Of a stretch of 64,000 nucleotides of DNA, positions 1 through 64,000 are shown piece after piece. This DNA comes from Termitomyces sp. T153. Taxonomy: Eukaryota > Basidiomycota > Agaricomycetes > Agaricales > Lyophyllaceae. Under the pieces are notes generated by a model, which was not told the origin of the DNA, made no database searches, and worked only from the letters and a program-made list of their open reading frames with translations. Numbering within the stretch: the stretch's first letter is position 1; each line of letters opens with the position of its first letter. Position numbers and translations under genes: made by a program. Location: positions 186,001-250,000 of the forward strand of contig JACKQL020000050.1 in the NCBI GenBank assembly GCA_018296165.2, in the 5' to 3' direction.

Positions 1-1010
1 ATACAGTAGTTAGTCTGTCATATGTAATGTGTAAAATGAGTGCTAAGCACTCAGGGTACAATAATGGATATAAAAAAAAATGAACAGTGTGGGGCTTAGG
101 CACAGCCAGATCTGTTGTCATTTATTAGGCCTAAATATGTTGAGCTTGTTATGTGTTAACTAACTGCTTGACCATTCTCTGAGGTGTGGGAGCTGTACAC
201 ACTTTCTCTATCATTGTGGTCAATTGTAGGTCTCTTGTGATACCTTCTCTTTAATAGAGAGCTTCATAGTTTTTTTTTGGCCTGCTTACTTTTTTTTTTA
301 CTTTTTAGGAGTGATATACTTCCACTCTGTATTATTCTGCTATTTTGTTGTCTTAGGGGCTTTTTCTTGATCCAGTACTAGCTCAATAGGCAGTTTCTAG
401 TCTTCTGTATTGATGCACATACTTTTTTGATGTTAATTTGTTCCTAAGTTGATATCATAGGCAGCAGAGATAGAGCAATGTCAGGGGAGGTTCAGTTAGA
501 GTGTTTCAGAAGGCTGTAGGGACCAGTGGGGGAAAAGGGTCTAGATCCTGCCTTTGAGGGGGACTTGGAAACTGCTTCTGTGTATGATTTTATGAGTCCA
601 AGGAGGATTGCTGACCTACTTATGTCTATCTGTATTTTTAAAGTGATGATGAGGGGGTTAGGAGAATGTCCTGGGTTGCAACCTATGTCTGAATCCAAAC
701 GATTGTTTTCATATTTGTTAAGGTATATTACACTTTTCTGCAGTGTAATTGCAGGCTCAGGAGTGAGATTTCTAGTACTAGTTGTCAATATGCTGCCTGA
801 TGTAAAGATAAGTATTCTAATTAGTATTGAGAGGTATGTATATGCATTCTTGTATCCTGGCTCTTTTCCTGTTGTGGGGCCATACAGGTGAACATGGCAG
901 TCTTCCTGCTTCCTCCCCCTCAAGTGCACAGGCAGTCAGCAAAGCATTCTCCATTCTAGGATCTTCTGTATGCATACCTGTTGTAGGTGCTGGCCCTCAG
1001 TGTGAGGATG
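1..1010. other. CpG-poor repeat-like DNA without a recognisable gene
   Basis: No protein or RNA family could be recognised. Open frames of 121-145 codons overlap on both strands at about 492-929 but show no known motif, and CpG is almost absent (one near 697), as in the surrounding dead elements. The right edge (1011-1015, CAAGT) is the target-site copy of Copia-1; the flank should continue at 6523. Confidence 0.6.
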
Positions 1011-1015
1011 CAAGT

Positions 1016-1453
1016 TGTTGTGGTAAGACTTTGTCATTGTGGTGGTGGTGTTTGTCAATGCTTGAGTTCTTGGATCTATTTCCCTTTCTGGTCACTATGT
1101 TACATCTGACTCAGAACAAACCCTTGATTGCTACTGTACAGTTTTTCTTTTGTTAGCCACATTTCAATTCTTATATAAAATCCCTTTGTATTTTGAATAC
1201 CCTCAGTTCTATTTCCACAAACTGAGGGTATGTAAACTCTTTTGTTGTTACCTTACTTCTACTTACCATGACTTGTAGATGTTGTACTTATACTTAGTTC
1301 TGCAGATCAAACAGAGTTCTATTTCCATGAACTGAGGATGTTGTACTTTTACTTACCATGACTTGTAGATGTTGTACTTATACTTAGTTCTGCAGGTCAA
1401 ACAGAGTTCTATTTCCATGAACTGAGGATGTTGTACTTATACTTAGTTCTGCA
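1016..1453 (+). repeat. 5' LTR of Copia-1 with internal 91-bp duplication
   Basis: This LTR is 438 bp and its 3' partner is 347 bp. The difference of 91 bp is a tandem duplication of the segment running from about TTACCATGACTTGTAGATG to the next copy of that motif. It starts TG and ends CA. The duplication arose after integration or in only one LTR. Confidence 0.9.
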
Positions 1454-1466
1454 GGTTATTGGCCCC
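1454..1466 (+). other. Primer binding site of Copia-1
   Basis: GGTTATTGGCCCC directly abuts the 5' LTR. It differs by one base from GGTTATGGGCCC, the type of site used by Drosophila copia, which is complementary to the anticodon region of initiator tRNA-Met (half-tRNA priming). The same motif abuts the LTRs of Copia-2 and the TRIM. That it works the same way here is inference. Confidence 0.7.
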
Positions 1467-1546
1467 AGTTTTTGCACTTTTAAGCACACACCTGACACCA
1501 TGCACAATAACAAACATTATACATCCACTTTATATAAAAATTAAAA

Positions 1547-2340
1547 ATGACAATAATGAATTCAGGAGGAAGCAACCCTCCTATTTTTCCAGACAACTGT
1601 CAGTTCAACAGAATGAACTATATACTGTTCAGAGACAGAATCAATATAGCAGCTCAATTAAAAGGCATGGATGGATACCTCAATGGATCAATCTTGGCAC
1701 TACACTTAGACACAAAACAAGCTTCAACCACTCTTCCAGCAATGGAATGGTGGTTCCCAAAATTCCTTGCTACAGGAGTGGCATACCAGAAACACATGGG
1801 CACTAGTGTTGATCATGTATAACACAAAAAACCCAGTAGGACTGGGTATCCAAATGTTGGGAATGGCTGCAAAAGCTTGGTCAACACTAAAAGAGAGCTA
1901 TGGAGCAGTATCTGACCTAGGAGCAGCTTCAGCAGAAAATGCACTCAGAATAACCAAGTATAAGGATGTAGCAGACTTTCCTGAACATATTGCAGATCTT
2001 CATTGAAGTAGTAGACTGCTATTCAAAAGGGAGCTGATGTGGGAGATTGACAGTTCCATGCAATTATAATTTTGTCACTTTCCACATCATGGAACTTTAT
2101 TGTTGTGTCACTCCACAGCACAAAAACATCAATTCAGCTGATTGCTGGCCTTACTGTACACTGGGAACAATTGAAGGAACAAAGCTCAGCAAATGCAGGA
2201 CCAACCACAACAGCATTACTCACAAAAATGCTTCAGGTCCAACAGAAGCTGGTCTGCACCAATCCAAACTGTAATTGGACTGGACATACTGTTGAGAACT
2301 GCTATTGAAAAGGAGGAGGGAAAGAAGGCCAGTTCCCTCC
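1547..2340 (+). pseudogene. Copia-1 gag (broken)
   Basis: An ATG at 1547 opens a gag-like polypeptide (residues such as NRMNYILFRDRINIAAQLKG match the N-terminal gag domain of fungal Copia elements). The frame shifts near 1800 into one ending at 2006 and again later. A zinc-knuckle-like segment (CTNPNCNWTGHTVENCY, about 2258-2308) marks the nucleocapsid part, followed by a stop where tryptophan is expected in the GGGKEGQFPP region. Gag would form the particle that packages RNA. Several stops show it is not translated intact. Confidence 0.8.
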
Positions 2341-2604
2341 TAATTTTGAATGCAGATAAACTCTGAGTACCACAGCCCAGCCTCAGTCAAACAACTATAC
2401 CCAAGCAAGCCCTGCAGCAAACATAGCAACCACAAGCCCATCTCCAACAGTTACATATGCCTTAATGGCTGGTCTCCCATTTTCTCCAGCAGCAGTATTC
2501 AATGATAAGATGGGACTGCTGGAGTCATACCTCTCCAAAGTTGTCATTTCACCAAACACATTTGCTGTACAGCAACAAAAAGGAAGAGTCCTCACTTATG
2601 CTGA

Positions 2605-2874
2605 AGTTAGCTGGGTTTAGAAATTGGGAGGGCATGTTAACGGCAGATGGTAGTGGGACTTAGGTGTGGGAAGTAGTATGAACTCCGACGAAGTCAAATT
2701 GTAGTAAAAGTGGCTATGAGGCGTAACCAGCATCAGCTGAAAAGGGATCGGGCCAGAGAACTAGTAGGAGTGTCCATAATTACCACCCCCATTACGTACT
2801 GCAGGGCTTAGGACACGAAGGTCATGTGTAAAATAGGCCTTGAAGATAAATAAAATGAATCATCATCATCATCA
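2605..2874 (+). mobile_element. SINE-like insertion in Copia-1 (270 bp, 16-bp TSD)
   Basis: The 16-bp sequence TCCTCACTTATGCTGA occurs at 2589-2604 and again at 2875-2890, and the 270 bp between them are foreign to the Copia frame. The insert ends in an A-rich run followed by (ATC)n repeats, and the long TSD and simple tail fit target-primed insertion by LINE machinery. Removing it rejoins the Copia gag-protease frame just before the DSGATNH protease motif. It holds seven CpGs in 270 bp, while its host has almost none. No clear Pol III A/B boxes are visible, so it may instead be a truncated LINE 3' end. Confidence 0.8.
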
Positions 2875-2879
2875 TCCTC

Positions 2880-4220
2880 ACTTATGCTGACTCTGGAGCC
2901 ACCAATCATTGTTTTGTTTAAAGAAATGATTTTGAGGACTACCAGACTTATATGACACCTTGCCAGGGTATGTCATTGAACTAAGGGGGTTGGAACCCTA
3001 AGGACAGGAACAGTCCAAAAAACTGTGAAGGTGGAAAGAAAGGTTGTGAACCTGGTGTTTAAGTCCACCCTCCACATCCCTGATCTTTCAGCAAACCTAA
3101 TTTTGATTGGAAAATTTGACAATTTGGGTTTCTCTATCCTGTTCAAAGGGGGTCAGGCTATATTCTCTGATCCATCTGGCTACCTGTTTATGGTCAGGAG
3201 CAAAAGGGACAGAATGTTCCTTCTGAAACTCCATCACACCCAACTCAAAGTGATAGCCAGACATTCCTTGACCTCACCTCCTGCTGTTTCCCCAGAAGTA
3301 CTTGTAGCATGATCCCTCAATGCTCCTGTCAACCTTGACATATGGCACTGGCATTTTGGCCATGCAAGCATCCAGGCAATCAAAGAGATGGAGTTGAAGA
3401 GTCTAGTAGATGGGCTCCACATTGTAGTGAAACAAAATGTGCCTGGGTTGTGTAAGGATTGCATCTATAGAAAGCATAGCACCCAACTTTTTGATGGGAA
3501 ATCCAAAGATGTCAAAATTGCAGGGGAGAAAGTCTACATTGACCTCTGGGGGCCAGCGAGTATGATATCTCTTGGAGAAGCCTTGTATTGTACTTGATGG
3601 TTTTCACTAATGCAGGATCATCACAATTGAAGGGTGCATTCTTGTCTAACAAGTCAGCAAACACCACCCTGGGAGCTCTCAGGTCATATGTTGCTGAAGT
3701 TGAGAGACAGATAGGGAACAAAGTAAAAGTTATATAGGTTGACAATGGCAGGGAATGAATAAACACATGATAGAACAAGTTCTGCACTGAATCAGGTATC
3801 ATCCTCAAACCTGTGGTCCCTTATGCTCACTCCCAAAATGGAGTCATGGAGAGGTTGATTCAAACAATTTTTGATGGAGTTCAGTGTCTTTTGGCTGACA
3901 GCAGATTACTCAAGAGCCTGTGGAGGGAGGCTGTTGCCACAATCATTTACACTTGGAACCAACTCCCATCTGTCAGACACCCTAAATCTGTCCCTAAAAA
4001 GTGATGGTTGGGTAGAAAGCAGAATGCAGCTCACCTTTGACCTTTTGGAAGTGTGGGATATGCCAGGGTTCCTGATGAACTCATCAAATCAAAACTTGAC
4101 CTGCATTCTATCAAATACCTCATGGTGGGTTACTCAAGCCATGAGTACCACTTGTACAACCCAAATGCCCATGTTGTTGTTACCAGCTGAGATGTCATAT
4201 TTGAGAAGGGAGTAGGCCAT
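2880..4220 (+). pseudogene. Copia-1 protease and integrase (broken)
   Basis: The aspartic protease active site DSGATNH lies at about 2888-2910. It is followed by the pre-integrase region (3025-3312, with CTLHIPDLSANLI-like text), a zinc-binding HH-CC stretch (3340-3480, ending CKDC), and a degenerate integrase core from about 3530 to 4000. The DNGRE-type and SQNGVMERL motifs (3738 and 3825) mark the second and third acidic residues. Frames change at least four times with in-frame stops. The family cleaves the polyprotein and inserts the cDNA in the host genome; this copy cannot. Confidence 0.8.
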
Positions 4221-4559
4221 TGATTCCTTGTATTGCCTAATGATGGGGATTTGATCTCCATGGCTGATATCCCTATCAACCCCACTTTACCACCAATTCC
4301 ACCCCCACATCAACAGATTGCTCCCTGAGTTTGACCATCTGATGGACTGCTGCATCCTCCTAGCCTGAGCCTATCTGTTGAACCTGACACCTCTGATAAC
4401 CTACCCCTAGCATTACACTGCACACCCCACAACCATAGACCAACTCAGGCAATTGTTAAGGCATGAGAAACATTGGAGATAGAGGCTGCAGCTTGATAGG
4501 CAGGAAAAGAGTGGGCTGGGGTGGAGGGAGCTCCTGAGGTGTTGTTGACCAACACTTTT

Positions 4560-6108
4560 GCATTCCTGGCATTGACCACCACAGGTTCAGAGAATTCAAT
4601 CCCAGAGATTATTGGGAGGCAATGAGAAGGCCTGACTTGTGGGGACTGGCAATGGAGGAGGAGCTTCAGGTGATGCAGGAAAAGGAAGTGTGGGAAGTGG
4701 TGAATATTAAAGACATCCCAAGTGGGAAAAAGATGGTGGATTGTATGTGGGTATATGCTAACAAATTTAATGTGGATGTTGTGATTGTGAAGTGGAAGGC
4801 ATGGTTGGTTGCAAATGGATACACACAGGTGCAGGGGGAGGATTTTGACAAGACCTATGCATTGGTTGTCTGCCTGGAGTCAATGAGGATGACTATTGCA
4901 ATTGCAGCATTACTAGGGATGCATCTATGGCAGGTGAACTTTGTATCAGCATACCTGAGCAGCAAACTAGAGCACACTGTGTACATGTGGCCACTACTGG
5001 GCTTCCAAGGAGGAAGGGAAAAGGTACTTCACCTCAAGAAGGCCCTCTATAGCCTCATGCAGGGGGGCTAAATTGGTGGCATAATCTTGATGATGTGTAT
5101 AACAGTCTGGAATACCTGGCCTCTCAAGCCAACAGTTGCATACAATACAAGTGCTCAGGAGGGGAACACACAATCACTGACAACTATAACAATGATGTAT
5201 TAGGGGCATCCACCACAAAGAGTGGAGTGCAACAAGCTAAACAAGAACTGGGAGAGAAATTTGAGATCAAGAACATGGGCAACCTGAACTACATACTGGG
5301 AGTATATTTTGATTGTGATCCTACCTCAGGGGACATCTCTCTGTCTCAAAGATCTTATCTAGAATGCATGATCAACCATTTTGGGTTAATGGCATTGAAC
5401 CCCTGTCTCACACCACTGCCTGTTGGAATTGTTCTGACAGAATCTCAGTTGCCCCAGAATGACTCTGGACTCAAGTACATGAAAGATAAACTATACCAAG
5501 AGGTGTTGGGATCCCTTATGTGAGCACAGGCAGCAACTTATCCAGATTTATCCTATGCAGTCAGACTCCTGGCTTGGTTCCAGAACAACTCCAGACCTGC
5601 TCACTGGAAGGCTTTAGTTCATGTGATGCAGTATGTGAATGGGACTCTGGATTACAGAATAACCTATCAGAGAGGAGTCAGTATTAAGCCCATTGGTTAT
5701 GTCAATGCCAATTATGGGGGAGATCTCAATATGCAATGCTCCACTGGATGATATGTATTTACTATGGCTGGTGGTGCAGTCTCTTGGAGCTCCAAACAAC
5801 AACCCATGCTGGCTTTATTGACTACAGAAGTGGAATATATAGCATTGACCTGCAGCTCACAGCAAGCCATTTGGATGTTTAACTGGCTCTTAGAGGTTGA
5901 CCTTCCTCAGCATCTCCCTGCTCCTATCCATATCAACAACTTGCCTGCAATATCTCTTGTGCAATACACCAAAGGACATTCCCAAGCAAAACACATCAAC
6001 ATCTGCCACAATTACATTTGGAAATGCATACAGAAGAGCAATATAGAGGTCATGCATATCCTGTCTACTGAGAACCCTGCTAACATCTTCACCAAACCTC
6101 TCACTTAA
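4560..6108 (+). pseudogene. Copia-1 reverse transcriptase and RNase H (broken)
   Basis: The RT domain begins at about 4600 and is open from 4622 to 5071 (149 codons), including the DKTYALVV and LMQGG regions. It continues in another frame from 5095 to 5523. The catalytic YVDD box reads YNND at 5185-5196, so the first metal-binding Asp is Asn by a G-to-A change. RNase H runs from about 5524 to 6108 with the typical ending TENPANIFTKPLT. Stops at 5072 and 5521 also break it. Confidence 0.87.
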
Positions 6109-6170
6109 GCAACTCACAATTACTTGGTTGGTTTACTTGGACTCAAGTCACACTTCTGAGTCTAGAGGAG

Positions 6171-6517
6171 TGTTGTGGTAAGACTCTGTTGTTGTGGCAG
6201 TGGCATTTGTTGATGCTTGAGATCTTGGATCTATTTCCCTTTCTGGTCACCATGTTACATCTGACTCAGAACAAACCCTTGATTGCTACTGTACAGTTTT
6301 TCTTTTGTTAGCCACATTTTGATCTCTTATATAAATTACCTTCCTATTTTGAATCCCTCAATTTATTTCCACAAACTGAGGGTATGTAAACTCTTTTGTT
6401 GTTACCTTATTTTTACTTACCATGACTTGTAGATGTCATACTTATACTTAGTTCTGCAGGTCAAACAGAGTTCTATTTTCATAAACTGAGGATGTCATAC
6501 TCATACTTAGTTCTGTA
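6171..6517 (+). repeat. 3' LTR of Copia-1
   Basis: It is 347 bp, starts TGTTGTGGTAAGAC and ends TTCTGTA where the 5' LTR has TTCTGCA, a C-to-T change at the terminus. The target copy CAAGT follows at 6518-6522. Confidence 0.9.
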
Positions 6518-6522
6518 CAAGT

Positions 6523-7270
6523 GTTTGGGGGGGGAGTGCTGTACTCCATATCCAACTTGGCTGCCATTGTTGTACTGGCTTCTTACTTTGGGTACTGCCA
6601 GTTCCCCCAGTGCATTTACTGGAGTTTTCAGAGGTGGCAGAGGTGCTCACAAGCATATGCATTGATCAACATGGTGGTTCAAGACCAAGCTGCCACCCTA
6701 GCCCAGGTCTATGTTTCACCAGGACTTAAGCCTCAATCTACCTACCTAACCTGATATAACATATTGAGCACATGATCACCCTTGTCACACTATTGAGTCA
6801 ATAAAATTCAAGGTCCTAACCAAACAAAGTGAGATTGGAATCTCAATCTTAGTTGACAGAATTCAAAGCTTTAACCAAACAAAAGTGGGGTTTAACACAG
6901 TGAGGTTGGAACTGAATCTCAACATTGAGTTGATGAAATCTAAAGCCCTAAACAAACAAAGCTGGAGCTGGAACTCAACATAATTTTAAATCTAATGAAT
7001 GAAGATTAGGCAAAATTTGGCCTTCTAAAAAAATCATATGCACCTTAATTTCCTGAAAACAACAGTAATAAATATGTTTCAGTAACTATCTGAACTTGAG
7101 ATGTTATTCAATCCTCTAGGACTACCTGATTATGTACATTACAGTAATCATCTTGCCAAATATACTCCCACTCACAGATGAACAAACATACAAACATACT
7201 TAATACTGGCAATTGGCAATTGGAGTCTGGAAGCCAGCATTGACTGATAAAAAAGTGGATCAATCTAAAA
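6523..7270. other. CpG-poor spacer with Helitron-end-type repeats
   Basis: No gene is recognised. At about 6785-6985 three degenerate direct repeats of about 60 bp carry CTAACCAAACAAAG-like and GTTGGAACTCAACAT-like text. The same units form the subterminal repeats of the Helitron at 41.03-41.26 kb and occur at 59.79 and 62.16 kb, so this is probably a decayed Helitron end without its terminal hairpin. The rest is AT-rich with no visible feature. Confidence 0.5.
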
Positions 7271-7273
7271 TAG

Positions 7274-7372
7274 TGCCCATGCCGAGGATTGAACTCGGGA
7301 CCCTTGCATTTTAGTATGTAAGTGGCCAGTTAACCTCATAAGTACAATGCTCTACCACTGAGCTACACGGGC
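7274..7372 (-). tRNA. tRNA-Ile (anticodon UAU) with intron
   Basis: Read on the minus strand, a seven-pair acceptor stem (GCCCGUG with CAUGGGC), D arm GCUC-AGUGGUA-GAGC, anticodon stem UUGUA/UGCAA and T arm CCGAG-UUCAAUC-CUCGG fold as a standard tRNA, with discriminator A at 7274. The loop begins C-U-UAU, giving anticodon UAU (7338-7340). A 27-nt intron (7310-7336) sits at the usual 37/38 position and contains AUA, able to pair with the anticodon. Fungal tRNA-Ile(UAU) genes commonly have such introns. Position 37 would be G, where A is usual. A and B boxes are intact with CpG. It lies 73 bp beyond the COG3 stop, at the edge of the gene island. Confidence 0.85.
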
Positions 7373-7445
7373 CACGTTCAACAAATCTAACTAGTGCGTA
7401 TTGTCCAATTATAGTTTTTCCTGGAAGTTCCATAAAAACAAACAT

Positions 7446-10400
7446 TCATGTACACACATCAATCAACAACCGCCGAGCTAAAGGAACGGTCATGATGTCA
7501 TCTCTCTCCCTCCCTTCAGATCCTGCTGCCTCCCAAAACGCTTCATAAGCATCTCCGATACGTTCACGTACATGTTCAAGCAGAACACGCGCAGTCACCG
7601 TCCTGGAATCTTCAAGATATAAGCGCAACCGGGCGGCCTGTGCGCGAAGTTCCGTCGTACAGGCATGCTTAAATGCGGTGACAACGTCATGACTTGAAGG
7701 CTTGATAATCTGTTTCAATGAAGGCTCGGATTCTATTTTATTCGTAGACTGAGTATTCGGAGCAATAGCCCAATCGTGTAGTGGCTGAGTGATGGAATCC
7801 GTGCATAGGGTAATGATGGTCTCGCATGCGCGACGGAGCTCGTGATCAATGCCCTATGGTATCATCACACAGATGTTACTGAATGCCAAAGAGAAAAACG
7901 ACGTGCGTACATGTTTAGCTTCCTGAATGCTTTCATCTATGCGGGGCATCCCAAGGGAAGCAAAAAGAGCGTCCGGAAGAAGTGAGGTTGTTTTACTCAA
8001 CATGGTAGCCAGAGTATCTGTGCGACGACGGCATTTAAATAAGATTCACAGGGAAAAGAACCAACTCACCTGACATTCCCGCAGGGTTCTTCACACTACT
8101 GCCGCTGCCTCCTGCTTCACGTTGAGCCACATCTATACTTTGAATCACTTCCTTCAAGAGCAGTAGGTGTCTCGCAAGGAATAGGTGAGCATCTAGTGGA
8201 GCTTTGACACGGATCATATCCGCGGCCGCAACGAGAGATTGGCGACAAAGATTAATTGCCTCTTGTGCTATGTCTTCGAAAATGGCCGGCTGAGGAACAG
8301 CTCAGAATGAGAGAATCCAGGAAATTTAGTAACTTGTTGATACCTTGACAAAGTCGTGTAATTGTGAAAGTACCCAGACAGTCTTGCGAAGCGTAGGGTA
8401 CCATGTGTTCTGCCTTTCAATGGATGGGAGACGAAATATGTCGCTAACGCTAGCTTTTTCTTGTATTTCCGTGCCACTTGAAGGTTTCTCTGCGTCTGAG
8501 AGGCGAAACTGGCTGAGAAACCCCATATAGAGAAAGGCTCGGAGGGCTTACTGATGAGTATTTCAGGATAGGCGAGATCTTCTGGTCGAGGAGCATAATA
8601 TCTAATATCGGACTGAATAACTGATTGCGCTTTGAAAAAGAGCCTTGTCTGGGCATCCTGCAAGACCATTTCCAATAGGTGGCTGGTATGGAGTTTCTGA
8701 AGTCCGTGGACCTTGTGAACGGCTTGAGCATCGAGATCGATTGAAAGTTCTTCGCCATCATTTGGTTCGGTGCCGTCGTCTTCGCCATAGACATATACAT
8801 CGAGTACCATAAGTGCTTGCAGAACCGTGCAGACCTCACAAAGAACCGTCAAACGAGGCTCATGTAAGATTCGAGGTCGAAGGTCGTCGTAAAGATAATC
8901 ACATAGGTTTTCCAAGTATGAGCTGTCGAAAAGCTATCAACACATTGAGACATTCGATAGAAAGAGTGACGCACTATAACTGTTCTTCACCTGAAGTGAA
9001 AAAATTACGATAAAGCTCAAACTCGTCGGTGCATAGTTGCTTCAGATAGCTGCACCCCGCGCGAGTCTGAAGTTAGGATGTGAGTTCAAGCCCAAGACAG
9101 ATCAAAGGCCCTCGACTAACCAACTCGACCAGTTCCGTATGCGAAGGATCGAGTCCCTTGATTTCCTCTGTGATTCTACTCACGAGGAGAGACTTGCGCG
9201 TGGCAAAGTACGCTACGTGGCATTCATCCAAAAGTGCCGACAGCTCTTGTGGATGAGAACGAGCACGACGTTCCAATTCGCTCAGCAAAGGAAGGAGCTG
9301 AGATGATACCGTTTTGAAGCGTGTGTAGAGGAGATGCATTTGTGCGGTAGGCGATACATCCTGAAAAGTGTTAATCCGTCGTAGGAACGGAGGAACATGA
9401 AGACTGAAACTCACCTTCTCGTACAACCGCTTCGAGACATCTACAGAGAGAGCACGTAGAGATCCAACAAAGTACATCTTAATAAGTGTCATTGCTCTTG
9501 TCATACACTGCTGGTACCGAAATAGATATATCTCGACTTCCCGGAAGTGCCGCTATGTTGAATCAGTATACCAGCAAAGAACGGAAATATGGAAATGAGA
9601 CTGACATGAGCTTTAAGATAATCTATACAAATATCGACGCGCTCCACCATGTACAGGAAATCCGTCTGAAGGACAAGGGACTCTCCAGGGTGGTTCAACA
9701 TTCGTGTCGCGTGTTCGAGCTCCTGGAAGTAGTCCAGACGGATGCCAATCTCCTCCGTCAGTTCAATGAGTTTGTCCTGCGCGATATGTCAGAGGCCTGA
9801 TGAGAAACAGACTAGAGTCTACCCACCCGTTCTTCCAACAGCTTCTGACAAGCATCCTTCAGGCTCTTTCCGCCTTCTTCGACACCTCGCCATCCTTCAA
9901 GCATGCCAGACACTTCCTGGTCCACCAAATCGATCTTTTCAACAAGCAAGTCGCAAGCACTCAAATGTTCAGAGACGTTTGCGACGTGCGCACGGAAATG
10001 GGCTTCCTGGCTGTGTGCAACAGATCTGTCAATGAGAGCGAACCAGTCGTAGAACTGCTGAGGCGTTTGAATGGGTTGTTTTGGATGCAAGGCATGGACA
10101 GTTGAGCGTGCGGAAGCAGAACCAGACAGAGGAGTGTTCGGACGTGAAGAACCTGCCACCGGCTTATTGCGCTGCAGTGCCAGAGGGGTTGATGGGCGAG
10201 ATGCAACAGCTTCATCTAGAGAGAACTAGTGAGAATTAGTTATACAGCGCCGGCTTGACACGCATGCTAGCTCACTTTTGAGGGTAAGGGGATGTGTTCG
10301 CTGGCTGATTTGACCTTGGCAATGCTTCTAATCTCAAGTTCCCCGAGGGGTGCCTTTGCCTCCCATTCTTCCACCGAGAGAGCAGGCTTTACCTGAGGTG

Positions 10401-10446
10401 CAAGCTGGAGCGGGGCTGCACCGCGACGAGCAGGACGAGAAGCCAT
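7446..10446 (-). CDS. COG3: Conserved oligomeric Golgi complex subunit 3
   Basis: COG3 (Sec34 in yeast) is a lobe A subunit of the COG tethering complex, which captures retrograde vesicles at Golgi membranes. I read 11 exons: 10446-10276, 10225-9827, 9776-9606, 9552-9415, 9360-9121, 9066-8975, 8922-8552, 8489-8344, 8289-8070, 8017-7911 and 7853-7446. All introns are GT-AG, 50-62 bp, and the frame stays open for 820 codons (human COG3 is 828 residues). Diagnostic text includes SVEEWEAKAPL near the N terminus, TRAGCSYLKQLCTDEFEL, LCDYLYDDLRPRILHEPRL, and WYPTLRKTVWVLSQL. The start is the ATG at 10446; upstream in-frame text begins with GTG only. It is transcribed divergently from ATM1. No break was found. 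The exon-6 donor was chosen because it alone yields the expected GEEQLYSYLENL join. Confidence 0.94.
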
Positions 10447-10563
10447 GCGGTGGCTGTGCACTTCCGAAGCGCCAGATAAGATATTGATTGCGCCATAATT
10501 TGCATCCGACGACCGACGCCGAAAGCAAGTAGCCAGAGAGCTCTGCGGGGGTGCCACGCTGAC
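10447..10563. promoter_or_regulatory. Divergent promoter between COG3 and ATM1
   Basis: Only 117 bp separate the two start codons, so both genes must share promoter space or use elements inside the neighbouring transcript. The stretch is CpG-rich and GC-balanced with no clear TATA box; it includes CATAATTTGCAT at about 10494-10505. Transcription start sites cannot be placed. Confidence 0.6.
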
Positions 10564-13179
10564 ATGCTCAGTCTTACCAGAAAGACTCTACACGCCACAC
10601 GAGTGTCTATAGCGTTCGAGTTCCCAGCATGTTCGAAATCAAATGTCTGTAGAATGCACCTCTTCAGATCCGCTACCGGGATACGTTCCACAGCCTCTCA
10701 CTCAAGACGCTGCAGGCCAGCACTTGAGTCTCTATCTCGTCGGACTTTCCAACATCTCGCACCAAAGCCTGATGCACCAACTCCTCCCAAACCGACCACA
10801 GGAGGGACAAAGTCGGATATTCCGACTTTAAAGGAGCAGCGAAGGATAGACTGGACAATCCTAAAACGGCTCTTGGTGAACGTTTGGCCACAAAACGATT
10901 GGAAGACTCGAGGGACAGTGCTCCTTGGGTTTGGGCTTCTCATTGGTGGCAAGGTTCGCTCGTGTAGTTCCGCGCCTGAATTAGAGATTCCATTTCCGTC
11001 AGGTCCTCAATGTTCAAGTTCCTTTGGTATTCAAAAGCATCATTGATGCTCTCAACATCGATATCACTGCTACTTCGACTGTCTGGGTTGTGGCAGGAAG
11101 TTTGATTCTTGGATGTAAACTCGACATCATCACCATGTTGAATCAAAACTGACGCAAAAGTTAGATGGCGCGGCTCGCATTGGCGCTACTGTGTTCGGCG
11201 AAATGCTCAACGCGGTCTTTGCTGGCATTGGACAAAGGGCTATACGTAAGGTCGCGAGAGAGACGTTTGAACATCTTCTAAACCTCGACCTTCGTTTTCA
11301 TCTTTCGCGGCAAACTGGGGGCCTAACTCGTGCTATTGATCGTGGCACCAAGTAAGCCAACACTCATGTTGATGTTTTTATATTCACCCAAATATGATAG
11401 AGGTATCACTTTCCTTCTACAAGCCATTATCTTCCGTATTGTTCCTACTGCCTTGGAGATCTCGATGGTGTGCGGAATACTCGTGAGTCCTCATGTAAAC
11501 TCGAATGTATGTGTCCTTACTGTGGCATTTCCAGACTTACAAGTTCGGCTGGAACTTTGCTGCAATCACCCTCGTCACGATGGCAGCCTACACCTGGTTT
11601 ACCATCCGCACGACATCATGGCGGTACGTTATTCTTTGGAACCTTTGGCTCATGTGCTAACTCGTTTCCAGCACTCGTTTCCGTCGAGAAGCCAACAAAG
11701 CAGATAACAAGGCTGCCACTGTGTCTGTAGACTCGCTCATCAACTTTGAGGCTGTAAAGGTGCAGTTTCCGTTCTTCTGTTGCGACAAGTGACTGAATTG
11801 AATCCCTGCAGCACTTCAACAATGAAAAGTATGAAGTCGCGCAGTACGACAAGCACCTCTCAGAGTATGAAAAATCCTCGGTCAAGATTACCACGTCCCT
11901 GGCATACTTGAATTCTGGTCAAAACATCATCTTTTCTTCAGCGTTGACTGCATGCATGTTTTTGGCGGCTCAAGGGGTTATTCAAGGTGCGCATGTACTC
12001 AGAGTATTTTTTGACTCAATGCTCCTTAATGACGAAACATAGGAACAATGACCGTCGGCGATCTCGTAATGGTCAATCAGCTAATTTTCCAGTTATCACT
12101 GCCACTCAACTTCTTGGGTACGATCTACCGCGAAATGAGGCAAAACCTGCTGGACATGGAAGTCTTGTTCAAACTCGTCGAAGAAAACTCTCCCCCTCAG
12201 GTTCGTTATCCTACAATCATCATCACCTCCTACTAATGTGATAATAACCTCTCCCCGTCAGGACAGACCCAATGCTTCACCCCTCCGCATCAACGGCGGC
12301 TCTATCCGCTTCGAAAACGTCACATTCGGCTACCACCCAGACCGTCCCATCTTCCGCAACCTTTCCTTCACCGTCCCGGCCGGCAAAAAAGTCGCCATTG
12401 TTGGCCCTTCCGGCTGTGGCAAGTCCACCGTCTTCCGCCTGTTGTATCGCTTCTATGACCCAGCCTCCGGCCGCATCTTTATCGACGATCAGGACATCCA
12501 TAATGTGCGCATGGACAGCCTCCGCCGTTCAATCGGTGTCGTCCCACAAGATACGCCGCTCTTCCACTCGGATATCATGCATAATATCCGCTATGGAAGA
12601 CTTGATGCTGGAGACGAGGAAGTGAAGGAGGCTGCTGTCAAAGCCAACGTCCATGGAACTATAATGAAGCTGCCAGAGGGGTACAACACCCAAGTCGGCG
12701 AGCGGGGTCTGATGATCAGTGGTGGAGAAAAACAGAGACTTGCTGTTGCACGAGTGCTACTCAAAGACCCTCCAATCTTATTCTTTGACGAAGCGGTGAG
12801 ATTTGCCGTCTTACATGTCGTCACCCCATCGTGACATATTTGATGCAGACATCGGCATTGGATGCTCACACTGAATCGGAACTAATGAAAAACATCAACA
12901 ACACCCTGCTGGACAAAGCCCGTACCAGCATCTTCATCGCTCATCGCCTCAGGACCGTGGTTGAAGCTGGTAAGTTCGCCCAATGTCGTACCTTTCTGTA
13001 CTACTGCTCGCTCACAATTCCTGTAAGACCTCATCATCGTCATGAAAGACGGCTATGTTGTCGAACAGGGTACTCACGACGAGCTGCTCAAGCAACGTGG
13101 TCTGTATTACAGCATGTGGCAACAACAGGCAACACTGGAAGGACTCAAGGCCGAGACAGAAGAGGATCTTACAGCTTGA
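10564..13179 (+). CDS. ATM1: Mitochondrial iron-sulfur cluster ABC transporter Atm1
   Basis: Atm1 is the half-size ABC exporter of the inner mitochondrial membrane that passes a sulfur-containing product to cytosolic iron-sulfur protein assembly. Eleven exons: 10564-10953, 11003-11114, 11165-11351, 11401-11482, 11535-11623, 11672-11759, 11812-11986, 12043-12200, 12262-12795, 12849-12969 and 13028-13179. Introns are 48-61 bp, GT-AG, and the frame gives 695 residues, normal for the family. The N terminus is rich in Arg and Ser with few acids, a mitochondrial presequence. A six-helix membrane domain follows, then the nucleotide-binding domain: Walker [10 protein letters not shown] (about 12403), signature ISGGEKQRL, Walker B ILFFDEA split by the ninth intron, and H-loop IAHRL. 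All catalytic residues are present and no disruption was seen. Confidence 0.97.
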
Positions 13180-13561
13180 CTATTAGATTAGGCTTTAGAA
13201 TAAATAGATTCTTATGTCCGTTCATTGAGATGGAACAAATGCAATTTGCTCGGCGCGATCCTCCCTAGAATCTTCCTCTCACAGTGACTTTGAGTCCAGA
13301 ACCTAATATTTTTCTGTTCACCCTTCCACTCCAGCGCTTAAACGAAGCGCCACTTTTTAGGCAAGCATCTCTGAGGAGCTCATCACTTAAGGAAATCTGG
13401 TAGATTTCTGAAGAAACACCTGTTAAAAACAGGTTAAGTGATTTCTAATACGTGTTTCTCCAGATATACCTTTCACAATGCGCTCATCCAGAAATCGATC
13501 GATCAAGAATTGTAAATGTGATAAGATAACAACTTTTTTGGCTTCTTATCTCTTCAACGAC
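13180..13561. other. ATM1-ZPR1 intergenic region with a nested fold-back
   Basis: This 382-bp gap ends ATM1 and precedes ZPR1 on the same strand. It contains a nested inverted repeat: ATCACTTAA (13382-13390) with TTAAGTGAT (13434-13442), enclosing ACCTGTT (13418-13424) with AACAGGT (13428-13434). Flanking AGAAACAC and GTGTTTCT form a further pair. It could be a small MITE remnant or an RNA 3'-end hairpin; neither is shown. Confidence 0.5.
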
Positions 13562-15322
13562 ATGGCGCAGAACGAAACGCTTTTCCCTGCAATTGGATCC
13601 CTTGCAGTCAAGGCTGATGAGACTTCTGACGTTCCAAAAGGAAATACCGACGATGCCGAGGACAAAGTCGTTCAGGAGGTCAACTCTCTCTGCATGAATT
13701 GCCATGAACAGGTCAGTTTCATCGCGGCCATATGAACTATCTATGCCTCTGAACGACACCAGTAGGGCGTTACGCGGCTCATGCTAACGAGCATCCCTTA
13801 TTTCCGCGAAGTCATCGTCATGTCTTTCCGATGCGAGCATTGCGGGGCGACGAACAATGAAATTCAGTCCGCAGGAACTATCCAGGGTGAGGCACTTTCT
13901 CTCTCTCGTATCTGCACATAATTTGAGCACACGACAGAGGAGGGTACTGCGTATACAGCCCGGATCCTTGCTCGATCTGACCTCGACCGCCAAATCGTGC
14001 GATCACCGAGCTGCGAGGTTCTCATTCCCGAGCTCGAGTTGACTCTTCCACCAACGTCGCGGGGACAATTGACAACTGTCGAGGGACTCATCCGGAATAT
14101 GTACGCCGACTTGAACATGGACCAGCCTCTGCGACGGATTCAGGATCCAGAGGGCGCTGTTACAATCGAAGGTCTTCTTGGAAAACTAAAAGCCATACTT
14201 GGCGACGAGGACCAGGAAGAAGATGCGGAGGACGAGGTCAAACTGGGAGAGCTAAATACTAAACGAGCATCCGACAAAGATGCACCGCTCCCTGCCTTCA
14301 CAATCAAACTAGATGATCCTGCTGGAAATTCCTGGATCGAGTTCATTGACAGTATGGCGGACCCCAAATGGAACATGCGGAAGTATCGGCGTACGTTTGA
14401 GCATAACGTGACTCTTGGGTTGGTTTCAGCCGATGGAAATGTGGTAGCCATCAACGAGAAAGACGAGATCACTAACGATGCAATCACCGACGACGAAGTG
14501 TTTGTATTCCATGGCCACTGTTCAAGTTGTGGTCACCCCTTGGATACAAAGATGAAAAAAGTTACGATCCCCTACTTTAAAGTATGTCCATCCCTTTTGT
14601 TGTTTCTGGGATTGTAATCGACTTTTACTAGGATATACTCATCATGTCTACAAACTGTGATCGATGTGGATATCGTGACAACGAAGTCAAATCAGGATCG
14701 GCGATATCTGAGAAAGGGAAGAAAATTATCCTTAAGGTAGAGGATCGGGAGGATCTGAGTCGTGACATTCTCAAGGTGCGTTAAATCTCAGCTATTTCGT
14801 GAGATACATCCGACATTAAATGTCCTCTAGAGCGAGACGGCAGGACTCAGCATCCCTGAAATCGATCTTGTACTGCAGCACGGCACTCTTGGTGGCCGTT
14901 TCACGACACTCGAGGGTATCCTGAACCAGGTCTACGAAGAACTCTCAGACAAAGTTTTCGCCCAAGGCGACGCTTCCGAACCCACCGATCGAGCTGGTTT
15001 CGAGACCTTCTTGAAGAAACTAAAAGAGGCGAGCATCTCATCTTGGCCTACGCCGCAACGCCCCAGTGTCTGACTTTGACACATTTAGGTCATGAACGTC
15101 GAACGCCCGTTTACAGTAATCGTCGATGACCCCCTCGCAAATTCTTATATGCAGAACCTATATGCACCTGATCCAGATCCCAACATGACGATCGAGACAT
15201 ACGACCGGACATGGGAGCAGAATGAGCAACTTGGACTTAACGATATCAAGGTTGAGGGGTACGAGTCCGATGCAAAGAAGGGAGCCAGCGATACTACAAC
15301 AGTAGATGTGAAGGAGTCGTAA
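13562..15322 (+). CDS. ZPR1: Zinc finger protein Zpr1
   Basis: ZPR1 binds elongation factor eEF1A and is required for its folding and for normal growth in yeast. I read six exons: 13562-13711, 13766-13886, 13938-14581, 14632-14775, 14831-15028 and 15089-15322, giving 496 residues (yeast 486). It shows the family duplication: a first C4 zinc finger (CMNC ... CEHC, split by intron 1) with its beta-domain, and a second (CSSC ... CDRC, split by intron 3) with its own. Repeated [14 protein letters not shown] and [14 protein letters not shown] segments are typical. The ATG at 13562 gives [12 protein letters not shown]. Intron 5 (15029-15088) begins GC rather than GT; without removing it the frame stops. 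No damage is evident. Confidence 0.95.
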
Positions 15323-15619
15323 GTATATATATATATATACATAATCATCTTTTCTTTCTCATAAAAACAATTGATGACCCAGAGAGAGCTGGGGACGATT
15401 GACAGAGATATCTGATCGCCCAACATCGCTAGTATCCATATTAAAGTTGAGTGGCGAGTGAAAAGACGCAAAAGATGACTGTTGGGATAGCAGACCCTTA
15501 AGAAACACACCTACATAAAGGAGCGATCACGGCCCGCGTAACCGCGTTGAATTCTCCTTAGCCATCTTTACGGGTCGTACCATCACCTCGTGTAGGGGGC
15601 CGTGAGGGCCGTGAGTCGA
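15323..15619. other. ZPR1 downstream region with TA microsatellite
   Basis: A short (TA)n run lies at about 15325-15340 just after the ZPR1 stop. At 15598-15625 a run of GGCCGTGAG-like direct repeats and a CGTGAG/CTCACG inverted pair surround GTTCGA on the minus strand, a weak Pol III B-box look-alike. No gene is visible. Confidence 0.4.
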
Positions 15620-16355
15620 ACCTCACGACTCTAGTCTGAACTTTTACCTCCAATACTTGTCGTGCTTTCAAGTTTATCACGCATACAACTAGGCCTCATG
15701 CCAGCTTACCCCATACTACATCGACAATAGACCAGTAGCCTCGATGGTACTTACCATTATCCTCGGAGCAGACTCTCCTTGACGGTCCAGAATATCATCC
15801 AAACTTCCTACGAAGCAAGAATGTTGGATTACATGTCGAAGTTCAAGAACAACGATATGACGATAATATTGATAACAACGATGAAATTGATAGCGACGAA
15901 GACAGAGATTCTTATGATCTTATGTGCATCGAACGCTTACAGTATAGGATAGACATACAGAGGGCAACGACGCCTTCATACTCTCAAGAAACAGGCGTTG
16001 GTTATTCAAAAGAAGTGAAAGTTGAGGACATCAGAGGATGGAGTAAGGCAGGATGAGACGAAGAAGGCTTATTCAAACTTGCACATTGTTCATGCGTTGG
16101 TATGCTGCCTGTTTGAGTTACCAAGTTTCTCTCATCTCCTATCATTTAGATCATAGCGGAAGCGATAAAGCATTACGAGGAGATACGAGGACCTGCATCT
16201 GATGGCTGGGCCTGGAAGGAAGGAGACAGATTACTTGAGTTTCTCTCCTTTCTGGCTCGCTATGCAAAACTTTTCAGGGTTGCTATTGGAGTAGGCTGGC
16301 CCAAATTGATCTGATCTGAATGGCCATCTGTTGCAATCGATTATCACAGGAAATA
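15620..16355 (+). repeat. Unit R, copy 1 (partial, CpG-containing)
   Basis: The segment from about 15640 (TTTACCTCCAATACTTGTC) matches 62630-63270 and 27600-28190. It includes the shared coding-like stretch around GGTAC...CATTATCCTCGGAGC and the acidic run. CpGs are retained. Here the 120-codon frame is broken by small indels. It ends near 16355 where similarity to the other copies fades. Confidence 0.75.
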
Positions 16356-16684
16356 CCTACATAACTGAATCACTTCAACGAGCAACCCATCAAGAAGCGA
16401 TCACGGGCTGCGGCGTTGGACGGTGCGATAGTTTCAGCCCTCACACTGTGGATCCTCGTCAAAATAATTGTTCTGTAATGAACGCCTTTTAGGACAAGTA
16501 CGGTGTTTTGAAACATTAAACGCCCACAACCACAACTCGAACTCGATGAATAAATAGTAGTTTATTCTAGGGAATTCCTCAGGCTGGCCCTCCCATATCT
16601 GCATTCACTATTCTTCTGACACTGTCATCCTCTTATCGAAGCCTCACGATCTTTACCCACTCTATACCATCAAATTTCACGTAA
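16356..16684. other. Intergenic, CpG-normal, nothing recognised
   Basis: No gene or repeat family is recognised. The sequence resembles 15520-15540 in a short GCGATCACGG-like motif only. Confidence 0.4.
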
Positions 16685-17345
16685 GGACCAGGTTACTCCC
16701 ATGACGCTACGTTTGAAGAATGTTGTTCTCAGTCACCCTTTACCGCTGTGGATCCTCCAGCTCTGCATTGGGAAGGAAAGACAAGAGCCTATTGTGGCTC
16801 AAGAAGGACTTTCTCAAGGCAGATGAATAATGAGCGTCGTATCGATACGGCCGGGGGTTCGCCCCCCAGCACCCCTCACATAGAAACAGACAATCCGCGG
16901 TCAGTTTACTACGTCATGGCTTCTCTTCCGTTCCTTATGCTTTCACCAATTAGCGGTTATTCGACCTTTAGAGACCTTGGCGTTAAGCAGTTATCCAAAG
17001 ATTGTTCGTCGAAGGGCAAATTCATATGGTCGTGAGTGGTATCACATCACAGCATATAATCAGAGTTCATTAACTTTCAATTTAGCACAAGTAACGAGGT
17101 CTCTTTTGTGAAAGATGGAGAAGGTCACCCCATCTTGAGGTCTCCAAAGATTATAAGCCAAACTATCACGTCACTATTTTTCTGAGCAAAGGAGCTGAAA
17201 ATATTGATCAAGTGTGGGACAATCTGGCTCGTTTGCCTTCGAAGAAAGAGGGGACACTTAAGAACCTGGCCCAGCAGCCCAACAAACGACGGGAGCAAGG
17301 GCCCACGGACACTTGTAGCTGCACTTCCGACGGCGACCGATAGAC
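16685..17345 (+). pseudogene. Unrecognised spliced coding fragment
   Basis: An open frame from about 16685 reads to 17030 without stop, with protein-like text such as LHWEGKTRAYCG and SGYSTFRDLGVKQLS. A good intron (GTGAGT at 17031 to ATTTAG at about 17085) joins it to TSNEVSFVKDGEG. A later stretch in another frame reads NYHVTIFLSKGAENIDQVWD. No upstream ATG exon was found, and the reading frame after 17130 needs a second intron or a frameshift. It is in CpG-normal DNA and may be the 3' end of a host gene, intact or decayed. I do not recognise the family. A GTG at 16748 is not a credible start. Confidence 0.4.
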
Positions 17346-18282
17346 AGACAACGCCGAATTCAGGGAACAAAGCGGTCACAAGTGGGGGAGACAAGACAAA
17401 GAGGAACCTCTCTCGCAGTGTTCGGGAGATTATGTTTACAAGGATCGCAGAGAGAAGGAGAAGGGAGCAGAAGAATGTTTTCTAGGCATCCAGCGTTACT
17501 GCTGTGCGTACATAGTTCAAGTGTAGCTAGTGCAGTGGTGTTCGTGCGGTACTGGTTGCAATGGCATGACCGGGTGGTCACTGGTCAATCTTATCGATGA
17601 TTGATACATCCATACAAACGCCCACTGGCAGAAACATGCATGTGGATGATGTGCCGAGCTTGAAGTCACGTTAAAGTACTTTGAAGTTCTAAATTAAGTA
17701 AAGTGGGCTTTGAAGATAAAGTCGCTTTCCTTTCCGGCAACACTATCTCACGCAGTTGCCCTTGCACTCTACTCATTTGAATGAAGACTGCGCGTGCTGG
17801 GACCATTTCAGATATCTGATATCTGGAGCAACTGTACGATGTTAAACCTTCAACATCCTTTTTTATTGATGTTTTATCTAGAATTTATTTGTGGGACTTG
17901 CCAAACTCTGTGACGACACGCAATTGCATCATCTATCATGTCCTGCACTCATACGACATGCAAATTGAAACAGCATGATCCTTATGTCTGCTACTATTCT
18001 CCTCTAATGTCTCAACAACTAACGTCTTAACAAACTCATTACATGCGTGGAGAAGAAACAATCTCAATGATGTGTATGTTGATATTTTCTGCATAGTAAC
18101 AGAATATTTTAATCAATATTGATGATCTTTTCAGCTAAAACAGTGACTCGGAGGATGAAAACCCAACCACAACTTTCACTAATTTGATACGGCCAGAAGT
18201 ACAAGCCGTCTCTCCCCCTCTACAAACTCATCAACCCCGGGGCGAGTCCAAATCCAACTCAGCCGTACCTTCCGACAGATAT
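17346..18282. other. Intergenic, CpG-normal, nothing recognised
   Basis: Short open frames of about 70-90 codons overlap on both strands around 17125-17600 without motif support. From 17600 to 18282 I see no gene, RNA or repeat. It ends at the Gypsy-A 5' LTR. Confidence 0.5.
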
Positions 18283-18662
18283 TGTTACAATGGTTTTCGT
18301 ACCGTAACTACAAAAGAAAGATTCCCAATATATATCTAAACCATGCTGCAAATTGTAAGCATAACAAAAGCCGAAAACTGTAGGCAGAAAAATGGGAACT
18401 TACTATAGTAATACACCGCAGACGAAAGCCAACAGTAAGAGAGCTAGTAAGAAGGTCAATGAGACCTCGACACGTCAATGATCAAAATCGATCAAAACTG
18501 ACAGCCGAGGCTCGCTTACTGAGTGGCAGTGGTAGCTCGGGTCGGTTACTTCTTAACGGATGCCAAGCTGGTTGTTCCCTGCCCCTCCCAGCTTGACAAC
18601 CTCTCCTACCTCCCTCAAATCGATGAACGGCCGACCCTCAACTGAGCCTAGAGAAAAAGGGA
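18283..18662 (+). repeat. 5' LTR of Gypsy-A, truncated, CpGs intact
   Basis: About 380 bp align with 26290-26683. I count 16 CpGs here; all but one are TpG or CpA (or otherwise lost) in the 3' LTR. Similarity ends at GAGAAAAAGG, after which the 5' copy enters gag and the 3' copy continues as LTR, indicating a deletion of the LTR end and leader. Confidence 0.87.
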
Positions 18663-19640
18663 GATCAGAGCCTGAGGAGGACTTTGTCAAAGAACTCAAG
18701 GATCTATATCCTGAAGCTGTAGACAATGTTGGGCAGGTTTCTTATCTTGATAGAATTTGCAGGGAACATGCACAACTAAGTTGAAGCAATGTGGCTGAAA
18801 TTCACTCCCTCATCAGAAAGTTCAAAGGAGAGGCAAAACTGCTGTTTAAGGTGCTCCATGATAGTACCCTAGTAAACAAATTTATGCAGTGCTTTACCCC
18901 TACTTTTGCAGATGTCATTGAGGACAAACTTCTAAGCAAGTATGGTTTATTCAAAGATGCTGCTAGCCTGTGCATGAGGATGACCAATATTATCTCTCTG
19001 AAGTAATAGCAGTAGTGACAGCTCTAGTGGGCAGGAAGTCTTTGCATTCAGACAGAATAATCAGTGGGGACACAGGGACTGTTGGTACAAAAGAAAGAAT
19101 AAAAGAAGAGGAATCAGAGGAAAAATCGGCCCACCTTCAAGATTCTATCTTGGCAATTGGCAAACAAGTCCAAGCAGTACAATCAGGGTAGGCAGAGTTG
19201 AAAACAGCCTTTCTGACTGCAAGAGTAGAGGGAGCAGCTCCTGCTCTCCATTCCACTCTGGCTACATCCACTGCAGGAGCAAACTGCTTTTACTGTTGGA
19301 AACCAGGACATAGGAGTGAGTTTGAACACTTGAAGTCACATATCCTAAAGGGATGAGTCATATTAATAGAAGGCAGGCCTTGTCTGCCTAACAGGATGCC
19401 TGTTCCTAGAGACCCTTTGAACATGTCTCCCTGTAAAAGAATCAATGCTCTCAATGACCAAGCCATGAACTTGCTTTTTGGTTGGACAGAGGAAAAACCT
19501 GCAGACAATCAAGTCTTTCCTACTTATGTGAATGCAGCTCATGATACCAGGGATGACTTGTTAGAAAAGATCAGTCAAAATGAGTCAGACTGGCTGGCTG
19601 AGGTAGAAAGGAGCCTAGCAAAAATGGGATAGCTGATGTC
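18663..19640 (+). pseudogene. Gypsy-A gag (broken)
   Basis: Gag-like text begins at EEDFVKELKDLYPEAVDN (18676) and continues through FKGEAKLLFKVLHD (18830) and CFTPTFADVIEDKL. A degenerate zinc knuckle CFYCWKPGH lies at about 19288; the last Cys is missing. Stops at 18782 and 19004 and frame changes interrupt it. The open frame 19396-19632 continues after the knuckle. The product would be the particle protein. Confidence 0.75.
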
Positions 19641-20723
19641 AGTGTTGATAAACACTAGAAACACAGCAAACTCCAATGAAGGGCAGCAGCCCAGCTCTAA
19701 GGATTTTTAGAGGGCTTAAGGAAGGTGCCAGGAAGAGAGACCATTTTGCCAAGGGTACCTAAGGCACCTGAGAGACCAGCTGAAAACTCTTGGAGAACAA
19801 AATCAACTCTGCCAGTACAGGATAATGTTGAACCAAAATTTAAGTTACCTTTTGAAAAGGTACCAGCCCTCAATGGGGACAGGAGAAGTCCAGTGCAGGC
19901 CATGGGAAAAGACCCTCCCCTTGGGAATAGAAAAGAGATAGAAAAGGCAATAGATAAAATATGGGGGACAGCTGTTCTACTAACAACTGGGGAATTATGG
20001 GAGATGGCACCTGACCTGAGAAATGCAATGGTACACAAGTTAACTCACAAGCAGACCCCAGAATCTAAGCTTGCCAACTTTGGAGTGCCTAGGGTAGCTG
20101 TCCAGGAACAGGTAGTCATGACAGAGGAGGAACCAAGTCATGTCAATGTTAATGACTTGCCAATGGCAACTTATTTCATTGCTGATGGAACTCAACTAGG
20201 GTTGCCCCCAGGGGCAGTGGTGCATGAGGATTGTGTTGCTACTTACCTAGAACATATTTCTCCAGATAAGAAGCCAGTTGTAGTCTATGTAGCTAGAGAC
20301 CTACAAGTTCTAAGATCCTTGAATCCTGTGGTTAACTGCAAAGAAAGAGTGGAGACAATCATAGATAGTGGATCTCAAATAGTCTGCATGGCTTTAGCTG
20401 AAGCTTTGAGAGTAGGATTGACTTGTGATTCTGATATAAGGTTACACATAGAGAGTGCAAATAAACAGGTGAATGAGTCAGTGGGTTTGGCTCACAATGT
20501 GCCATTCACCTTTGTAGAAGGATTTACTGTGTATCTGCAAGTCCATATCTTTGAGAAGCCTGCTTACACTATATTGCTAGGTAGACCATTTGATACCTTG
20601 ATAGAAAGCAATATTCAGAATCTGCAGGATGGTAGTGCTATCATTATCATCAGGGATCCAAATACTGGAAGAAGGACAGCTTTGCCCACTATAGAGAGGA
20701 AAAGTGTCAAAGGGAGAGCCTAG
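19640..20723 (+). pseudogene. Gypsy-A protease region
   Basis: The longest surviving frame of this element (19725-20723, 332 codons) includes an aspartic protease: active-site IIDSGSQIVCM at about 20356 and the second-loop motif ILLGRPFD at about 20573. The N-terminal 180 residues link gag to protease and have no motif that I know. An amber stop at 20721 separates it from the RT region, where retroviral-type elements of this family are normally continuous. Confidence 0.82.
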
Positions 20724-22691
20724 TGGAGAAGAGGAGACAAAATTTTAAGTTTTGAGGAACTGGTCAATGATCAGGGAGAGATAGCAGTGAGTTTGGGAGA
20801 GACAGAGAATGGGGAAATAGTGCTTACTAGTTACACTGTCCAAAACAGTGGATTTAGTAAGGATGGGTTAAGGGATGCATACTTGCAGGCCTTTGCTACT
20901 AGCAAAGGATGTGAGGGAAAGAATGAGAAAACACTGTCTGCTTACTTAAATGGACAGTTGTCCGAGATTCCTAGGGAGTTGGAAGGTTTCCTGCAGCAGT
21001 AGGAAAACTTGAGGTCAGAAGCAAGTATGGGGGAGGCAGCCCAAGTATTTGGAAAATACAAATCAGTAGCCAGAAAGGTAAAGCCAGTCTTGGGAACCTC
21101 TTCTGAGGAGTTTAGAATAGAGAGACATATTATTGGAGATCCTTTAGCAGATATGCCACAGTTGAGTACCAACCCACCAGAGTTTACACCAACTGGTAGG
21201 TACACTGCAGAGAGTAAGGAAATCATTGATCAAGCTCATAATAATGATTTTCTATGGCCAGAAGAGAAGAAGTTAGTACATCATTTGATGATGTTGCAAA
21301 ATGAGGCTTTTGCATGGGATGATTCACAAAGGGGAAGACTCAAGGAAGAGTATTTTCCACCAGTAGTCATGCCTGTAATTCCACACACACCATGTGTATT
21401 GAAGAATATTCCAATTTCTCCAGGGCTCCATAATAAAATCTGTAAAATGATAAAACAGAAAATTGAAGCAGGAGTCTATGAGCCATCCAATTCTTCATAT
21501 CATTTTTCAATGGTTCACTGTGCTAAAGAAAGATGGAGAAAGTCTTTGCATAGTGCACAGTCTGAAACCTTTGAACAAGGTGACAATTGCCTACTCAGGT
21601 TTGCCATCAGCAACTGAGTTGGCTAGTCACTTTGCTGGTTGTGCTTGTAGTGGAATTTTGAATCTCTATGTTGGATATGATGGAGGGTTTTGGATGTAAA
21701 ATCTAGAGATTATACTACATTCCAAACTCCTTTTGGTGCTTTAAGATTGGTCACACTCCCTATGGGATGGACTAACTCAGTACCTATCTTCCATGATAAT
21801 ATTACTTTCATTTTGAAAGATGAGATTCCCTCTTGGCCATATATTGATGATTTGCCAATTAGGGGACCTCCAACTCAATATGAGTCGCCAGATGGAGGAT
21901 ATGAAGTGATACCTGAAAATCCTAATATTAGAAGATTTGTATAGAAGCACATGCAGAATGTTAATTGTGTACTCCAACAAGTCAAATATGCAGGAAATAC
22001 CTTTTCAGAAAAGAAGTCAGTAGTTTGTGCAGATAAGATAGTGGTAGTTGGTCACAGGTGTTCCTATAAAGGACAGAAACCAGAGACCAAGAAGTTTGCA
22101 ATTATGATGGGCTGGGGAGATTGTAGGGACAAGTCAAAGGTTAGATCATTCTTAGGTACTTGTGGTACTTTGAGGATGTTCATCAAAGACTATGCTAAGA
22201 TAGCAGCCCCCATCAATTATTTAACTCAGAACAATGTGCCTTTTATATGGAGAGAAGAGCAGCATGCTGCTATAGCAAGGATGAAGAAGTTATTGGCTAA
22301 GAGTGCTCCTTTGAAACCCATGGATTATGAGTCAGAGGGAGCAGTGGTGTTGTCTGTGGACACATCTTGGATGGCTGTAGGATTTGGGATTTTTGAAGAA
22401 CATTCTACCAATCCAAAACAATGCACTTGTGCCAAGTTAGGCTCAATCACTTTGAATAAGCAAGAAGCAAGGTTTTCACAACTAAAAAGAGAGTTGTATG
22501 GCTTGATGAGGGCATTACAAGCTAACAAATATTGGCTAGTTGGCTGTAGAAAGTTGGTAGTGGAAACTGATGCCAAGTATTTGAAGGGGATGTTAAGTAA
22601 CCCAGGAGTAGGACCCAATGCTACTATTATGAGGTGGATAGAAGATGTGTTGCTTTATCATTTTATCTTGAGGCATGTTTATGTGAAGTAG
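20724..22691 (+). pseudogene. Gypsy-A reverse transcriptase and RNase H (broken)
   Basis: RT begins near 21110 (IERHIIGDPLADMPQLS), then FAWDDSQRGRLKEEYFPP, then fingers text VLKKDGESLCIVHSL in a shifted frame, and the palm box PYIDD intact at about 21838-21852. RNase H is open from 21951 to 22691 with VDTSWMAVGFGI and ETDAKYLKGML motifs. At least three frame changes and a stop at 21942 break the polyprotein. Confidence 0.85.
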
Positions 22692-22929
22692 CTCAAGAAG
22701 TGTCAGATTTTACTTGGGAATTACACCAAGCACATTTGCAGGAACAAACTCTTTGGAAGGCTATAATGGGAAAGCTACAAGCTGACAAGCTGAATCTAGT
22801 AGCAGTCTTATTTCTGACCATGCCTTTGTTGCCTGCAGAAAATAAAGAAGAAAGTAGGGAAGACACCCAGACATATATGGCATATCAAAAGGGAAGTGAG
22901 AGAGAAGACTGGAATAATTTGTTGCCATT

Positions 22930-24110
22930 TGTTTAAAACTTAGCTATGAAGTCCTGGAGCTGAACCTACCAACCTACTAGAATGTGAGCCAGAAAAGTTT
23001 AAGAAGTTTGCTAGGCAATTCTTCTTTGACCAGAAAGGACAGTTGTATAAGCATAGCAATGGGGCAAAGCATAGGCTAGTAGTTAATATAGACCATTGTA
23101 TGTTTATGCTCAAATCTGCACATGATGCTTTAGGACATTGAGGTGCTTATGCAACCAAGATGTTGATTCAGAAAAGGTTTTAGTGGCCTGGAATGGATAG
23201 TGATGTACAATGGTATGTGGGGACTTGTTATAATTGTCAAATTTGTTAGAAGACAGTGGTAAACAGAGAACTTACAGTCACCTATATACCTTTCATATTT
23301 CAGACCAGTCATATTGAAATAATGCACATGACACCAGCCTCCAATGGATGTAAATACATAGTTCATGGGCAATGTGCTTTGTCTTCATGGATAGAAGGCA
23401 GGCCTTTAAGAAAGGAGAATCATAAAACCATTGGACAATAGTTGTTTGAAGATGCAATCTATCATTGGGAATGTATTGCAGAAATTATTACAGATAATGC
23501 AGGACAATTCAAACAGGTTACAGCCTAGTTAGAAAAGAAGTATGGGATCAGAGGCATAACCATTTCACCTTACAACTCCCCAGCTAATGAAAGAATTGAA
23601 AGGCCACACTGGGATGTCCAGCAAGCTCTGTTCAAGGCTTGTGAAGATCACACCAAATGGTTTTGGTTCTTCTTCCATGTAATGTGGAGTGACTACATAA
23701 TTATATGCAAACAATTTGGGTGTTCACCATCCTTCATAGTTACAGAAGCCCATCCCATCATACAATTAGATTTGGCAGAGGCCACCTGGTTAGTGGAACT
23801 ACCAGAAGGCTCTCTATCTATAGAGGAATTAATTGGACATTGGGCTTGGGCTCTGGCAAAACACTCTCAGCATGTAGAGGAAATGCGAGAGTGAGTGAGA
23901 AAAGACAAGCTCAAATGGGCACTGAAGTTTGCAGAGAAACATAAGTACTCTATTAAAGACTTTAAATTTAAACCATTGGACTTGGTCCTAGTAAAGAATA
24001 TGATAACTTTGCTTAGTGCAAAGATGCTCCCACAATATCATGGACCTATGGTAGTCCTTATAAGAACTCAGGGAGGTAGCAGAATTGGATAGTACAGTCT
24101 GGCAGAAAAG
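22930..24110 (+). pseudogene. Gypsy-A integrase (broken)
   Basis: The HHCC zinc region (HDALGH ... CYNCQIC, 23118-23250) contains three in-frame stops. The DDE core shows ITDNAGQF (about 23495) and SPANERIE (about 23580), the second and third acidic motifs. C-terminal text LPQYHGPMVVL lies at about 24025. Many TGG-to-TAG and CAG/CGA-to-stop changes fit C-to-T decay on both strands. Confidence 0.82.
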
Positions 24111-25520
24111 AGTTGCAGCTTTTAGAGTTGTACTCTATTGCACTAGAAAGCAACTCAATTTACCAGGAGGAATTGAAAATTGGATTGATATTACACCTGC
24201 TAAACTGAAAGAATTGAGGAAGGAACAATAGAAGACAACTGAACTAGAAGCCCAGGATATAACCTTTGGGTCAGTAAGGCTTCATGAACCTTTGAATTCA
24301 GAACTAGGTATATTATTAGAAGAAGAAGCTGAATACAAGAAACAGAAAGAACCCTAGGTAGCAAAGAGAGTAAAGAGACCAAGCTGGAAGATTAGGGAAA
24401 TGAACAAATCTTGAGATAGAACTTCAAATAGTTTATAAATAAACTAAACTTAGAGTTCACACAGGAATTTAGATAAAGAACATTATATTAGAGTACACAA
24501 CAGTAAGAGAAAGGGGATTATATATATTTACCACATACAAAGGCAACAAAAGTGCTTATAATGGGATGAGGGCAGCAGTGCTACTGAGAACATCCTGAGG
24601 GGAATTTGAGAGCTTGATGTCAGAATTGAAGTCCACAGCCTTGGGTTCTAGTCAAGGAAGGATATAAGAAGTAAAAAGCATAATTAGACATACCTTGGGA
24701 GAAACCTAAAGCTCTGTGAAGAGATCACCAGTCTGATCAACAAGGGCCCAGGACTTTGTCAAGATATTGAAGGTGGGCCAAAATAAGCTTGAATGTTTAT
24801 AGCAAGAGGTCAAGGGCATAAAGCTATTGCTGGGCAGCCAGATCAATAGCATCACAATGCTTTTATAAGTCAGTGTGAGAAACAGAAGAGTTGTCCTTGG
24901 TAAGGGCCATAGCATCAAGGGCTGCATCAACTTGGAAAAGCAAGGCTAATGTGGCTTCACTGCCCACCTTGTGACTAGCTAAAGACAAAATAAGAATAAA
25001 CAAGATTTTAATGAGGGGAGATTCAAAAGAATGTACTAGCTGAAGGGAGTACCTTAATCTTCTTGGCATGCAGCTTGTCCTTAGGATCAGCCTGGATAGG
25101 AGTACAAGAAATAATTAGGTTGTCCAGATAATTAGATCAAGTTTGGAAGCTGCAACTTATATTAGCTCAGTGCTTGTAAGTATAAGGGGCTGACAGACCT
25201 ATCATTCTGACATTAGTATTCTTAGTACAACAACAAAGCTGTCAAAAGCTTGGCAGAAATAAGCAAGAGTGAGAAAAAGTAAAGAAAGAAGCTTACTTCT
25301 TGAAGCTCCTTTTAGTGAGTGTCATGGTGATAGCTTTCAATAGCAATGATGGCATCAGCAAAAAAAAGAACAATTTGGCAGAGGCAGTATTGTTGCTGAT
25401 GGACCAATCCAGAGTATTTGATTAGATAAAAAAAGAAAGAGCATCAAACAAGCCCTGCTGCTCAATGATCTGGGGAAAGTCTGCTTAGTCCACAAAAGTC
25501 TATAAAAAAGAGTAAAAGAG
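24111..25520. other. Gypsy-A 3' non-coding region
   Basis: Integrase-related open text (WKRVAAFRVVLYCTR-like, 24085-24410) fades out by about 24420. From there to 25520 the DNA is A-rich, CpG-poor and without recognised genes. Frames on the minus strand (24706-25069) have no motif support. Confidence 0.5.
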
Positions 25521-25778
25521 TGTTAAAAATGAAAAGTGACTATACCAGGAATTGAATCTAGGACCTCTTAGATGTGTACTCCATATGATGCTCTAACCAC
25601 TGAGCTACATGGTCTAGTTACACAAGGAGCTAGGAAGTTACATATAAGTACCTTCTAGGCATGAGATGATTCTACTACTGTGATAATTGGCTCACTGCAG
25701 GGACTGGAACACTAAATAGCATTGTGTAGAAATCAGAGCTCTAAGCTGTCAGATGACTTGACCTGTCATCATCTAACA
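25521..25778 (-). repeat. Solo LTR of the tRNA-bearing TRIM, TSD AAGAG
   Basis: 258 bp starting TGTTA and ending TAACA, flanked by AAGAG at 25516-25520 and 25779-25783. It matches both LTRs of the complete TRIM at 59 kb. The tRNA-like unit (25538-25614, minus strand) keeps the A box TAGCTCAGTGG; the B box has changes. A solo LTR implies a former full element resolved by LTR recombination, inserted into Gypsy-A. Confidence 0.88.
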
Positions 25779-25783
25779 AAGAG

Positions 25784-26289
25784 AGCAAGAATGAAAGAAA
25801 AAGAAAGAAGGCTTGGAGCTTACCAGATTTACTGCACTAATAAAGCATGAATGGTCAGCTTTGCAGTGGAAATGTGGCCCATGAGAGTGCTGGCAAGGGC
25901 AAGATAGTGAAGGATAAGCTACTATAACATCACTTGCTGATTGTTTGACCAAATGGTTAAACAATGCTATGTGGTTAGGAGGCTCTGAAGAGATGACTGA
26001 CAAAGTAATAGCTGCACAAGGTGCAGTGGGCAGCTTGCAAAAAGAAGAAGTCAGAGGCATGACAATGAGGAAAGAAGATAGGCAAGGAAGGTCTTATAGG
26101 CAGAATTTGAGATTGAGGTCAAAAACCTTGAAGAGACATCCAAGACATGCAAAATATTTTCTTAAATTGAAAAAGAGAATAATTATTGAAGATAGAAAAA
26201 TTTAGGCAGATCTGTGGACAAAAAGGACCTTTGATTGACCTGAACTAGACTCTTGCTGACTGAGGGCAGTCAGTAAAGTATGGGGGAAG
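25784..26289. other. End of Gypsy-A internal region with polypurine tract
   Basis: Nothing coding is recognised. The purine tract TATGGGGGAAG at 26279-26289 primes plus-strand DNA synthesis in this class and fixes the 3' LTR start. Confidence 0.6.
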
Positions 26290-27125
26290 TGTTACAACAG
26301 TTTTCATACTGTAATTACAAAAGAAAGATTCCCAATATATATCTAAATCATGCTGCAAATTATAAGCATAACAAAAGCTGAAAACTGTAGGCAGAAAAAT
26401 GAGAACTTACTATAGTAATACACCAATGAACCCGCAGACAAAAGCCAATAGTAAGAAAGCTAGTAAGAAGGTTAATGAGACCTCAATACATCAATGATCA
26501 AAATCAATCAAAACTGACAGCCAAGGCTTGCTTACTGAGTGGCAGTGCTAGCTTGGGTTGGTTACTTCTTAACCAATGCTAAGCTGGTCACTCTTGACCC
26601 TTTCCAGCTTGACAACCTCTCCTACTTCCTTCAAATCAATGAACAGCCAATCCCTGACTGAGCCCAGAGAAAAAGGTAGATCAACAAAGAAAAAGGAAGA
26701 GACAATGAAAAGAAAATGGATGAAGAAATGGTGGCTGCATCAGTGCCAAGCATGCAAGGCCTCAAAAATTGTTGGCATTGGTCAAATGAGAGGCTGGAAT
26801 GACAATAGAAACATGCACAGGGCACTGTGGTCTATATATGTGAGAGCAGTATAAAAGAGAGGAGGGATTATGAAGCTATCAAGCAACATTTGGAGTGCAG
26901 CTTGGAATCTTCAGGGAGAGGATTACTTAGGCCCATAATGTGAACTAAGCTTTGATTAAGGTTTTTTTTTGATAATTGAACCTTGTTGTTTATTTGAACT
27001 TTTGCTTGAATATATTGTACCACAATACAAAAGTTGTGTGATTCTGAGTGAATCTTAAGCCCATGAACTTGTAGTTGTTTGGTTTGGTCTCTAAGACAAA
27101 TAAAGCCAAATAATCCAATTTTGCA
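26290..27125 (+). repeat. 3' LTR of Gypsy-A, CpG-depleted
   Basis: It starts TGTTACAACAG after the purine tract. The first 394 bp pair with the 5' LTR; the remainder pairs with the minus-strand solo LTR at 61.03-61.90 kb. The end at TTGCA (27121-27125) is inferred from where similarity to the solo LTR stops. It holds one surviving CpG near 26432. Confidence 0.75.
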
Positions 27126-27234
27126 TCAATATAAGTTTATATCTCTGTCTTCAATTACTGAGCCCAACATAGAAAATGAGGCCTATTATGAGGCAGGCAG
27201 TCAAACTGCTCCTTCAATTCCAATTGTCATGCTA

Positions 27235-28380
27235 CCACTTTTGAAGGCATGGTTTCTGTAAAACCTTCTGTAACTCCTACTGCCAATCATGCCAAGTTGG
27301 ACAAAGCTACAGTGACTTAGCTACAATCATAACAAGATATAATCTTTTGAAGGTGAAGCTGTGTCTTAAAGATCTGCTCTTGTGTAACAATAAGACCACC
27401 TGATGGCATCTGATGGGTGTTGCAAGATGCTATGTGCCACAACTTTGTTCCTTCACAATCCAAGACATTTGTCCCAGGTACTACCATATATATTCCTAAT
27501 AATCAACAGCCTTATAGATTATATTTGCTAAGCACTCCATTCTACTTATTGATCTCTGACCTAGCATCATTCATGGTTATACATCACTTTATAAGTCCTT
27601 TTATGCTATTGCTTACTTTTGTTTTGAATTCTTATCAGGCATTTATTATGCAGTCAACTAGGCCTTATCCATACTACATCAACAATACACCAGTAGCTCT
27701 TGATGGTACTATCCATTATCCTCAGAGCAGACTCTCCTTGATGGTCTGGAATATCATCCAAACTCACTTCCAAACAAGAATGCTGGATTATATGTACAAG
27801 TACAAGAACAACAATAGTGACAATGACATTGATAGTGATGATGAAATTAATAGCAAAGAAGACAGAGATTCTTGTGATTTTATGTGCATTGAACACCTAT
27901 AGTATAGGATAGACATATGGAGGGTAACAATGCATTCATACTCTCAAGAAACAGGCATTGATTATTCAGAGTTACTTAGCCTGGCTAGTTTTTCATGAGT
28001 TGGTATGCTGTTGTATTTGAGTCACCATGTTTCTCTCACACTATTGTTTATATCATAAATGAAGTGATAAAGCATCACAAGGAGATATGAGGACCTGTAG
28101 CCAATGGCTGGGGCTAGAAGGAAGAGGACAGATTACTTGCATTTCTCTTGTTTCTTGCTCTCCATGGAAATATTTTCACTGTTGCTATATGAGTAAACTA
28201 GTCTGAAAGCCATCTTAAACAAATGGCTGCAGGCTAATTGTAACAATAATTGCTCACATGACCAAACACAAGAGCAAGTCATTAGAATGATTTTTTCACT
28301 GATTATGATCAAGCAACAAATGCCTTCAAGTACCACTTTGAAATCCATTGCTTCTAAACTTATAAGTAATTTGTATGAAG
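27235..28380 (+). repeat. Unit R, copy 2 (CpG-depleted, spans a unit junction)
   Basis: Positions 27235-27420 match 63398-63590 (unit end) and 27420-28380 match the following unit, so this copy preserves a tail-to-head junction like the one at 63.7 kb. An open frame 27640-27902 (DGTIHYPQSRLSL) survives. Nearly every CpG of copy 3 is TpG or CpA here. Confidence 0.82.
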
Positions 28381-28603
28381 ATGCAAATAGAGATGAGTTC
28401 CAATGTATATTATATGACTGAGGATGGCTATTTGTTTATCAATAACAAATAAGTAACAAAGAAAAGAATACCAAAGACTAGCAAATACTAATCATAGTTG
28501 TACCACCTCAAATAAAAAGAGAGAGAGGTAACCAAAAAGAGAAGTCTTATCTGATCTTTAGAATGACATAGTGTTTACTGTTCATCAATCAAGTCTATCT
28601 CTT

Positions 28604-29815
28604 CTAACACTTCCTCTGACTTGCATGACCATCAAGATCCTTTAGGCCCATGAGAGTCACCAAGTAGTCATGGATAGCATGAGGGAGAGGCTTAGTGCAG
28701 ATGTTAGTGATATTCTCAGATGAGGATGTGTGTATGTTATTTTCAAGGGACAACTGGGGCTTAGCCCTATGTTGTTCCCTATAGTATGTACAGGTGTGAT
28801 TTACAGACACTTCTAAGATACTCTGACCCAAAGCCTTTTCAAACCTGCTAATTATGCCCCATAGCCACTCTACTATGGTTTTATCCATTTGTAGTTTATA
28901 CAGCTCTCACATAAGTTCCTATACTATCTGCCATTAACATGCCATTCCTACTAATATACACTCCATAATACTTGCTGAGCCAGCTCACACCCACTTGGCA
29001 TGGGTCATGACTCCCATCCCTGATCCCAGACCCAACACTTCATTTGGCATGGTGCTAGGCACACTGCACCCAGATTCTTAACATTACTAACCCACTTTCT
29101 GGGCTGCCTGAAGGCTGGATGACAAGGTGAGGGTTATGCAATACTTTGGCAACCAGGCACTAAAATGGCTTAACACTTCCCTTTCTCAGACCTACCCATG
29201 CTAGAGCCCAACAGGTTTGATAGGGCTACAGTTTTTACCCCTCCCTATTTGCTGCACTGAGGAACCCTTTTTTTTTCTATCTGAACACAAGATTAGTAGT
29301 GACATTGCATCTTTGTGCCTACATGCTAATGGTATTAGATAAGTCCTGATGGCCTGACCAACAAAGCCTTTCTAAAAGCATGTGGATGGGTGGTGGCATT
29401 AAAACAACCCATGTGGTGTTTCCACACAGGCACACTCAGCCAGAGTCAAAACTCCAACCTTGCACTTGCAGATCATGTGACCCACTTTGGTACATAATGG
29501 TGCCAGCTGAGCCACTATGCCCCTCTCAAATAAGAGTATGTAAGTTACTTCTATGTCCCCTTCCTGCATGTATTTGCCAATATAGTGGTGATGGATATCA
29601 ATGTGCTTGACTCTTGCATGTCTCTTGGGCAAGGGCAATATAGAAGAGTTATTGTCCACTATGAGCAGGGCAGGAAGTAGTTGTTCAATGTCAATGTTGG
29701 TGAAATTGTGCATCTGGAGGGCCTGTTGAGACCTGTGGGTCATTGCCATATACTTGTCCTTAGGAGTCAACCAGAGCCACAGTCTATTTGTAAGGGGATG
29801 ACCCTATTAGGTAAC
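28604..29815 (-). pseudogene. Copia-3 RNase H fragment, split by a TIR insertion
   Basis: Minus-strand text runs MAMTHRSQQALQ, ARVKHIDIHHHYI and GDIEVTYI (29770 to about 29545), is interrupted by 796 foreign bases, and resumes as SSENITNICTKPLPHAI (from about 28725) to 28620. This is the end of a Copia RNase H. A purine tract AGAGGAAG followed by TGTTAGAAGAG on the minus strand at about 28612 suggests the start of a 3' LTR running towards 28400. The 5' part of the element is absent or too decayed to see. Confidence 0.78.
28738..29533. mobile_element. Non-autonomous TIR element inside Copia-3
   Basis: The 796-bp segment interrupts a conserved Copia RNase H frame. Its ends form imperfect inverted repeats of nearly 30 bp (left TATTTTCAAGGGACAACTGG; right, reversed, TATTTGAGAGGGGCATAGTG). 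The flanks GTGTATGT (28730-28737) and GAGTATGT (29534-29541) match in seven of eight bases, an 8-bp TSD as made by hAT transposases. No transposase frame is visible. Superfamily is inference. Confidence 0.62.
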
Positions 29816-30329
29816 TCTGATGAGTAACTCCAACTCTATCCAGCCTTGGTCATAGGCATAGCATTATTTTTAGCATGGCTGACTGATTGGCTGCCAAGCC
29901 CCTGCACCCTCCAGTCAGTATTAGTTAGCCCTTTGTAGTCATTGGATTGATTCTATTTCTCCTTGTGATGTATTGTTAGTTATTACTGCTTAGCATGCCT
30001 GGGCCACTTACCACATATAGCATTAGTCATAGCATAGCCATAGATATAGTATATAGACTGGTCAGCAAGATAGAATATCTAACTAAATAATAACAGTGTT
30101 CTCCTGGCCTACACATTGAACCAACTGTAAGAACTCAAGTGTTGCTACTTGTGCTTGACTCTTAGCCACCTTGTACTCCTTTGACTCTGACTCATCACTT
30201 GCATCCACTTGCTTCACACCAGGTTTATTTGCAGATGTTTGTTCCCTTACACTGTTAGTGTTTTGAACTCCAAGACACCAGTCTGCTAGCCATTATGAAG
30301 ACATACCCTGATGTGGATTGTCAAGTGTT
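29816..30329. other. CpG-poor DNA without recognised gene
   Basis: Possibly upstream Copia-3 sequence too decayed to read. No motif, RNA or repeat border is visible. Confidence 0.4.
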
Positions 30330-30610
30330 TGTTAGAAATAAAAAGTGACCATACCAGGAATTGAACCTGGGACCTCTTGGATATGTACTCCATATGATGC
30401 TCTAACCACTGAGCTTACATGGTCTAGTTACACAAGAAGCTAGAAAGTTACATATAAGTACCTTCTAAGCATGAAATGATTCTACTACTGTGATAATTGG
30501 CTCACTGCAGGGACTGGAGCACTAAATAGTGTTGTGTAGAAATCAGAGCTCTAAGCTGTTAGATGACTTGCCATGTCAGGAGGGTGTTTTAGATGATGAC
30601 AGGTCAAGTC
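30330..30610. repeat. Rearranged TRIM: minus LTR joined to an inverted second end
   Basis: A minus-orientation TRIM LTR begins TGTTAGAA at 30330 with its tRNA-like unit at 30347-30424. At GATGACTTG (about 30562) it switches into the opposite strand of the TRIM internal end (CCATGTCAGGAGGGTG) followed by the first 25 or so bases of a plus-orientation LTR. The switch point is a short sequence common to both partners, suggesting template switching. Confidence 0.7.
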
Positions 30611-30715
30611 ATCACATTAACCTTCTATAATCACTGTTGTGACCATGGAAGGTTAGGTGCTCAGGCCTAGGTCCAAGACAGAGTTTGATGGAGCATTGAA
30701 GAGTGCTCCAATGAG

Positions 30716-33300
30716 ATGTCAGAATTTGCTCTGTCACACTATGACAGAGGCAGGGAGAGTGCTGTAATGCCAGGAGGACTGCCAGCAGTTACTTCAGTAC
30801 AACTACCTGCAGGTGGTTGGGAGGGTGCCATAGTGAAGGGTTCTCAAGGGCCCTCTACCCAACTATACTCAACAGCAGCACCAGGAGGTGCTGTGATGTC
30901 AGCAAAGAAGGGGAAAACCCATAGTGCTGAAGCTGAAAGGACTTTGATCCCTTCTAGGCATGGAAGATCAGCTTGAGTATACTAATGAGGAGTGAAGAGG
31001 ACTCCTCTTACAGGGCCTGCAGCCCTGTATAATCAAGACCATACTGGGTATGTGATTGGCAGCCCTAGCAGTGTTCATTGAGACAATACCAAAGCATGTC
31101 AGAGACACCTCTGATATGGACAGTGAGGCTTATCCAGATGATATTCTTTGTAGAAGGGTGATGATGTTCTGGCAAAACTGGTAGACCTCAACTCAACATG
31201 CTCTTCTTAGCACAGAAGGTAATGGATTACTTCCAGCAAAAGAAGCTATGGGGATTGCAGGCATTGTCTACAATGCCATTGCCACATCTTGGTGGGGTTT
31301 ATGTACCCCAATTATCTCCAGTCAACAAATGACTCTGTTGCAAGCACCACAGTAGCTTGGTGAAATGCTACATGACTATGTAGCTAGGCAGGCTGCAGTG
31401 GACCATCAGCAATGGGCCACATTGGGCACAATTGTAGCACCAGACTTGGCATCTACTGACATGAGGTTGGTGATTACAGTAGAGCAACCCATGGTGCAGC
31501 ATTGGTGGGTCTATACAGAGGGTGCTGACTTGGGAAGATCAGATTGCCCTACAGCAATTTTGCAATGGGGACATGGAGGACTTTGGACAGTCCTATATGG
31601 ATGATCAAGGAGTAGTGTTCTAGGAGATCCACCTATGATGCATGGCTGGAGGAGTACATTCCACCAGAACAAACCAGGCCAGTTAAGTAGGAGGAGCAAG
31701 ATTCTTGCTCTCCTTTCAGAGATGAATACACTGGGACTGGACAAAGCCCTGCAGATTTCCAGAGACATGTAGGTCAAGGAGCAAATGCTCCTTCAAACTG
31801 GTCTGGAGGAGTAAATTGTAGGTGGAGGAGAACCTGGATGGGGATCACCAAATAGTGATTCTGAGTCCTCTCTACACCATGGACCTCAGGACCTAGGAGG
31901 TGGAGGTGGAGGTCCAGGAAGAAGACCACCTTTTCCTGGTTGTGGATCACTGGAGGGTCTGCCTGGCCCAGGAGGACCAGATAATGGCCTCTCTGGCAAG
32001 GACAATAGTCTGGGTTACAGAGCTGTAAGGAGGAGGACTACAGTCCTACTTGAGAGACAGCCACAGCAGTTTTTAATGCTACTGCAACACCATAGATGCT
32101 TTGCTACTCAATAAGTGAAGAAGCCCACAAATAACACTGCCAGATAATGCATAATTATCTGAGAGCAGCCAACTGGCAATACCAGAAGGACTCAAGCCAA
32201 GATGGAGTGATCTGTCAAAAACAATCATTCCCTATGCAGGGTCAGCCAAGTTCAGTGAACTTGAAGACTGGCTAATGAGCATCTGCATGTTCTATGCCAT
32301 AGCTCAGTATAGTGGAGATGGGCACAATCATGAGAAAGTCCTGATCTTGATGGACTTTCTAGCTGTGGGCACACTGAAGTGGTACCTACAACATGTGATA
32401 TATGTCAATAGGGCCTAGTCCCATTGGAGGTTTGACGATGTGCTGTACAATCAATTTGTACAGCCTTCAACAATGCAAGATGCATGCAATGCTTTCCACA
32501 ATGCAGTATATGCAGTCAAAAAAGGGGTGCAAGGCTTTTATAATGCCTTGTTCAACTATGCTCAAAACATGGCCATGTTCCCTAACAAATTTACTATTTG
32601 TGAGCAGTTTATGGAGGGAATACCCTCTGACATGCTTGTGGCACTAATACATGATAGTGGACTGGCTCCCAAAGTGAACAGAGTCCAGGAGTTTGTTTTG
32701 GATAAGGCCTACAAGAATAGCATGAAAACTGCTGTGCACTATTTAAAGCACAAAAAAAGTTGGTCAAGACAGCAGCTGTCACTAGGAGCAACACAGTCTC
32801 CAGCAATGGAGACTGGCTAAGAGAACAGAGATGACCAGACAACATAGTCAGTTGCAGCCTGGCTATGCATGTGGCCTCAAGGTTTATGCAGCTGAGAGAC
32901 AGTATGGGCCAGAAGCCTCTCCAACCTGTGGCTGCAGTGCAGGCAGCAAGAAAACACCTCACTGCAGAGAAGAATGTAGTAGCCATAGCATCAGGCCAGG
33001 CAGTCTGCTAACTGTTATAAGTGTGGAAAGTCTGTGCATAGGGAGCCAATTAAGCCAGCTCTCTGAGTATTTGTGCAGGCAGCTCATATGGCTGCTTCCT
33101 CAGATGTGAGAGAGGCTGATGATGAGCAGGCTGATGTCAATGATGCAGTTGAGTCTGATGGGACTCAGGAGCATGGGGAAGAGTACATTGACTTGGAAAC
33201 ATACAACAACAAGTACTATACTTGTAGTAGTGATAGTAAAGGACCTGTTTGCTCTTACAGAGCCTACTAGCAAGCATAAGGAGAAGAAACCTGGTAACAA
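30716..33300 (+). pseudogene. Gypsy-B gag (broken)
   Basis: An ATG at 30716 opens 86 codons (SRHGRSA end) like the N terminus of a mushroom Gypsy gag. After a decayed proline/glycine-rich part (31800-32150), the conserved gag domain is in several frames: WYLQHVIYVN (32382), then DDVLYNQFVQPSTMQDACN to KHKKSW (32440-32765). A zinc-knuckle region is expected near 33000-33060 but only single Cys residues remain. Multiple stops. Confidence 0.75.
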
Positions 33301-35870
33301 GGTTTGTATGTGAAAGGTGTGGCTTGTAGCATCAAAAAGCATCATGGACTGCCCAGTACTGCTGGCACAAGACAAAGAATGTCTTGTCACTTGAGTGGAG
33401 GTGAATGGCCACTGAGCATGGATGCTGTGAGACTTAGGGAGTATTACTTCCAGAATCACACTGTCATTTGCTCATGTGGCTGGGATATGGTGGTGGCACC
33501 ATTGGCCACTCCCATCACTCTGCAGCTGAAAACAACTGAAAGTCATTCCATGGTGAACTATAGTGCTAGGATTATCATGAAGGTCCCAAGCAAGATTTTG
33601 CAATGTCTACAACATTGCAAACTTTGATTGCTACAACATGATTGTAGGGACACTATTCATGAGGACCCATAAGGTCCTTCTTGATTTAAATAACTAGGTG
33701 GTCATTGATAGAAACTCACAAGTTGGAGCTGGAGGATGCTGGCTATGCATGACACTTTTGCACTGTGGAAAAGTGGTGTGACAAGTGGCCCTGACTCTCT
33801 GGTGGACTCAAGTGGCCCATTATGGAGGTAGCAGATGATAAGGTTTGGGTGACCAAAAGTTTATCTGAAAGTTTACTCAAGGACCACCCATTGCTACTGA
33901 TCTCAGAAGAAGAGTACCAGAAGAGTACTCTTCAAGAGGAGGGAAGAGTATGCCAGAAGGTTTGAGTTGATCCTTTGGCAGCAACCAATTGCAAAGCCTA
34001 CTCCTGAATGGGCATACAACCCACAAATGCCACAGGAGTGGAATTCAGTCATTGCTGACCTGACACAGCAGGAAGGAGTAAGAAGACTGACTCCTGATAA
34101 TGAATATACAAAATAGCTATGGAGGATGAGATATCCAAGCCTAGTGAGTTCAAATACTTGTGAACAGAAGTAAGAGGCAGGACAATCTATTGTCCTGCTC
34201 AATTAAACATACCAGACAAATCAGAGATTTGCTTGATGGCTTTGTGTGACAAGTATGCAAAGCCTGTGCCACCAGTGAAATTGGCCAAGGAAGAGCATTG
34301 CTCCTTGCTGAGAGTAGATGGAAGAAAGGCATGCCTGTCGAGTTCCAAGACATTGTCAATGGAACAAAGGAGGAACTTTCTCCTTTGTGAGAGGTAAATC
34401 ATGAGATAAATCTCATCAATGAGACCAAACAGTACTCATACTTCATGCCAAGGTGCCCTAAGTCACTTCAGCAGCAATTGCAGAATAAAATTAACCACTA
34501 CCTTGTGTGGCCTAGTCAGCTGCACCACTATTGTGCATCTTTAAAAAGGATGAGTTACTGCAGATGGCATTAGACATGTGCCAATGCAATGACAATGCCC
34601 TTATCAGACCAAGAACTCATTAGGAAAAATGTAACTCATGCACCAGACTAAAGACCATGTTTATAACTATTACTGGATATCATACAAATTGGCAACTGTA
34701 ACAATGTCCATCTTAAGGAACATCATTGGCAAGTGGATGCATGTGTACTTAGACAATATCTTTGTCTTTTCAGTTTAAAAGACAAACTCTACCTCAAATG
34801 GAAGAAGTGTGAGCTATATACTGAGTGCATAGAGTGCCTCAATCATGTGATTGATTCACAGAGCATACACCCTGATTTGGATAAGGTGAATAGGATCCAG
34901 GAGTGGTGCACTCCTCAAACCTACAACAACATCCAATGGTTTGTAGGTGAACTACAGGAATTCCTTGCCTGATGTCTCTGCATATACTGGGCCATTAATG
35001 GCCATGACACAGTATGAGCTATTTCATTGGCAATCCAGTGTTTTGACATGATCAAATGGATCTGTGCCAAAACCCCAGTGATATGCCTGATTGATCCTCA
35101 GCATGAGGATTCTATCTGGCTGATATGCAATGCCTCAAAGCTATGTACAGACAAGGTCCAAGCTGGCAGAAATGTCAGCCAGCTAGATTCATGTTTAAAA
35201 AGTTCACCAATGCACAGCAAAATTATGCTGTGCATGAACTAGAAATCCTAGCTATTCTAGAAGCCCTCCTTCAAGTAGGAGAATAAGCTTCTAAGGTACA
35301 AGATCCATGTGATAACAGATCATAAGGCTCTTGAGTTTGTCAAAACTTAATAGAATCTGTCACTGTGTCAATGACAGTGGATGGAATATATGTCAAGGTT
35401 CAATTTTGACATCATGAAAGGAGAGCTCAATAAGGTAGTGGACTGCTTGTCCCACTACTTTGAGAGCAACTCTCCTCAAGACATACATCATGTTTATGAA
35501 CATGTACATGCAGATGCATGTATTGGCCCAGAAGAGGATGATTTGCCCCCAATATGCTTGCAAGAGATGCAAGCACAGCTGGATCAGATATGTACTCTCT
35601 GCAATGGACCTAGCTGTAGAAGCAAGCAAGTGTGGGATTGTCAATGAGAAAGCACAGTTGCTTGCCACTAGTAATGACAGCAAGAAAGATTCAGCCTAAG
35701 CTCAATGTGGGTCTGAGACTGAGGGTGATGAAGTCAATATGCCTCTTGGAGAGGCCATCCCTAGTGAGACAGGACAGATGGAGAATTCCTTTGCCAAATC
35801 ACTGTATAGCAAAGACAAGCTCTTTGCTGAGATTCTAACTCAACTGAAGGACTACAAGTCCTTCTAGCTA
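33301..35870 (+). pseudogene. Gypsy-B protease, reverse transcriptase and RNase H (broken)
   Basis: RT and connection text is clear from 34690: HVYLDNIFVFS, KLYLKWKKCELY, HVIDSQSIHPDLDKVNRI. The active-site YLDD reads YLDN (about 34745-34756), a G-to-A loss of the second Asp. RNase H and tether follow: CAKTPVICLIDP (35050), WLICNASK, YMSRFNFDI and VDCLSHYF (35390-35460). Protease (33600-33720) is hardly readable. Stops and frameshifts are frequent. Confidence 0.8.
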
Positions 35871-37180
35871 CAAGACAAGCTCATTTGGACTACCAATCTC
35901 TTGGGCCATGAGGTACTGTGTATATCTCATGATTGAGAATTGGTAACAAGTGTGCTTGAGCAAGCACACAGTATAGTGGGACACTTTGGTACTCAGAGAA
36001 CAATGGAATACATTTGTCTTTGGTATTGGTGGCCAACAGTGGTTGCAGATGCTTACATGTTCTGTACCACATGTCAACTGTGACAGTGGGCAAAAGGGAG
36101 CAATCATCTCCCTTCAGAGAAGTTATATTCCCTGCCCATGCTAGTCCCCTGGGATTCAATAGCAATGAACTTCATGGGCCTGTTCCCTGAATCAAAAGAG
36201 TATAACTACCTTTGGGTAGTTATATGTTGGATGACAAACATGGTGCACCTGATTCTGGTGCACACTACCATGACAGCATCACAGCTGTCCTGGATCTACA
36301 TGCACAAGATTGTGAGGCTACATGGCTTCCCCAGCTCAATTGTCAGCAATTGAGACTCTAAGTTCATGTCTAAATAGTAGTATGAACTGCACAAGTTGTT
36401 GGGAGCAAAGCTCCTAATGTCCATATTGTTTCATCTACAGATGAATGGTCAGACTGAACATGCCAACAGGAATGTTGGTCAGATTGCATACTGTGGATCA
36501 GAAAGACTGGTCAAGTTGAATAGACTTAATGGAGTTTGTGATAAACATGAGTATATCTGAGACAACATGCTTTCCATTCAAGTTGAATAGTGAGTACATG
36601 TCATTAATGATATGGAAAATTAAGTCAGATGCTGCAATTCCAAGAGGAATTCAGCAGTTTGCCCACCAAGCTCTAGAGAACTTGGCAGTGGCTCACAATA
36701 TGATTATTGAGGCATACATCCAGATGCACTTGGCCAACTTGCATTGGAAAAAGGTATGTTGGTGTACCTTTCAATAAACTCCTTCTTAAAGGCAGAGCTT
36801 TCTTGCTCTGCCCAAAGTGGGTTCAGTCATATAAAATTCTAAATGCCTACAGTGAGACCTCCAATTATGTGTTGGAGTTGCCTATAGCACTCCAGAGATG
36901 AAGGATACACTCCAAGTTCCATGTGTTGCTGCTGCACCCATATAAGGCCAGTGACAATGTGCTGTTTCCCAACAGGGCAATGCCAGATCCTTATGACTTT
37001 GGTGCCCCAGACAACCAGGAATGGTTTGTTGATGACCTAGTAAGTCATTGTTGGGATAGTAAGAAGCTCAAGTTGGAGTCTGGAGGACACCACTTGCAAC
37101 CTACAAGGACCTGGCAGCCCTTGACAGGTATGTGGAGCTGCAGAGTATGCAGTGCCCTGCACAGTTGGCTAAAAACTTGA
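35871..37180 (+). pseudogene. Gypsy-B integrase with C-terminal chromodomain (broken)
   Basis: The zinc region includes HSIVGHFGTQRTMEYI and CTTCQL. The DDE core reads WDSIAMNFMGLFPES (36148), then VSN-stop-DSKF where the second Asp motif should be (36345), and QMNGQTEHANRN (36437) for the third acid. The frame 36923-37180 ends in EWFVDDLVSHCW, a chromodomain-like start. Chromodomain Gypsy elements use this part to target heterochromatin. Confidence 0.82.
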
Positions 37181-37329
37181 CTTAGTCCAGAAGTTTGATC
37201 GGCTGCCATGCTGGTGGCTATCAATGATTATGTCAGCCAATTTTTTGGCTAAATGCAAAGTTCAATTGATCTTTGTTTTCTTCCACATTGTCATTGCACC
37301 AACAGTACTCAAAGAGACTTCTTGCTCAA

Positions 37330-40314
37330 TGGGCAAGAAAAAGAAACAACTTGGTGAGGCAGATGTCAATCCACCAGAGTATTCTGTGAGCTCTGGACAG
37401 AGCTCAAGAGGGGAAGAACCAGGGAACAGCTTGCTGAGCACCCTGGGTTTGGTGGCTTTGTTGCATTAGCAAAAGGCTTAGTACCAGGAGACATAGCACC
37501 CCCAACAAGGAGAAGAGCCCTAGCTCCAAGGAACACAAGGCCCACAAGTAGAGAACTGCCAGCAGTGCCAAGAGATGTGGCTCCACCTAGCTATGCAGTG
37601 GTGATGCAGCAGTTACCAGTGTGGGGACATGGCTTGCCCCTGCAATGAGGCAAAGCAGGCAGAGGGCATGGACCACTGCCTCATCAGTTCAATTTTAGAT
37701 ACCCTGTGGCCACACAACCAGTGTGATCCCAGGAGTTCCAGCAATATGTAATGCCACAATTTGTTGTGGGCCCACCTCCAGTAGCTGGCCCCAGCTGTAC
37801 AATAGGCATGGCAGGTCAACAACAACCTGTTACTATGTCATCACAAGTAGGGATTTTGTGATAACAAAGACCTAGAATCAATTACAGCTCTGATGCAGTT
37901 GTTGGCACCTTGGCAGTCATATTTGCCATTGCCTACTGTGGCATGTCCCTCAGACCTCTTCTTCATTGTTAAGTGCATCAGAGCAACCAGAAGGCAAGGC
38001 AACTGCAATGTCACCATCTGCATTGGCACAGAGAAGTATCACTCCCTCATTGACTGCCTGGAAGATGGTCAAGCAATGCTTCTCTGTGAAAGAGAAGGGC
38101 AAGGGCAAAGCAAAAGAGCCTAAGCCTTTGACTGCTGTAGATGAGCAAATTGCTCACCTGCTCTAGTGGCTTCACAAAGCCAGAGTTCCAGAGAACATTG
38201 GTGCTGATGTCCTCAACAACCCTGTAGTGCAGCTAGCACTAGCTCAAGTTCTGAATGACCTTGATACTGCAAAGAGATGAGGCCTAGGCAGACCTCTTTC
38301 ATTCAGCATTGGAGAAGGAGAAGCATGTAGCTCCTCCTAACTCTCCAGAGGCAAAGAAGGCTTGTACTGAGCCTTCTGTGTTTGTCAAGGGATTCCTGAC
38401 TTAGAGGGCACCACTTGTGCCCTATGATGATGTGGTGCCTGCTGGTGATGATGACCAGAGGATGGAAGAGCACAATTTCAAGGTGGTATTGCTCACTGCT
38501 GGGCCATCAAAGCCAGTGGCAGCTCAAGTGAAGCCACCAAAACTAGCAGCAACTAGGAAGGGATCATCAGGCCCTCCACAAAATGAGCTGGCACTGCAAA
38601 GCCAGCTGTTATGTCAACAGGGGCAGGCAACTCTATAGTCATCACCATCCTGATTGCCTCTCCAGCAAATGTTCCTCAGGGAGCAGAAGCTGGCATGATT
38701 GAGGTTCTCAAATCAAGGACCTATGTTATACTTGGTGTGCTCTCTTAGGAGTATAGGCCACCAGTGCATAGAATCCCCATCACAAAGAATTCTTTGTCAT
38801 CTAGCAGCCAGCTGCCCAAGCAACAACAGGTGCTCCAGCAGCATCTGACTCAGGTAGTGATGATGATGATGATGTCCCTACATCTAAATAATGTATCTTG
38901 GACAGTGATTCTGATGATGGTGTTGCAAGGATTAGCACAATACTAACACCAGACAGCTGTTAGCCATTGATGCTGGGAAGTCTAAGTTGGACTTCAAGTG
39001 CCTAAATGATACAGTGCCTAGCCACCTACCAGACAGCTAGGATACCACATTGGTTTGCAGGCACTTTGAGTGCCAGAATGACTTCAGGGGTATTCTCCAC
39101 CCCAACTTCTACTGGTTGCCAACAACCAATACAGTTTTTGGCAACAAAGCAGTGTTTGCCCACTCCACCAAGATGGTAGGGATATCCCCATGCTACTGTA
39201 TTAATGGGCTCTCTGAGGGATGCCCATAAATCCTAAGCAGATTCAACTGATCCTAAAGCTCATTTACAATAATGGAGCAGATTAATGCCACCCGCCTTCT
39301 TCAAGAGTTCCATCAGAACTCCTTCTATACAGCTTCAGATTTGAGAGACTGCACCATCTAGTGAATCATGGAGCTAACCCCAGCAGAGTTGGAAACATCT
39401 CTGCCCAGAGGAGACCATCATTGGATACTGGTCCCCTTACCTTCATGTTTGTTAGCCATGCTTGGCTACACTGATAACAATATGTGGACTTAATCAAGTC
39501 CTAATCAGCTGTCACTTTGACATCGATGCATGGGCACAGTACATCCTGCACCACAGCCACCCAGGTTCACAGAACCTGTACTCAGGCATAGCCATCAATG
39601 CCTCATTGCATATAGACTGACATTCAGTCTTCAGTTACTCAGGCACTGGCTCCAACTACTTCACATGCACAAACAGCCTATATGAACCTGTTTGCTATGG
39701 TGGATGCTCAGCCATGTCTCTATTGAGAGGCAGTCAACAATTACTGATATAGTGTAGGGGAGTTTAACCCAATTGCATCCTACACTTTCACTCTGCATAG
39801 GCTGCAAGTGCTGCCTACACAAATTAACAATTTGAGTGAGACAGAGGTGATATGTTACTTCCTGGCCAACCACATGCCTCCCTCCTGGGTAAATCATGCA
39901 TATACCTATGGCATACACTTCCTTGATCACCATTAATCTAAGAGTGCAATTCACACAGACTTGTTCATGTGGGTTGACAATAAATGCCATTGTCGACTAC
40001 ACAACCTGTTTAATGCTCCAGTCCCTGTAGTGAGCCAATTATCACAGTAGTAGAATCATCTCATGCCTGGAAGGTACTTATATGTAACTTCCTAGCTCCT
40101 TGTGTAACTGGACTGTGTAGCTCAGTGGTTAGAGCATCATATAGAGTACATATCTAAGAGGTCCTAAGTTTATAGTCACTTTTCATTGAAAAAAGTATGT
40201 CCCTACTACTGATGACTAGGAGCATTTCTGCATACTCCTCCAAATCCATGAGAGCAGAGGCCACTCCTCTCTTGATGCAGCTGAATGGCTGTGCTATGGT
40301 GAGGATGGTATCTT
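37330..40314 (+). pseudogene. Unrecognised coding region downstream of Gypsy-B pol
   Basis: After the integrase, plus-strand protein-like text continues for about 3 kb: MGKKKKQLGEADVNPPEY (37330), KEKGKGKAKEPKPLTAVDEQ (38084), PYDDVVPAGDDDQRMEEH (38417), and a better-preserved stretch around YCINGLSEGCP, ELTPAELE, TNSLYEPVCYGGCSAMSLLRG and CYFLANHMPPSW (39190-39900). It is Pro, Ser, Lys rich first and more globular later. Stops abound. After the Copia-2 insertion it seems to resume at 53392. I do not recognise the family; it may be an extra 3' ORF of Gypsy-B or a separate gene. Confidence 0.5.
39994..40190 (+). repeat. TRIM LTR fragment, plus orientation
   Basis: It matches the TRIM LTR from CTGTTTAATGCTCCAG to CACTTTTCATT but lacks both termini and a TSD. 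The tRNA-like unit (40111-40177) keeps the A box but has lost about ten bases including the B box. Confidence 0.8.
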
Positions 40315-40696
40315 TGTTGAAGACAGGCAAAGCACAGGGGAATGAATAGTCACTAAAGCTGAAGTCCAGAGTCAGAAACTGAGTCTATTGAAGTGTTACA
40401 CACTAACCTGAAGTCCAGAGTCAGAAACTGAGTGTGGACTTCAGGCTTCTACATTATCTATATATACTTTAATGTAACTGAATAGAAGGAATCATATGGA
40501 GAATCCATGTGATTGAACTGAATAGAAAGGGAATCACATGGAAGATACATGTGATTGAATTGAATAGAAAGACAATCACATGAAAGATACATGTGATAAA
40601 CTAAATAGAAATGAAGGAAGTGAACTACACATGTGATAAATGAACTTGGAGTGAATGCTAATCATCCATAGTAGAATGCAATAAGCAATTCTAACA
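40315..40696 (-). repeat. 3' LTR of Copia-2 (three hairpin units)
   Basis: 382 bp; on the minus strand it begins TGTTAGAATTG and ends in TTCAACA (originally TTTAACA by comparison). It contains three copies of a 42-bp unit with inverted AATCACATG / CATGTGATT arms. Confidence 0.9.
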
Positions 40697-40999
40697 CTCT
40701 CCCCTGATCCAGTCAATTTCCAAGCTTGAATAAGCTGATAAATCCCCATTCCCTGCCTGCAGAATTCCACCTTGGGTAGAGGAAGTGGTTTTGTGAGCAG
40801 ATCTGCCACTTGTTCTGTTCCAGGAATATGATGAGGAATGAGCTGCTGATCAACTGCATCTCTGAGCCAATAGAAGCTGAGGTCAAGGTGCTTCATTTGT
40901 CCATGGTGTTCTGGATTCTTGGTAACACTGACTGCAGATTGATTGTCAATCAGCATGGGAGATGGAGCAGTAGAAGAGTATCCCATTTCATGTAGAATA
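40697..40999 (-). pseudogene. Copia-2 RNase H, C-terminal part
   Basis: Minus-strand text ILHEMGYSSTAPSPMLID, HHGQMKHLDLSFYW and VADLLTKPLPLPKVE is the end of a Copia RNase H. It is separated from the rest of the domain (48130 upward) by the Helitron. The frame is open across the restored junction: the codons before and after the insertion read in phase. Confidence 0.92.
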
Positions 41000-41020
41000 C
41001 CCTGTGCCTTTGGCACAGGC
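41000..41020 (-). other. Helitron 3'-terminal hairpin
   Basis: CCTGTGCC (41001-41008) pairs perfectly with GGCACAGG (41012-41019) around a 3-nt loop. It ends one base from the element border, closer than the roughly ten bases of canonical Helitrons. The same end at 62331-62358 has CCCGTGCC-GAA-GGCATAG, suggesting an ancestral CpG-containing stem. Confidence 0.8.
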
Positions 41021-41034
41021 CTATAGCTCTTGCT

Positions 41035-41265
41035 TCATCCCAGATCCAACCTCACTTTGTTTGGTTAGGTCCTTGTATTTCAAACTTAATGCTCAGTCCC
41101 AGACCCAACCTCACTTTGTTCAGTTAGGTCCTTGTATTTCCAATTCAATGCTAAGTCCCAGACCCAACCTCACTTTGTTTGGTTAGGTCTTTGTATTTCT
41201 AACTCAATGCTAAGTCCCAGACCCAACCTCACTTCATTTAGTTAGGTCTTGTATTTTGTTGGCTG
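41035..41265 (-). repeat. Helitron subterminal tandem repeats
   Basis: About four direct units of roughly 60 bp, each with CCCAGACCCAACCTCACTTT-like text on the plus strand. Related units occur at 6.8, 59.8 and 62.2 kb. In Helitrons such subterminal arrays may bind the transposase; here that is inference. Confidence 0.8.
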
Positions 41266-41547
41266 AGTGTTGCTTTTTCTCTTACAATTCAATACACTGA
41301 GATTCTATATATAAACTAATCATGTATCTATATTACATTATTAACATAATACTACAATGTCCACTGGTATATATTAGAGATGCTGAAAATTATAAAAGTT
41401 AGTACTAACCAAGCAATTCTTTAAATGGTCACACTTACATTTGTAAACCATTGAGAATATCTATACTACATGGTCCAACTATATACATTAGGTGCTGAAG
41501 TTCATAGAAGTTAGCAATTTGTTGCCTGAATCCAACAAAACTCACAC

Positions 41548-43011
41548 TTACATTTGTAGACTATTCAGGATTTCCTGATAGACAATATTTGCAGTCTTTC
41601 TTGATGTGTTTTCTGGGTCCAAAATCATTTTGATATGATCTCCTGATGTGTACCAAGAGAGTGCAACATAAAGTTGGCCATGTGAAAAAACTCCTGATCA
41701 AAGGTCCAATCCAACATGCTTGACTGATTGACCCTGAGACTTGTTGATTGTCATAGCAAAGACCAATTGAACTGGAAATTGTCTCCTGTGCAATGGAATT
41801 GGCAACTCCTCTTCAGAGACATCCATGTTGATTCTTGGAATCAAAACAATTGATCCTGCAAACTTGGCATCCCCACTGATGATCCAACATCTGAAAACTC
41901 TAGTGCTGATGTGGGTGACAATCATTTTTGTCCTGTTGCAAAGTCCTTTAGTTGTATCCAGATTCTTGAGCAGCATGACAGGAACACCAATCTTCAGAGC
42001 CAATTTAGCTAAAGGCAAATTACTGGCTTTCAAAGAGTTGAGGTATTCCATTGAATACAATGTCAGGTCATTCACATTTCCATCATTAGACATGACAGAG
42101 TCTGCACTCTGCATAACCTTCTCTTCTCCTAGATATTTCTGCAGAACCTCTGAGTTGATATCCTCTATATCAGAGTTCTTGCCAGAAAGAATAGTTCAGT
42201 CCAGGTAATACTGATCATCTTGATAGTGATTAATATGAGGATAAGTGGAAGAGATTAATCCTTTGATAGAACTGTCATCACAGATCATAGTTGCAGGAAG
42301 TTGTACTGTTTCTCCAGGCCTAAGATTTTTTCCAGCACTAACATCTAACAACTATGCTGCATGAGCAGCATTATCAGGAGTCTGATCCAATTTCATGTTT
42401 TGAACCAAATAGTGAACTTGAATCTGATCCCAAAGTCTTCCTCTTTTGAGTGAAGCAGCAATCATCTGCTGCCTGAGTCCCCATTGAATAACTGGAAGAG
42501 TTTGCCAAAAATCTTCTCCAAACACCACAGTCACTCCACCAAAAGGCATATCCTTTTCCAGGATATCTCTGAACCCTTGATCCACAGAGTCAATGGCATT
42601 TTTGTGTTGCATTGGGACTTTATTCCAGATAACAACTTTGGTCTGAAGTAAGAGTTGAGACAACTGAGTTCCTCTTTTGATACTGGCAATGGATGTATCC
42701 AGAGCAGGAATGGGGATTTTGAACCTTGAATGTGCAGTTCTACCACCCTCCAGCAATAAGGCAGCAATCCCGAATGATGCTACATATAATGCCACATCTC
42801 CATTGGACTGAACAGCAGAAGCTAAAGTGTTGCAGACAAATGTTTTGCCACATCCACCTGCACTATGAATGAATATCATCTTGCCCAAGTTGTTGTCCAC
42901 AGAGTTCATAACTTCATTGAAGGCCCCTAGTTGTTCACCATTAAACCTGGCCTTGTTTTCATTCACCCTTCTCTTCAACTCCTCAATATCATAATTTGTT
43001 TCTTCTTGCAA
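41548..43011 (-). pseudogene. Helitron PIF1-type helicase domain (broken)
   Basis: Minus-strand text IHSAGGCGKTF is Walker A (about 42860-42840). Walker B, normally WDEVPM, reads WNKVPM (codons at 42619-42624), both acidic residues lost by G-to-A changes. GGDFRQTLPV reads GEDFWQTLPV. Downstream motifs include GVPVMLLKNLDTTKGLCN, TINKSQGQS and GQLYVALS, with the stop at 41548-41550. Stops near 42360 and 42200 break the frame. The helicase unwinds DNA during rolling-circle transfer. Confidence 0.9.
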
Positions 43012-43056
43012 AAGTCTATTGCCTAAAATTGTTTGATCAGTCCTAGAGTCAATTCT

Positions 43057-46000
43057 CTATACAATGGCTGGCTTACCTGGAATTACATTCCAAACTTGTT
43101 GAGGTTCTGGCATGTTAGGAAAGTCTTGAAGAGTCTTGCCAAAATTCTTCAAGTTGTCATTGATCAGATGAAGGCCATAGTCATAAACATCTTCATCAGT
43201 AAAGACTCTATCTCTGTACTGCTGGATATTCTCCAATCTGTGTCTAAGATCATCACAAATAGAGTGGTTGAATTCATTCCATAGAGCCTCTGGAGTGGTA
43301 GGAGCACAGTGAAATAGTATAGTGCAAAAGAGCTGTTTAAAAGCTGATCCTGATTGGATTGGAGCAGCTTCAGCAAGACATTGCCTCCATTCTGCATCAT
43401 CTTCCAAAAGGCCAAGGGCCTTGCATGCCTCTTTGTAAGTAGGATAGGTGTGGCCATTGACTGTCCTAAGGTCAGGCCATGATTTTGCATTCATCACAAC
43501 TGTCAGGAGCATCCTAAGGTAGAACCTTTCTTCCTGTCTGGGTGAAGCAAAGTACATCCTTCCAATAGCTGTTCCTCTTTGCCTCTCCTTCCAACTTCTT
43601 TTAGAAGCTTCATAGACAAACTTGATTGGAAAGCTCTGATAAGTGGTGTTGTTATTAGGGAATCTGGCATTGGCTTCAAACCAAGCAGTAAGTGCAGTCT
43701 TGTCTGCATTAGGCCTGGCAGCTACAATCTCCAAAGGTTCATTATCCTGGAAGTAAACTTCATGCTGGCCTTCCAAATGAACAGGTAATTGATACACAGG
43801 AGGATATTGTCCATGCATGTTGAATTCAAAGATGTGCCAGCATGATTCAGGTACAGAGATGTATCTGGCATCCAAGTGTTCCTTGATTTCATTCCTCTGG
43901 TCCATCTGCTCTCCACCAATCTCCAAGGTTGTCCTATCATGGCCTTTGTAGATGTACTTGTGAATGTATTTGATGGCTTCTACTGAAGTGCAGACCTCCA
44001 CATTGATGTGGCATTGATACTTGGCTGAGAGATAAGGATTGTATGGGACAACATCATGATTGTCATAACAATGACCATTCCTTTCAAAGAAGTGCCCATT
44101 GTCAGGTCTGGCATATTGAGGATAACCATTTTCCCCATACTGAGTAGCTTCTTGAAATTCCTTTGGGTATATTTTGGAACATTTGCCATCTACCATGCAT
44201 TTAGCATTGAGTTTGGCAGCTCCACATGGACCATGGACCATGTTAGTAGTAACAACCTAATAACAAACTTAAGTAATGGGATTAAGAATTCAAACAAAGC
44301 CAATACCTGATACAAATGAGGCTGAGTAGCTGGATCTGGAATTTGAGCTGAGACAATAGAATCTACATGAGCTGCATTCTGTATCCTATGATGATGATGG
44401 AAAAAAATCAAGATATGCATATGTGGAAGTCCTCTCTTTTGGAATTCAATAGTATGAACATGAGCCACACAGCTGCCAAAGAGACCCTCTTTAATCTCCT
44501 TTACCACAGCATTTTTCCTGAGTTCAAATACTCTGGCAACAATATCTGATTGATCAGCAGCTGTTTGTTTTTTTCCATTGACTGCAAGTTCCTTCAAGAG
44601 AGCTTCTTTAATTTCTGACCACTTTGAATTGACAGTCATAGTCAAGAAGAGATCAGGTTTTCCAAAATGCCTGCAGATAGCCATAGAGTCCTGGAATAAT
44701 TGCTGCATTTGTCATTCACTTCCAGTATGGGAGGAAGGAAGAATAACACAATGGCTTTGTGGGGTAACTGCCTCATCTCTAGCAGCAGCATCTACTACTC
44801 CCTGATAAACCTCAGCTCTGATCTTCTTCTGATTGTGTCAAACCAAATTCAACTTGTTTTGTTCACTTGAAGCCCATGCATCAACAACATATTGTTGAAA
44901 TAACCTTCCACTCCAGAGTAATGCTGCATTAACTTCTAAAGTTCTTTTCTGCAGTCTATATGCATAATATGCAGTTTGAGTGACCTTTGGTGCTCTTTGT
45001 TGATTCTCTGGCCCAAAATGAGAGTGAATATTTATGTGAAATCCTGGCTCTCCAGTTAGAAACATAATAGTATAATGCAATGGAGTATAATATGGGTGCA
45101 AATAACTGATCTGCTTCAATTGGCCTCCATGCAAATGCAAGACTATATCACAATGATCTGATCATTCTTCTGAGCCATCTTCAGGAATTATAGCTGCAAC
45201 CCCCTCCTGTTCATTGGGGTTATTATGGCATCATGTGTCTCCAAAATCAGCTCTAAGTGTGACAGAAAGTCTTTGTGGTCAGCCTTCTGGAACTTCTCTC
45301 ATAATCTGCCTGGCTTGCTTATATAAATCAATGAAGGGGTTGACTCTAGCAAGCATATCCTGCAAAGAGGCCATTATTTGAAGATCCAACCTGGAATTAT
45401 TCTGTTGATGAAGAGCCAATTGCTGGTTGTGGTTATAAAAATAGAGTTGTGTATATACAGGATGATTACCTTCAATAGGAAGCAAGGCACCTGTCAGATA
45501 ATGGAGTTCTCCATTGATCCTAAAGCTATATGGTCCAGGAGCATTTGTAATAGCATAATCAATTTGAACTCCCAGAGATGTGAATGCAAAGGCTGCATTG
45601 TATTGACAGATATATGCTTTGAAAGTGTCAGAGAGAGGATGGTGGCCATGGAGTAAGCTGAGTAGTTCAGGTGGAGCATCTTTGAGTCTGGGCAAATTCA
45701 CTTGGCCTTGTAAGCAGCACATTCCAAACTTTGGATTGTTTTTAGTAGACTTAGTGAGCGTTTTCAGCATCAAAATGTAGAGCTTGACAGTGTGGACATA
45801 TGACACTCATAGGACCAAGATAATAAGATGGGGGTTCTATCAAGTAAGGCTGCCTTCCTCTGGGAATAGGCTGAACAGGTCCAGGCTCTTGTATTTGTGG
45901 AATAGGAGGATGAACAGGAGGTGGTTCCAGTTGTTCTGCTGGTAGATTATCATCAGGAAGTTCTGCTGGTATATGTCTAGCAGAATCCAAGTCATCTTCA

Positions 46001-46203
46001 TGAAGTATGTCATTCTGAGGACCATGTTCAGCAGGATCAACATATTCCAAGTCATCTTCAGGAGGTATGTTATTCTGAGGAGCCAAGCCATTAAAGACTT
46101 GTTCTCCAAAATCATTCATATTTTCCCTAGGTTCTTCAAAATGTTCAAGAGGGTGCAGCATCATTTCATTGAAGGCCGCATTCATCTTAAAGAGCAAAAC
46201 CAT
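43057..46203 (-). pseudogene. Helitron Rep/HUH endonuclease part (broken)
   Basis: From 46203 the frame reads through an acidic, proline-rich segment to CPHCQALHFDAE, then in a shifted frame NPKFGMCCLQGQVNL (45700), to REVPEG (45280), RGGQLKQISYLHPYY (45130) and QDSMAICRHFGKPDLFLT (44700). The HUH motif PHMHIL is intact at 44415-44423. The paired-tyrosine motif YIHKYIYKGHD is intact near 43940-43970. The largest intact frame is 43057-44241 (394 codons). Rep nicks and joins the element ends. About five frame breaks show it is dead. Confidence 0.9.
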
Positions 46204-48129
46204 TGAAATCCTCTTCTAAATCAGCTATATGTTGGCCCTCCCATAGTTGTAAAATCCTTTGAGCTAGAACATTATTGAAAGGCCTATGTTCAGGATCTTG
46301 CTCTGCTAATATTTGCTCATGTCTCTCTTGTCTCTGTCTAGCCTCCTCCTGCTGAGCAGCAAGTCTTTGTTCCTTTGCTAATCTCTGATCATATCTTTCT
46401 TGTCTTTGTCTTGCTTCTTCTTGCTCAGCAAAGAATCTCTGTCTTTACTGCTCCAATGCAGCTAATGCATCTGATTGTTGAGCAGCAAGCCTCTGTCTAT
46501 TCTGTTCCTGAGCAATATTTTTTGTCTTTGTTGCTCTTGAAAAGCTGCTAATGCTTGTTGCTCTTGAGATGCATTATAATTAGACATCATTTCTCTATAA
46601 GCAATATTTCCTCTGGTCAAGTTATTCAGTGCAGGATCAGCTTGTCCACTGGAGATATTATGTAGTGGTTGAGGGAGCCCTCTATGTCCAGAAGAAGAGG
46701 TAGATGCAACATTAGCAGTAGGAGCAAGGGATGTATGTGTTTAATTTTATATCTATGCTGATTCCTTCTCAAAACAGGTGCAGCAGGCACATTCTGAGGA
46801 ATAGGATTCTGCAATGGAGCATCCCAACCCTCAGGTAAATGTGTTACAGGAGGTATATATATGCTCTGGCCCACAGGAGCATTCAAAGAAAATGAGTCAT
46901 CAGAGATAGCTGGCAGTCTTATAGGTCTTTCAGAAGATCCAGAAGCAACATCATTTATAGAGGGGGCATTAGTACTCCTACCCAGTGCTATAGAATCAAA
47001 ATGCAAAGGTTGCACAAGTGGCATAGCAGCATTAACCTGTTCAAAATTATAGGAAGAAGCTCTATTACCTTGGTTTGCATGTTGATCATCAGGATCAGTC
47101 ATTTGCAACAATTGTAGTCTACTTTGAGAGCAAGACTGTTGTCTTTGACTCTCAAGAGTACTGGGTAGTTCCTGGGTAGAAGGTGGCCTGAATTTTATCA
47201 ATAAACAAAGTATCAAAAAATAGTTAATAAGTACTCACATAATCAAGGCTTGAAAAGTAAACTGATAAAAAGTATTGGAAGTGCTCAATAAAAAACAATG
47301 TTTGATTCTGAATTCAAGCTAATGAGTGAGAGCCACATATAAAATGGCTCAAGTATGATGTGAGGATAAGAGCAAAGGATTTTACTGAGAGAACATGAAG
47401 ATCAACTGTCAGCACAGAAAAAGAGATTTACCTTGAAGTAGAAAACCAATAGCTGCTTCAAAAAAAAACAGATACTGCTCACAAATCAGCTCTCAGATAA
47501 ACCTAGAGAAAACATACCTGCAAAGCTACTGAATGCACAGAAAAAAAGCTTGATAAAGACTGCAGTGAAGTCTGTTTTCAGTCATGATCAGTCAATAGAG
47601 ATGACTCTCAGAAAAGAAGTATATATAAGAAATTCAGCTTCTATACACCATCAAAATCAGCCATCAGACAATTAGGCAAAGAAAAAAAGGCCCACATCAA
47701 GGACAGAAAGCAACTCAATGCTAAGAAATAGCCTGATAAAAGATGCAATAGTGAAGATCTGGTTATCAGTTTGATCAGTGATTGGAGATGACACTCAGTA
47801 GTAGAATAATACATGGCCAAGTAAGTGAAGCCTCTTCAGAAAAGTCTATCAAGCCAATCAAAGCCTTTTCTCATAGTATCAAAGCAGAGACAATGTTGGA
47901 AGCTTCAGTTTTCAGGAAGAAAGAAAGAGAGATTTGGTGCGATGTTTTTGATGTTTATGTGATCAATATATCTTTCCAAGAAACTGGCCAAAAATTTGAA
48001 GCCAGCCAACTTATGTAATTTTACATAAGCATTACATAAGGATTGATGGAACCCAGTTTCTTAAGATTTATCATTGCATATAATAAGGTGCACAGCCACT
48101 TTCCCAGGAGTCGTCCCATATACTATAGA
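46204..48129 (-). other. Helitron 5' region with Gln-rich coding remnant
   Basis: Minus-strand frames 46626-47216 (TDPDDQHANQGNRASS, HLPEGWDAPLQNP) and a Gln/Arg-rich coiled-coil-like run (46400-46600, repeated RQ-RDKRDM text) look like the N-terminal extension of the Helitron protein. From 47217 to 48129 no coding sequence is evident; three related segments with ATCAGTTTGATCAGT-like text recur (47580, 47765). One of the few CpGs of the element (CGAC) lies close to the 5' end. Confidence 0.6.
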
Positions 48130-49738
48130 TTCCACTTCCAAATGATTTCTTTGCTAGCTTCTACAGCAGCAATGTATTCTGCTTCAGTTGTGAATAAGGA
48201 ACAACTGATTGAAGCTTGCTTGTGGATAAAGCAACAAATAATTGAAGCTTGCTACTCCATCCAATAGCTCAACCACCAATTGTAGTCAGATAACCACCAG
48301 TAGAATGGCCAGAATCAGGACAATCTCTATGTGAGGCATCACAGAATGTAGTAAAGGATTGAATGCCAGCATCAGCATTGAAATGGAGTCTGTAATCCAT
48401 TGTGCCTTTACAATAGTGCAATAAATGCTTGACTGCAGCCCAATGCTTGGTTGCTGGAGAGGAATTGAAGTGTCCAAGGTGTGAGACTGCATAAGCAATA
48501 TCTGGCCTTGTTATAGTAGCCAAATACTGCAGTGAACCAATTGCATTTAAACAAGGCACATTGCATCTCCTCCTCCTCTGCTTCATTCTGTGATGTCATG
48601 GCTTTAGAGAGTTTGATTCCAGGTGTCATTGGAGTAGATACTGGATTGCAATCACTCATTTTATAGCACTCCAATATGTCAACAATGTATTGACATTGTA
48701 AGAGTAAAAGTCTCTGTGTATCTGAACACCTAAAAGGAAGTGGGAAGGGCCCAAGTCACAGATTTTGAAGTGCTTTTTGAGGTCATCAATAGCAGAGTCA
48801 AGTGCAGCAGTAGATTTGAAAGCAAGTGTAATGTCATCAATGTAGATGGACATAACAATCTTGACTTCTCCTCTGACATAGAGATAGATAGAGCAGTCAG
48901 ATTCAAGTCTCCTGAAGTCCATTGATGATAATGCTCCATGTAGTTTCTTGTTCCACTGCCTGCCTGCTTGCTTTAGACCATAAAGTAACTTCTTGAGCCT
49001 GAGTACCTTCTTTCCATTCTGAAACCCCTCTGGTTGAACCATATAGATATCTTCTTCCAGATCTCCATTGGGGAAAGCAGAAGTGACATCCACAGAGTGC
49101 AATTCTATGTCCTCTATGCCAGCAATAGCAAGGATGAGGTGCAAAGATGCAGGTAATGTTGGTGCAAAGACTTCATTATAGTCAATGCCAGGATGCTGTG
49201 CATAACCCTTTGCAACAAGTCTAGCTCAATTGAGCCATCTGTATTGTGCTTGATGCAAAACACCCATCCACAGCCTATTGCTTTCTTGCCTTCAGGCAAG
49301 TCACACTCCTCCCAAGTTCTATGAGATATACTCATCATCTGCAGCTTGGTACCACTTCTTGGCATCCACAGACTTCATAGCCTGTTTGAATGTCCTAGAG
49401 TCTGAAGAAGTAGCCATTCCAGCAAATTGAACATCCTCAAAACCAGGGTCAAGTGGTTCTGGATCAGGTTCAAGATCAGATCCCAGATCTAATTCTGCTT
49501 GGACTTGCTCTTCTTTCTCATTAGAACTATCCTGGACTGGTTCCTGATGTTGTACTACCCACCAATCTCCTGGAGGCTGTACATTGCATTTAGAGCATCT
49601 CAGAGCAAGGGGAGATGATAGAGGAGCAAGAATTTGAGCTGGTGGCTGAGCTAGTAGCTGAGCTGAATGGTGTCTAGCACAATTCGGACAAGGTCTAGAA
49701 GGTGCTGGAGCAGCTGGTGGTGGTATTATAGGGGATGC
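48130..49738 (-). pseudogene. Copia-2 reverse transcriptase and RNase H N-terminal part
   Basis: RT text runs SRTFKQAMKSVDAKKW (49400), GCGWVFCIKHNTDGSIE, DVTSAFPNGDLEEDIYMVQPEG, GLKQAGRQWN and the catalytic box YIDDITLAF (about 48850), intact. RNase H begins at SAIGSLQYLATITRPDIAYA (48560) and reaches FTTEAEYIAAVEASKEIIW at the Helitron junction. A stop at 48268 and frame changes near 49200, 48680 and 48600 interrupt it. Confidence 0.92.
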
Positions 49739-50196
49739 TGTTAGAATTGCTTATTGCATTCTACTATGGATGATCAGCATTTACTCCAAGTTCATTTATG
49801 ACATGTGTAGTCCACTTCCTTTATTTCTATTTAGTTTATCACATGTATCTTCCATGTGATTATCTTTCTCAATTCAATCATATGTACTTTTCATGTAATT
49901 GTCTTTCTATTCAATTCAATCACATGTATCTTCTGTGTGAGTGTCTCTCTATTTAATTCAATCACATATATCTTTCATGTGATTCCCTTTCTATTCAGTT
50001 CAATCACATGGATTCTCCATGTGATTCCTTTTATTCAGTTACATTATAGTATATATAAAAATGTAGAAGCCTAAAGTCCCCACTCAGTTTCTGACTCTGG
50101 ACTTCAGGTTAGTGTTTGCACATTACATTCAGTTTCTGACTCTGGACTTCAGCTTTAGTGACTATTCAGTCCCCTGTGCTTTGCCTATCTTTAACA
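49739..50196 (+). repeat. Solo LTR of the Copia-2 family, TSD GATGC
   Basis: 458 bp from TGTTAGAATTG to TTTAACA, opposite in orientation to its host, with perfect TSD GATGC (49734-49738 and 50197-50201). It contains five copies of the 42-bp hairpin unit. It splits the proline-rich linker between integrase and RT. Confidence 0.94.
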
Positions 50197-51345
50197 GATG
50201 CAGGCATAAGAGGTTTAGGATGTGCAGGAGGTACAAGTGGCACTTGGACAACAAATGGTTCTTCTTCCTCATTTTCAAGAGCAGGTAACTCAAACACTGC
50301 ACTTTGATTGGGGGATGCACTTTCAGGTAGGACTGATAGATCCACAGGTAAAGGAGGTGTAGGAGGTATTACTAGCCTAGTTAAGTGCAAACCAGGCAAT
50401 AAGTGCTCATCAAACTCTGCTCTTTCAGAAATTACAGTCTTCTTAGTCTCAGGATTGTAAAATAACCATCCTTTATAACTAGAAGAATATCCAATGGAGA
50501 TGCATTTTTCCATGTGAGACTGTAAAGAGTTGCACTTATCCCTTTGTATATAGACATATGCTCTATATCCCCAGACTCTGAGATAAGAGACATTTGGTTT
50601 GTGCTTGTACCATTCCTCATAAGGAGTAATTGACTAAGCTGCAGTTAGAAGTTGATTCAGAATGTAAATCTGAGCATGAAGGCAATGTGCCTAGAATGAG
50701 TCTGAGAACATTCTGTTTGCTCTCTCAGCAACACTATTCTGCTGAGGTCTATTGCAAGTTGTGTGCCTCCTTTTAATTCCACAAGCATCAGTGTATGCAA
50801 TAAACTCCTTTGATATGTACTCTCCACCTTTATCATCTTGTATAGCCTTGATTTTGGCATCTAAAGCATTCTCTGCATAAGCTTTGAATGTCTTAAAGGC
50901 ATTGAATGCTTCACTTTTCTTCTTCAGAGCCATAGCAGCTTTAAAGCTTGTGCAATCATCAATGAATGTGATCCAATAACAATAGCTCCCCATTGCAGTG
51001 ACTGGAAGAGGGCCATGTACATCACTGTGGATCAATTCTAATGGTTTAGATGCATGACTACTGGAAGAAGGAAAAGGATTAGAGCGCATTTTGCCAGCCA
51101 AACAAGGTTCACAGATGGGATCAGGCTTTGCAGCAGAATTCAAGTCCAAACCAACTACCAACTTGTTATTGATCATCTTTTTGACATCAGCATAGTTATG
51201 ATGAGCAAATCTGCGATGCCAAAGTGTCAGATCAAGTGGTAATGTGCTGGTAAGATGAGCAGACTCCAAAATAGGTGCAGTACAACCATCCAAATAAGCA
51301 GAATTATTAGAGTTGATTGTAGCACAGAATAACTCTTTTCAATTC
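50197..51345 (-). pseudogene. Copia-2 integrase (mostly open)
   Basis: The frame 51293-50691 (200 codons) holds the pre-integrase zinc site (LWHRRFAHHNY ... CEPCLAGK) and the rve core with all three acids: HSDVHGPLP, DDKGGEY and NSVAERAN. It stops, then continues (50620-50166) with YSLTWKNASPLDILLV-shifted and SIGYSSSYKGWLFYNPET text and an acidic, proline-rich tail up to the solo LTR. All catalytic residues are kept. Confidence 0.92.
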
Positions 51346-52629
51346 AACCAGAAATGCATAGCTTGTCTGTCAATGTGAATGTTGTAGCCTTTGTTTTTAG
51401 TCAAATATATACAGGACAAGAGTTTATTTCAAAGTAATGGAACATGCAAGACTCTGTGGAATTCTAAAGACCAGATTTTCTTTTCATTTACAACTGGATG
51501 GAATACAACTGTTCTAATCCTAGCTGAGTAAATAATGCTGTTATCAGTTAACCTGACTGGAGTGTGATAGGGAGCATAATTATGGACCCAATTTCAATGT
51601 GGGGTCATGTGGCAAGTGGCTCCTGAGTCTACAATCCAATTAAAGTCAGCTTCAGGTTGTATGGGAAGAGAGGGATCTGAGTGATCCAGCAAATTCTGCA
51701 TCATCTTTCTTGGACTTGTCATTATTGAAAGCTGCATTAGCTTGCTCCTGGCCCTTTTTGCCTCTTTTGTTATGAGATTTTGTCTGCTGCTTTGCTTGTT
51801 GCTGAGCTGCTCTGTATTTGTAGCAATTAGCTTGTGTGTAGCCTTGCAAGGTGCAAAAGTCACAGACAGATTTGGCTAATGCAGCATAGCAATTATAACA
51901 GTAGCAGACTCATTAGAGCAATGACAACATTGTGTTTCTTCTGTGACAAAGGGCTGATGGATTTTGGCCTTGTTCAGGTCATCTTTGAGAAGGAGAGTGG
52001 ATACAAATACTGAGAAATCATCAGGAAGCACCCAGGAAGCACCCTTATTAATGCCATAGATGCTAGTTCATTGTCTAATTTGGCAATATCAAAGTCTTTT
52101 GGGCACAAATCCTGGATTTTCTTCATTGCAGTCTCAATTCTGTTGATTAGAGTCTGCAAATTCTTTTCCTCTCCTTTTCTAATGGAAAACAAGTCATCAT
52201 AGGCATTAAAGTGTGTGCCAGGGTGTTGCTGCATGTGTATCTGCTTCAAGGCTTCCCACATCTTGTCTGATTGGTCTTATAATCATTGAGATGGATTCTT
52301 TGATTATCCTCCACCATCAAATAAATCAGACCAGATGCAACATGAGCCTCTTTCTGCCATTTTCTGTATTCTCTTTTTTCCTCTGATGTAGGTTTTTCAG
52401 AGAGTTGAGGAGCCAAAGAAGGCATGGAGATAGGCATCCAGGCATTTTGAGAGCAGATATAAGCTTCCTTTTCACTAACCCCTGAGTTATAGTTGTGGGA
52501 ATTGAGTTTGGTGAAGGTTGGAATAGATGTAGGCATGTTGGAAAAGGTGATTTGGAGTGTAGATTGAATAATAAAGTGTGGAGTTGCAGAATGCAGCAAA
52601 AAATGCATTTGAAAGTGCTTTAAAAGCAA
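51346..52629 (-). pseudogene. Copia-2 gag and protease (broken)
   Basis: Gag starts at about 52534 (MPTSIPTFTKLNSHNY), continues as HVASGLIYLMVEDNQRI, shifts frame at 52250 into MWEALKQIHMQQHPGTHFN, and ends at QYLYPLSF with a deletion or frameshift. A CHC-containing zinc knuckle remnant lies near 51930. Protease active site IVDSGATCHM lies at about 51620. Pre-integrase text follows to 51345. Two or three frame changes break the polyprotein. Confidence 0.87.
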
Positions 52630-52954
52630 TAATAGAGTGCTAGGGTCTAGTGTGCCAGAAGGAATACAGCTACAATCCAGTCGAATTGGCAGAGTTCCTG
52701 TAAGGTCCTCAGGAGTGGTGCAGCAGGAAGGTAAAGTATAGTAAAGCTAACCAACTAACTGCAGACTCTGCAATTGTAACACCTTCCAGTTAGGCATGTC
52801 AGGCTTCACTGGTGAGATAAAGCAGCCCCACTTAAAGAGTTACTACCCAATAGTTCAGAGCCTATTTGTAAAGGGAGCTGCAACCACTATAAGGACTATA
52901 GCACAGATCACCAAATCAAAATGATAAAAACTTCAGACTAAAGCTTTAGAGGCC

Positions 52955-52967
52955 AGGGCCCATAACC
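52955..52967 (-). other. Primer binding site of Copia-2
   Basis: On the minus strand GGTTATGGGCCCT abuts the end of the 5' LTR (TTTAACA). It is the half-tRNA-iMet type of site known from Drosophila copia, and the TRIM at 59 kb has the same sequence in the same place. Confidence 0.8.
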
Positions 52968-53391
52968 TGTTAAAGACAAGCAAAGCATAGGAGACTGAAT
53001 AGTCACTAAAGCTGAAGTCCAGAGTCAGAAACTGAGTGTATTGAAGTGTGACACACTAACCTGAAGTCCAGAGTCAGAGACTGAGTGGGGACTTCAAGCT
53101 TCTACATTATCTATATATACTATAATGTAACTGAATAGAAGGAATCACATGAAGAATCCATGTGATTGAACTGAATAGAAAGGGAATCACATAGAAGATA
53201 CATGTGATTTAATTGAATAGAAAGACAATTACATGGAAGATACATGTGATTGAATGGAATAGAAAGATAATCACATGGAAGATACATGTGATAAACTGAA
53301 TAGAAATGAAGGAAGTGGACTACACATGTGATAAATGAACTTGGAGTGAATGCTGATAATCCATAGTAGAATGCAATAAGCAATTCTAACA
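52968..53391 (-). repeat. 5' LTR of Copia-2 (four hairpin units)
   Basis: 424 bp; minus-strand ends TGTTAGAATTG and TTTAACA. Four 42-bp hairpin units, one more than the 3' LTR, explain the 42-bp length difference exactly. Confidence 0.93.
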
Positions 53392-54076
53392 ATCTTTACT
53401 CACCTCTTGCACTGACCTGCAGAGGTGGTGAGAGCTACACTAGCAGCTGCAGAGAAGCCCATGTCAGTGGCTCCTTCTGTGAGTGCAGCCCCAACTGAGG
53501 AGGAGCCTTTGTTGTCAGTAGCTGTGGCCACCACCAACCCAGCATTGAGCTCTGGTGTGTCTTCAGAGGATGCACCCTCAGAAGAGTCCATGGAATTAGA
53601 CTACATTGATGACTCTGCATTGACTATGACTGCCCAAACAGTGATGACTTCACAAGTCATTCTTAGCCCCACAGAAGCGGTAGTAGCTAATGTCACTACT
53701 CCTACTGCTAAGGCTAGATCCAATGGCTCCAGTGATATGGCCAACACTGTATTGGAGCACTGTGTAGACATTGTGAGCAATGAAAAAGCAGAGGCCTCAA
53801 AAATGGATGAACAAGCAGAGTGAGCTACTATTGGAGCTTACAGAAAAAGACAAAAATCAATACATCCAGGTACTAGAAGCCTGCATTCTGCACTCAGTGC
53901 AGTTGGACAGCATGCTGAGATATATTGTGTTTAGGTAGGCCTGTATGGCCCTACCAAACTTATAATGTAGGAATTTGTGATTGAATTCCAGTGCACACTT
54001 TCAAGCACCCCTTTCTATCATTACTTCATTTTGTTTTGATTGAAGTGAGTCCATTGACAGACTCAAAAGAGGGGTA
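53392..54076 (+). pseudogene. Continuation of the unrecognised 3' coding region, then purine tract
   Basis: An open frame from 53425 to 53823 reads APTEEEPLLSVAVATTNP, SMELDYIDDSALTM and NEKAEASKMDEQ, an acidic, low-complexity protein end. It follows the same strand as the region ending at 40314 and lies beside the Copia-2 TSD, so the two were probably joined. At 54064-54076 CAAAAGAGGGGTA is a purine tract leading into an LTR. Confidence 0.55.
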
Positions 54077-54279
54077 TGTAATGGAGCAGCCATTACTATT
54101 TTACTGTGCATTATTTATATGAATTATTTAACTATATGGATAGCATCACGTGATGCTATCCCTAAAACTACTATACTCTTACTTATGTAAGGCAGCACCT
54201 TATTTCATACTTTGTAGACAGAACTAATAACTGGTTCTGGTTTACAGAGTGTGAACTGTAAGCTGCACAAACCATAACA
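54077..54279 (+). repeat. Probable Gypsy 3' LTR with a 24-bp palindrome
   Basis: It starts TGTAATGGAGCAGCC after the purine tract and ends near CCATAACA. Positions 54138-54161 form a perfect palindrome centred on CACGTG, the only CpG in the neighbourhood. It is taken as the 3' LTR of Gypsy-B; no 5' partner was found near 30.6 kb, so the link is inferred. Confidence 0.6.
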
Positions 54280-54379
54280 GACATGTTACATCATTCCTTC
54301 TGCATAGTTCCTCTTGCATCCAGTAGTGCAGGGGTTGGTCTTGTCAGTCATGTTAATTTAAGGATAGGCTGTGCTGTAG

Positions 54380-55030
54380 TAAGGGCTAGTACCTAAAGTG
54401 CCAATTGCATGGATGTATTGTCTGATCAGTGTTAAGGGTGGTATCAGCATCAACACTTGGATGGAGCAGTTCATTCTCAGGTTGAATGTGTAGAGCAACT
54501 GTCTGGCATGCAAAAATGATGCCTGAGATAGTGCTGTTAGATATGGGGGTCTGTGCATATGGGGGTTCTTTGTTGTTAATGAGTTTCCTCCTCAAAAATC
54601 ACATCCCATGATGTCACAATTGATCTTGAACTTTAGTCATATAGTCAATTACTTCCCTTTGCATACCCCACTAAACATGTCTTCACCAATCTGGGATTCA
54701 GCTTGGATTTGATAAGTTCATCTGTAATCTTTGCCCATGCTAGACACTCTCATGGCCTCAAGTGATCTACCCTCTGCCTCTGATCCAAAACTCTAGAAAA
54801 GGGACATTTGACAAGCATTTGTGTCACACAAATGACAGTGGTGGCTACAGCAGTGGCACAGTCCATCTCACTCTCATCCTTCTTAGGCTGGGCAGCCTCA
54901 TCATTGTTGGGCTTTTTTGCCTTTAGGAATAATTCCTGGGATATATATCTGTGTGGCATGGTTTCTGCTCACAATTTCTTTGGGAGTCCACTTTCTGCCA
55001 GCATGCACAATACTTCCTTAAAATAGTACA
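54380..55030 (-). pseudogene. Copia-4 integrase tail fragment
   Basis: Minus-strand text MLAESGLPK-like (about 55000), IYIPGI, RVLDQRQRVDHLRP, CLAWAKITDE, VKTCLVGYAKGSN and SRSIVTSWDVIFEEE (54600) matches the region following the integrase core of Copia elements. No LTR or TSD is visible. The adjoining frame 54386-54595 is probably its linker. Confidence 0.7.
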
Positions 55031-57030
55031 TTTTCTCTTGACAACACTCTTTTGGGCATGCACATATAAAACAGTGACTGTTAGTTTGATGCCATGGCTT
55101 TGCAGGTATATTGTCTAAGAACTATTTATCCTATGGGCAGCATTACTCTAACTTCCTTTCACTTCCTTTCTGTCTGGCATTCTGATTCTGCATGATACAT
55201 AGTAAATGCTGATGGGTAGATAGAGCATCTTTCCAGGTTAAGAAGTAGCCTATCATGTGAGAGGATCTACCATCAACAGCTAGCATCATATGCACTACAC
55301 CTCCAAGATTTTATGCTTGATGAACATCCAGGAGCTTGGTGGGAGACAGGAAAGTGATGGGACTTGCCAAGGGGCCATTGGGATTTGCCAGAAAAGTGTG
55401 AGACTTTGCTGGAGCAGGTGCTGTGGGTGAACAAGAGTTGGAGTGGATTGAGAGGGTATTGTCAGGTACTCTGGGGATTTGAGAGTGCTAGAGGGAGGTT
55501 TGGAGGTCCAAGGATGAGTTGTGACAAATAGAACTATAGAAATGAGGGTTTAAGTTGAGCTAGGTTCTAGAAAGCTTGCTAGGTACAAGTAGTACTTAGT
55601 TGCTAGCACAAGGTCAGTAGAAACTGATATCAAAAAAGGGAAACTCTGTGGGTAAACCCAGCTAGAGTGAATACAGGGTTGCTAAACAGAGGTTGCTAAC
55701 AATGCTGGACTAAAGAGGCACTAGGAATAGCAAAGGGTGATGGTAAAAGAGAACAATAATAAAACAAAACCAGCTGTAGGTGCTAGCACTAAATGTAAAC
55801 TTGACAAAATAGTACTCTAAGATGGTATTAAAATGACAAGGATGTTAACTTGAGCTGCAGAAGTCAATGTAAATACAGGTTCTAAGAGTAAGGAACATTT
55901 TTAGAGGCTTCTACACATCTGGAGGTACATCATTTTGTGGGCCTGCAATAGTCATGGAACTAAAACCAGTCAGATATGCATGTGGGAACTTGAAGGTAGT
56001 AAAAGTAACAAAAACATTAAGCTTTTCAATATTCTTGTAAACCGGGCCATTGTCATGTAGATAGAACATTCCAGCAGTGATATTAGTTGTTATCATATTC
56101 TGAGTACTGAAAGGATGTGGATGGGCATATCAGCACCTGATGATTTCTAAATACTATACCTACAAACAGTATAAATACTACCTGTATATAGGAACAAAAA
56201 AACCAAGCTTATCTTTCCCCCTCAGTAGTCCTCAGCTTACCAGTTTCAGACTTCTTTTCTATATATGCTCATCATTGTTTACAGCTTAGCAACAAGCCCT
56301 AGCAACCTCATACTTGTTTTAGCATGGGTACCAATTACAAGTACTCTATAATGTCTTTGTTGCAATGCTAGCAACTACAGCTAGTAACTAGTTTGCATTT
56401 GTCCTCCAGCTTTTATACTGACATCACTTATTCCTTTCCTAGATAGAGAGAGAGAGATAAGGCAAAAAAAGAAGCTTTAGAGTCACAAGACTTAGATCTG
56501 AAGTCTGGGGCTAATATAGATCTGAAGTCTTGGGCTAATAATGAGGTATAATTCTTTGATAGATGTATAGAAAATAGGACAGTATTTAGAGTAAGTAAAG
56601 TAATGAAATCAACAGGAGTCAACAATGGGGAACTGGTTGCTGGTGACCTAAGGGAGTCAGGAGAAATGTCATGTGAAAGTAAGTAACCTAAAATATAGTT
56701 AAAACTGATACCTGGAATGACAGTCAGTATGCTGGTTACTAAGGTGTTAGTAAGTAAATAAAACTAAATGAAGTAACAAGTAAACTATGCCAATAATACC
56801 AAGATAAGAAATATGATTGGGAACTTTGCTAGGAGTTGCTATTGGGAACTTTGCTAGGAGTTGCTAGAGGTTGCTAGTCATAAAGAGTAAGTCATCTTAT
56901 GGACCAAGAGTCTAGACCACATGTGACAAAATCATGTGACTATTATGTTGCAAGGAAACTGGAAGGTCTGGAAGTTGCTAAAAACATAGAAAATAGATAC
57001 ATGTATATCATCTGGTGTATTGTACCTATT
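55031..57030. other. CpG-poor DNA, no recognised feature
   Basis: Two kilobases without a recognisable gene or repeat border. Locally repeated text such as GTTGCTAGTAACTAG-like and TTGCTAGGAGTTGCT (56820-56880) shows short direct repeats. The minus frame at 55911-56096 has no motif. Confidence 0.5.
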
Positions 57031-57040
57031 AGTCTGCTGC

Positions 57041-58010
57041 TTAACAAGAATAGGGTTTGATCAATGGTTGTAATAGAGTCAAATCTTCAATCTGATTGTG
57101 TAAGAGCCAAGTCCTATTTCCAGATTTCCAGAGAACCTCAAAAAGCAGGTGACTTCCCAATTCAGTGTGAAACACAATTTGCTCAGCTGCCAATTCAGTG
57201 GGATGCTGTTCAAGTTCTACCACTTGTTCATTCAACTACTCTGGAAATAGACAATCGTTGTTAGAGATATGTGTATTCTAAGAAGTGAGGTATGAAATAC
57301 ATTCAAGTTTTTTGTAAACATGTAGACAAGATCCCCTTCTGTAAAGGGGACTGCCTAATGCTTACAATTAGTCAACCAAGTCTGCTTAACATGCACTATT
57401 AAGACACTATTATGTACTGCCACAATTGCTAAGTGGAGTTGTTGTGCATAGACTCTGATGCCTAATTCATCCTAGGCAGCAGCATTCCATACCATGGTTC
57501 TAGGCATACATTCATGGTTAAGGAAGAAATGCAAGTAGCCAGTGCTTGTCAAAGCATATTAAGTTCTACAGCAAGAAGCTTGAGTACCTAGTCAGTCTGA
57601 ACTGGGCTGATAGCTTGACAAATCATCTGAGTCATAGTACAATTGGTGTGATCTGTAGCTCCATATGTTTGTGGATGGTATGTGCTGGATGTGCTGGACA
57701 TTTTCAGTTTGTCCCTAATTAGAGAGTAGAGGTGAGTTCAAAATGTACTAGTAAAGTAACTGTCTTAGTTGCCAACTATTGCATGTGGTAGGCCATGTAA
57801 TTGATAAACCTCCACAAATATGAGTTTGGCCATGTCTTTTGCAGCACATGTTGTTTGGCAGAGTACAAGATGCACCATGCCAGTTAAATGGTCAATAATC
57901 ACTATGATTGAGTCAAATGTGACATCCTGGTAAATAAGTTCATCTTGTGTGACTTCAAAGTTTTTATATTTGCAGGGCTTTTCCATTATTTTTTGGAACA
58001 TAGAGTCCTT
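57041..58010 (-). pseudogene. Gypsy-C integrase and chromodomain fragment
   Basis: Minus-strand frame 58001-57765 reads NFEVTQDELIYQDVTFDSII, DHLTGMVHLVLCQTT and VYQLHGLPHAIVGN, a Ty3/Gypsy integrase core. Decayed text STYHPQTYGATDHTN (about 57670) holds the position of the third catalytic acid, here lost. The frame 57235-57041 (ELEQHPTELAAEQ, LFEVLWKSGNRTW) is a chromodomain. The rest of the element is not identified. Confidence 0.78.
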
Positions 58011-58996
58011 AAAGTATTTTCCTCAAATGCTTTCAATAATATCCAACAGTTCTTGTCCTCTGCTCAGCATTTCTGTTAGTTTAACAGGCTGATTGTCAGA
58101 GGTGATTTTGCCCAGTATGTCAACCTTTTGTGCTAATTGTTCATCATAGGCTTCTTCTTTGTTAAGTATCATGGGCTTGTTTGAGTCCTGAGGCTCTTGG
58201 GATCTGAATTGTGAGTTTTGTTTTATTTATAGTACCCTTCCTTGCCCTCATTTTTCTCCTGTAAGTCTCAAGGAATGTTCAGGGCAAAATTTCTGCTCAT
58301 GTGCATCACCAACTCATGGTTGGGTTCTGGTCAGCCAGTCTCTACAAAGGCTTTATGACAACAACCACTAGATGAGGCCACCACTGCTGCCTGGTGTCAG
58401 GGGACTGCTCTTACCAGACCCTCTAACTCTTTCCTTAATTGCAAGCCTACCATCTATTGCCAACCTCTTATCTTCTGGTCACAAGTACTTTCAATTAAGA
58501 GCTATCTTTTGCTTATATTTGTACATGGTCACATGCCATGAGTCTGCAGATCAAAGCCATTTACAATTTCCTGCTTTTGGATTAGACTCTAGATTTGGTT
58601 GTTGTTGGGTGTTTTTTTCAGAAGCTTTAGAGTTAATTTTACAAACACTGGCACTGGAAATCTTTAGACTTGTTCTCTTTAGATCTCCCTCTGCCAGGTG
58701 AGTAGCTAGAACTCTAAAACTTCTTGTAAATGCTGAATAGACTTTGGATCTCCTTCTACCAATTGTGTGATTGAGCCACAGCCTCCAGAGGTTCCTTTTT
58801 GATTGCCTGAGTTTTCTATTTGGTTCTTTGTCTCTCCTCTATCAGTGTCTTGCTACTCCCTGTGCTCCTCCTATGACCCAAACAACCCCTCCAACACCTT
58901 CTTCTAATGCTTTGAGCCTCCATGACAATGCCTAGAGTTGTTTGTTGTCCCTAGAGACACAGATTCAACTTACCCAAGCTTCCCTTACCTCCTACA

Positions 58997-59599
58997 TGTT
59001 AGAAATGAAAAGTGACCATACTAGGAATTGAACCTGGGACCTCTTAGATATATACTCCATATGATGCTCTAACCACTGAGCTACACAGTCAAGTTACATA
59101 AGAAGCTAGGAAGTTACATCTTCCAGGCATGAGATGATTCTACTACTGTGATAATTGGCTCACTGCAAGGACTAGAGCACTAAACAGTGTTATGTAGAAA
59201 TCAGAGCTCTAAGCTGCCAGATACTTGACCTATCATCATCTAACACACTCTCCTGACATGGCAAGTCATATGACTTATTATCTACAATCCATTATATGAG
59301 CAGGCTGATTTAAGCACATATAAGCATTGGGGCCCATAACCTGTTAGAAATGAAAAGTGACCATACCAGGAATTGAACCTGGGACCTCTTGAATATGTAC
59401 TCCATATGATGCTCTAACCACTGAGCTACACAGTCTAGTTACACAAGGAGCTAGGAAGTTATATATAAGTACCTTCCAGGCATGAGATGATTCTACTACT
59501 GTGATGATTGGCTCACTGCAGGGACTGGAGCATTAAACAGTGTTGTGTAGAAATCAGAGCTCTAAGCTGTCAGAGGACTTGACCTGTCATCATCTAACA
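58997..59599 (-). mobile_element. Complete TRIM with tRNA-bearing LTRs
   Basis: LTRs at 59342-59599 (5', 258 bp) and 58997-59245 (3', 249 bp) flank only 96 bp. Each begins TGTTAGATGATG and ends TTTCTAACA on the minus strand. The internal part starts GGTTATGGGCCCC (primer site) and ends GTCAGGAGAGTG (purine tract). TSD is CTACA (58992-58996) versus CCACA (59600-59604), one transition apart. There is no coding capacity, so proteins must come from elsewhere; shared termini and primer site point to Copia-2-like elements. Each LTR holds a 77-nt tRNA-like unit (59359-59435 and 59014-59090). Confidence 0.9.
59359..59435 (-). other. tRNA-like Pol III unit in the TRIM LTR
   Basis: It has an acceptor-like pair (GACTGTG with TATGGTC), D arm GCTC...GAGC, A box TAGCTCAGTGG, B box GGTTCAATTCC (GGTTCGATTCC before CpG loss) and T arm CCAGG/CCTGG. 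The anticodon arm is 23 nt instead of 17 and does not fold properly, so it is not a working tRNA. The mixed GACTGTG and GACCATG ends in different copies both derive from a CpG-containing GACCGTG. Confidence 0.8.
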
Positions 59600-59684
59600 C
59601 CACACTGCTGAACTCACCAGACTATGTCAAACCATTGAAGCAGTGTCTCTCTCTCTTTAGGCCCTCCTGGAATGCCTCCCCCTG

Positions 59685-59995
59685 ATGGACATTGTAGTAT
59701 TTTGTTGATAATGTAATATAGATACATGATTGGTTTATATATAAAATCTCAGTATTAAATTGTAAGAGAAAAGCAACAGTTGGTTGATGAAATACAAAGA
59801 CCTAACCAAACAAAGTGAGGTTGGGTCTAGATCTTAGCATTGAGTCAAGAAAATGCAAAAACCCAATTTCACAAAAGACCTAACTAAACAAAGTAAAGTT
59901 GAGTCTGGATCTTAGCATTCAATTATCAATTACAAAGACCTAACTGAATGAAGTGAGGTTGGGTCTGGATCTTAGCATTGAATTAACAAGTACAA
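59685..59995 (+). repeat. Helitron 3'-region fragment, inverted copy
   Basis: From GGACATTGTAGTATT it matches the minus strand of 41360-41050 over about 300 bp, including AAGCAACA and the 60-bp subterminal units, but lacks the terminal hairpin. It is probably a 5'- and 3'-truncated Helitron. Confidence 0.75.
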
Positions 59996-61029
59996 ATATT
60001 AGCAGAAACAAGTGCTAGTTCCCAACTCATTAAGCAGAATAATACAAGTGATAATGTTAAACACATTCAGCTGTGCTGTATGTACATGAACATGGACACA
60101 GATACTATACACTTTTATAATATGTTCATATGATAAACAAGTTGCACAAACAATGATCATACTATAAAGGGAAATTACTGGTTATCATTTGAGGCCAGTA
60201 GCTTTGGCAACAAGTTGGTTGATGTACTCTTAGATTGGCACCAGTACCTTGCTTGCATCATATACTAGGCCCTCAAAAAAACACTCCCTGCAACTTACTG
60301 AATGATGAGCTTGCTATACTAGCCCAAACAATAAACTTACTTGAGAGCACATGAGGACTTGAACCAATTTTCTTCCTCCATGGAACCTAGTTGGATGAGA
60401 AAAAAGTTCAATATTGTCAGATTTGTCAATTTGAGTGTCACTTCCATTTTTGGGTGCAATGTTAGCTGTGTGAGTCTCAGCACAGCCATTGTGTGCAATA
60501 TGAATGATGTGAACAGTGATGGCACCTTCATGAAGTCCATTGTTAATGGATACAATGTATTGGAATATGTGTTGTATATAAGGACAGTTATCAAAACAAT
60601 CACTAGCCAGGCTTACCCTGGTGTACCTTGGAACTTGGTGCCTAAGACAAGGGATCATTCTGAAAAGCTGCAGGTATCAGAGTGGGCATCAGGTAAATAT
60701 AATGAATTGAAGAACTTCTGGATAGTCATTAGCAAGAATTTCAACATTAGTAAGAGGGCAGTCTTTCTTATGCAAAACTCTATAGACACAACATGGTAAT
60801 TTAGTTAAGGGATATATGAAATAATATGAGCAAATGATGTAAGATAAACTCTGTAAGAGTGGTCACAAAGACAGGGTTGCTGCAAAGACAGAATATTGTA
60901 AAGACAGAATGTTGTATAGACTAAATATTATATAGACTGTACATTGTAAAGACTGAGAGCAATAAATACCAACAATATAGACCAAATGTTGTAAAGAGTG
61001 AGTGTAGTAAATACAATGATATGAAATGG
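59996..61029. other. CpG-poor DNA with an unsupported ORF and short tandem repeats
   Basis: A frame open from 60332 to 60799 (no ATG at its start) has no recognised motif. At about 60880-61020 a degenerate repeat of roughly 16 bp (TTGTAAAGACAGAATG-like) is present and reappears beyond the solo LTR at 61915-61960, so the LTR was inserted in it. Confidence 0.45.
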
Positions 61030-61905
61030 TAGTATTTGGAGTTGTTTGTTTCAGAGACACAACCAAACAGTACCAAATCAGCAAGTTCAAGGGCTCACAG
61101 TACACTCAAATTCACAACTTTTTGAAAGATTATAGTAAATGGGTTGATCTAGATTGATTTTAAAATATAAGTTCAAACAAATGTTCAAATGAATAATTAT
61201 GGTTCAATTATCAAATGAAACCCTAAATTGAAGTCTATTCCACATTGTAAGCCTAGGTAATCCACTCCCTAGAGATTCCAAGCTGCATGCCAAATATTGC
61301 TTGGAGCTCTCAAAATCCCCCCTCCCTTTTATACTGTTGTTTCTATGCATGGACCCCAATGCCCCATGTATGCTTCTATCATCATTCCAGCCTTTTGTTG
61401 CCCTATGCCAACAATTTTTGTGGTTCCATGTGCTTGGCAAAGGTTAGGTCCCTGTTCCCCTCACCCATTTTCCATCCCTTTTCTTTTCCAAATCCTTTTC
61501 TAACCTCCCCATCCTCTTTAGGTCCCATCAATGGTCATTTCATGCATTAATTGAGGGAAGGAGGTAGTCACTTGGCTGGGGAGGGCAGGGAGTGCTTTCT
61601 TGGCATTGGTTAGGCAGTAACCAACCTGAGCTGGCACTGCCACTTTGTTAGGCAAGTCTGGCCATTACTGCAATCATTGCATCAATCACTGATGTGGACA
61701 ACTCTCAGATCTTTTGTTTGTTATGCTGCTAAGGTGTCTTTTTCATGCTCTTCTGAGATCATTGGTGTATTAAGTAAGTCCCCTTTCTCTGCCTACAGCT
61801 TTTGGCATTATTTACTTAGAGTTTTCAGCAATTGTTTATTGATATATATTGAGGGGGAACTTTTACTTATTTTGTTGTCTCTTTGGTAAGAGATGGTGTA
61901 ACCAC
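61030..61905 (-). repeat. Solo LTR of the Gypsy-A family
   Basis: On the minus strand it matches the Gypsy-A 3' LTR end to end, for example AGCTGTAGGCAGAG near 61795 and CATTGTTCCTGCTT-type divergence elsewhere. It is strongly diverged. Borders are approximate and no clear TSD was found. It helped to define the Gypsy-A LTR length of about 840-870 bp. Confidence 0.75.
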
Positions 61906-62155
61906 AAACATAGTGAAGACAGAGTGTGGTAAGGGCAGAGTTGCAAAGAGTGAGAAGGACACCACAATATGTGATCAAAGTTTTTTGCAGAGATTGTCAG
62001 AGCAAGGGTGACATGTATTTTGAGCAATTGAATGTTTGAATTATATTTTGAACAATCTAAAATGTACAAGAAGCTGAATTATACATCACATGATCTAAAT
62101 CAGCAGGGCAAAAGCCATTTGATTGAACATAAAATCCTCTCTTGTTACTTACATA
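61906..62155. other. CpG-poor spacer
   Basis: Nothing recognised apart from the GTGAAGACAGAGTG-type short repeats at 61915-61960. Confidence 0.4.
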
Positions 62156-62159
62156 AGAG

Positions 62160-62358
62160 AATCGGGGATACTAACTGAACAAAGTGAGGTTGGGTCTAGA
62201 TCTTAGCATTGAATTATCAATTACATAGGCCTGCTGAACAAAGTGAGGTTGGGTCTGGATCTCAACATCGAGTTAGAATGGTGAGGACTTAACCAAATTG
62301 GAGTGAGGTCGAGTCTGGAACTTAGCAAGAGCTACAGGCCCGTGCCGAAGGCATAGAT
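62160..62358 (+). repeat. Helitron 3'-terminal fragment with hairpin
   Basis: Three subterminal units are followed by GCAAGAGCTACAGGCCCGTG and GCCGAAGGCATAG, the counterpart of the Helitron end at 41000-41040. CpG reappears within its last 90 bp. The terminal stem is partly mismatched. Confidence 0.75.
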
Positions 62359-62497
62359 AGCTCCTGCTAAGTCTCCGAGGCGCCGATGAATAGGAGTCAC
62401 GTGGTAAGTCTTGGCAACCCGCTCTCCTCACTGTTCCTCAGTTGTTTACCATCACGGTCGACACTGAGGTATCTTGTTGCGACCTTACAGCACATTT
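62359..62497. other. CpG-normal DNA before the unit R array
   Basis: Dense in CpG (for example CTCCGAGGCGCCGATG) with no recognised gene. It may be the left truncated end of unit R or unique DNA. Confidence 0.4.
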
Positions 62498-64000
62498 CAG
62501 TATCAGGCTGGTGTAATCAACGGGCTTATTGACCACGTCTACTAAGCACTCCATTCCATTTATCCTTCTCTGGCCTAGCATCATTCACGGTCGTACATCA
62601 CTTTGTGAGTCCTCTTATGCCATTGCTTGAGCTTTTACCTTCCATACTTGTCAGACATACATCACGCATTCAACTAGGCCTCATGTCAGCTTACCCCTAC
62701 TACATCAAGAATAGACCAGTAGCCCTCGACGGCACTATCCATTATCCTCAGAGCAGACTCTCCTTGACAATCCGGAATATCATCCAAACTTATTACGAAG
62801 CAAGAAGGCTGAATTACATATTCAAGTACAAGAACAACGATAGTGACGATGACATTGGTAGCGACGATGAAATTGATAGCGACGAAGACAGAGATTCTTA
62901 TGATCTTATGCGCATCGAACGCCTTCAGTATAGGATAGACATTCGGAGGGCAACGACACGTTCATACTCTAAAGATACAGTCGTTAACTATTCTGAAAAA
63001 GTGGAGGTTAAGGACATCAGGAGATGGGCAGGATCAGACGAAAAAGGGTTAGTTTTTCATGGGTTGGTATACTGTCGTGAAGAGTCGCCAAGTTTCTCTC
63101 ACACTATTGTTTAGATCATAAATGAAGCGATCAAGCATCGCAAGGAGATACGAGGACCTGTACTTGATGGCTGGAGCTGGAAGGAAGAGGACAGATTACT
63201 TGCGTTTCTCTTGTTTCTCGCTCCCCATGGAAAGCTTTTCACTGTTGTTATATGAGTAGACCGGCCCGAAAGTCATCTTATATAAATAGCCGCAAGCCAA
63301 TTGTAACAGTAATTGCTCACATAACCGAACACAAGAGCGAGTCACGACAACGATGTTTCCACCGATCACGGTCAAGCAACGAATACCTCTGAGTACCGCT
63401 TTCAAACGCATCCGTTCTACGAAACCTTCTGTAACTCCCACCGCCAATACACATCAGATCGGTCAAGCTACACTGACTCAGCTAGGATCATAACAAGATG
63501 CGGTCCTCCGAATGTTAAGCTGTGTCTGAGATATCCGCTCTTGACCGAAACAACCTGTAATAACAAGATCGTCTGATGGCATCTGATGGGTGTTACAAGA
63601 TGATACGTGCCACAACTTTGTTCCTTCACAATTCAAGACATCCGTATCAGGTACTACCATACATGTTCTTGATAATCAACGGCCTTACAGACTACGTTTA
63701 TTACAATCTCCATTCTATCTATCCTTCTCTGGCCTAGCATCATTCGCGGTCGTACATCGCTTTGTGAGTCCTCTTGTGCCATTGCTTGAACTTTTACCTC
63801 TAATACTTGTCAGGCGTTTATCGCGCATTCAACTAGGCCTCATGCCAGCTTACCCATACTACATCAACAATAGACCAGTATTCCTCGATGGCACTATCCA
63901 TTATCCTCGGAGCAGACTCTCCTTGACGGTCCAGAATATCATCCAAACTTACTACGAAGCAAGAAGGCTGGATTACATATTCAAGTACAAGAACAACGAT
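62498..64000 (+). repeat. Unit R, copies 3 and 4 in tandem (to window edge)
   Basis: CACTCCATTC...TTATCCTTCTCTGG occurs at about 62547 and again at 63708, giving a period of about 1161 bp. The second unit runs off the window. CpGs are intact. The first unit keeps an open frame of about 145 codons (62683-63114 from ATG 62683): AYPYYIKNRPVALDGTIHY then an acidic Asp/Ser run and RRATTRSYSKDT. No known domain is recognised. A possible polymerase signal or transposition gene is not visible. Confidence 0.78.

What the first reader, a model, noticed from the sequence alone, without database searches (positions are those of the whole stretch)
58997..59599. A TRIM retroelement whose LTRs carry a tRNA-derived Pol III unit
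Seen: two 249-258 bp LTRs, 96-bp interior, primer site, purine tract, near-perfect 5-bp TSD, and in every LTR a 77-nt tRNA-like unit with A and B boxes. Known: TRIMs are non-autonomous; plant Cassandra TRIMs carry 5S rRNA sequence in their LTRs. Inference: this is a fungal analogue with a tRNA passenger, which could drive Pol III transcription or alter chromatin. At least four copies lie in 64 kb, so it has been successful. This is my best candidate for an under-described system.
Basis: partly seen in the sequence, partly recalled or inferred. Interest (0 to 1): 0.78.

Follow-up and report, generated by a model that had tools for sequence, protein, structure and literature searches.

The report
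Fungal mini-retrotransposon with tRNA-bearing ends
A short, non-coding mobile element in a mushroom genome carries a tRNA-like promoter in both of its end repeats; it is real and well supported, but this kind of element was described in 2024 under the name Helenus.

Summary
Window 58997-59599 is a 603-bp TRIM: LTRs of 258 and 249 bp, a 96-bp interior and a 5-bp target duplication with one mismatch. Each LTR carries a 78-nt tRNA-like unit on the minus strand, the element's sense strand. The genome search found 36 LTR matches, a lower bound. Of 17 non-redundant full solo LTRs, 12 have an exact 5-bp TSD (swapped-flank control 2 of 272). Fifteen of 20 LTR loci scanned pass Rfam's tRNA cut-off.

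The primer site is a 13-nt perfect complement of the host's spliced initiator-Met tRNA, interrupted by the intron in the gene. The same LTR|PBS pattern occurs 38 times (control 1); two of four ORFs tested behind it are Copia gag.

It is not under-described, though: it fits Helenus (Kojima 2024). New here are the host (Agaricales, near Lyophyllum), a tentative tRNA-Ile(UAU) origin instead of the labelled Thr(AGT), and a conserved short T4 run behind the unit. Only the window element kept both LTRs among the loci examined. The family looks old and CpG-stripped. Pol III transcription remains inferred.

The parts
58992..58996 (.). left copy of the 5-bp target-site duplication (CTACA)
   Evidence: right copy differs at one base
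58997..59245 (-). 3' LTR in sense orientation; has lost 8 bp that include most of the TATA-like box
59013..59090 (-). tRNA-like unit of the 3' LTR
   Evidence: ARAGORN; Rfam RF00005 39.2 bits
59008..59011 (-). T4 run (sense) one base behind the tRNA-like unit of the 3' LTR
59246..59341 (-). 96-bp interior
59246..59255 (-). purine-rich tract (sense CAGGAGAGTG) next to the 3' LTR, presumed PPT
   Evidence: by position only, not tested against chance
59329..59341 (-). primer-binding site, 13 nt complementary to spliced host initiator-Met tRNA positions 28-40
59342..59599 (-). 5' LTR in sense orientation
59353..59356 (-). T4 run (sense) one base behind the tRNA-like unit of the 5' LTR, possible weak Pol III terminator
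   Evidence: kept in 23 of 25 copies
59358..59435 (-). tRNA-like unit of the 5' LTR with A box TAGCTCAGTGG and B box GGTTCAATTCC
59459..59468 (-). TATA-like box 24-33 nt upstream of the unit
   Evidence: pattern kept in 22 of 25 copies
59600..59604 (.). right copy of the target-site duplication (CCACA)
25521..25778 (-). solo LTR of the same family with exact 5-bp TSD AAGAG
   Evidence: L011
30330..30578 (-). LTR copy running into an inverted interior-end/LTR-start piece (to 30613)
   Evidence: L014
39997..40187 (+). truncated LTR copy, T arm of the unit partly lost
   Evidence: L030

Best explanation
A decayed family of tRNA-bearing TRIMs (Helenus type). Shown: an LTR pair, solo LTRs with 5-bp TSDs, a primer site for spliced initiator-Met tRNA, tRNA-like units in LTRs, no ORF of 150 aa. 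Inferred: a host Copia element supplies Gag, reverse transcriptase and integrase in trans; a 5' fragment of initiator-Met tRNA ending near position 40 primes first-strand synthesis; the tRNA-like unit (A and B boxes, helped by the TATA-like box about 30 nt upstream) starts Pol III at the head of the unit. The R region would be the unit itself. The T4 run behind it would be a leaky terminator, giving a short tRNA-like RNA of about 83 nt and a read-through genomic RNA of about 428 nt that ends at the same T4 in the 3' LTR.
For: Exact 5-bp TSD in 12 of 17 solo LTRs, 15 of 17 with at most one mismatch, swapped control 2 of 272; no exact match at lengths 3, 4, 6 or 7. Rfam tRNA in 15 of 20 LTR loci given, out of 30 LTR loci held. 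PBS 13-nt match to mature iMet; at most 10 nt in the unspliced gene of L094. The pattern TAACA(N0-4)GGTTATGGGC occurs 38 times against 1 for the reversed control; of four ORFs tested behind it, L065 and L076 hit Copia gag above the Pfam cut-off, L084 below it, L081 not at all. T4 kept in 23 of 25 copies and the TATA-like pattern in 22 of 25. T4 runs occur in the 603-nt element only behind the two units. In S. cerevisiae a T4 gives very weak pausing and no detectable release in vitro, and RNA structure can strengthen weak terminators (PMC9278858, passages).
Against: No transcript data. The unit is no more conserved than the rest of the LTR (0.057 against 0.056). Absence of other T4 runs is not significant (47% of dinucleotide shuffles, 366 of 1274 window segments). 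Acceptor and T arms still pair well (167 of 173 and 107 of 117 cells), so RNase Z might cut such a genomic RNA (inference), and the same structure would help stop Pol III in the 5' LTR as well. Of 26 host tRNA genes looked at, 9 have a T4 as the first T run, so leakiness here is unproven. No Copia with a similar interior was found. Two of 17 solo LTRs have no TSD even with one mismatch (L010, L029).
Confidence: 0.6

Rival explanations
1. The same Helenus-type TRIM, but its genomic RNA is made by Pol II from the TATA-like box; the tRNA-like unit is a passenger or an auxiliary element.
For: The TATA-like box lies 24-33 nt upstream of the unit, right for Pol II initiation at the same base. It is the least diverged of the classes counted (2 differences in 292 cells). 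The unit shows no extra conservation. T4 in the 5' LTR would not hinder Pol II.
Against: The low divergence of the TATA-like box is largely an A/T effect: 8.5% of equally long runs of A/T sites are as low. No AATAAA or ATTAAA in the sense strand. In plant Cassandra, a TRIM with 5S rRNA sequence, Pol III promoters and terminators are conserved (PMC7215508, passages).
Confidence: 0.3
2. Two tRNA-derived SINEs inserted side by side, or a tandem duplication of a tRNA locus, mistaken for an LTR element.
For: tRNA-derived unit, short length, no long ORF.
Against: Solo copies with fixed TGTTAG/CTAACA ends and exact 5-bp TSDs, no A-rich tail; PBS at the LTR edge; the unit sits at the 3' end of the repeat, not at its head; the 31 scored matches to the unit all coincide with matches of the LTR query, though one (C31:592976) covers only LTR positions 4-67.
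Confidence: 0.03
3. The LTRs carry working tRNA genes that add to the host's tRNA-Thr pool.
For: ARAGORN calls Thr(AGT) in both LTRs; two of four units folded come out as a cloverleaf-like fold with z -2.7 and -2.4 (L005, L013).
Against: The anticodon loop read as AGT has G at position 33 and the anticodon stem is irregular (read by eye); Rfam aligns only two anticodon-stem pairs with a long unaligned stretch. The other two units folded give z -0.9 and +0.6. The body is closest to tRNA-Ile(UAU), not Thr, among 46 host tRNA sequences. Kojima reads such isotype disagreement as non-functional.
Confidence: 0.04

Closest known systems
Helenus, fungal families (Kojima 2024, PMC10886601; outline, parts 1-4 of 6 of the main text and the figures/tables section read; supplement not seen)
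   Same: TRIM of 311-1263 bp with a tRNA-like unit in each LTR; 5-bp TSDs; PBS and PPT; PBS mostly on the anticodon loop of mature tRNA, initiator-Met the commonest; Copia-type partner; units often labelled Thr-AGT; solo LTRs with 5-bp TSDs.
   Different: Host is near Lyophyllum (Agaricales), a group not in Kojima's Table 1, which lists Agaricus and Coprinopsis in Agaricales. Sequence identity to Repbase families could not be tested. Best host tRNA match here is Ile(UAU).
Cassandra (plant TRIM with 5S rRNA in the LTR; PMC7215508 passages)
   Same: Non-coding TRIM with a Pol III gene sequence in both LTRs.
   Different: tRNA, not 5S rRNA; fungus, not plant; tandem arrays were not looked for; Pol III use unproven here.
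tRNA-derived SINEs (recalled; also introduced in PMC10886601)
   Same: Pol III unit of tRNA origin in a short non-coding mobile element.
   Different: LTRs, PBS and fixed 5-bp TSDs point to an LTR mechanism, not target-primed reverse transcription.

Membership tests
TRIM | two LTRs, under about 1 kb, no coding capacity | tested here: met
   603 bp, LTRs 249/258 bp, interior 96 bp; no ORF of 150 aa or more overlaps it (shorter ORFs not listed)
TRIM | integrase-type fixed-length TSDs | tested here: met
   12 of 17 solo LTRs exact at 5 bp; swapped control 2 of 272
TRIM | primer-binding site next to the 5' LTR | tested here: met
   13-nt complement of spliced host iMet directly at the LTR edge
TRIM | polypurine tract next to the 3' LTR | tested here: inconclusive
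   CAGGAGAGTG in place, not tested against chance
Helenus | tRNA-derived sequence inside the LTRs | tested here: met
   Rfam tRNA in 15 of 20 LTR loci scanned and in both LTRs of the element
Helenus | fungal members: 5-bp TSD and Copia-type anticodon-loop PBS | tested here: met
   same junction in front of Copia gag in 2 of 4 ORFs tested
Helenus | sequence match to a named Repbase Helenus family | not testable with these tools
   Repbase and the paper's supplement are not available
TRIMp3 | transcription by RNA polymerase III | not testable with these tools
   no RNA data; boxes, T4 and TATA-like box only
Cassandra | 5S rRNA-derived sequence in the LTR | tested here: not met
   only tRNA matches at Rfam's gathering scores
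functional tRNA gene | canonical anticodon arm with U33 and agreeing isotype | tested here: not met
   G33 in the read-out loop, irregular stem; body nearest tRNA-Ile(UAU) in an incomplete host set

The most novel reading that the evidence does not exclude
The tRNA-like unit is the R region of a Pol III-transcribed LTR element. A short, leaky T4 terminator splits output between an 83-nt tRNA-like RNA and a 428-nt genomic RNA, so one LTR promoter, one terminator and one R region are all made from a captured tRNA-Ile(UAU)-like gene.
Probability: 0.35. Interest if true: 0.5.

Novelty: new member of a known kind. Interest (0 to 1): 0.3.

Why it matters
It adds a new host lineage to Helenus. It shows the primer site matching only the spliced form of the host's own initiator tRNA. 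It also warns that Thr(AGT) calls by tRNA finders in such genomes can be LTR relics. If Pol III really makes its genomic RNA, it would be an LTR retroelement built round a tRNA promoter, and the weak-terminator model gives a direct test for the whole TRIMp3 idea.

Tried and rejected
Selection on the tRNA unit: not seen among these copies. Depletion of internal terminators: not significant. T4 as specially weak by comparison with host tRNA genes: inconclusive, since 9 of 26 host tRNA loci also show a T4 as the first T run within 40 nt (in L095 my 3' end was placed 8 nt too far). A Copia partner by interior similarity: none beyond the PBS in the genome search at E 0.001 or in the 30 junction loci. 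Other tRNA-bearing families with this PBS: none within 1.5 kb in 28 other junction loci, 30 of 38 having been fetched. A first iMet pattern without intron found nothing. The tRNA-origin comparison used 46 sequences that ARAGORN called in 40 sources (39 loci plus the window gene), mitochondrial and some doubtful calls included, so isotypes are missing and Ile(UAU) is tentative. Folding differs by copy: two of four units fold better than shuffles (z -2.7, -2.4); the element's own 5'-LTR unit only slightly (z -0.9) and the one at 25536 not at all (z +0.6).

Limits of the counts: score only the best candidates. Five of the 36 matches lay outside the fetched loci and were not examined. In some searches, 25 of 31 aligned LTRs were kept (a truncated copy and five segmental duplicates dropped); the kept copies L014, L016, L021 and L030 are partial and include some non-LTR columns, which inflates divergence.

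Full report
What is there. Window 58997-59599 holds two direct repeats of 249 and 258 bp around 96 bp. Both repeats start TGTTAG and end CTAACA on the + strand. The flanking pentamers are CTACA and CCACA. Each repeat contains a minus-strand tRNA-like unit (ARAGORN; Rfam RF00005 at 39.2 and 45.0 bits). The primer site, purine tract and tRNA unit all fit a sense strand that is the minus strand. The 5' LTR is therefore 59599 to 59342.

Genome-wide copies. The window lies in a 72.4-Mb genome of 307 contigs. The 262-bp LTR query (59339-59600) has 36 matches there (lower bound). The interior is found in only 3 places. Only the window element has both LTRs complete among the loci examined: C34 has one truncated LTR, and C24 keeps one LTR and a partial interior. 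Of 31 LTR hits in the fetched loci, 17 are non-redundant full solo LTRs. I dropped both LTRs of the window and C34 elements, the C24 LTR, five segmental duplicates and four partial copies. Of the 17, 12 have an exact 5-bp TSD, 3 more have one mismatch and 2 have none. Swapping right flanks among copies gives 2 of 272, and lengths 3, 4, 6 and 7 give none exact. This is strong evidence for integrase-type insertion. Rfam finds the tRNA above its cut-off in 15 of the 20 LTR loci that I gave it, out of 30 held.

Priming. A host iMet pattern has six matches. Two were fetched: ARAGORN reads L094 as tRNA-Met with a 21-nt intron behind CCATA; L095 has the same iMet-type 5' half by eye, but ARAGORN read it as tRNA-Ala with another intron. 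The 13 nt after the 5' LTR are a perfect complement of the L094 tRNA, spliced, at positions 28-40. The longest match to the unspliced gene is 10 nt. Kojima reports anticodon-loop priming for most fungal Helenus and names Ty5 and Drosophila copia as known cases. The pattern TAACA(N0-4)GGTTATGGGC occurs 38 times in the genome against 1 for the pattern read backwards. Thirty of the 38 were fetched. Of four ORFs tested behind it, two hit Copia gag above the Pfam cut-off (L065, L076), a third hit below it, and one had no hit. Rfam and ARAGORN find tRNA units only in the two loci of this family. One junction lies in the window at 52958, upstream of Copia reverse transcriptase and integrase ORFs at 48656-51293.

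The tRNA-like unit. It is 78 nt long, with A box TAGCTCAGTGG (exact in 16 of 25 copies) and B box GGTTCAATTCC (exact in 13 of 25). A T4 follows in 23 of 25, and a TATA-like box lies about 30 nt upstream in 22 of 25. Acceptor, D and T arms pair in 167 of 173, 96 of 96 and 107 of 117 cells. The anticodon arm is irregular and the loop read as AGT lacks U33 (by eye). Among 46 host tRNA sequences, the nearest is tRNA-Ile(UAU), z 10.7-11.7 for three units against 7.9 or less for the others listed. Its copy in this comparison is the intron-bearing gene at window 7274-7372. The Thr(AGT) label is therefore weak. The set is incomplete, so the origin is tentative.

Decay. Across 25 copies, differences from the commonest base are 355 of 6321 cells, and 209 of 355 are C>T or G>A. 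CpG observed/expected is 0.00-0.02 from 20 to 60 kb of the window, against 0.91-1.03 at 8-16 kb. This fits methylation-driven decay of repeats (inference). The unit diverges as much as the rest of the LTR (0.057 against 0.056), as expected for dead copies. The two LTRs of the element differ at 16 of 249 sites, and the best other copy is about 95% identical to the query. This looks like an old family.

Mechanism. The anatomy places the TATA-like box 24-33 nt upstream of the unit, the unit near the 3' end of the LTR, a T4 one base behind it and 11 bp to the LTR end. A Pol III start at the unit would give 83 nt to the first T4 and 428 nt to the second. In S. cerevisiae T4 hardly pauses Pol III in vitro, and RNA structure can strengthen weak terminators (PMC9278858, passages). 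A leaky terminator would reconcile a Pol III promoter with a full-length template. Against this, Pol II from the same TATA-like box would start at the same base, and nothing here separates the two. The absence of other T4 runs in the transcript is not significant, and host tRNA genes also include T4 runs (9 of 26).

Host. Mitochondrial atp6 of this genome is closest to an unnamed entry (93%), then, among named ones, Lyophyllum decastes and L. shimeji (91%), Singerocybe alboinfundibuliformis and Hypsizygus marmoreus (89%); 120 of 2456 hits were listed. The host is thus an Agaricales fungus near Lyophyllaceae (family placement recalled).

Known or new. Kojima 2024 (PMC10886601) defines Helenus as TRIMs with tRNA-derived LTR sequence. 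Fungal Helenus has 5-bp TSDs, a PBS mostly on the anticodon loop of mature tRNA, and Copia-type partners; its hosts include Agaricus bisporus and Coprinopsis cinerea. The element meets these features; the PPT is by position only, and the Repbase sequences could not be compared. Searches for Helenus, TRIMp3 and tRNA-bearing TRIMs in mushrooms (listings) showed no report from Lyophyllaceae; the library holds open-licence papers only. Verdict: a new member of a known kind.

Noticed in passing
L018-L024 without L021; G000 C115:52271/61215, C115:118080/127102, C67:250506/259430: One solo-LTR insertion (TSD ACATG) occurs six times as inverted pairs about 9 kb apart. The flanks align to L018 in one to three blocks at 99-100%. 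This suggests a larger repeat with long inverted arms in three copies.
   Followed up: partly
window 30330-30613: An LTR copy switches at ATGACTTG into an inverted interior-end plus LTR-start piece, a fold-back that looks like strand switching during reverse transcription.
   Followed up: partly
window 7274-7372 (-): Intron-bearing tRNA-Ile(UAU) gene, 55.9 bits in Rfam; nearest relative of the LTR unit among the host tRNAs compared.
   Followed up: yes
window 52958 and 48656-51293 (-): Copia element with the same LTR|PBS junction and reverse transcriptase and integrase fragments; no LTR pair was found in 46001-55000.
   Followed up: partly
window 20000-60000: CpG almost absent (observed/expected 0.00-0.02) beside a block at 8-16 kb with normal CpG.
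   Followed up: partly
window 42352-47216 (-): Helitron-like helicase ORFs (judged by eye from the translations, not searched).
   Followed up: no
L071 (G000:C14:1048783): Another short LTR element with the same PBS: 236-bp repeats 92% alike, 688-bp interior, no tRNA unit found.
   Followed up: no
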